A stretch of DNA of 24,026 nt from IMG/VR virus record IMGVR_UViG_3300043446_002987, positions 1-24,026 of that record; one strand, given 5' to 3'. How positions within the stretch are numbered: position 1 is the stretch's first letter; each line of letters begins with the position of its first letter. The stretch comes from a virus. This document shows positions 1 to 24,026 of the stretch, one piece after another. Position numbers and translations under genes: made by a program. The notes beneath the pieces are model-generated. The model worked only from the letters and a program-made list of their open reading frames with translations. It did not search any database and was not told the DNA's origin.

Positions 1-1
1 A

Positions 2-241
2 AGATGCAAAGATTGCAATAGAGAAATAACAGGACACGAAACTAGAACAGTGACCTGTGGTTGTTCTAACATGGCAACTATTCGTGGAGATAAGATTTCA
101 GCAGTTGACTTATCTCGTGTTGTTATGCTAAACTCATTAAAAGAAAATCAAACCAAAAGTGTTTTGAGTTCTCAAGATCTTGCTTTTCAGGAAGCAAGAA
201 GACAACGCAAAGTTCGTAAATTGGACTTTGAAATCCGTTAG
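2..241 (+). CDS. Zinc-ribbon-like phage protein, 5' end cut by window
   Basis: The reading frame is open from the first bases of the window, so the start lies outside it; 79 residues are visible. The visible N-terminal part has a CxxC pair (RCKDC) followed about 15 residues later by a CxC pair (TCGCSN), the spacing of a small zinc ribbon. The C-terminal half is charged and likely helical. An internal GTG at position 50 would remove the first Cys pair and is not a credible start. It resembles small conserved T4-like cyanophage proteins as I remember them, but no function is known to me. It ends about 50 nt before the tRNA-Ser gene. Confidence 0.7.
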   Translation, partial: RCKDCNREITGHETRTVTCGCSNMATIRGDKISAVDLSRVVMLNSLKENQTKSVLSSQDLAFQEARRQRKVRKLDFEIR

Positions 242-291
242 TATTCAACTTGTAATACTCTTGTCAGTATTCAATACATAATACTCAATCT

Positions 292-376
292 GGAAAGGTG
301 GTCGAGTGGTTGAAGGCTCCAGTCTTGAAAACTGGCGAAGTGAAAGCTTCCGTGGGTTCGAATCCCACCCTTTCCG
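292..376 (+). tRNA. tRNA-Ser (UGA)
   Basis: Acceptor arm GGAAAGG pairs with CCTTTCC at the 3' end, with discriminator G. The anticodon stem CCAGT/ACTGG encloses loop CTTGAAA with anticodon TGA. A long variable arm, as expected for a class II tRNA, precedes the T arm with GGTTCGAATCC. CCA is not encoded. It reads UCA, a codon common in this AT-rich genome and rarer in GC-richer marine Synechococcus. Confidence 0.95.
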
Positions 377-426
377 TTTTAAATTTAATATTTTCTTCAA
401 CAGTGTTACAGGATGAACACATTTTG

Positions 427-457
427 TTGACAGTCAAAATCTCGTGATTAGTATATA
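427..457 (+). promoter_or_regulatory. Possible sigma70-type promoter
   Basis: TTGACA at 427-432 is a perfect -35 box. The best -10 candidate, TATATA at 452-457, sits 19 nt away, longer than the usual 17. The -35 box is part of a short inverted repeat, TTGAC-A-GTCAA. It lies in the only gap between tRNA-Ser and the run of tiny genes that starts at 479, so it could drive them and tRNA-Pro. Confidence 0.45.
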
Positions 458-478
458 TTAGTAATACGAATCACAAAA

Positions 479-628
479 ATGGATCAACACACCTACGATA
501 ATTGGGTGAAGATCAAAGAAACTTTCGAGTCTTCTGGAAATACTGATAATATGTTCTACAAGAGAGCAGTAGAAATAGTAAAGACCCGAAGAGATCCCCT
601 TGCCAAATTTCTTGGAGATGAAAAGTGA
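479..628 (+). CDS. Conserved small cyanophage protein, 49 aa
   Basis: ATG at 479 opens a 49-residue frame (begins MDQHTYDNWVKIKETFE, ends LAKFLGDEK). It is soluble, mixed-charge and predicted mainly helical from its composition. There is no clear Shine-Dalgarno. Its stop TGA shares a base with the ATG of the next gene (TGATG), which indicates translational coupling. The sequence has the look of a small protein found repeatedly in T4-like cyanophages; I do not know a function. Confidence 0.7.
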   Translation: MDQHTYDNWVKIKETFESSGNTDNMFYKRAVEIVKTRRDPLAKFLGDEK

Positions 629-795
629 TGGAACCTCACGATGAATATATCAGTCGTTCTGAAGTTCAATATATGATCGATCAAGCGATTGACAAACACA
701 ATAAAACTGCTACAATTATCTCAGCAGCAATCGGTTCGGTTCTGCTTTTCTTCTATGCTCACGGAGTCATTGCCATTATAGATAGAGTACGATGA
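628..795 (+). CDS. Small single-pass membrane protein, 55 aa
   Basis: Starts at ATG 628 in a TGATG overlap with the upstream gene. Residues 1-26 are polar and amphipathic (MEPHDEYISRSEVQYMIDQA). Residues about 29-50 form one hydrophobic segment (TIISAAIGSVLLFFYAHGVI), followed by the basic tail DRVR. This fits an inner-membrane or thylakoid-membrane peptide with a soluble N-terminal helix. It overlaps the next small gene by 4 nt. Function unknown to me; it resembles recurrent cyanophage genes. Confidence 0.7.
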   Translation: MEPHDEYISRSEVQYMIDQAIDKHNKTATIISAAIGSVLLFFYAHGVIAIIDRVR

Positions 796-905
796 GACAT
801 CTTGCTGGAGTATTGCTGAACAATCAAGTATTCTTATTCATTTTATGTTACCTCTTGACTATGGTTCCAATCTTGGGTATAATGTTCATACACAAAAACA
901 AATAA
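792..905 (+). CDS. Tiny membrane peptide, 37 aa
   Basis: ATG at 792 overlaps the previous stop (ATGA). The 37-residue product is almost all one hydrophobic segment (residues about 12-32, VFLFILCYLLTMVPILGIMF) and ends with the charged HKNK. The stop TAA at 903-905 is directly followed by the first base of tRNA-Pro, so processing of the tRNA would cut right at the end of this mRNA. The 4-nt overlap and hydrophobic pattern make it likely real; no function is recognisable. Confidence 0.6.
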   Translation: MRHLAGVLLNNQVFLFILCYLLTMVPILGIMFIHKNK

Positions 906-979
906 CGGGGTGTAGCTCAGTTTGGTAGAGCGCTGCTTTTGGGAAGCAGAAGTCGTAGGTTCGAATCCTGTCACCCCGA
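906..979 (+). tRNA. tRNA-Pro (UGG)
   Basis: Acceptor CGGGGTG pairs with CACCCCG, discriminator A. The anticodon stem CTGCT/AGCAG holds loop TTTGGGA with anticodon TGG; the T arm contains GGTTCGAATCC. It starts immediately after the upstream stop codon. It reads CCA and, by wobble, other Pro codons. Confidence 0.95.
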
Positions 980-995
980 TTAATATATGATTTTT

Positions 996-1559
996 ATGGA
1001 AAATATTATTGCATCTCCATCTATTTTTTATCCTACTCGTATTGATGATGAATTATTCGATTTGATTCTTAAAAAAGTTAATCAATTATCTGTTGAACAA
1101 GATGCTCTTATTGACCATAATGATGCTATCGATGCAAATATTCGCAAATCAAAAGTAAGATGGTGGGGATCTAATCACTGGGTAACTTCTATTTTTTCTC
1201 ATTATTTCAATCTTGCAAATGTTAATAACTGGGAATATGATCTTTCTTACTTAAGTGAAATTCAAATTACCAAATATACTGCAGGTGGATTTTATACATG
1301 GCATTGTGATTATGGTGTTAGAGATGATGCATATAAAAATACTAGAAAGTTAAGTGCTAGTCTTCTTGTATCAAATCCGAATAATTTTGTTGGAGGTGAT
1401 TTGGAATTTATAGGGTATGATGGTAAAAAAATAACAGCACCTAGAGAAATGGGATGTATGACTATCTTTGATTCTAGATTACCTCATAGAGTAACTCAAC
1501 TTACAAGTGGTGAACGAATATCACTTGTTGCCTGGATGTGTGGACCTAAACTTAAGTAA
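996..1559 (+). CDS. 2-oxoglutarate/Fe(II)-dependent oxygenase (PKHD-type)
   Basis: A 187-residue protein with the facial triad of non-haem Fe(II)/2OG dioxygenases: H103 and D105 in WHCDY, H164 in RLPHRV, and a 2OG-binding Arg at R174 (SGERISL). The arrangement HxD, about 60 residues, H, 10 residues, R is that of the prolyl-4-hydroxylase/PiuC family, which hydroxylates protein or small-molecule substrates. T4-like cyanophages commonly carry such genes; the substrate is unknown. An upstream in-frame ATG at 987 is possible. I prefer 996 because its context ATTTTTATGGAA is repeated at the next gene's start. Neither site has a strong Shine-Dalgarno. Confidence 0.85.
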   Translation: MENIIASPSIFYPTRIDDELFDLILKKVNQLSVEQDALIDHNDAIDANIRKSKVRWWGSNHWVTSIFSHYFNLANVNNWEYDLSYLSEIQITKYTAGGFYTWHCDYGVRDDAYKNTRKLSASLLVSNPNNFVGGDLEFIGYDGKKITAPREMGCMTIFDSRLPHRVTQLTSGERISLVAWMCGPKLK

Positions 1560-1564
1560 TTTTT

Positions 1565-1777
1565 ATGGAAGAACTTCAATCATTTACTGTGGAAGAGTTT
1601 CAAAAAGATTTTGATAATCTTATGAATAGAGTAGAGCAGGGAGAATCATTTATTATTACAGATGGAGAGAACAGTGCAGTGATAGTTCCCTACAACGAAA
1701 CCATAAAGTACGCAGTAGAATCAAGAGTGGATGACGAACTGATACGTCTCCACACAGACCACGAAGAAGGTTCGTGA
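1565..1777 (+). CDS. Phd/YefM-like antitoxin, no toxin partner
   Basis: A 70-residue protein whose first 45 residues match the Phd/YefM antitoxin fold: SFTVEEFQKDFDNLMNRVEQGESFIITDGENSAVIVPYNE. It has the typical 'xFdxLlxrVexGExfiIT' pattern in which an N-terminal DNA-binding domain precedes a flexible toxin-binding tail. The C-terminal part is acidic and short. No Doc- or YoeB-like toxin is visible before or after it: the next features are tRNAs. It could protect the cell from host toxins or act as a repressor; both are inference. It lies 5 nt after the oxygenase gene. Confidence 0.75.
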   Translation: MEELQSFTVEEFQKDFDNLMNRVEQGESFIITDGENSAVIVPYNETIKYAVESRVDDELIRLHTDHEEGS

Positions 1778-1784
1778 TTTTATT

Positions 1785-1856
1785 GGGAGTATAGCTTAAT
1801 GGTCAGAGCGCCCTGCTTATAACGGGGTAGTCTGGGTTCAACTCCCAGTACTCCTA
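1785..1856 (+). tRNA. tRNA-Ile (UAU)
   Basis: Acceptor GGGAGTA pairs with TACTCCT (first pair G-U), discriminator A. The anticodon stem CCCTG/CGGGG has loop CTTATAA with anticodon TAT; the T arm CTGGG-TTCAACT-CCCAG is intact. It reads AUA, a codon that cells usually decode with a lysidine-modified CAU tRNA, so an unmodified UAU tRNA supplied by the phage bypasses that step. Confidence 0.9.
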
Positions 1857-1860
1857 CCTT

Positions 1861-1933
1861 GCTGGTTTAGCTCTCTGGAGAAAGCACTGCCCTCATAAGG
1901 CAAGACAGGTCGGTTCGATCCCGACAACCAGCA
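1861..1933 (+). tRNA. tRNA-Met (CAU)
   Basis: Acceptor GCTGGTT pairs with AACCAGC, discriminator A. Anticodon loop CTCATAA gives CAT. The T arm GTCGG-TTCGATC-CCGAC is perfect. The anticodon stem has one C-A mismatch at its outer end. CAT could also mark a lysidine-type tRNA-Ile; the presence of a separate Ile(UAU) next door makes elongator Met more likely. It is 4 nt from the tRNA-Ile. Confidence 0.85.
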
Positions 1934-1958
1934 TAGGACACCACTTCAAGTGTCCACC

Positions 1959-1987
1959 TTGACTTCTCCAAGTCAAACCCTTATAAT
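1959..1987 (+). promoter_or_regulatory. Strong sigma70 promoter with -35 in an inverted repeat
   Basis: TTGACT (1959-1964), a 17-nt spacer, then consensus TATAAT (1982-1987). The -35 box is the left arm of a 7-bp perfect inverted repeat TTGACTT-CTCC-AAGTCAA (1959-1976). A second small hairpin, GGACAC/GTGTCC (1936-1941/1950-1955), sits just upstream after the tRNA and may help end or process the tRNA transcript. The start codon at 2010 follows 22 nt after the -10 box. Confidence 0.8.
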
Positions 1988-2009
1988 ACTAAGGTCAACA
2001 TTCAAAAAA

Positions 2010-2225
2010 ATGACTCTCAATTCCAAATTCAAGAAAGATATCCAGACTCTTCGTGGTGCAGCAAACGGTGAATTTTATCTTGATGTAAAGAATCCGAAAC
2101 TTTACAAAAAAGTTCGTCGGTACTATGAAGGTGAAGGTGTGGTATTCTCTGGTGATCCTCTCGATGACTATGAAATGCTGATGGAATATGTGTATAGTGA
2201 TCTGGAATCCGTTGAGGTTGCGTGA
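2010..2225 (+). CDS. Conserved cyanophage protein, 71 aa
   Basis: Begins at ATG 2010 (MTLNSKFKKDIQTLRG), 22 nt after a near-perfect -10 box; a longer frame from GTG 1950 would run through the promoter and is rejected. Residues 1-20 are basic, the centre is aromatic and mixed (GEFYLDVKNPKLYKKVRRYY), and the C-terminus is acidic (DDYEMLMEYVYSDLE). No membrane segment or Cys is present. Its last base is the first base of the next ATG, indicating coupling. It resembles a small protein recurrent in T4-like cyanophages; function unknown. Confidence 0.75.
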   Translation: MTLNSKFKKDIQTLRGAANGEFYLDVKNPKLYKKVRRYYEGEGVVFSGDPLDDYEMLMEYVYSDLESVEVA

Positions 2226-2476
2226 TGAAGGTAGTGAGGAAACCAACTGTTCTTATGGAACGTTTTCCTTATCGTTATATTCAAGTTGGCACCTTGGAAA
2301 TTAATGGTAAACCCGATTGCCGTATTCAAAAAGTAGATTCTTATACAGGTCGTTATCGAGATATGTATCTCTGTGATAATGAAATGCAGTTAATGACTGC
2401 TATGGAAGACTTTGAATACACCAAATGGTTAGATCCAGATCGAGTTCCTTGTTATGTGAGAGACAATGATGAGTAA
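2225..2476 (+). CDS. Hypothetical phage protein, 83 aa
   Basis: ATG at 2225 overlaps the upstream TGA. The 83-residue product looks like a small beta-rich soluble domain (alternating pattern in YRYIQVGTLEINGKPDCRI), with an aromatic and acidic C-terminal half (MEDFEYTKWLDPDRV) and two Cys (in PDCRI and VPCYV) plus one in LCDNE. I do not recognise a family. Sharing a start/stop base with the upstream gene places it in the same early transcript. Confidence 0.65.
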   Translation: MKVVRKPTVLMERFPYRYIQVGTLEINGKPDCRIQKVDSYTGRYRDMYLCDNEMQLMTAMEDFEYTKWLDPDRVPCYVRDNDE

Positions 2477-2523
2477 ATAGTCACGGAGAGACTTTAAAAG
2501 CACTGGTCGGGAGCAAACCCCTA

Positions 2524-2757
2524 ATGTCTAAATCTGATTTACTTCGGTGGATTGGAAACATTCTTCTCATAATTGGTTATCAAACTATGTTATGGGGAGA
2601 ATTTAAATATGGTTTAATGATAAAGGTTGTTGGGGGATTACTCACAGTTCCTTTTGCCATTAAACTTAAACTTTGGGATGTATTATTCTTATGTGCATTC
2701 TTTGGTATTACCGAGATATCAAAGTTAACCCAACTTTTCTTAGTTTCACAAAACTAA
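2524..2757 (+). CDS. Small membrane protein, 77 aa, two to three helices
   Basis: ATG 2524 follows GGGAGC, a usable Shine-Dalgarno with a spacer of about 10 nt. Hydrophobic stretches lie at about residues 8-24 (RWIGNILLIIGYQTMLW), 31-46 (MIKVVGGLLTVPFAIK) and 50-71 (LWDVLFLCAFFGITE). It resembles a conserved cyanophage membrane protein of unknown function. The leader GGAGCAAACC...TAATGTCTAAA is almost the same as that of the riboswitch-controlled peptide at 23457. Confidence 0.65.
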   Translation: MSKSDLLRWIGNILLIIGYQTMLWGEFKYGLMIKVVGGLLTVPFAIKLKLWDVLFLCAFFGITEISKLTQLFLVSQN

Positions 2758-2890
2758 GTGGTGGAGTCAAGTATGACCCTATTAGGTTTCTTGCCATTCC
2801 TTTAAAAGGCAAGTGGTGCGGATGGGGAAATTCTTTCTCCGCCTGGTTTCCAATTTCCAGTCAAAGAATTGGTGGCGAGCCTGAGTTACC
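2758..2890 (+). ncRNA. Structured leader, candidate wcaG-type RNA
   Basis: This gap has no credible gene but carries several hairpins in a row: CTTGCC/GGCAAG, GGGGAAA/TTTCTCC (one G-U pair) and CCAATT/AATTGG, followed directly by the terminator at 2892. The wcaG RNA motif is known from cyanophages and marine metagenomes, upstream of exopolysaccharide-type epimerase genes and light-induced genes, and the downstream gene here is such an epimerase. The match is by position and general structure only; I could not check the motif's consensus. Confidence 0.4.
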
Positions 2891-2891
2891 G

Positions 2892-2920
2892 AAGAGGGGT
2901 TTACATGACCCCTCTTTTTT
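2892..2920 (+). terminator. Rho-independent terminator before glycan operon
   Basis: Eight-bp stem AAGAGGGG/CCCCTCTT (2892-2899 and 2909-2916), loop TTTACATGA, and a T run through 2920. It would end transcripts from the small-gene region or from the structured leader. Its loop carries the -35 box of the next promoter. Confidence 0.85.
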
Positions 2921-2928
2921 CGTATAAT
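2900..2928 (+). promoter_or_regulatory. Promoter of glycan operon, inside the terminator
   Basis: TTTACA (2900-2905) lies in the terminator loop; 17 nt later, with the 3' stem and T tract as spacer, comes consensus TATAAT (2923-2928). The first gene starts at 2956. The same architecture recurs at 16285-16313 and 23706-23734. Confidence 0.75.
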
Positions 2929-2955
2929 AGATAGTACAGAGATTATTAATTCTTT

Positions 2956-4008
2956 ATGAGTCAATATGTAAAGAAAGCACTTGTTCTTGGTGCTGGTGGT
3001 TTTATTGGAAGTCATATGGTCAAAAGACTTCGTGCAGAAGGATACTGGGTTCGTGGTGTGGATCTTAAACACCCTGAGTTCTCAAGAACTGAAGCAAATG
3101 AATTTATAGTTGGTGACCTGAGGGACGTTGCGTTTGTTGAAAGAGTGATTCAATATAAAGGTGATAGAGGAAACTTCTACAACTTTGTTCCTTCACGATA
3201 TCTTCAGGCATTTGATGAGATCTATCAGTTTGCTGCTGATATGGGTGGTGCAGGTTTTGTCTTTACTGGTGAGAATGATGCAGATATCATGCATAACTCT
3301 GTTACCATTAACCTGAATGTTCTTGAGTCTGTAAGGAAGTTTAATGATTTTCTTGGCAAGAATGTAACTAAGATCTTCTACTCTGGATCTGCTTGCATGT
3401 ATCCAGAGCATAATCAACTTGATCCTGATAATCCCGATTGTCGTGAAGAGTCCGCTTATCCTGCTAACCCAGATTCTGAATATGGATGGGAAAAACTCTT
3501 TTCAGAAAGGTTGTATTTTGCTTATCATCGCAACTATGGTATTCCTGTACGTGTTGCTCGATACCACAATATTTTTGGACCAGAAGGTACTTGGACTGGT
3601 GGTAGGGAAAAAGCACCTGCTGCTATCTGTAGAAAAGTAGCAGAACTTCCTCTGGTTGGTGGTACAATTGAGGTATGGGGTGATGGAGAACAGACTCGTT
3701 CATTCCTCTTTATTGATGAGTGTATCGAAGCAACTCGTCGTATGATGGATTCCAACTTTATTGGTCCTGTGAATATTGGATCTGAGGAGATGGTTACCAT
3801 TAATCAACTGGTAGATACAGTTGCTAAGGTTGCTGGCATTCCTGTAAAGAGACAGCACAAACTTGATGCTCCTCTTGGTGTTCGTGGTCGCAATAGTAAC
3901 AACGATATTATCAGAAAAGAGTTAGGATGGGATTACTCCATGACTCTTGAAGAGGGAATCTCTAAAACTTATGCATGGATTAAAGAACAGGTAAACGCAA
4001 TTATTTGA
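2956..4008 (+). CDS. GDP-mannose 3',5'-epimerase-like SDR enzyme
   Basis: A 350-residue extended short-chain dehydrogenase/reductase with the NAD-binding GxxGxxG at residues 12-18 (GAGGFIG). Its core closely follows plant GDP-mannose 3',5'-epimerase (GME): ADMGGAGF, SACMYPE, YGWEK, GTWTGGREKAPAA, WGDGEQTRSFLFIDEC and PVNIGSEEMV. The plant catalytic set C145, Y174, K178 and K217 corresponds to C147, Y176, K180 and K219 here, a constant offset of two. GME converts GDP-D-mannose to GDP-L-galactose (and GDP-L-gulose). It is the first gene of the glycan operon and lies 27 nt after the -10 box. A related 4,6-dehydratase or fucose synthase is less likely given the GREKAPAA motif. Confidence 0.85.
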   Translation: MSQYVKKALVLGAGGFIGSHMVKRLRAEGYWVRGVDLKHPEFSRTEANEFIVGDLRDVAFVERVIQYKGDRGNFYNFVPSRYLQAFDEIYQFAADMGGAGFVFTGENDADIMHNSVTINLNVLESVRKFNDFLGKNVTKIFYSGSACMYPEHNQLDPDNPDCREESAYPANPDSEYGWEKLFSERLYFAYHRNYGIPVRVARYHNIFGPEGTWTGGREKAPAAICRKVAELPLVGGTIEVWGDGEQTRSFLFIDECIEATRRMMDSNFIGPVNIGSEEMVTINQLVDTVAKVAGIPVKRQHKLDAPLGVRGRNSNNDIIRKELGWDYSMTLEEGISKTYAWIKEQVNAII

Positions 4009-4013
4009 TTATC

Positions 4014-4823
4014 ATGAACCGTATTAAAGATTATTCAGAACTTGAAGATCGTATCGTATTTTGGTTAAAAGATTACGCACGTAAGTACAGTATTAAAGCA
4101 TTTGTGATTGGTGTTTCTGGGGGCATTGACTCTGCAGTATCATCTACTCTTGCTGCTAAAACAGGTCTTCCTGTGTATGCTGTGGGTATGCCAATTCATC
4201 AGAAAGAAGAGCAAGAAACTCTTTCTGATGGCCATCTTGAGTGGCTTCAATCAAACTTTAGTAATGTAATCACCAATAAGTTTGATTTGACGAAAGTATT
4301 TGAAACATTCAAGTTTACGATGGGAGAACTTGGCACAGATCCGCATTCACTTGCCAATACACGTTCCCGTCTTCGTATGGTGACTCTTTATCAGGTTGCT
4401 ACATCAGTTGGTGGTATTGTTGTTGGTACTGGAAACAAAGTTGAAGATTATGGTGTAGGATTTTATACTAAATATGGTGACGGTGGAGTTGATATTGCTC
4501 CTATCGCAGATCTCTATAAGACTGAAGTTTGGGAACTTGGCAGGCATTTTGGTGTAGATCAACGCATTATTGATGCCTCTCCTACAGACGGACTTTGGGA
4601 TGATGGAAGAACCGATGAAGATCAGATCGGAACTTCATATGCTACACTTGAGTGGGTAATGGATTCTGAGATTATGAAGGGTGGAACTGAGTTTGCACAA
4701 ACTCTTACACAGTGGAAAGGTATTACCATTACCGAAGAACAAAAGGTTGCGATCAGGCAATATGCAAAGTTTAATCAACAAAATCAACACAAAATGAATC
4801 CTATTCCTACATTCAAACTATGA
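4014..4823 (+). CDS. nadE: NH3-dependent NAD+ synthetase
   Basis: A 269-residue N-type ATP pyrophosphatase. SGGIDS at residues 35-40 is the PPi-binding loop. Other NadE signatures are GTGNKVEDYGVGFYTKYGDG, the DIAPIADLYKTEVWELG segment and SPTDGLWDDGRTDEDQIG. It adenylates nicotinate adenine dinucleotide and amidates it to NAD+. There is no N-terminal glutaminase domain, so it would use ammonia. ATG 4014 is chosen over an in-frame TTG at 4005. It sits between an NAD-binding epimerase and an NAD-dependent sugar dehydrogenase and overlaps the latter by 4 nt, so it may raise the NAD+ supply for these enzymes. A divergent amidotransferase role on a sugar is the main alternative. Confidence 0.85.
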   Translation: MNRIKDYSELEDRIVFWLKDYARKYSIKAFVIGVSGGIDSAVSSTLAAKTGLPVYAVGMPIHQKEEQETLSDGHLEWLQSNFSNVITNKFDLTKVFETFKFTMGELGTDPHSLANTRSRLRMVTLYQVATSVGGIVVGTGNKVEDYGVGFYTKYGDGGVDIAPIADLYKTEVWELGRHFGVDQRIIDASPTDGLWDDGRTDEDQIGTSYATLEWVMDSEIMKGGTEFAQTLTQWKGITITEEQKVAIRQYAKFNQQNQHKMNPIPTFKL

Positions 4824-5974
4824 AAATTGGCGTAATTGGTGCTGGCAGACTTGGTATTTGTTTTGCCCTGTTGTGTGAAGCAGCAGGGTATGACGTTCTT
4901 GTTTCAGATATCCGAGAGGATTATGTGAATGATTTGAACGAAAGAAAGATCAAGACCCATGAACCAGAAGTAGAAAATCTTCTCAAGGTTGCTAAAAACT
5001 TTAGGGCAACAACCAACAACAAAGAAGTGATTGAAGAGTGTGATTTGATTTACACTCTTGTTGCAACTCCCTCTCTTGAAGATGGTTCTTATGATGTTTC
5101 TTCAGTTTGGCAAGTCGTAGATGATTTCCAAGATGTAACTGCAGTAAAGTACTTTGTTGTGGGATGCACTACTAATCCTGGAGATTGTGCTAACTTTAAA
5201 AAGCAACTACCAAGTAATGTAAAAGTTTTCTATAATCCAGAGTTTATTGCACAAGGATCAATTATTAATGATCTTCGTACCGCTGACATGGTTCTTCTTG
5301 GAGCAGATCCATTCTCAAATAATGATAGGATTATTTCTGATATCAAAAGGTTGTATGAAAAGATTCAAACAACCCGTGCAATCGTATGCTCTATGTCCAC
5401 CACAGCAGCAGAGATTACCAAGATTGCTATCAACTGCTTCTTAACCACTAAGATCAGTTATGCAAATATGCTTGGTGATGTTCTTCATCATGCTGGTTGT
5501 GGAGATGAAGTTAGTACTGTGTTGACTGCTGTTGGAACCGATAGTCGTATTGGTAGAAAATATCTTGGTTATGGATTTGGATATGGTGGGCCTTGCCTTC
5601 CACGAGATAATAGATCCTTTGCTGCATTTGCCAAGAAGGTTGGATTGGAATATAATCTTGGTACAGTAACTGATGAAATCAATAATCAACATGCAATATT
5701 TGTGTGTGATTATTTTGAGAAGATGAATCAGAACAAAAAACCTTTTTACTTTGATTCCATCACTTATAAAAAAGGAACTGATATTCTCACAGAAAGTCAG
5801 CAATATCGTTTGTGTTTAGATCTTCTTGATCGTGGATATACTGTTTATATTCATAATGACAAGAAAGTTACTGATCAAATTTATGATTACATGACAACTT
5901 CTTATGGTGATAGGGTTAAGTTTGTGGATAAGCAAGAGAACATTACTGAACCATACTTTGTGGTAAATCTATGA
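4820..5974 (+). CDS. UDP-glucose 6-dehydrogenase-type enzyme
   Basis: A 384-residue member of the UDP-glucose/GDP-mannose dehydrogenase family. Residues 7-12 (GAGRLG) form the NAD-binding turn; NPEFIAQGS (139-147) and EITKIAINCF (198-207) are family signatures; C259 in GYGGPCLPRDN is the catalytic Cys that forms the thiohemiacetal. It oxidises a nucleotide sugar C6 alcohol twice to a uronate using two NAD+. UDP-glucose is the most likely substrate; UDP-GlcNAc/ManNAc or GDP-mannose cannot be excluded. The length is slightly short for Ugd, mainly in the C-terminal domain. It overlaps both neighbours by 4 nt (ATGA), typical of coupled translation. Confidence 0.85.
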   Translation: MKIGVIGAGRLGICFALLCEAAGYDVLVSDIREDYVNDLNERKIKTHEPEVENLLKVAKNFRATTNNKEVIEECDLIYTLVATPSLEDGSYDVSSVWQVVDDFQDVTAVKYFVVGCTTNPGDCANFKKQLPSNVKVFYNPEFIAQGSIINDLRTADMVLLGADPFSNNDRIISDIKRLYEKIQTTRAIVCSMSTTAAEITKIAINCFLTTKISYANMLGDVLHHAGCGDEVSTVLTAVGTDSRIGRKYLGYGFGYGGPCLPRDNRSFAAFAKKVGLEYNLGTVTDEINNQHAIFVCDYFEKMNQNKKPFYFDSITYKKGTDILTESQQYRLCLDLLDRGYTVYIHNDKKVTDQIYDYMTTSYGDRVKFVDKQENITEPYFVVNL

Positions 5975-6813
5975 TTGGATATAATCGACTGGGAGTGAAT
6001 GGAAGATTTGGAAATCAACTCTTCCAATATGCTGCTCTCCGTGGAATAGCAGCAAAACATGGATATGAATGGTGCATTCCTGAAGATAGTGCAAGAACTG
6101 CAAACTATGGGATGCATCATCCATTCAAACTAAAACATCTAAAGAATGTTGGTCAGGTGCCTTATCCTACTCGGGATGAGGCTCATTTTCATTTTGATGA
6201 AGACTTGTTCAATACCTTCCAAGATAATATGAACTTGGATGGATATCTTCAGAGTGAAAAATATTTCAAACATATTGAAGATGAAATCCGTGAGGACTTT
6301 GAATTTATTGATGAGATTCAAAAACCTTGTAGAGAATTTATTGAACAGTTTGAAAAGGTAATCTTCTTACATGTTCGTCGTGGTGATAATGTAGGTAGAG
6401 AACATCTTCATCCAGTTCCAACATTCGACTACTACTCAAAGGCACTTGAGTACTTTGATGACGATGCTATGGTTCTTATTTGTAGTGATGATGTTACTTG
6501 GTGTAAGGAGCAAGAGTTTTTCTCTGGAGAGAGATTCTTGATTAACGAGAGTGTAGAGCAATATTCTCATAAGTGTATGGAGGGTGATGGTGTTTATCGT
6601 AATTCTTTCATTCCATATACTGACTTGTGCTTGATGAGTTTGTGTAATGGTGCTATTATTTCACCAAGCACTTTAAGTTGGTGGGGTGCTTGGTTACAAA
6701 ATCCTCGTACAAATCCTGTGGTCGCACCTGATCCTTGGTTTGGTCCCCAACTATTAAAAGATAACGATACAAAAGACTTACTTCCCGATGATTGGATTAA
6801 ACTATCTTGGTAG
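5971..6813 (+). CDS. GT11 fucosyltransferase-like enzyme, copy 1
   Basis: A 280-residue GT11 (alpha-1,2-fucosyltransferase) family protein. The N-terminal GRFGNQLFQYA (11-21) and HVRRGD (134-139) form the GDP-sugar site; the C-terminal STLSWWGAWL is also diagnostic. GT11 enzymes transfer L-fucose from GDP-fucose in inverting fashion. Because the operon encodes a GDP-mannose epimerase and no visible GDP-fucose synthase, GDP-L-galactose, the 6-hydroxy analogue of GDP-fucose, is a plausible donor (inference). It overlaps the next GT11 gene by 26 nt and is clearly its paralogue (shared segments DEDLF, SEKYFKHIEDEIR). Confidence 0.85.
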   Translation: MIGYNRLGVNGRFGNQLFQYAALRGIAAKHGYEWCIPEDSARTANYGMHHPFKLKHLKNVGQVPYPTRDEAHFHFDEDLFNTFQDNMNLDGYLQSEKYFKHIEDEIREDFEFIDEIQKPCREFIEQFEKVIFLHVRRGDNVGREHLHPVPTFDYYSKALEYFDDDAMVLICSDDVTWCKEQEFFSGERFLINESVEQYSHKCMEGDGVYRNSFIPYTDLCLMSLCNGAIISPSTLSWWGAWLQNPRTNPVVAPDPWFGPQLLKDNDTKDLLPDDWIKLSW

Positions 6814-7597
6814 AATGGGACAACTGGGGAACCAGATGTTTCAATATGCTGCTGTAAAAGGAGTTGCAAGAAATAAGGGATATCAGTTTACTATCCCTCA
6901 ACATGATAATGCAGTTAAAGATTCCTTAGGAAATATTCTTAAGATTGAATTGTTTGAAGCATTTGATATTCAACCTGATAGTGTTGGATTTCTTATGGCA
7001 GATGCCGCTCGTAGTGAAATTGATTTTTCTTTTGACGAAGATCTTTTCAATAATTGTCCTGATGGAGTTTCTCTTGTTGGTTATTTTCAGAGTGAAAAGT
7101 ACTTCAAGCACATAGAGGATGATATCCGAAAAGATTTTACTTTTAAGAAAGAGTATTATGATGCATGTGAGGAAGCAAAACCTTTATTAGATAATCCGAT
7201 TGCCTTGCATATTCGTAGAGGTGATTTCTTGATTAATTCTGGCAATCACTATAATCTTTCTCTTAGTTATTATGAAAATGCTTTGAAAGAGTTTGATGAT
7301 GACAGGCAGGTAGTTATATTTTCTGATGATCCTAAGTGGTGTAAGGAGCAAAAACTGTTTGAAAACGATAGGTTCTTAGTTGCAGAAACTGGACATCCTT
7401 ATGTTGATATGTGTCTAATGACTTTGTGTTCTGATTATATTATTGCTAACTCTACATTCTCTTGGTGGGGTGCTTGGTTATCTCAAAATAAAAATAAGAT
7501 CGTTATCTATCCAGATAAATGGTTTGGTCCAAATAATATAGATAAATCTACTAAAGATTTGTTCCCTGAAGAATGGAGAATGGTTAATGAAAACTGA
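6788..7597 (+). CDS. GT11 fucosyltransferase-like enzyme, copy 2
   Basis: A 269-residue GT11 enzyme with GQLGNQMFQYAA (11-22), HIRRGD (141-146) and STFSWWGAWL near the C-terminus. The first residues MIGLNYLGRMG overlap the last codons of copy 1 in another frame over 26 nt, so this start is fixed by the LGRxGNQ motif. The two copies share FDEDLF, QSEKYFKHIED and WCKEQ with differing spacing, showing an old tandem duplication that has since diverged, probably towards different acceptors. All key residues are intact in both. Confidence 0.85.
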   Translation: MIGLNYLGRMGQLGNQMFQYAAVKGVARNKGYQFTIPQHDNAVKDSLGNILKIELFEAFDIQPDSVGFLMADAARSEIDFSFDEDLFNNCPDGVSLVGYFQSEKYFKHIEDDIRKDFTFKKEYYDACEEAKPLLDNPIALHIRRGDFLINSGNHYNLSLSYYENALKEFDDDRQVVIFSDDPKWCKEQKLFENDRFLVAETGHPYVDMCLMTLCSDYIIANSTFSWWGAWLSQNKNKIVIYPDKWFGPNNIDKSTKDLFPEEWRMVNEN

Positions 7598-8468
7598 TTT
7601 AAAGAATACAACTTTTATTATTCCTTTAAGAATCGATACTGGTGACAGACTTCGTAATGTAATTCTTACCACAGCATATCTTCTCCATCACTTTGATACC
7701 AATGTGCTCATAAAAGAAGTTGATTCTGAGCATAGATTCGAAGAGTATGCACTACCTATAATCAAAAGGTTAGTTGATACGAGTAATCTTCGACATATCT
7801 TTGAAGAAGAAACCAGAACAGATGATTCGTTTCATCGAACTAAAGTTCTGAACGATATGGTGATGGAAGCATCTACTGAGATTGTAGTAAACTATGATAC
7901 TGATATTATTCTTCCATTAGATTCTTATACCCAAGCAGTTGAAATGCTTAAGGGAGATTATGATGTTGTCTATCCTTATCGTTTTGGAAACCATGGAGAG
8001 AGAAAAGTAAATCTTGGATTTACAATTGAAACTCAAGAGGACATGGATAACTTTGAGACTGATGATTTTGTTTCTAGATTTATTGGATCTGGATATAGCT
8101 GTACTTGTTTTGATGATCGATTCTTTTATTATCCCAGTAATCAAGGATTAGGTTGGGCTGAGTATGGAATGGTTCAGTTCTTTAATCGTCAAGTCTATAT
8201 TGATGGATATTTGGAGAACGAAGGGTTTATTGCTTATGCTCCAGAAGATGTAGAAAGGCATCACAGATGGAAAGTTCTTGGTTATAATATTGGTAGAGTT
8301 GATAATCATGCTTATCATTTAGAACATCAGAGAACTCAAAACTCCTGGTATCATAATCCACACATGCAGAACAATAATCAGTTGTGGGAATACCTGAAGA
8401 GTCTTACAAAGGAACAATTAATTGAATATTATAAGAATCAAGATTATGTGAAGGAGAGAATTAAATGA
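7587..8468 (+). CDS. GT-A glycosyltransferase (galactosyltransferase-like)
   Basis: A 293-residue protein with the start of a GT-A fold (TTFIIPLRIDTGDRLRN), a DxD metal/nucleotide site at D104-D106 (NYDTDIILP), and a late motif APEDVERHHRWKVLGYNI near residues 217-234 that resembles the 'GxEDxExxxRxxxxG' region of family 2/27-type polymerising or galactosyl transferases. The last 60 residues are polar and may bind the acceptor. The donor is unknown; the UDP-uronate made by the dehydrogenase upstream is one candidate. It overlaps the gene before it by 11 nt and the one after by 4. Confidence 0.7.
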   Translation: MKTDLKNTTFIIPLRIDTGDRLRNVILTTAYLLHHFDTNVLIKEVDSEHRFEEYALPIIKRLVDTSNLRHIFEEETRTDDSFHRTKVLNDMVMEASTEIVVNYDTDIILPLDSYTQAVEMLKGDYDVVYPYRFGNHGERKVNLGFTIETQEDMDNFETDDFVSRFIGSGYSCTCFDDRFFYYPSNQGLGWAEYGMVQFFNRQVYIDGYLENEGFIAYAPEDVERHHRWKVLGYNIGRVDNHAYHLEHQRTQNSWYHNPHMQNNNQLWEYLKSLTKEQLIEYYKNQDYVKERIK

Positions 8469-9196
8469 ATTGGCATCTAGTAACCTATGCAGATGAAAAC
8501 TTTGTAGATCAACAAAAGTTCCTTCATCAAACACACAGTGAAGGGTTTGTACATCATCCTTTCAATAGAGAGAATTTAGAAAAAACAGAGTTCTATCAGA
8601 ACAATAAACAGATTCTTGATGAATCTACAGGTGCTGGATGGTGGATTTGGAAACCTTATTTCATCCTTGATGTGATGAAATCTGCAAATGAGGGAGACTT
8701 TATTATCTACTGTGACTGTGGAGATATGTTTTCCCCTGGATTAAAATCCTATGTGGAGTCAACAGTTTCTGATGACGCTTGTTTACTTCTTGTTGGAAAC
8801 AATATCAATGGACACTATACAAAACGAGATTGCTTCATTAAGATGAACTGTGATGAAGAAGATTATCATAACTCCAATCAATTGGAAGTTGGATTTATGG
8901 TTTGGAAAGTATGCCAACAATCAATAGATGTAGTTTCTGAATGGTTAAACTACTGTACAGATTATCAGATTATTAATAATGAACCCAGTGTTTTAGGTGA
9001 AGAGTTGTCTGGATTCGTTGCTCACAGAAATGATCAAAGTGTACTAACTAATCTTGCAATTCGTGATGGACTTACTGTTGGTGGAGCAGAATATAGAAAC
9101 TATGTAGAGTGTGATTATGATTATTGGTATGAACGGGGTGGAAGAGGTTTTGGTAGGGAAATTGATTCATTCTTGATGAGGATCAAAAATGCATAG
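8465..9196 (+). CDS. Putative GT-A-type glycosyltransferase
   Basis: A 243-residue protein with GAGWWIWKPYF (56-66) followed by GDFIIYCDCGD (77-87). This pair, a 'GxGxWxWKP' block and a D-x-G-D/DxD-like site after a beta strand, is typical of a family of poorly studied nucleotide-diphospho-sugar transferases in polysaccharide loci. Near the C-terminus, HRNDQSVLTNLA resembles the conserved 'HRxDQSxxSxL' segment of the same group. There is no signal peptide or membrane segment, so it would act in the cytoplasm. Overlaps: 4 nt upstream, 8 nt downstream. Donor and acceptor cannot be told from sequence. Confidence 0.6.
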   Translation: MNWHLVTYADENFVDQQKFLHQTHSEGFVHHPFNRENLEKTEFYQNNKQILDESTGAGWWIWKPYFILDVMKSANEGDFIIYCDCGDMFSPGLKSYVESTVSDDACLLLVGNNINGHYTKRDCFIKMNCDEEDYHNSNQLEVGFMVWKVCQQSIDVVSEWLNYCTDYQIINNEPSVLGEELSGFVAHRNDQSVLTNLAIRDGLTVGGAEYRNYVECDYDYWYERGGRGFGREIDSFLMRIKNA

Positions 9197-10004
9197 TATA
9201 GTTCTTACTGTTCATAATAAGGAGTGGTTGATTGGTAAGGTAATTGAAGGCATCGTCCTTAATACAACAGAACCTTATGAACTTATTGTTGTAATTGATG
9301 GATGTACTGACAACTCTGAGAAAGTTATCTGGGATACTCTTAGTGGAACTCCAGTTAACAAAAAGTTTATCTATGCTCCTGATGTCTTTGAAACAACTGC
9401 AAATAATCTTGGAATGAAAGCAGCAAAAGGTGATAAGATTATCATCGTTCAAGATGATATGATTATCAAAGAAAAAGGTTGGAATGTTAGAATGGAAAAA
9501 CCTTTTAACGCATTTGATGATGTCTTTGCCGTAACTTCAAGAACTGCACATAACTGGGTGTTCAATACTAACAGTCAGCATCTAGGGATGGAAGAAGATC
9601 TTGATACTTGTTGGTGTGATATTGTAGATCATGTTGACCACGCAGATAGGAAACAAGGACTTCCAAGAGATGTATTTGCTGTTCGTTGTTCAGTAAATCG
9701 TGGTCCTTTGATGATTGACCATGAAGATCTAAAGAAACTGAACTATCTTGATGAGGCATTTGCTCCTCAGGATATGGATGATCATGATCTTTGTTATCGT
9801 GCATATAAAGAACTTGGTAAAGTTGTTGGTGCGTACTGGATTGATTATGAAAGTGAAGATTCTTGGGGAGGAACCAGAGTTGAAACTGGATCTCCTGCTC
9901 CTTGGCTTCTAAAAGCACATCATAAAAACACAAAGATCTTTTATGATCGTCATGAGGACTTAATAAATACACGAAGGATTATTGAAAATAGGGAATTGAT
10001 TTAA
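9189..10004 (+). CDS. Family 2 glycosyltransferase
   Basis: A 271-residue GT2 protein. It opens with the family's first strand and turn (SIVLTVHNKEWLIGKVIEG), has DGCTDNS (37-43) for nucleotide binding, and an acidic metal site QDDM (88-91). The later APQDMDDHDLCYRAYKELG matches the 'xxDxDLxxR' acceptor-side motif. It lacks membrane segments, so it would be a soluble enzyme building the glycan one sugar at a time. Its stop (TAA 10002-10004) shares its last base with the next ATG. Confidence 0.8.
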   Translation: MHSIVLTVHNKEWLIGKVIEGIVLNTTEPYELIVVIDGCTDNSEKVIWDTLSGTPVNKKFIYAPDVFETTANNLGMKAAKGDKIIIVQDDMIIKEKGWNVRMEKPFNAFDDVFAVTSRTAHNWVFNTNSQHLGMEEDLDTCWCDIVDHVDHADRKQGLPRDVFAVRCSVNRGPLMIDHEDLKKLNYLDEAFAPQDMDDHDLCYRAYKELGKVVGAYWIDYESEDSWGGTRVETGSPAPWLLKAHHKNTKIFYDRHEDLINTRRIIENRELI

Positions 10005-10600
10005 TGAAGATTGATTTGGATCGTTGGCAACTTGCCCAAGACACAGAATTTACACATCATCAAGATCTTAGATTGGAAGCATATAGTCATGCATCCATGA
10101 TTATTGCAAAATATCTTGAGATTAACTATGAGGAAGACTTTAAGGATAAAGTAATCGTAGAAGTAGGTGGTGGACCAAGAGGATCTATCCTTCATACTAA
10201 GGGAAACTTTAAAAGAGGTATTCTGATCGAACCTCTGATTGATCGTTGGCCTGCTGAAATTAGAAAAGATTATGAGGATATTGGAGTGGAGATTATCTCT
10301 GCTGCGTATGAAGACTTGGAAATTGACGAGCAAATTGATGAGACATGGTTCTTTAATGTTATTCAGCATGTAATTGATCCTAAAGAACAATTAGAAATTG
10401 CAAAGAAAACTTCTAAAGTCATTCGTGTTTTTGAAAGTATTGGAAGTGCTGTTGATACTGCTCATCCTCATTTGATTACTGAAGAAACTTTTACCGAAGT
10501 TCTTGGTGAATTTGGTAAAGTCTTTAAGGGTGGAACTGAATCGGGATTCCACAGTGCTGATTGTTATTATGGAACATGGTATGCGTCTGATAACGTTTAG
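10004..10600 (+). CDS. Class I SAM-dependent methyltransferase-like protein
   Basis: A 198-residue protein with a Rossmann motif I, VIVEVGGGPRG (50-60), followed by an acidic end of strand 2 (RGILIEPLIDRW) and a WFFNVIQHV segment equivalent to motif IV. This is the organisation of class I methyltransferases that act on sugars, lipids or small molecules. The substrate is unknown; within this operon a sugar hydroxyl or the glycan end is likely. Its C-terminal 20 bases overlap the next gene. It is somewhat short, with little beyond the core fold. Confidence 0.65.
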   Translation: MKIDLDRWQLAQDTEFTHHQDLRLEAYSHASMIIAKYLEINYEEDFKDKVIVEVGGGPRGSILHTKGNFKRGILIEPLIDRWPAEIRKDYEDIGVEIISAAYEDLEIDEQIDETWFFNVIQHVIDPKEQLEIAKKTSKVIRVFESIGSAVDTAHPHLITEETFTEVLGEFGKVFKGGTESGFHSADCYYGTWYASDNV

Positions 10601-11396
10601 TCTTTTTGGAGATAATCCTCTTTATTGTGTTGGAGCAGTAGAAAACGCACGTCTTGCAAAAAAAATTTATCCAGATTGGATTGCAAGATTTTATGTTGCT
10701 GAGGATGTTCCTGAAGAATATGTTTCACAACTTAAGGAACATGATGCTGAGGTCTTTATCTGCCGAAGAAATAATTCTTATGATGGTTTGAACTGGAGGT
10801 TTAGACCATTTATAGATGACTGTGTAGATTTTTGGATCAGTAGAGATTGTGATAGTCGTCTGAGTTGGAGAGAACGTAGAGCAGTTGATGAATGGATGCA
10901 GTCTGATAAATCAATTCATCTGATGAGAGACTGCCACAATCATGGGTATTCTATGATGGCAGGAATGTTTGGTGTAAACAATAAGTTATTTCATGAACGG
11001 TATGGTAAAATAGATCTTGACAATCCATCTGCAAATAGAAGAGAAGATGATCAAACTGTTTTGCATAATATCATCTGGCCTTTGATTAAGTTTGATCACT
11101 TATGTCATGATCACTGGAAGAACAGTTCAATAGTTGGACAACCCACATATCAGAACGGAGATCATGTTCACTGGCAAAATGCTTATGGTGTTGGATTAAT
11201 TAACTATCTTGAAAGAGAAGTATACAATCAACTTAGAGAGATTTATCCTACTAATCAGGATAGTCGTCCATTCCCAGAACATGAACCTATGAAGTATGGA
11301 ATATTCGTTGGACAGATTATAGAAGCAGATGGAAAACCAAGAATCAATACCGACGTTCGTTGGGAATATGAACTGAGAGGATTATCTTATGAGTAA
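10581..11396 (+). CDS. Glycosyltransferase-like protein with RDxDSR motif
   Basis: A 271-residue protein with start MRLITFSLFGDNPLYCVGA. Its central motif FWISRDCDSRLSWRERRAVDEW (RDCDSR at 88-93) followed by IHLMRD (112-117) and MAGMFG (126-131) matches a recurrent but poorly described GT-A-like domain seen in polysaccharide loci and phages, where 'RDxDSR' probably takes the DxD role. ATG 10581 is chosen because family members begin with this strand; an upstream in-frame start would overlap the methyltransferase heavily. Product and donor unknown. Confidence 0.6.
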   Translation: MRLITFSLFGDNPLYCVGAVENARLAKKIYPDWIARFYVAEDVPEEYVSQLKEHDAEVFICRRNNSYDGLNWRFRPFIDDCVDFWISRDCDSRLSWRERRAVDEWMQSDKSIHLMRDCHNHGYSMMAGMFGVNNKLFHERYGKIDLDNPSANRREDDQTVLHNIIWPLIKFDHLCHDHWKNSSIVGQPTYQNGDHVHWQNAYGVGLINYLEREVYNQLREIYPTNQDSRPFPEHEPMKYGIFVGQIIEADGKPRINTDVRWEYELRGLSYE

Positions 11397-12777
11397 GTTT
11401 CATATTATTGGATCTGGTGCATGTGGATTTTTAAGGATTCATTACATTCTTAAGAATCATGTTCCAATCAAATATAAAGGTGGTGGTCCTAAGTATCAGA
11501 ATAGTTTTGAAACTTGGAACGATAATGGTTTGATCTGGGACTCGGAATCTTTATCTAAAGAAGAAAGAGTTCGTAGAGTTTCCTTACATGATACTACCAC
11601 TAATATTACACATTCATATCTGAAGTATGTTCCAGAGTTTCTTGAACTTCATCCTGATATGAGATTTTTATGTTTAAGGGGAAGAAGAGAACATTCAATT
11701 AGGTCTCTTGCAATTTCATGGGGATATCGTAATCCTTGTTATGTAAAAGATAGAACTCTTGGTGTAGGTCACAATCGATATGCAGTAGATCAATTTCCCA
11801 ATCTGAGTGATTCTAAGGATGAGTTTGAAGCAACTCAAAGATATTGGGATGAGTATTATCAGATTGCAAATGAGATGCAGGAAAGATATCCTAACAATTT
11901 TATTATTGCAGATTCTCCAGAGTTATTTTCTAATACAGAATATCAATTATGTTTGATGGGATTTGTGGGTATTGATGTAAGTGCTAATAGTTCTCCCAAA
12001 TCAATTGCCATCCCTGTTAACTTTAAGGAAGAAACAATTACAACATCACTTCATGGAGGTCTCGGAAATAATCTTTTCCAGATGGCAGAAGTAATTTCTT
12101 TCTGCAAGAAGTTTAATCTACCAGAACCAAAGTTTGGAACTTGGGATCTTCTGAACGGTGGAGGAAAGTATCCATCATCCTATAATGCAGATAGATTATT
12201 GGGTGGACATGATGGATCCCATAGGGATATTGCTTCTTGTTTTACAAACTTAAATTGGCGGGGAAATTTGCAAGCAGACTTCGATACTAAGTTTGTTGTA
12301 AATGATATGTTTAGGTTTTTTACTGCAGAAAATCTCGATTATGTGAGAGAAAAACTATCTGTAGGAACTCAAACAAAACCAAATACAGTATCACTTCATC
12401 TTAGATTTTGTACAAGACCTGCCGATGATCATGTAAATGGTTATGTTGATGATGAATTTTATGAAAAAGCTTTGACGATGATACCTCAGAATGCAGTTGT
12501 CTATATCTTCTCTGATGATAATAGAATGGCAAAAAATAAACTCAGTTGGTTCCGTCAAAACTTTAGTCAAACTTTTGAGATCTTTGTAGGTGATGCTTTC
12601 CAATCACTCAAGAAGATGGTAGAATGTGAATATCATATTTTGCATGTATCTACTTTTAGTTTCTGGTCTGCGTTCTTGGATCCAAATCAACCAAATGATA
12701 AAGTAATCTATCCAAAAGAATTTAATCAAACTCATAGTAATAATATGATTCCCTATAAAGAGTGGCAGATGATATGA
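11389..12777 (+). CDS. Fusion: sulfotransferase-like domain plus GT11-like domain
   Basis: A 462-residue two-domain protein. Residues 1 to about 205 begin with a P-loop-like IIGSGACGFLRI (6-17) and contain FLCLRGRREHSIRSLAISW (93-111), comparable to the 5'- and 3'-phosphosulfate-binding parts of PAPS sulfotransferases. From about residue 220 there is a GT11-like domain: LHGGLGNNLFQMA (221-233) and a late STFSFWSAFL. Its donor-site motif is HLRFCTRP (338-345) rather than HxRRGD, so activity or donor may differ from the two upstream GT11 enzymes. A single protein that both adds and sulfates a sugar is possible (inference). Overlaps: 8 nt and 4 nt. Confidence 0.6.
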   Translation: MSKFHIIGSGACGFLRIHYILKNHVPIKYKGGGPKYQNSFETWNDNGLIWDSESLSKEERVRRVSLHDTTTNITHSYLKYVPEFLELHPDMRFLCLRGRREHSIRSLAISWGYRNPCYVKDRTLGVGHNRYAVDQFPNLSDSKDEFEATQRYWDEYYQIANEMQERYPNNFIIADSPELFSNTEYQLCLMGFVGIDVSANSSPKSIAIPVNFKEETITTSLHGGLGNNLFQMAEVISFCKKFNLPEPKFGTWDLLNGGGKYPSSYNADRLLGGHDGSHRDIASCFTNLNWRGNLQADFDTKFVVNDMFRFFTAENLDYVREKLSVGTQTKPNTVSLHLRFCTRPADDHVNGYVDDEFYEKALTMIPQNAVVYIFSDDNRMAKNKLSWFRQNFSQTFEIFVGDAFQSLKKMVECEYHILHVSTFSFWSAFLDPNQPNDKVIYPKEFNQTHSNNMIPYKEWQMI

Positions 12778-13562
12778 ATTGTATCCTTTATCTTGTAAGA
12801 TCTTCAGATCAAGATGTTGAAGATTTCAATAAATCTCTAAGATTAGTAGAAGAAAATCTTATTCCATATACATCCAGTACTGATGTATTAGTATTTTGCG
12901 AAGAATCATTTGAAGATTATAAATCTAAAGTTCAAACTAATCTAAACCTTAGATATGAAACTATTGAGTTTAAAGTTCCTGATTATTCTCAAGAAATATT
13001 AGACCAGATTCCAGAGTTCTTTCCACATCCTACTCATGGGAACGGTCCAGTAGACTGGGGGCATCCAGGATTCTCTATGGGATACCGTCATATGTGTAGA
13101 TTTTTTTCTGGGGAACTTTATAATAATAGTGTTATAAAAGAGTATGATTATTACTTGAGATTAGATACCGATTCCTTTATTCATACTCCACTTAACTATG
13201 ATATCTTTAAGTGGGCAGAAGATGTTGGATGTTATTATGGATATATAGAACCCGCAATTCAAAAAGATAATCCAAAAGTAATTGAAGGATTGTGGCAAAC
13301 AGTTAATGAACTCATTCCAGAAAACTTTATTGAAGAGGGAATGATGTTCTATACTAATTTTGAATTGGGTAAAGTATCATGGTTCTTGACAAGTGAATAC
13401 ATGAGATTCTATAATGAGTTGGATCAAACTGGTGGGTTTTATACCAAGAGGTGGGGTGATGCTCCAATCAAATATCTTGGAGTAAATCTTCTCATGGAAC
13501 CAGAACATGTTATTCCAGTTAAAGGTTTTACATATCAGCACGGTGCAGTTTATACAGTCTAA
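12774..13562 (+). CDS. GT15-like (KRE2/MNT1-type) mannosyltransferase
   Basis: A 262-residue protein matching the fungal alpha-1,2-mannosyltransferase family GT15 in order and spacing: GYRHMCRFFSG (103-113), EYDYYLRLDTDSFI (123-136), YYGYIEP (154-160), NFELGK (195-200, with the acidic residue E197 at the position of the family's catalytic Glu), and GGFYTKRWGDAP (220-231) followed by GVNLL. GT15 enzymes transfer mannose from GDP-mannose and retain configuration. It lacks the N-terminal membrane anchor of the fungal Golgi enzymes. ATG 12774 overlaps the upstream TGA; an in-frame GTG at 12762 is the alternative. The donor pool is the same GDP-mannose used by the epimerase. Confidence 0.8.
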   Translation: MNCILYLVRSSDQDVEDFNKSLRLVEENLIPYTSSTDVLVFCEESFEDYKSKVQTNLNLRYETIEFKVPDYSQEILDQIPEFFPHPTHGNGPVDWGHPGFSMGYRHMCRFFSGELYNNSVIKEYDYYLRLDTDSFIHTPLNYDIFKWAEDVGCYYGYIEPAIQKDNPKVIEGLWQTVNELIPENFIEEGMMFYTNFELGKVSWFLTSEYMRFYNELDQTGGFYTKRWGDAPIKYLGVNLLMEPEHVIPVKGFTYQHGAVYTV

Positions 13563-14359
13563 TGGATAAAAACAAATCAACATTTAAACTTAAAAACTTT
13601 GGACCCATTTATTATCTAAATCTTGATGGGCAACCAGAGAGAAGAGAGTATATGGAAAACCAGTTTAAGTACTGGGAGATTGAAAACTATACTCGTATCT
13701 CTGCATATGATGGTAGAGAAGATGATCTCAGTGATATCATCAAAGGTAGGTATCCTGAGATGATGTCTTCTGGTGAGATTGGTTGTGTTACTTCTCATCT
13801 AAAAGCTATCAAACACTGGTATGAAACTTCCGATTCTCCTTATGCAATCATTATGGAAGATGATTGTAATCTGGATCTTGTAAGGTTTTGGAACTTTACT
13901 TGGGATGATTTCTATTGTCGTATTCCTTATGATTGGGACGTAGTTCAGATCGCAATCATTTGCACAGGAGATATTCATGTCAAAGTTCATAAAAGATTTG
14001 TGAATGAATTCTCTACTGCTTGCTATATTATCACTCGTCACCATGCAGAAAAACTATTGCGACTTCATGTAAGAGGTGATAAGTATAAACTGGATAATGG
14101 TGTTAAACCAAGACCTGTTGCTGATGACCTGATTTATAATTCGGGTAATACTTATAGTGTTCCTCTTCTTCTTTATCGGATTGAATTGGGATCTTCCATT
14201 CATCCTGAGCATATTGATGCATTTCATAAAGGAAACTATGATGGTCAAATGAACTTCTGGAGTCAAAAAGGTGCTCAATTGAGTATTGATGAACTGATGG
14301 ATTATGACCCTTATCTGGGTAGAGTTGTAGAAAGTTCGGCATCCCCAACAAGTACTTGA
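13562..14359 (+). CDS. GT25-family glycosyltransferase (LPS galactosyltransferase type)
   Basis: A 265-residue member of Glyco_transf_25. It opens with IYYLNLDGQPERREYM, the classical 'xxINLDxxxxRxxxM' strand; then GEIGCVTSHLKAI (71-83), the family signature; then YAIIMEDD (94-101), the acidic metal site. GT25 enzymes add galactose or glucose to LPS or to collagen hydroxylysine. It is the last gene of the operon. Its final codons ACT TGA overlap the TTGACA box of the porin promoter, so operon end and next promoter are fused. No terminator separates them. Confidence 0.8.
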   Translation: MDKNKSTFKLKNFGPIYYLNLDGQPERREYMENQFKYWEIENYTRISAYDGREDDLSDIIKGRYPEMMSSGEIGCVTSHLKAIKHWYETSDSPYAIIMEDDCNLDLVRFWNFTWDDFYCRIPYDWDVVQIAIICTGDIHVKVHKRFVNEFSTACYIITRHHAEKLLRLHVRGDKYKLDNGVKPRPVADDLIYNSGNTYSVPLLLYRIELGSSIHPEHIDAFHKGNYDGQMNFWSQKGAQLSIDELMDYDPYLGRVVESSASPTST

Positions 14360-14389
14360 CACCCTCGAAGTGATCCTTTATACTAAATA
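14356..14389 (+). promoter_or_regulatory. Porin promoter: sigma70 and late-like motif overlapping
   Basis: TTGACA (14356-14361), 17 nt, TATACT (14379-14384), with CTAAATA (14383-14389) sharing two bases with the -10 box. CTAAATA resembles the T4-type late motif. The -35 includes the stop codon of the upstream glycosyltransferase. The psbA promoter has the same build. Confidence 0.75.
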
Positions 14390-14451
14390 AGTACTTAAGA
14401 ATTCTGTTGTAATTCTTAATCTTTGTCCTATAGTACAAACAAAACAAATCT

Positions 14452-15918
14452 ATGAAACTCAAACAACTGATGCTTGCACCTGTTGCTCTGGGAATGGTTG
14501 CTCCTGCTGCGATGGCAGCAGATCTTAATATGAACGGGGTCAACCAATACACATCCTCAGAACAGGTTACAAGTGTCACTCAATTTTCTGATGTCCGTCC
14601 TACCGATTGGGCATACCAAGCACTCAGCAATCTTGTAGAGCGTTATGGTTGCGTTGCTGGTTATCCTAATGGCACCTTTGCCGGTGGTCGTTCGATGACT
14701 CGTTACGAAGCTGCTGCTCTCTTGAATGCTTGCTTGGATCGTGTAACTGAAGTTACTGATGAACTGAAGCGTCTGACTAATGAGTTTGCAAAAGAACTCG
14801 CAGTTCTGAAGGGTCGTGTTGATGGTCTGGAAGCACAAGTCACTACACTTGAAGCACAGCAGTTCTCTACCACTACCAAACTGCGTGGTGAAGCAAACTT
14901 TGTTCTTGGTGGTGTTGATGACTACCAGACCAAAGGTGGTGATGTAACTCACACTGCATTCAACTACGATCTGCGTCTGAACCTGGATACTTCATTCACT
15001 GGTAAGGATCTGCTTCGTACTCGTCTGCGTTCTGCTAACTTCAGTGGTGATCCTTTTGGTTCCAGTTCTTCTATCTTCAAACTGGATAAGGCAGACGGAA
15101 CCACCAGTGAAGTTGGTAACAACGTAGTTATCGACCGTTTGTATTATTCATTCCCTGCGTTCAATAACACCACTACTCTAACTGCTGGTGCTATGGTTCG
15201 TAATACTGAAATCGCTTGGGTTCCTTCTGCTTATAACTCCAAGATCCTTGACTTCTTCCAAGTTGCTGGTGCTCCTGGTGTCTATAACAAGGCAACTGGT
15301 GCTGGTTTTGGTGTTCAGTATGGTAAGAAAGGTCTGGTTGCTGGTGTAAACTACGTTGCTCAAGCAGGTCAAGATAGTACCCGTGGTGAGTTTGATCGTT
15401 CTGGTGCTCTGAATACTCTTGCACAGATCGGTTATCGTGGTGATAACTATGGTATTGCATTCGGTTACCGTTATGGTACTGAGGGCACCCGTGTTCGCAC
15501 CTACAACGGTCTGGATGGTGCTTCTGGTGCTCTGGTTCCAGGTCAAACTTCCAACGGTTATGCCCTGAACGCATACTGGCAACCTACTCAATCGGGTTGG
15601 GTTCCCTCCATCTCCGCAGGTTATGGTTGGAACACTGTAAGTGGTACTCCTAGTGCTGCTACCAACAGTCAGTCCTGGTTTGCTGGTCTTCAGTGGGAAG
15701 ATGTATTTGCTGATGGTAATACCGCTGGTGTTGCTCTTGGACAAGCACCTACTGGTGAGAACCTTGAGAAGGCAACGATGCTTGAGATCTTCTACAAGTA
15801 TCAAGTGTCTGATAACATCAGCATCACTCCTGCTATCATTTACGGAAGTGACAACCAACGTCTTGCTGGTAACTCCTCTAACTGGGGTGGTGTAATTCAA
15901 ACGACATTCAAGTTCTGA
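14452..15918 (+). CDS. Cyanobacterial-type SLH-domain outer-membrane porin
   Basis: A 488-residue protein with a signal peptide (MKLKQLMLAPVALGMVAPA, cleavage after AMA at about 22). An S-layer-homology domain follows at about 43-100 (FSDVRPTDWAYQALSNL, GYPNGTFAGGRSMTRYEAAA), then a short coiled coil (about 100-140) and a long beta-barrel rich in Gly, Tyr and aromatic girdles that ends in the terminal Phe required for barrel insertion (TTFKF). This is the full architecture of the major porins of cyanobacteria, in which the SLH domain holds peptidoglycan or its secondary polymer. It would let solutes cross the outer membrane. Its codons look more C/G-ended than those of the preceding glycan genes, which suggests host origin. 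Complete and apparently functional. Confidence 0.9.
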   Translation: MKLKQLMLAPVALGMVAPAAMAADLNMNGVNQYTSSEQVTSVTQFSDVRPTDWAYQALSNLVERYGCVAGYPNGTFAGGRSMTRYEAAALLNACLDRVTEVTDELKRLTNEFAKELAVLKGRVDGLEAQVTTLEAQQFSTTTKLRGEANFVLGGVDDYQTKGGDVTHTAFNYDLRLNLDTSFTGKDLLRTRLRSANFSGDPFGSSSSIFKLDKADGTTSEVGNNVVIDRLYYSFPAFNNTTTLTAGAMVRNTEIAWVPSAYNSKILDFFQVAGAPGVYNKATGAGFGVQYGKKGLVAGVNYVAQAGQDSTRGEFDRSGALNTLAQIGYRGDNYGIAFGYRYGTEGTRVRTYNGLDGASGALVPGQTSNGYALNAYWQPTQSGWVPSISAGYGWNTVSGTPSAATNSQSWFAGLQWEDVFADGNTAGVALGQAPTGENLEKATMLEIFYKYQVSDNISITPAIIYGSDNQRLAGNSSNWGGVIQTTFKF

Positions 15919-15925
15919 TTTAATT

Positions 15926-16243
15926 ATGCTTAAGAAACTCTTATTAGGTTTAGCAATCTTGGGGGTTTCTACCCCTTCGTTTGCTCAAACATCTGTTCCT
16001 ACTGGAACACTGACCTCAGTTCCTATTAGTTCAAATATTTCTTGCAGAAATAAAACAAGATCAAAATATTTTGAACTTGCTGCAACAAATATGAGTAATG
16101 CAGATGATAATGGGCAGTGGGCAATTGTTAATGGAATGCGAACCCTTGTTTGGTGTCGTAATACTGAAGCAATTATCACTGTGATTGGATTTAATCTTGA
16201 TGCGATGAATGAACTTAGAGATGAGATTAAAAAGGCATTTTGA
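15926..16243 (+). CDS. Small secreted protein, 105 aa
   Basis: ATG 15926 starts a signal peptide (MLKKLLLGLAILGVSTPSFA, cleavage before QTS). The mature part of about 84 residues has two Cys (ISCRNK and VWCRNTE) that could form a disulfide in the periplasm. It begins 7 nt after the porin stop, so it is probably co-expressed with it from the porin promoter. I do not recognise a family; a periplasmic partner of the porin or a surface factor are both guesses from position. It ends before the terminator at 16278. Confidence 0.7.
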   Translation: MLKKLLLGLAILGVSTPSFAQTSVPTGTLTSVPISSNISCRNKTRSKYFELAATNMSNADDNGQWAIVNGMRTLVWCRNTEAIITVIGFNLDAMNELRDEIKKAF

Positions 16244-16277
16244 TTTGATAGGCCAGAGAATCTAAATAAAATCTTAC

Positions 16278-16303
16278 GGGGTGCTTGACACCCCTTTATT
16301 TTT
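16278..16303 (+). terminator. Terminator after porin block
   Basis: Stem GGGGTG/CACCCC (16278-16283 and 16289-16294), loop CTTGA, T-rich tail to 16303 interrupted by one A. It ends the porin transcript and contains the next promoter's -35 box. Confidence 0.8.
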
Positions 16304-16313
16304 GCTATATAAT
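16285..16313 (+). promoter_or_regulatory. Promoter of hli-ferredoxin block, inside the terminator
   Basis: Consensus TTGACA (16285-16290) runs across loop and 3' stem of the terminator; the T tract is the 17-nt spacer; consensus TATAAT is at 16308-16313. The Hli start codon at 16342 lies 28 nt on. A small hairpin TTCGT/ACGAA (16324-16328/16335-16339) directly precedes that ATG. Confidence 0.85.
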
Positions 16314-16341
16314 TGTGTAACAATTCGTAATAAAACGAAAA

Positions 16342-16551
16342 ATGACTGTAACAAAAAATGAGTTTGGGCAAATGAACATGTGGGCAAAAGAACCATCGAT
16401 GTATATGACCAAAGAAGATCTTGAACGTTATGGTATCGAACCCTATGCTGAGAAAGCGGAGAAAATGAATGGACGTTGGGCTATGGTCGGTATTGTTGCT
16501 GGGGCTATTTCTTATGCTCTCACTGGCAACCTCTTCTTTGGAGTAGTTTGA
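16342..16551 (+). CDS. hli: High-light-inducible protein (Hli), 69 aa
   Basis: A 69-residue single-helix chlorophyll-binding protein. The helix carries the signature AEKMNGRWAMVG (39-50), with E, N and R placed as in light-harvesting helices; IVAGAISYALTG completes the membrane span. The 35-residue N-terminal part is soluble. Hli proteins bind chlorophyll and carotenoid and quench excess energy near photosystem II. The C-terminus (TGNLFFGVV) departs from the TGQIIPG ending of the second Hli at 17146. No Shine-Dalgarno is visible; the start context ACGAAAAATG resembles that of psbA. Confidence 0.9.
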   Translation: MTVTKNEFGQMNMWAKEPSMYMTKEDLERYGIEPYAEKAEKMNGRWAMVGIVAGAISYALTGNLFFGVV

Positions 16552-16554
16552 TAC

Positions 16555-16583
16555 TTGACTATGACTTCGATTATCTTTACAAT
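16555..16583 (+). promoter_or_regulatory. Possible promoter for ferredoxin
   Basis: TTGACT (16555-16560), 17 nt, TACAAT (16578-16583): five of six matches in each box at ideal spacing. It overlaps the start of the 28-residue gene at 16561. If used, its transcript would begin inside that gene and mainly express ferredoxin; chance similarity remains possible. Confidence 0.4.
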
Positions 16584-16647
16584 AACGTCTGTTGCCTTCT
16601 TTGTTTTGTTGGCAATATCCGTTGAAAAAATTTGCGAGACTTACTAA
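16561..16647 (+). CDS. 28-aa single-helix membrane peptide
   Basis: Starts with ATG 16561 and reads [20 protein letters not shown], then a charged end (VEKICETY). The stop TAA shares its last base with the ferredoxin ATG (TAATG), as in coupled genes of this phage. The size and one hydrophobic helix are like the tiny subunits of photosystems and cytochrome b6f, but I see no clear match to a named subunit. There is no near Shine-Dalgarno; GGAG lies 17 nt upstream. It fits between Hli and ferredoxin in function as a thylakoid peptide (inference). Confidence 0.55.
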
Positions 16648-16940
16648 TGACCATTTTTAATGTCACTCTTCAATCTCCTGATGGCACAGAAACTACTATC
16701 GAATGTGCTGATGACCAATATATTTTGGAAGCAGCAGAAGAAGCAGGTGTTGACCTCCCTTCATCGTGTAAAGCAGGTGCTTGTTCCGCCTGTGCTGGAA
16801 AACTCATCTCTGGCACAGTCGATAATGAAGAACAATCATTCCTTGATGATGAGCAACAAGCAGAGGGTTGGGTCCTCACTTGTGTTGCTTATCCTACAAG
16901 TGATTGTGTGATTCTTACTGAGCAGGAAGAGAATCTGTGA
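16647..16940 (+). CDS. petF: Plant-type [2Fe-2S] ferredoxin
   Basis: A 97-residue ferredoxin with the cluster ligands C41, C46, C49 and C79 (CKAGACSAC then 29 residues and C). The fold-typical start [19 protein letters not shown] and acidic surface patches ([12 protein letters not shown]) are present. It accepts electrons from photosystem I and hands them to reductases. ATG 16647 is the family start; a longer frame from 16632 is unlikely because of the TAATG overlap with the small gene upstream. Cyanophage ferredoxins are known helpers of host reductases such as the phage bilin enzymes; no such enzyme is in this window. Confidence 0.92.
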
Positions 16941-17149
16941 GTGCTGGAATGCTCGGGCAGTTTAATCTTGCCCTTCAAGAACTTATAGATTCGGGTACTT
17001 GGGATCGAGATGTAGAACTAGAAGTCAAGATCGCAGGTACTTTAAAGAATGATAAGTTTATTGTTATCAAACCTATCAAAGAAAAAATGGTCTGTAACCC
17101 AGACCCAGAACTTAAACAGAAACACCCTTATCAAGGAGCAAACAAATGA
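16937..17149 (+). CDS. Conserved cyanophage protein, 70 aa
   Basis: GTG 16937 overlaps the ferredoxin stop (GTGA); an in-frame ATG at 16949 is the alternative start. A purine-rich AGGAAGAG lies just upstream of the GTG. The product has an amphipathic N-terminal helix ([16 protein letters not shown]), a beta-type middle ([19 protein letters not shown]) and a polar tail. There are no membrane segments and one Cys. Family not recognised. It is flanked by ferredoxin and Hli and overlaps both, so it belongs to the same light-related operon. Confidence 0.65.
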
Positions 17150-17253
17150 ACGAAAAAGCAGAACGCATTAATGGTTGGGCAGCGATGATTGGTATCGTTG
17201 CTGCTATGGGATCCTATGCCCTGACAGGTCAGATAATTCCCGGAATCTGGTGA
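17146..17253 (+). CDS. hli: Minimal high-light-inducible protein, 35 aa
   Basis: ATG 17146 overlaps the upstream TGA and follows AAGGAG. Its 35 residues are only the Hli helix: ERINGWAAMIG (6-16), then IVAAMGSYA and the ending TGQIIPGIW, the C-terminal signature of the multicopy Hli group shared by Prochlorococcus and its phages. The usual Arg of NGR is Trp, which is common in this group. It lacks the soluble N-terminal part of the first Hli at 16342 and would need partners to form a pigment-binding dimer. Confidence 0.88.
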   Translation: MNEKAERINGWAAMIGIVAAMGSYALTGQIIPGIW

Positions 17254-17264
17254 TGGAGGTTTCT

Positions 17265-17792
17265 ATGCGTAGAGAACAATACACTATTCCTAATGTTGAA
17301 TTTGTATTTCGTGAGAATGGTGAGTTTGTAACTAAGACCACCGATGATCTTTTTGCTGGCAAACGTGTAGTGATCTTCTCACTGCCTGGTGCCTTTACTC
17401 CTACCTGCAGTGCTTATCAACTGCCAGGTTTTGAGGAGAAGTATGAAGAGTTTGATGCTCTTGGTATTGATGCAATCTATTGTATTTCTGTGAACGACGC
17501 ATTTGTAATGAATGCATGGGTAAAAGATCAAGGAGTTAAGAACGTACAACTTATTCCTGATGGAAATGCATATTTCACACGTTCTATGGGAATGCTTGTC
17601 ACTAAGTCCAACCTTGGTTTCGGTGATAGGTCTTGGCGTTATGCTGCAGTCGTGGATAACGGAATCATCGAAAAACTATTCGTTGAAGAGGGGCAACGGG
17701 ACAATGCAGACACCGACCCTTACAAAGAGACTACTCCAGAAGTGGTTCTCGAATATGTAAAATCAACTGCTCGTGAAGTAGTAACGGTCTGA
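17265..17792 (+). CDS. Type II peroxiredoxin (Prx5 family)
   Basis: A 175-residue redoxin with the peroxidatic site PGAFTPTC (P41, T45, C48) and a second Cys, C73, 25 residues later, the spacing of plant type II/Prx5 enzymes (C51/C76). Those enzymes reduce H2O2 and alkyl peroxides and are typically recycled by glutaredoxin. ATG 17265 has GGAGG 5 nt upstream and is preferred to ATG 17253. It is the last gene of the hli-ferredoxin unit and is followed by a strong terminator. A glutaredoxin is encoded at 20676 in the same window. Confidence 0.88.
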   Translation: MRREQYTIPNVEFVFRENGEFVTKTTDDLFAGKRVVIFSLPGAFTPTCSAYQLPGFEEKYEEFDALGIDAIYCISVNDAFVMNAWVKDQGVKNVQLIPDGNAYFTRSMGMLVTKSNLGFGDRSWRYAAVVDNGIIEKLFVEEGQRDNADTDPYKETTPEVVLEYVKSTAREVVTV

Positions 17793-17795
17793 TTA

Positions 17796-17820
17796 AAGGA
17801 GGGTTTATCCCTCCTTTTTT
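17796..17820 (+). terminator. Terminator after peroxiredoxin
   Basis: Eight-bp stem AAGGAGGG/CCCTCCTT (17796-17803 and 17809-17816), loop TTTAT, T run to 17820. It ends the hli-ferredoxin-peroxiredoxin unit. Confidence 0.9.
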
Positions 17821-17821
17821 A

Positions 17822-17828
17822 ATAAATA
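17822..17828 (+). promoter_or_regulatory. T4-late-like promoter motif for the lysis enzyme
   Basis: ATAAATA directly follows the terminator, 22 nt before the peptidase ATG at 17851. A second ATAAATA at 17838-17844 is too close to the start to serve as well. No matching sigma70 pair is present here, in keeping with late expression of a lysis protein. Confidence 0.55.
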
Positions 17829-17850
17829 GAGTGTCGCATAAATAATAACA

Positions 17851-18549
17851 ATGAGAATAGATCTGCATAATTTCTTTAAGTTTTATGATGAGAATAACCC
17901 CAAGCATGTTGCAGCAGTAGAGCAACTTGAGGTTGACTTAGCAGAAAAAAACCCAGATTTAATGGATGACTCGGCAAACTGGGTAAAAATTTATAGAACA
18001 AAAACAGAACCAACAGTTCCTGGAGTTCTCAACGTTCCTTATTTTCCGCAGACTGATAATTACAGAGATGCAAATAGAACCTGTAATTCTTCATCCTCTG
18101 CTATGTGCTTAGAGTATTTCAAACCTGGCACTCTAGTAGGACCTAAAGGCGATGATGCCTACGTTAGAAAAGTTTTCTCGGTCGGTGATACAACTGACCA
18201 CTCAGTTCAGACAAAAGTTCTGGACTCTTACGGTGTCAAATCACACTTCAGTTACAATCTTTCTTTTGCTGATCTTGATCGTGAGCTTGCCGCTGGAAGA
18301 CCTGTTGTTATTGGCATTCTTCATCGGGGGACTTTATCTAATCCCACAGGCGGACACATGGTAGTTGTGATTGGTAAGAAAGGTAATGACTATGTGGTAA
18401 ATGATCCATACGGTTCACTGAATGATGGATACACTGGAGCAGTAACCAACGGTAAAGGTGCTGTGTATAAGAGATCTGACCTTGAGAAAAGATGGACTCC
18501 TGATGGTCCAAAGTCTGGTTGGGGTAGAATCTTTGATATAAAAAAGTAG
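17851..18549 (+). CDS. C39-type peptidase, 5' part of endolysin
   Basis: A 232-residue protein with a papain-like C39_2 fold from about residue 60: VPYFPQTDN carries the oxyanion Gln (Q67), C78 in RTCNSSSSAM is the nucleophile, H169 in PTGGHMVVVIG is the general base, and D185 in VVNDPYG completes the triad. The first 55 residues are charged and helical. The family cuts peptides, including cell-wall peptides. The frame stops at TAG 18547-18549, immediately after A AAA AAG, a -1 slippery heptamer; the lysozyme frame overlaps here. Most ribosomes would make the peptidase alone and a fraction the peptidase-lysozyme fusion. Confidence 0.8.
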   Translation: MRIDLHNFFKFYDENNPKHVAAVEQLEVDLAEKNPDLMDDSANWVKIYRTKTEPTVPGVLNVPYFPQTDNYRDANRTCNSSSSAMCLEYFKPGTLVGPKGDDAYVRKVFSVGDTTDHSVQTKVLDSYGVKSHFSYNLSFADLDRELAAGRPVVIGILHRGTLSNPTGGHMVVVIGKKGNDYVVNDPYGSLNDGYTGAVTNGKGAVYKRSDLEKRWTPDGPKSGWGRIFDIKK

Positions 18550-18585
18550 AATCGACATCACAAATTCCTAAGTGTGGTGTCGATT
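18540..18585 (+). other. Programmed -1 ribosomal frameshift signal
   Basis: The slippery heptamer A-AAA-AAG (18540-18546) is in the correct phase for the peptidase frame (ATA AAA AAG TAG) and is followed at once by the stop codon. Three bases later begins a 13-bp stem, 18550-18562 with 18573-18585 (one U-G pair), loop of 10 nt. Purine-rich GGGG about 14 nt upstream might act as the internal Shine-Dalgarno that stimulates bacterial frameshifting. Slippage moves ribosomes into the lysozyme frame at GTA 18546. Confidence 0.75.
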
Positions 18586-19022
18586 TAATTAAAGAATTTG
18601 AAGGATGTCACTTGGAATCTTATCCCGATCCTCTTACTGGTGGACTTCCAATCACTATTGGTTGGGGATCTACTCGAAAGAGAAATGGTCAACCATTCAA
18701 GTTAGGGGAAAAAATTACTCAACTTGAAGCAGATGATTTATTGGAGTATGATATTGAATCAAGATTCTTACCAGCACTCAGAAAGATACCTTATTGGAAT
18801 GAAATGAATGACAACCAACGTGGAGCACTTCTATCTTTTGCTTATAATCTCGGTGCTGGCTTCTACGGTAGTAGGGGATTCAATACTATTACGACTAATC
18901 TTAGTCAGAAGAATTGGCAAGCAATCCCAGAAACCTTGAAGTTATATCGTAATCCTGGTAGTAATGTTGAGGTTGGATTGTTAAGAAGAAGAGGTGCTGA
19001 GGGTAAACTATGGAGTTCTTAA
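18546..19022 (+). CDS. T4-type lysozyme (GH24), read by -1 frameshift
   Basis: The lysozyme frame is open only from 18537, just after a TGA, and contains no ATG, GTG or TTG before TTG 18612, which lies beyond the catalytic Glu. So it must be read by frameshift from the peptidase gene. The first residues after the shift are VESTSQIPKCGVDLIKEFEG. Catalytic residues match T4 lysozyme: Glu in KEFEG (residue 251 of the fusion), Asp nine residues later in YPDPLTGG, Thr in TIGWG. ALLSFAYNLGAG and a C-terminal RRRGAEGKLW are family signatures. It cleaves peptidoglycan glycan strands. The fusion would be about 390 residues. The alternative is an undercalled A in the six-A run, which would also fuse the frames. 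Confidence 0.8.
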   Translation, partial: VESTSQIPKCGVDLIKEFEGCHLESYPDPLTGGLPITIGWGSTRKRNGQPFKLGEKITQLEADDLLEYDIESRFLPALRKIPYWNEMNDNQRGALLSFAYNLGAGFYGSRGFNTITTNLSQKNWQAIPETLKLYRNPGSNVEVGLLRRRGAEGKLWSS

Positions 19023-19210
19023 CGTCCTTCTTGTTTATGAATCCAAGTTTTAAGTTCTATCAGATATTTTCTTAACATATCTGCTTTTTCTAAATGCCAA
19101 ACTTCACCACTCTTGAAGTATTCTTGAGTGTGATTATCTATTGCTTTTAAGATATTATGTATTGGTGCGTTCCAAGGTTCCCGTTTGGGAGTATTCCATT
19201 CCCTTGGCAT
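19019..19210 (-). CDS. Small minus-strand protein, 63 aa
   Basis: The only convincing gene on the minus strand. It shares a TTAA with the lysozyme stop, so the two genes converge on overlapping stop codons. The 63-residue product is Trp- and Lys-rich, mostly helical from composition (NILKAIDNHTQEYFKSG, WHLEKADMLRKYLIEL) and ends TWIHKQEGR. The helix pattern and a resemblance to small conserved cyanophage proteins argue for a real gene. Upstream on its strand there is a TAAATA-like late motif but no clear sigma70 promoter. Function unknown; an antisense effect on the end of the lysozyme mRNA is conceivable. Confidence 0.55.
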   Translation of the reverse strand: MPREWNTPKREPWNAPIHNILKAIDNHTQEYFKSGEVWHLEKADMLRKYLIELKTWIHKQEGR

Positions 19211-19248
19211 CTTGGGAAAGCAGTTTTAAATATTTAGTCGGAAACCCC

Positions 19249-19282
19249 TTGACAGGATTTCAACACAGTGTTATGATAAATA
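19249..19282 (+). promoter_or_regulatory. psbA promoter: sigma70 and late-like motif overlapping
   Basis: TTGACA (19249-19254), 17 nt, TATGAT (19272-19277), with ATAAATA (19276-19282) running on from the -10 box. Both host sigma70-like RNA polymerase early and phage late machinery could therefore start at nearly the same place. The porin promoter has the same overlap. Confidence 0.8.
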
Positions 19283-19292
19283 CAACAACACG

Positions 19293-19422
19293 TTAAGGAA
19301 TGTAACAGTTCTTTAATGTTTGCAACTCCCATTAACCGAGACCTATAGGGAGTATAAACACGTCTCTCATACCCACACTGGAGGGTGGTGTGGGAATAAT
19401 ATAACTGTTCGTACCCCCGAAC
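19293..19422 (+). ncRNA. Structured psbA 5' leader, candidate PhotoRC-II RNA
   Basis: The approximately 160-nt leader holds: hairpin TTAAGGAA/TTCTTTAA (19293-19316); stem ACTCCC/GGGAGT (19325-19330/19348-19353) whose loop GAGAC (19338-19342) pairs with GTCTC (19362-19366), an H-type pseudoknot; hairpin CCCACAC/GTGTGGG (19372-19394); and GTTCG/CGAAC (19407-19422). AACAGTT at 19304 can also pair with AACTGTT at 19403. PhotoRC-II RNAs are known upstream of psbA in a cyanophage and marine samples; I matched by position and complexity, not by consensus. Confidence 0.5.
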
Positions 19423-19444
19423 TTTTACTTACCCTTTAACGAAA

Positions 19445-20527
19445 ATGACAGCTTCTATTGCTTCACGTCAAAAACAATCAAATACTTGGGAACAGTTCTG
19501 CGAGTGGGTCACTTCCACCAATAATCGTTTGTATGTTGGTTGGTTTGGAACTCTTATGATTCCTACCCTGCTTGCTGCTACTGCTTGTTTCATCGTTGCA
19601 TTTATTGCAGCACCTCCCGTCGATATCGACGGTATCCGTGAACCCGTTGCTGGTTCACTCATGTATGGAAACAACATCATCTCTGGTGCTGTTGTTCCTT
19701 CGTCCAACGCAATTGGACTGCACTTCTATCCCATCTGGGAAGCAAACTCACTCGATGAGTGGCTATATAATGGTGGTCCTTACCAACTGGTAGTATTCCA
19801 CTTCCTGATTGGTGTCTTCTCTTACATGGGTCGTGAATGGGAACTTTCTTACCGACTTGGTATGCGTCCTTGGATTTTTGTTGCTTACAGCGCACCCGTT
19901 GCTGCTGCTACTGCAGTTTTTCTGGTCTATCCCTTCGGTCAAGGATCCTTCTCTGATGGTATGCCTCTGGGGATTTCGGGAACTTTCAACTACATGCTTG
20001 TTTTCCAGGCAGAACACAACATTCTCATGCATCCTTTCCACATGTTGGGAGTTGCTGGTGTCTTCGGTGGTTCTCTTTTCTCTGCTATGCATGGATCTCT
20101 TGTCACCTCTAGTCTCATCCGTGAGACAACAGAAGAAGTAAGTCAAAACTATGGATACAAATTTGGACAAGAAGAAGAAACCTATAACATCGTTGCCGCA
20201 CACGGATACTTTGGACGACTCATCTTCCAATACGCTTCCTTTAACAACTCTCGTAGCCTACACTTCTTTTTGGCTGCTTGGCCTGTTGTTGGTATTTGGT
20301 TTGCTGCTCTTGGAGTTAGCACCATGGCGTTCAACCTGAATGGTTTCAACTTTAACCAGTCACTCCTTGATAATAATGGTCGTGTGATCAACACTTGGGC
20401 AGACATTCTTAACCGTGCTAATCTCGGTTTTGAAGTAATGCACGAGCGTAATGCTCACAACTTCCCTCTTGACCTTGCTGCTGCTGAAGTAACTCCTGTT
20501 GCTCTCACTGCACCTGCAATCGGTTGA
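19445..20527 (+). CDS. psbA: Photosystem II D1 protein
   Basis: A complete, intron-free 360-residue D1 protein. Numbering runs one above the usual because of one extra N-terminal residue: the Mn4Ca ligands D171, E190, H333, E334, D343 and the tyrosine partner H191 are present, and A345 is the C-terminal processing site before a tail [14 protein letters not shown]. Position 131 (standard 130) is Glu, the residue of the high-light D1 form rather than the Gln of the low-light form. D1 turns over quickly in light; phage copies keep photosystem II going while host transcription is shut down. The gene has its own promoter, structured leader and terminator, so it is a single-gene unit. Confidence 0.98.
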
Positions 20528-20553
20528 CATCTGGGTTAAAATTAGATAAAGTG

Positions 20554-20575
20554 GGAGGGGAAACCCTCCTTTTTT
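20554..20575 (+). terminator. psbA terminator
   Basis: GC-rich stem GGAGGG/CCCTCC (20554-20559 and 20564-20569) closed by a stable GAAA tetraloop, then six T. It follows the psbA stop by 26 nt. Confidence 0.92.
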
Positions 20576-20645
20576 AATGATCAGTTCCGATACACCATAT
20601 AAACTTGCTGAGATCATTAGAGATACTTGGCCTCAGTTATACCCA

Positions 20646-20652
20646 CTAAATA
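20646..20652 (+). promoter_or_regulatory. Late-like promoter motif for glutaredoxin unit
   Basis: CTAAATA lies 23 nt before the glutaredoxin ATG at 20676, the same spacing as other late-like motifs here. A transcript starting from it would exclude the upstream in-frame extension and supports ATG 20676 as the start. Confidence 0.5.
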
Positions 20653-20675
20653 ATTTTCAAAACTTAACAAATACT

Positions 20676-20912
20676 ATGAAGTTTACGGTTTATTCAAAAG
20701 ATGGTTGTCCATATTGCACAAAAGTTCAGCAGGTGTTAGAGTTGACGAACCTGCAGCATGTGGTTTACAAATTAAATACAGACTTTACTCGTGAAGAATT
20801 TTATGCAGAATTTGGTGAGGGTTCTACTTTCCCTCAAGTAATTGTAAACGATCAACATATCGGTGGATGTACCGATACAGTCCAATATCTTAAGGAGCAA
20901 AACTTAGTTTAA
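20676..20912 (+). CDS. grxC: Dithiol glutaredoxin
   Basis: A 78-residue thioredoxin-fold protein with the active site CPYC (C11, C14), the cis-Pro segment TFPQV and the glutathione-contact GGCTDT. It reduces disulfides and mixed glutathione disulfides, for example of ribonucleotide reductase or of a type II peroxiredoxin such as the one at 17265. The reading frame is open 33 codons further upstream (ATG 20577, just after the psbA terminator), which would add a segment including KLAEIIRDTWPQLYPLNN; the late-like motif inside that segment and family length favour ATG 20676. The stop TAA overlaps the next ATG by one base. Confidence 0.88.
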   Translation: MKFTVYSKDGCPYCTKVQQVLELTNLQHVVYKLNTDFTREEFYAEFGEGSTFPQVIVNDQHIGGCTDTVQYLKEQNLV

Positions 20913-21271
20913 TGGAAACTAATTTTCACGAAGTTTACAACGATGTCGAAAAGGCAATTGATTATGCCTTTCAGGGAAAATTTGTTCTGAAATTTTATGA
21001 TTATCTTAAAGTTAAAGGTGCAAGGAAAGTTGAAGTAGAAGAATTTATCGAAAGTTCAACTGCATCAAACATTAGTAATGTAGTAATGGATCTTGATGAC
21101 TACCTTGAAGGTGGTCCTGATGAGATGCACAAACAACTTCGTGAAGCTTATGGTCATATCCCTAAACCAGAGGCACGAAAAATAAGAAACTATTTGTATG
21201 GCATCTTGGAGGATGCATGGAAGTATAATCATGACAAAAGGAAAGGGAGACGCAAAAAGGAAACTAAATAA
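20912..21271 (+). CDS. Conserved cyanophage protein, 119 aa
   Basis: ATG 20912 shares one base with the glutaredoxin stop. The 119-residue product is mainly helical and charged, with an aromatic N-terminal part (VYNDVEKAIDYAFQGKFVLKFYDYL), a central acidic part (VVMDLDDYLEGGPDE) and a strongly basic C-terminus (KYNHDKRKGRRKKETK) that could touch nucleic acid. It overlaps the following gene by 41 nt. I recognise the type from T4-like cyanophages but not a function. Confidence 0.7.
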   Translation: METNFHEVYNDVEKAIDYAFQGKFVLKFYDYLKVKGARKVEVEEFIESSTASNISNVVMDLDDYLEGGPDEMHKQLREAYGHIPKPEARKIRNYLYGILEDAWKYNHDKRKGRRKKETK

Positions 21272-21437
21272 TTCTGAACCCGAGATCAATCGGGGTGTGG
21301 AATTATTGTTAAGAAAACGGAGGAGGAAATCTGAAGAACCAAAAACATTCCAAATGAGGTTTGGTAAGATGATTTCTCTCTTCCGTCGAGAGATACACTT
21401 ATTTTTTGAATTTCATTTGGACGTTCGGAAAAAGTAA
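21231..21437 (+). CDS. Basic small phage protein, 68 aa
   Basis: Begins at ATG 21231 with GGAAG 7 nt upstream, inside the 3' end of the previous gene; the longer frame from 21198 has no such site. The product is very basic (KGKGDAKRKL, LLLRKRRRKS) with an aromatic C-terminal half (FGKMISLFRREIHLFFEFHLD). It may bind nucleic acid (inference from charge). The 41-nt overlap means both overlapping protein ends are rich in Lys and Arg, as expected from a shared purine-rich stretch. Family unknown. Confidence 0.6.
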   Translation: MTKGKGDAKRKLNNSEPEINRGVELLLRKRRRKSEEPKTFQMRFGKMISLFRREIHLFFEFHLDVRKK

Positions 21438-21454
21438 CTCTCGGAGAAAGAAAA

Positions 21455-21679
21455 ATGTTAGCAGTAACACTCACCATCGGCACTCTTGTTTCTATAATGT
21501 TCTTTTTTGTTGGTGGAGTAATTGGATGGATGGCCAAGCAACATTTCTATGAGAGCTCATATCCTGCATATACGCACCCAGAAATGTTTGATCAAAATGG
21601 AAACATAATTCCAGACGAAATTTTAGCAGTGAGATTTGAAAATGACTACGAATACGACGACGAAGAAGACGACGAGTAG
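21455..21679 (+). CDS. Small membrane protein with acidic tail, 74 aa
   Basis: ATG 21455 follows GGAGAAAG by a few bases. One membrane segment spans about residues 4-26 (VTLTIGTLVSIMFFFVGGVI). The cytoplasmic part contains YTHPEMFDQNGNIIPDEIL and ends in a very acidic stretch (NDYEYDDEEDDE). Its 3' end overlaps the next gene by 38 nt. Proteins with this PEMFDxNGNxIPDEIL segment recur in T4-like cyanophages; function not known to me. Confidence 0.7.
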   Translation: MLAVTLTIGTLVSIMFFFVGGVIGWMAKQHFYESSYPAYTHPEMFDQNGNIIPDEILAVRFENDYEYDDEEDDE

Positions 21680-22172
21680 GACTCGAAAGACACCTGTAAA
21701 GTCTACTTCTCAACCAAAAGAAATTAAAAAACTTCCTCCTAATCCTTTTATGAATGAGATCCTTGATCTTGTTCATGAACAAAAAACAGATGAGGATAAA
21801 GTTAATGTTCTGAGGCAATACGAAACTGACGCACTTAAGTCACTTTTGATTTGGAACTATGATGATACTGTAGTTTCTCTTCTTCCTGAAGGTGAAGTTC
21901 CTTATCGTCCTAATGAAAATCCACTTGGAACTGATCACTCATCTCTGCGTAGAGACTATAAGAATCTCTATAACTTTGTGAAAGGTGGTAATGATTCCCT
22001 TTCAAAAGTTCGTAGGGAAACAATTTTTATTCAAATTCTTGAATCTCTTCATCCTCTTGAGGCAGATATTCTTGTTCTTGTGAAGGATAAGAACTTGGAG
22101 AATAAATACGATATCACATTTGATATTGTGAAAGAAGCATATCCTGATATTCAGTGGGGTAATCGTTCGTGA
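21642..22172 (+). CDS. DUF6433-like T4-type phage protein, 176 aa
   Basis: ATG 21642 lies within the end of the preceding gene. Residues 1-28 are Thr/Lys-rich and disordered; a helical domain follows from PPNPFMNEILDLV. LLIWNYDDTVVSLLPEGEVP, LGTDHSSLRRDY and ETIFIQILESLHPLEADIL are segments I associate with the DUF6433 family of T4-like phages, all of unknown function, ending in the conserved AYPDIQWGNRS. The family assignment is from memory and not checked. It overlaps the next frame's GTG; see that entry. Confidence 0.7.
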   Translation: MTTNTTTKKTTSRTRKTPVKSTSQPKEIKKLPPNPFMNEILDLVHEQKTDEDKVNVLRQYETDALKSLLIWNYDDTVVSLLPEGEVPYRPNENPLGTDHSSLRRDYKNLYNFVKGGNDSLSKVRRETIFIQILESLHPLEADILVLVKDKNLENKYDITFDIVKEAYPDIQWGNRS

Positions 22173-22192
22173 GTGTAGTTGCGGAGAAAGTT

Positions 22193-22501
22193 ATGGCAGA
22201 TTTAAAGAAAGAAAACACAAGATATCTGCCTCATGAATATGGATGTGAAATCCTTTTTGAAAGAGCAACTATGGTTCAGGCAAAAGATTCATCACTTCCG
22301 AACGACGCATACCTTATTTGGTATAAAGTCGATGGTGAAACTTTTATGGATGTAACTCGTTGTAGAAAGAGAGTTGATTTATTTGATTTCTATTACGACA
22401 AGTATGGTCCAGGAGCAGTTCGTAAGATTGATTTTGGATACGGAAGAGTCAACCCAAAACTGTGGGGATATAAAGCACCAGAGAAAAAGAAAAAGAGATG
22501 A
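22193..22501 (+). CDS. Conserved cyanophage protein, 102 aa
   Basis: ATG 22193 with GGAG 6 nt upstream is the better start; a GTG at 22169 overlapping the previous stop would add eight residues. The protein is a soluble mixed alpha/beta domain (GCEILFERATMV, DAYLIWYKVDGETFMDVTRC) with a Lys-rich end (APEKKKKR) encoded by a purine run. It has two conserved-looking Cys (YGCEI, TRCRK). Its stop overlaps the next ATG by 4 nt. Family known to me only as a recurrent cyanophage gene. Confidence 0.7.
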   Translation: MADLKKENTRYLPHEYGCEILFERATMVQAKDSSLPNDAYLIWYKVDGETFMDVTRCRKRVDLFDFYYDKYGPGAVRKIDFGYGRVNPKLWGYKAPEKKKKR

Positions 22502-22680
22502 GTGAAGGATTTAGTGAAGAAAAGATTGAAGTAGCAATCAACAAAGATGAGGTAAAGAATCTTCTTAAAAAATATAAGAAGGTAAAAAAATATATGCGGT
22601 CTCCAGTATTCACTGTCAAAAAGTTGGATGGAACTGAGAAGATTGTCAGTGAACTACTGAAGGACGTAGAAAATGGGTAA
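22498..22680 (+). CDS. Small basic phage protein, 60 aa
   Basis: ATG 22498 overlaps the upstream TGA (ATGA). The product is 60 residues, Lys-rich in the middle (VKNLLKKYKKVKKYM) with a beta-type C-terminal half (SPVFTVKKLDGTEKIVSELL). It has no Cys or membrane segment. It overlaps the SAM decarboxylase gene by 8 nt, so it is part of the same unit. No family recognised. Confidence 0.65.
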   Translation: MSEGFSEEKIEVAINKDEVKNLLKKYKKVKKYMRSPVFTVKKLDGTEKIVSELLKDVENG

Positions 22681-22999
22681 GCATTATCTTTTAAATCTTT
22701 ATGGATGTTCCTTTGTCCTTTTGGATGATGAGAAATGTCTTATTGACTTGTTAGAAAATGCTGCTGTTGCTAGTGGTGCAACTGTGGTTCAGACTATCTC
22801 AAAAAAGTTTGAACCACAGGGTGTCACTGTGATTTGTTTATTATCAGAAAGTCATATTAGCATTCATACTTGGCCTGAAGAGGGAAAGGCAGCAGTTGAT
22901 GTTTATACTTGCGGTGATTGCAACCCAAAAATTGGTTGTGATGTCATCATTCAACAACTTTATGCTCAAGATCATACACTAAGTTATATTGAGCGGTAA
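22673..22999 (+). CDS. speD: S-adenosylmethionine decarboxylase proenzyme
   Basis: A 108-residue prokaryotic (class 1B) SpeD. ESHISIHTWPE (59-69) is the cleavage and active site: S60 becomes the pyruvoyl group, with H65 and C80 (VYTCG) in the places of T. maritima S63, H68 and C83. It makes decarboxylated SAM, the aminopropyl donor for spermidine, or in cyanobacteria for related polyamines. Many T4-like cyanophages carry it. No spermidine synthase is in this window, so the phage would rely on the host for the next step. It overlaps the preceding small gene by 8 nt. Confidence 0.93.
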   Translation: MGKHYLLNLYGCSFVLLDDEKCLIDLLENAAVASGATVVQTISKKFEPQGVTVICLLSESHISIHTWPEEGKAAVDVYTCGDCNPKIGCDVIIQQLYAQDHTLSYIER

Positions 23000-23006
23000 C
23001 TAAATA
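23000..23006 (+). promoter_or_regulatory. Late-like promoter motif
   Basis: CTAAATA starts one base after the speD stop and lies 20 nt before ATG 23027, the spacing seen at other such motifs in the window. No sigma70 pair accompanies it. Confidence 0.5.
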
Positions 23007-23026
23007 CACTATATCTGGAGAAGTAT

Positions 23027-23344
23027 ATGCTCTCTACTCAGTATCGTTTACGCCTTGAAGCAATATGTGAACGTATTGTAAAAGGTGAATCTGTAGAGTT
23101 AAGTGAAATGATATGGGCAGAAAAACTTGCCAAATCAAATCGTTCTGCTGCAACTATTCTAAGACAAGCAAGAAGACGTGCTGCGAATCCTGATATGCAG
23201 GAAGATAGTCTTGATGGTTTTATGAATGCTTTAGATCTTGGAGATCCTGATCCATCAAACCATAGAACAGGATTTAATGGTGCCGATGATATTATTGACT
23301 TCTTCACTGGAGATAAACCAGATGATTGGAGACAGAGAGATTAA
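23027..23344 (+). CDS. Conserved cyanophage protein, 105 aa
   Basis: ATG 23027 is preceded by GGAGAAG with a spacer of about 5 nt. Residues 1-60 are helical and basic (RLRLEAICERIVKGESVELS, TILRQARRRAANPD); the rest is acidic and Gly/Pro-rich (LDLGDPDPSNHRTGFNGADD), ending FFTGDKPDDWRQRD. The N-terminal half may be a small helical DNA- or protein-binding unit. Recurrent in T4-like cyanophages; function unknown. Confidence 0.72.
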   Translation: MLSTQYRLRLEAICERIVKGESVELSEMIWAEKLAKSNRSAATILRQARRRAANPDMQEDSLDGFMNALDLGDPDPSNHRTGFNGADDIIDFFTGDKPDDWRQRD

Positions 23345-23382
23345 ACGGTAACAAAAAATACAAAAAATAATTTCTATATAAA

Positions 23383-23430
23383 GCACGTTCATCCTAAGGG
23401 ACGGAAGTAGGGAAACCGAAGGAACGCACT
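23383..23430 (+). promoter_or_regulatory. Glutamine-type (downstream-peptide) riboswitch
   Basis: Stem CGTTC/GAACG (23386-23390 and 23422-23426) encloses ATCC...GGA, then GGAAGTAGG, GAAA and CCGAAGG, the conserved core of the glnA/downstream-peptide RNA class, whose members bind glutamine. It lies 30 nt before the small gene at 23457, whose RBS AAGGAGC is outside the core. Downstream-peptide RNAs are known in marine cyanobacteria and their phages, placed before exactly this kind of short gene. Confidence 0.85.
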
Positions 23431-23456
23431 TTACACACAGTAAAGGAGCAAACCTA

Positions 23457-23594
23457 ATGTCTAAAGTAGTATATCGTGGTGTAGAATATGATACTCAAAA
23501 ACGTCTTGAGTATCAGCAGCAGATGATGCAGCAACCCCAACAATACAACGAAACCTATCGTGGTGTTAAGTTTGTAAAGGAGGGTCATAAGTGA
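23457..23594 (+). CDS. Riboswitch-controlled YRG peptide (DUF4278-like), 45 aa
   Basis: ATG 23457 follows AAGGAGC. The 45-residue peptide has the motif twice: VVYRGVEYDT at residues 4-13 and TYRGVKFVKEG at 33-43, separated by a Gln-rich linker (YQQQMMQQPQQYNE). YRGxxYD is typical of short peptides found downstream of glutamine riboswitches in cyanobacteria. There, a glutamine riboswitch controls the glutamine synthetase inhibitor IF17, a different protein. A role in nitrogen control during infection is an inference from the riboswitch. It overlaps the next gene by one base. Confidence 0.8.
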   Translation: MSKVVYRGVEYDTQKRLEYQQQMMQQPQQYNETYRGVKFVKEGHK

Positions 23595-23692
23595 TGAAGA
23601 AACTTAACGTACTTCAACTCATTAAAGAGCAGAAGCAAAAAGAAGATCGTCGTCGTAAAGCATCTCTTGCCACTTTGTTGGCATCAAAATAA
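23594..23692 (+). CDS. Basic 32-aa peptide, second gene of riboswitch unit
   Basis: ATG 23594 shares a base with the upstream TGA. The product, 32 residues, is one probable helix with a very basic centre (KEQKQKEDRRRKAS) and a hydrophobic end (LATLLASK). It lies within the riboswitch-controlled transcript and is followed after 4 nt by a terminator, so the glutamine signal would control both peptides. An RNA- or protein-binding role is possible from charge; no family recognised. Confidence 0.6.
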   Translation: MKKLNVLQLIKEQKQKEDRRRKASLATLLASK

Positions 23693-23696
23693 TATT

Positions 23697-23725
23697 AGAG
23701 GGGTCTTGACACCCCTCTTTTTTTT
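23697..23725 (+). terminator. Terminator after riboswitch unit
   Basis: Eight-bp stem AGAGGGGT/ACCCCTCT (23697-23704 and 23711-23718), loop CTTGAC, then a T run to 23725. It contains the -35 box of the next promoter. Confidence 0.9.
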
Positions 23726-23734
23726 GTTTATAAT
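23706..23734 (+). promoter_or_regulatory. Promoter of thyX unit, inside the terminator
   Basis: TTGACA (23706-23711) spans the hairpin loop and the first base of the 3' stem; 17 nt of stem and T tract form the spacer; TATAAT is at 23729-23734. The next ATG is at 23757. Confidence 0.87.
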
Positions 23735-23756
23735 TACCTTTGTGGAGGTTCATGAG

Positions 23757-23927
23757 ATGGACAAAGAAAAACTTAAGCTAATCATAAGGAATCTGGAATC
23801 TCTTGTTGACTGTTTGAAGTCAGAAGTGTATTCTGATACTGATTCCTACCTAAACTATGAGGACGTTGCTCCTCACCTTACCGACTACGATGAGATCTTT
23901 GATGACGATGATGGATACCCAGATTGA
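23757..23927 (+). CDS. Acidic small phage protein, 56 aa
   Basis: ATG 23757 has GGAGG 9 nt upstream; another ATG at 23752 is out of frame. The first 22 residues form a basic-amphipathic helix (MDKEKLKLIIRNLESLVDCL) and the rest is acidic and Tyr/Asp-rich (YEDVAPHLTDYDEIFDDDDG). It is the first gene after the composite promoter and precedes thyX with overlapping or near-overlapping ends. Family known only as a recurrent cyanophage gene to me. Confidence 0.7.
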   Translation: MDKEKLKLIIRNLESLVDCLKSEVYSDTDSYLNYEDVAPHLTDYDEIFDDDDGYPD

Positions 23928-23940
23928 AGAATTTGAGTTT

Positions 23941-24026
23941 ATGAAACCAGAAGTAAAACTCATAAGTGTTACACCAGATGCAGAGAAGCATATGGCTTAC
24001 TGTGCTCGTGTAAGTAATCCTGCCAA
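23941..24026 (+). CDS. thyX: Flavin-dependent thymidylate synthase, 3' end cut by window
   Basis: The frame is open to the window's end; 28 residues are visible. KLISVTPDAEKHMAYCARVSNPA matches the N-terminus of ThyX, which makes dTMP from dUMP using FAD and methylene-tetrahydrofolate. The diagnostic RHRxxS motif lies outside the window. In-frame ATGs at 23908 and 23911 would overlap the previous gene by about 20 nt; the ATG at 23941 gives the family-typical beginning. Many T4-like cyanophages carry thyX to make DNA. Confidence 0.8.
   Translation, partial: MKPEVKLISVTPDAEKHMAYCARVSNPA

Follow-up and report, generated by a model that had tools for sequence, protein, structure and literature searches.

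A hairpin that holds the -35 box: a terminator-promoter composite upstream of hli and ferredoxin in a T4-like cyanophage

Do the 36 nucleotides in front of a cyanophage high light inducible gene (hli) hold two signals that happen to share a gap, or one element with two uses? The window (the whole stretch of DNA analysed, 24,026 nt of IMG/VR record IMGVR_UViG_3300043446_002987) comes from a T4-like cyanophage, of which it covers 24 kb. Its near relatives by DNA include Synechococcus phages such as DSL-LC02, and its gene content includes hli, ferredoxin, photosystem II D1 (psbA) and a glucosyltransferase. The same 36 letters apparently act as a stop signal and as the next start signal, are maintained by selection at several genes, and apparently form a joint at which gene blocks are swapped.

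Anatomy and setting of the hli element

Read directly, positions 16278-16313 of the plus strand run GGGGTG CTTGA CACCCC TTTATTTTT GCTA TATAAT. The hairpin (16278-16294) has a 6 bp stem and a 5 nt loop, with the 5' arm GGGGTG at 16278-16283, the loop CTTGA at 16284-16288 and the 3' arm CACCCC at 16289-16294, and is supported by direct reading, by its fold (-10.8 kcal/mol) and by covariation of the arms at orthologous promoters. It is followed by the U-tract TTTATTTTT (16295-16303), so that the sequence shows the marks of an intrinsic (Rho-independent) terminator: a GC-rich stem (5-6 bp or more), a short loop and a U-tract next to the stem. The -35 box TTGACA (16285-16290) places TTGA in the loop and CA in the 3' arm, the -10 box TATAAT (16308-16313) lies exactly 17 nt later, and the U-tract doubles as part of the spacer between them. 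This sigma70-like promoter matches the consensus at 12/12 positions, with transcription predicted to start at about 16319-16321. The preliminary description had placed the two boxes in just this way, and its reading held to the base.

An ORF of 105 aa (15926-16243) with no PHROG match stops upstream of the composite, and hli (16342-16551; PHROG 178, E 1.2e-31) starts downstream on the same strand, followed by ferredoxin (16647-16940; PHROG 844, E 1.2e-44), all on the plus strand. The 105 aa ORF is the putative target of termination by the hairpin. A promoter-like TTGACT-17-TACAAT was also seen between hli and ferredoxin (16555-16583), and two orthologous loci (L272 and L303) carry TTGACA at the matching position. 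At 13386, within a coding ORF, a promoter of perfect consensus with an 18 nt spacer has no hairpin and is probably due to chance.

Recurrence and enrichment of the composite

The window holds at least three composites. The second (23697-23734, plus strand) consists of a terminator hairpin AGAGGGGT-CTTGAC-ACCCCTCT (23697-23718) and a promoter TTGACA-17-TATAAT (23706-23734) that putatively drives a small PHROG 878 gene (23760-23927, plus strand), after which a thyX-like start was read by eye. The third (2891-2928, plus strand) combines a hairpin GAAGAGGGGTT-TACAT-GACCCCTCTTT (2891-2917) with a promoter TTTACA-17-TATAAT (2900-2928), 3' of a wcaG RNA (2782-2886) and 5' of an NAD-dependent epimerase-like gene (2956). 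The hli element had been called a second copy of the one near the window's end; that element is indeed alike, and the count was understated by the one at 2891.

The hli and PHROG 878 composites share an identical architecture and the 12-mer CTTGACACCCCT, which the preliminary description took as proof of a recurring module. In orthologue alignments CTTGACACCCCT was present in 12/27 hli elements and 8/46 PHROG 878 elements, each site had its own orthologues of like architecture, and orthologous elements were more alike than copies inside one genome. Common descent of the two composites from CTTGACACCCCT was therefore unsupported, the 12-mer being one of many solutions, and their likeness would be as well explained by a common constraint (TTGACA together with a C-rich 3' arm). 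The recurrence itself stood, as did its excess over shuffled sequence; the argument from a copied 12-mer did not.

For that excess, both strands of 14 cyanophage records (about 1.9 Mb) were searched for promoters, defined by ≥10/12 consensus matches and a spacer of 16-18, and for terminators, defined by a stem of ≥6 bp that includes 4 GC pairs and by a U-rich tail, with dinucleotide-preserving shuffles as control; four records had been picked because they carry the motif and nine were isolates not picked for it. Terminators ending 5-18 nt past the start of a -35 box were observed 26 times across the 14 records compared to 0.4 in shuffles, and the window alone gave three composites compared to none. 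Of the offsets within 300 nt, the 10-19 nt bin alone held 23, other 10-nt bins held about two each, and the nine isolates not selected for the motif contributed 15 composites with the offset peak unchanged. A single sharp peak indicates more than two signals sharing intergenic space, and chance overlap was ruled out by the shuffles and the peak together. The scan of phage and relatives against shuffles that had been proposed thus found the composite far more often than independent terminators and promoters predict, so that the contrary outcome named in the preliminary description did not occur. A smaller second peak at 40-59 nt includes a class in which the promoter precedes the psbA terminator.

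In a wider IMG/VR scan for TTGACACCCC-N(3-30)-TATAAT, the spacer was exactly 17 nt in 86/121 among the matches listed; listed matches with a spacer of 16-18 (n = 96) included 31 with a simple hairpin and T tract and 25 with a compound hairpin and T tract. Every one of 30 listed composites preceded a same-strand ORF and 29/30 had a same-strand ORF stop within about 200 nt upstream. Cyanophage isolate genomes carried 0-7 copies under the strict definition, with none in Syn9, S-CRM01 or S-SZBM1, and the same calling found no composite of the cyanophage type in RB49 or T4. Rfam holds no family for the composite element itself. A further 12 promoters (≥11/12) in the nine isolates had the -35 box in a hairpin that lacks a U-rich tail, compared to 0.67 in shuffles.

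Several composites and related layouts lie close to structured RNAs or other terminators. A glutamine riboswitch aptamer (23384-23430) precedes short ORFs with a transcript that composite 2 would end. The wcaG RNA, a riboswitch candidate, is followed by composite 3 after 4 nt, so that the gene it putatively regulates has its own promoter inside the terminator. The same succession was found in six of the 11 records examined (the window, DSL-LC03, G002, G003, G005 and S-SKS1), with a weaker -35 box, TTGCAT, in G003, G005 and S-SKS1. At psbA, a promoter-like TTGACA-17-TAAAGT lies directly 5' of the terminator (20524-20570); from this placement a transcript would begin inside the 5' arm and escape the terminator. 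S-SCSM1 (at 125583) has this layout with both boxes at perfect consensus, and it was also seen in G001.

Conservation, covariation and chimeras at orthologous promoters

Orthologous promoters were sampled from 80 IMG/VR loci encoding ferredoxin and 80 encoding the PHROG 878 protein. The composite was present at hli in 49/76 loci (29/49 distinct sequences), and the architecture of composite 2 was retained before the PHROG 878 gene in 72/79 loci (46/51 distinct). The hairpin was absent from 15/44 distinct hli promoters, and the coupling of terminator and promoter is therefore not obligatory. In the alignments little or nothing changes at the beginning of the -35 box, in the T tract and across most of the -10 box, and the arms are variable. 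In all three element sets, a sequence's own arms paired better than arms swapped between sequences (p ≤ 0.0005, values that are optimistic because the search for hairpins favours the best pairing and because the sequences share descent). Pairing was assessed by this comparison and by register-wise counts; column-by-column pair counts from MAFFT alignments were set aside because loop lengths differ. The sixth -35 base and its partner were A-T in 18, G-C in 12 and T-A in 7 PHROG 878 elements, with others besides, and A-T in 20 and C-G in 5 hli elements. The last -35 base is thus A, G, T or C along with its partner, and the promoter itself bends to preserve the stem.

Thymines made up 5.8 and 6.8 of the 8 positions just 3' of the stem, with no matching A-run on the 5' side (about 3 of 8). 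At hli promoters the T tract was weaker without the hairpin (5.3 of 10) than with it (7.7 of 10; p 2e-6). A separate terminator further upstream was found at 3/13 promoters without the hairpin compared to 0/28 with it. A second, compound form has an inner stem CTGG..CCAG and an outer GC stem with TTGACA between both stems. It occurs (in L012, L027, L058, L095, L118 and others) mostly 5' of a phage protein that starts MTVKLLLLKSGEDVVAD or similar and looks Sm-like.

Upstream of the hli element the sequences are unrelated and fall into clusters of 24, 20, 7 and 6 members and some smaller ones; the four largest have the hairpin in 19/24, 20/20, 1/7 and 6/6, respectively. Two lineages at this one locus, known from metagenome contigs, are chimeric. 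In one (L275, from a single metagenome) the left flank resembles L259 (80-96%) and the right flank L290, L278 and L295 (96-100% near the element), and the 3' arm and the T tract are present with no 5' arm to pair with. In the other (L265 and L269, from two different metagenomes) the 300 nt that begin with TTGACA are nearly 100% identical to L264 and the upstream sequence is unrelated to it; the 5' arm belongs to an L312-like element, so that one position of the stem is mismatched. Both breaks lie within a common core of 7-9 nt around TTGACA. L274 was discarded as a third chimera because a single point mutation suffices. These chimeric stems suggest that the hli element marks a recombination joint, and recombination probably used the TTGACA core rather than merely leaving a trace there.

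Proposed function, rival readings and known cassettes

We consider it very probable that the composite is a two-way punctuation mark, which ends the upstream transcript, starts a transcript dependent on host sigma70 and, at hli-ferredoxin, is a recombination joint. In RNA arriving from upstream, the hairpin and U-tract would form an intrinsic terminator and end the preceding gene's transcript. In double-stranded DNA the same bases would be a consensus promoter for the sigma70 RNA polymerase of the host, with the -35 box in the hairpin, the U-tract as spacer and the -10 box just after. The new transcript would begin about 25 nt beyond the hairpin and, since this start lies past the hairpin, be spared by its own terminator. 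At hli-ferredoxin the invariant TTGACA core would be the place where cassettes whose upstream parts are unrelated meet, as has been proposed for PeSL (promoter-early stem-loop) cassettes. Transcription would be early; the T4-like cyanophage P-HM2 expresses its genes in early, middle and late clusters (PMC5082946). A literature search found no cyanophage map of start sites or transcript ends.

Plain compaction would leave both signals functional and make their overlap a product of short intergenic space, with a benefit of length only and no link to recombination. The non-composite hli promoters with a separate terminator shortly upstream (L259, L307) fit such a reading, homology to unrelated upstream genes must stop somewhere and a conserved promoter edge is a natural place for it, and the greater likeness among orthologues than within one genome points the same way. 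However, the stems of two lineages are chimeric and broken inside TTGACA, and the offset is sharply fixed rather than scattered, so that we regard compaction as possible but doubtful. The near-perfect palindrome centred on the -35 box might instead be the operator of a dimeric DNA-binding protein of host or phage that represses the promoter, for example an AbrB-like protein, and the hli cluster of S-SCSM1 does contain an AbrB-like gene. An operator is read by its bases, whereas here the stem changes freely while pairing is retained, the T tract is one-sided as in a terminator, and unrelated genes show the same architecture with different stems; an operator therefore seems highly improbable.

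Regulated attenuation, in which late antitermination or an RNA further upstream (wcaG, for example) would let transcription bypass the hairpin and so add conditional read-through to the early promoter, draws on the position of composites directly after the wcaG RNA and on Kayvirus, where a terminator in front of an early promoter is crossed by late transcription (PMC7698491). However, most composites have no known structured RNA upstream. We also know of no antitermination factor for these composites, and we judge attenuation unlikely.

Two-way punctuation has relatives among phages. Composites of promoter and terminator are known in T4-like phages, and a 2014 paper by Comeau is reportedly titled 'Composite conserved promoter-terminator motifs'; what is new is the geometry, with the -35 box in the hairpin and the U-tract as spacer. 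PeSL cassettes of T4-like phages (Arbiol 2010 and Comeau 2014, both cited in PMC4503421) are composite promoter-terminator motifs mediating gene shuffling. The cyanophage element resembles them in fusing a sigma70-like promoter and a stem-loop terminator into one short composite between same-strand genes and in its link to shuffling, which is seen at hli only, with its unrelated upstream families and two chimeric lineages. The effective terminator stem-loop of PeSLs is matched in sequence form by the stem, U-tract and covariation. Measured directly, RB49 has 18 overlapping promoter-hairpins compared to 0 in shuffles, 10 within the -35/-10 spacer and eight over the -10 box; 17/18 lack a strong T tail and none of the 18 has the -35 box inside. 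The cyanophage element shows neither placement: its -35 box sits in the hairpin and its U-tract serves as spacer. PeSLs are numerous in variable regions, and the 18 copies in RB49 (by RB49 criteria) compare with at least three in our 24 kb and the 0-7 strict copies per cyanophage isolate. The element would work like a PeSL and is not classed as one here, the comparison being with the geometry measured in RB49. The general phage layout of a separate intrinsic terminator and sigma70 early promoter, as in morons, likewise ends one transcript and starts the next, whereas the cyanophage signals share bases and evolve together.

The S-PM2 'ORFanage' paper raises the question of a role for PeSL-type elements in a cyanophage, sees few and rejects the mechanism for that region (PMC4503421). 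Yet S-PM2 has a composite before hli03 (124309), and its relatives show joints there. The hli promoters of S-SKS1 and DSL-LC02 have composites as well. The ORF annotated upstream of hli03 ends at 124312 and the -35 box TTGACT spans 124309-124314 (L429 1310-1315), which puts the stop codon inside both the -35 box and the hairpin loop. It is quite possible, and we put it forward tentatively, that cyanophages have a cassette geometry of their own in which the -35 box is a covarying stem strand, that the TTGACA core is an exchange site for blocks of photosynthesis and accessory genes, and that PeSL-like joining is the way in which their variable regions evolve, contrary to the conclusion drawn for the S-PM2 region.

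The composite supplies a sequence rule for locating transcript boundaries in cyanophages and would extend the PeSL idea to these phages with a different design. It is also a short insulator-promoter part ready for use. A single strand in it answers both to RNA folding and to DNA recognition, which makes it a clean case for the study of overlapping selection. Bacteria of oceans and lakes receive host-like photosynthesis genes from cyanophages, and the hli element offers a concrete joint where such genes may be swapped.

Follow-up and report, generated by a model that had tools for sequence, protein, structure and literature searches.

The endolysin of a T4-like cyanophage is very probably expressed by programmed -1 ribosomal frameshifting, by which ribosomes would pass from a C39-like peptidase frame into a GH24 lysozyme frame at a slippery A_AAA_AAG; the split frames, the heptamer, its spacing to a covarying stem and selection on the lysozyme are all evident in the sequences compared. 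The stretch of DNA analysed (the window, 24,026 nucleotides of IMG/VR record IMGVR_UViG_3300043446_002987) is a contig fragment of such a phage (psbA and genes for a high-light-inducible protein, a ferredoxin, a peroxiredoxin and tRNAs are present), with most gene names assigned by sequence reading alone. For the peptidase-lysozyme gene, the closest isolates are Synechococcus phages S-PM2 and S-SRM01. The pair is adjoined by the genes for peroxiredoxin and psbA, and its features are listed in Table 1. Elsewhere in the window, a series of sugar-metabolism and glycosyltransferase-like ORFs (2956-14359) lies between tRNA genes and a porin-like ORF (14452-15918), all named from their sequences only.

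Table 1. Features of the peptidase-lysozyme junction, in positions of the window
Feature	Position	Strand	Basis
C39-like cysteine peptidase, 0-frame ORF, 232 aa	17851..18549	+	PF13529, invariant residues, predicted fold
TGA closing the -1 frame directly 5' of the slip site	18534..18536	+	sequence
Slippery heptamer A_AAA_AAG in 0-frame phase	18540..18546	+	sequence and relatives
0-frame stop TAG, immediately 3' of the heptamer	18547..18549	+	sequence and stop-codon counts in relatives
Putative stimulatory stem, 5' arm; conserved core from 18554 (7 nt past the heptamer)	18549..18562	+	fold, helix search, covariation
Putative stimulatory stem, 3' arm, within the codons of the lysozyme's first conserved residues	18573..18586	+	fold, helix search, covariation
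Continuation in the -1 frame: 158 aa past the slip, comprising a linker and the GH24 lysozyme	18546..19022	+	PF00959, invariant residues, dN/dS

The 0-frame ORF, which ends in the codons ATA-AAA-AAG-TAG, matches PF13529 (E 1.6e-13) and carries an N-terminal module of about 50 aa (IDLHNFFKFYDE...). Its Cys78, His169 and Asp185 are invariant in the 32 relatives compared, and although a PDB sequence search with the peptidase found no relatives, a fold search with its predicted structure (mean pLDDT 82.5) recovered C39 peptidases as the best matches. By this Cys-His-Asp triad and predicted fold it is a putative C39-like peptidase; that its target is peptidoglycan is assumed from the neighbouring lysozyme. 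The lysozyme half matches PF00959 (E 7.5e-22) and PDB lysozymes (down to E 2.5e-14), and its catalytic codons are those of Glu (GAA, 18600-18602), Asp (18627-18629) and Thr (18654-18656), corresponding to E21, D30 and T39, which are invariant in 29 aligned relatives. With this Glu-Asp-Thr set it is a predicted GH24 phage lysozyme endolysin, and its dN/dS (median 0.27, maximum 0.50 over 350 pairs) indicates purifying selection.

The -1 frame is open from 18537 to a TAA at 19020-19022 and overlaps the 0 frame at 18537-18549, with the heptamer inside the overlap. Ahead of the catalytic Glu the window's -1 frame contains no ATG, GTG or TTG, the first of these being a TTG at 18612, past the Glu codon; some shift-type relatives do have a possible GTG or TTG there. 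An earlier note on this DNA had described A-AAA-AAG in the phase of the peptidase followed by TAG, a lysozyme frame opening just past the TGA without a usable start before the Glu, a 13-bp stem-loop 3 nt on, and a fusion of about 390 aa with the junction peptide IKKVESTSQ. Each of these was recovered here: the stem is the same one, with 14 bp when its terminal G-U pair is counted, and both the fusion predicted from the slip (232 + 158 = 390 aa) and the junction peptide follow from the sequence. Ribosomes might instead terminate at the UAG and restart at a nearby non-standard codon of the -1 frame, such as AUU at 18564; the lysozyme would then be a free protein and the stem would serve some other purpose. 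Such coupling is known among the relatives, 17 of which have an ATGA stop-start overlap, some with bare lysozymes that lack the N-terminal module (L102, L109, L111, L117). The window, however, has neither this overlap nor any standard start before the Glu, and reinitiation leaves unexplained the invariant heptamer, the AAG preference and the covarying stem described below, as well as the lack of both heptamer and stem at ATGA junctions; it is considered very unlikely.

IMG/VR and annotated phages supplied relatives of both halves, and each junction was sorted by frame, start codons and heptamer. The first set held 110 distinct junctions, 71 of them shift-type (lysozyme in the -1 frame, heptamer in the overlap), with A_AAA_AAG in 70 and T_TTT_TTT in one (S-CAM7); there were also 17 ATGA junctions without a heptamer, 17 pairs of separate genes (four of which were later recognised to have a second kind of shift site) and five in-frame fusions. 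None of the 110 was an overlapping -1 junction without both heptamer and start, those that lack the heptamer having a start codon over the stop. Two further scans, run once the hypothesis had been fixed, yielded 36 additional distinct junctions, of which 27 were shift-type (25 A_AAA_AAG, one T_TTT_TTT and one A_AAA_AAA with its own ATG), two had their own start and seven were fused. Split frames and signal are thus conserved together in 71/110 and 27/36 distinct junctions, and because the junctions of about 98 distinct relatives preserve it, the arrangement is far above chance.

These counts also bear on whether the frames are truly fused and split only by a sequencing error, or the lysozyme is a dead, decayed pseudogene. 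The window is metagenomic and homopolymers are error-prone, but the split recurs in these roughly 98 distinct junctions, which come from many samples, as well as in the genomes of S-PM2 and S-CAM7, and purifying selection and invariant catalytic residues argue against decay, so that this explanation, refuted by the comparison, is scarcely credible. The earlier note's concern over an indel in the run of six A can be set aside: of the 70 A-type junctions, 69 have six A and the remaining one, with seven, still has its frames split, which excludes an assembly indel. Its proposal of a -1 frameshift is likewise supported by relatives both near and remote, S-PM2 and S-CAM7 included, that keep the split frames, the heptamer and a stem of varying sequence.

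AAAAAAGTAG has a single occurrence in the 24-kb window. The run of A in A-type junctions is invariably ended by G, and the second Lys codon is AAG in 70/70 A-type heptamers, compared with 39% of Lys codons in the preceding part of these genes. Shift-type junctions end the 0 frame with TAG in 56/71 cases, as against 7/149 among the remaining long ORFs on these contigs, an excess to which shared descent may have contributed. A slow stop such as TAG adjoining the slip site may also aid a shift. The homopolymer at the site, which in S-CAM7 is eight T, raises another explanation, that RNA polymerase gains or loses a base in the run and the fused frame is translated from altered mRNA. Polymerase slippage usually requires longer runs, however, than the six A, always closed by G, of nearly all A-type junctions; it leaves the covarying stem 5-8 nt downstream unaccounted for, as well as a second site, G_GGA_AAG, that lacks a homopolymer. 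Transcriptional slippage is therefore judged even less likely than reinitiation, and frameshifting by the ribosome is the preferred reading.

The tRNA complement of possible hosts was surveyed with sequence patterns and ARAGORN. Synechococcus WH 5701, taken as a host-type genome rather than as the identified host of the window's phage, has one tRNA-Lys, with anticodon UUU, among 46 tRNA hits; by pattern, three further Synechococcus/Cyanobium genomes have one tRNA-Lys(UUU) apiece, and no tRNA-Lys CUU gene was found in these three. In E. coli, A_AAA_AAG is very slippery where the sole tRNA-Lys is UUU (PMC5009743).

The window's hairpin has a loop of 10 nt, and the fold of 18530-18610 (-21 kcal/mol) is more stable than dinucleotide shuffles (-10.9 +/- 2.7; z -3.7), with one of 200 shuffles as good. 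Over the junctions, the mean folding z is -2.48 for the shift type versus -0.10 for the ATGA type. The stem arms are unlike between phages, yet paired within each (e.g. GACATCACA/TGTGGTGTC, AGTTCTATTCT/GGAATAGAACT, GCCAACTAAC/GTTGGTTGGC and CCCCACTAT/ATAGTGGGG): arms from the same phage have a helix score of 23.6, against 14.15 +/- 0.68 (maximum 16.6) in 5000 permutations that matched each 5' arm to a 3' arm from a different phage, figures that are not strict probabilities because the relatives share ancestry and independence is overstated. In the register family of the window, 88% of cells are paired, with double changes at 7 pairs; after sliding of the arms these values were no higher than 48% and 4 pairs. 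It was mainly the linker that tracked the 3' arm, because the 3' arm encodes the conserved first part of the lysozyme domain. Resampling of synonymous codons with the protein unchanged gave a weaker stem at p<0.05 in 60/71, which rules out the stem as a side effect of the encoded protein. Three stem registers, one codon apart, were distinguished, and in all of them the conserved core begins 5-8 nt past the heptamer, the usual distance from a heptamer to its structure and within the ~5-9 nt characteristic of programmed -1 sites. A few heptamer junctions have weak stems. The stem is weak, or missing, at heptamer junctions with an additional ATG overlapping the stop (L003, L052, L378, L414), as would be expected of a stem that serves the shift alone.

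Isolates carry the same signal. Both deposited genomes of S-PM2 have GCAAAAAAGTAA followed by a AGCTCTACTTC/GGAGTAGAGCT stem, and the "putative lysin" annotated there is a 72-aa fragment with its start within the domain; three isolates of S-CAM7 have GTTTTTTTTCCACAGTAG at the eight-T run and a GTAGAACC/GGTTCTAC stem, with a lysin annotated at 72-90 aa. The shift accounts for these S-PM2 and S-CAM7 annotations of 72-90 aa, which lack the catalytic Glu, and its site shows annotators where the gene is to be joined. S-SRM01 has the heptamer alongside an ATG of its own.

The two domains are also joined in other ways. Plain in-frame fusion in relatives, which the earlier note had thought would count against the shift, does occur (Synechococcus phage ACG-2014f, L126, L131), but it does not refute the shift in the window because it is one of several alternative arrangements. 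ACG-2014f has both domains in identical order in one polypeptide; unlike the window, its frame is continuous, and free peptidase is not expected. L126 and L131 look like former shift sites, because they retain GTA-AAA-AAG and the complementary stretches GTTCTACT/AGTAGAAC. A quick tree of the peptidase requires 14 changes of the shift label, of which well-supported branches force eight or more, and shift and ATGA types are mixed in the clade closest to the window; therefore, the downstream lysozyme module has evidently been swapped repeatedly at the junction. Own-start lysozymes at ATGA-type loci (L012, L014, L024 and others) often possess an N-terminal domain of another kind (MTIKFIDAVKNHKDLPHQNDAW...), which may be distantly equivalent to the peptidase N-terminal module. 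S-CREM1 (L004, 1497-2678) has the reversed domain order, lysozyme then peptidase, in one frame.

A second shift site was recognised in the lineage in which the peptidase gene is apart from that of the lysozyme. Four of its lysozymes have no start and are preceded by a small ORF that is a copy of the peptidase N-terminal module, with the end CPHCGK-(S/P)-LGK and the final codons CTG-GGA-AAG-stop, i.e. G_GGA_AAG. A dedicated scan for this site found 35 loci, representing 22 distinct junctions (the IMG/VR loci include L130, L145, L148, L155 and L418-L452), with the lysozyme in the -1 frame and the stop directly after the heptamer. Most have a GC-rich stem from about 6 nt on (mean z -2.4), with the compensatory variants GGGCAGC/GCTGCCC, GGACAGC/GCTGTCC and GCGGCAG/CTGCCGC. 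In E. coli, G_GGA_AAG is likewise highly shift-prone (PMC5009743). In other phages, the same module is joined in frame to the lysozyme (~223 aa), or a separate lysozyme has its own copy of the module (hmmsearch E ~1e-24). Joining of the lysozyme to the module looks like a common aim, because it is reached via frameshift, in-frame fusion or duplication, although the bare lysozymes show that it is not universal.

The mechanism of the shift is itself of a known kind. E. coli dnaX shares the heptamer A_AAA_AAG, a stem-loop a few nt downstream and a host with tRNA-Lys(UUU) as its single tRNA-Lys (PMC5009743). The effect on product length is opposite: slipping yields a shorter protein in dnaX but a longer one in the cyanophage, where the 0 frame stops immediately. 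Upstream of the cyanophage heptamer, no clearly conserved stimulator of the Shine-Dalgarno type was found; GG(A/T)AGA, ~11 nt upstream, is not claimed as one, being set by the protein motif GWGRIF and variable (GGTCGT in many). In dsDNA phages, most known cases of programmed frameshifting concern tail genes and some capsid genes. The tail assembly chaperone pair G/GT is also a phage gene pair joined by a -1 slip, with the 0-frame product as the shorter one, and the G_GGA_AAG of the second cyanophage site is what we take to be the G/GT heptamer of lambda; the cyanophage genes differ in encoding lysis enzymes, with no adjoining tape measure gene. Transposases of the IS3 family are made by frameshifting at A_AAA_AAG with a stem. 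They resemble the cyanophage pair in that signal and in the joining of two ORFs into a longer fusion (PMC5009743). Unlike them, the cyanophage locus has no transposase or inverted repeats, its domains being a peptidase and a lysozyme.

Among lysins, that of Lactococcus phage phi-vML3, reportedly described by Shearman in 1994, is said to come from two overlapping genes; it differs from the cyanophage case in host and enzyme, and we know of no conserved shift signal in it. The Lactococcus phage lysin appears in the PRFect authors' list of genes with a known frameshift (PMC10885494). The split lysin of Lactobacillus phage Sabazios similarly has overlapping ORFs for which slippage was considered, and its authors found no slippery sequence (PMC7260188). 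The literature searched contained no description of a frameshifted cyanophage endolysin, nor of any conserved frameshift making an endolysin besides this listed Lactococcus phage lysin (PMC10885494).

On finishing the peptidase, ribosomes would stand on A_AAA_AAG, directly before the UAG and facing a strong hairpin. In a fraction of these ribosomes the Lys-tRNAs would re-pair one base back, on AAA-AAA, and translation would run on into the lysozyme frame to give the 390-aa peptidase-lysozyme; ribosomes that do not slip would terminate at the UAG and release the 232-aa peptidase. Such slipping probably takes place in infected cells, where it may yield the two products in the set ratio that the earlier note proposed. 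Most likely it serves to supply lysozyme attached to the peptidase and its N-terminal module, with free peptidase retained. The chances are about even that the lysozyme of cyanophages has come under frameshift control on two or more occasions, through different signals (A_AAA_AAG behind a C39 peptidase, G_GGA_AAG behind the module with the CPHCGK tail), with the slip as a control of lysis. If so, the slip would set the amount of wall-cutting lysozyme that bears the shared N-terminal module relative to a partner without lysozyme. A conserved shift that makes the endolysin would tie translation to lysis in viruses that matter to marine and freshwater cyanobacteria.
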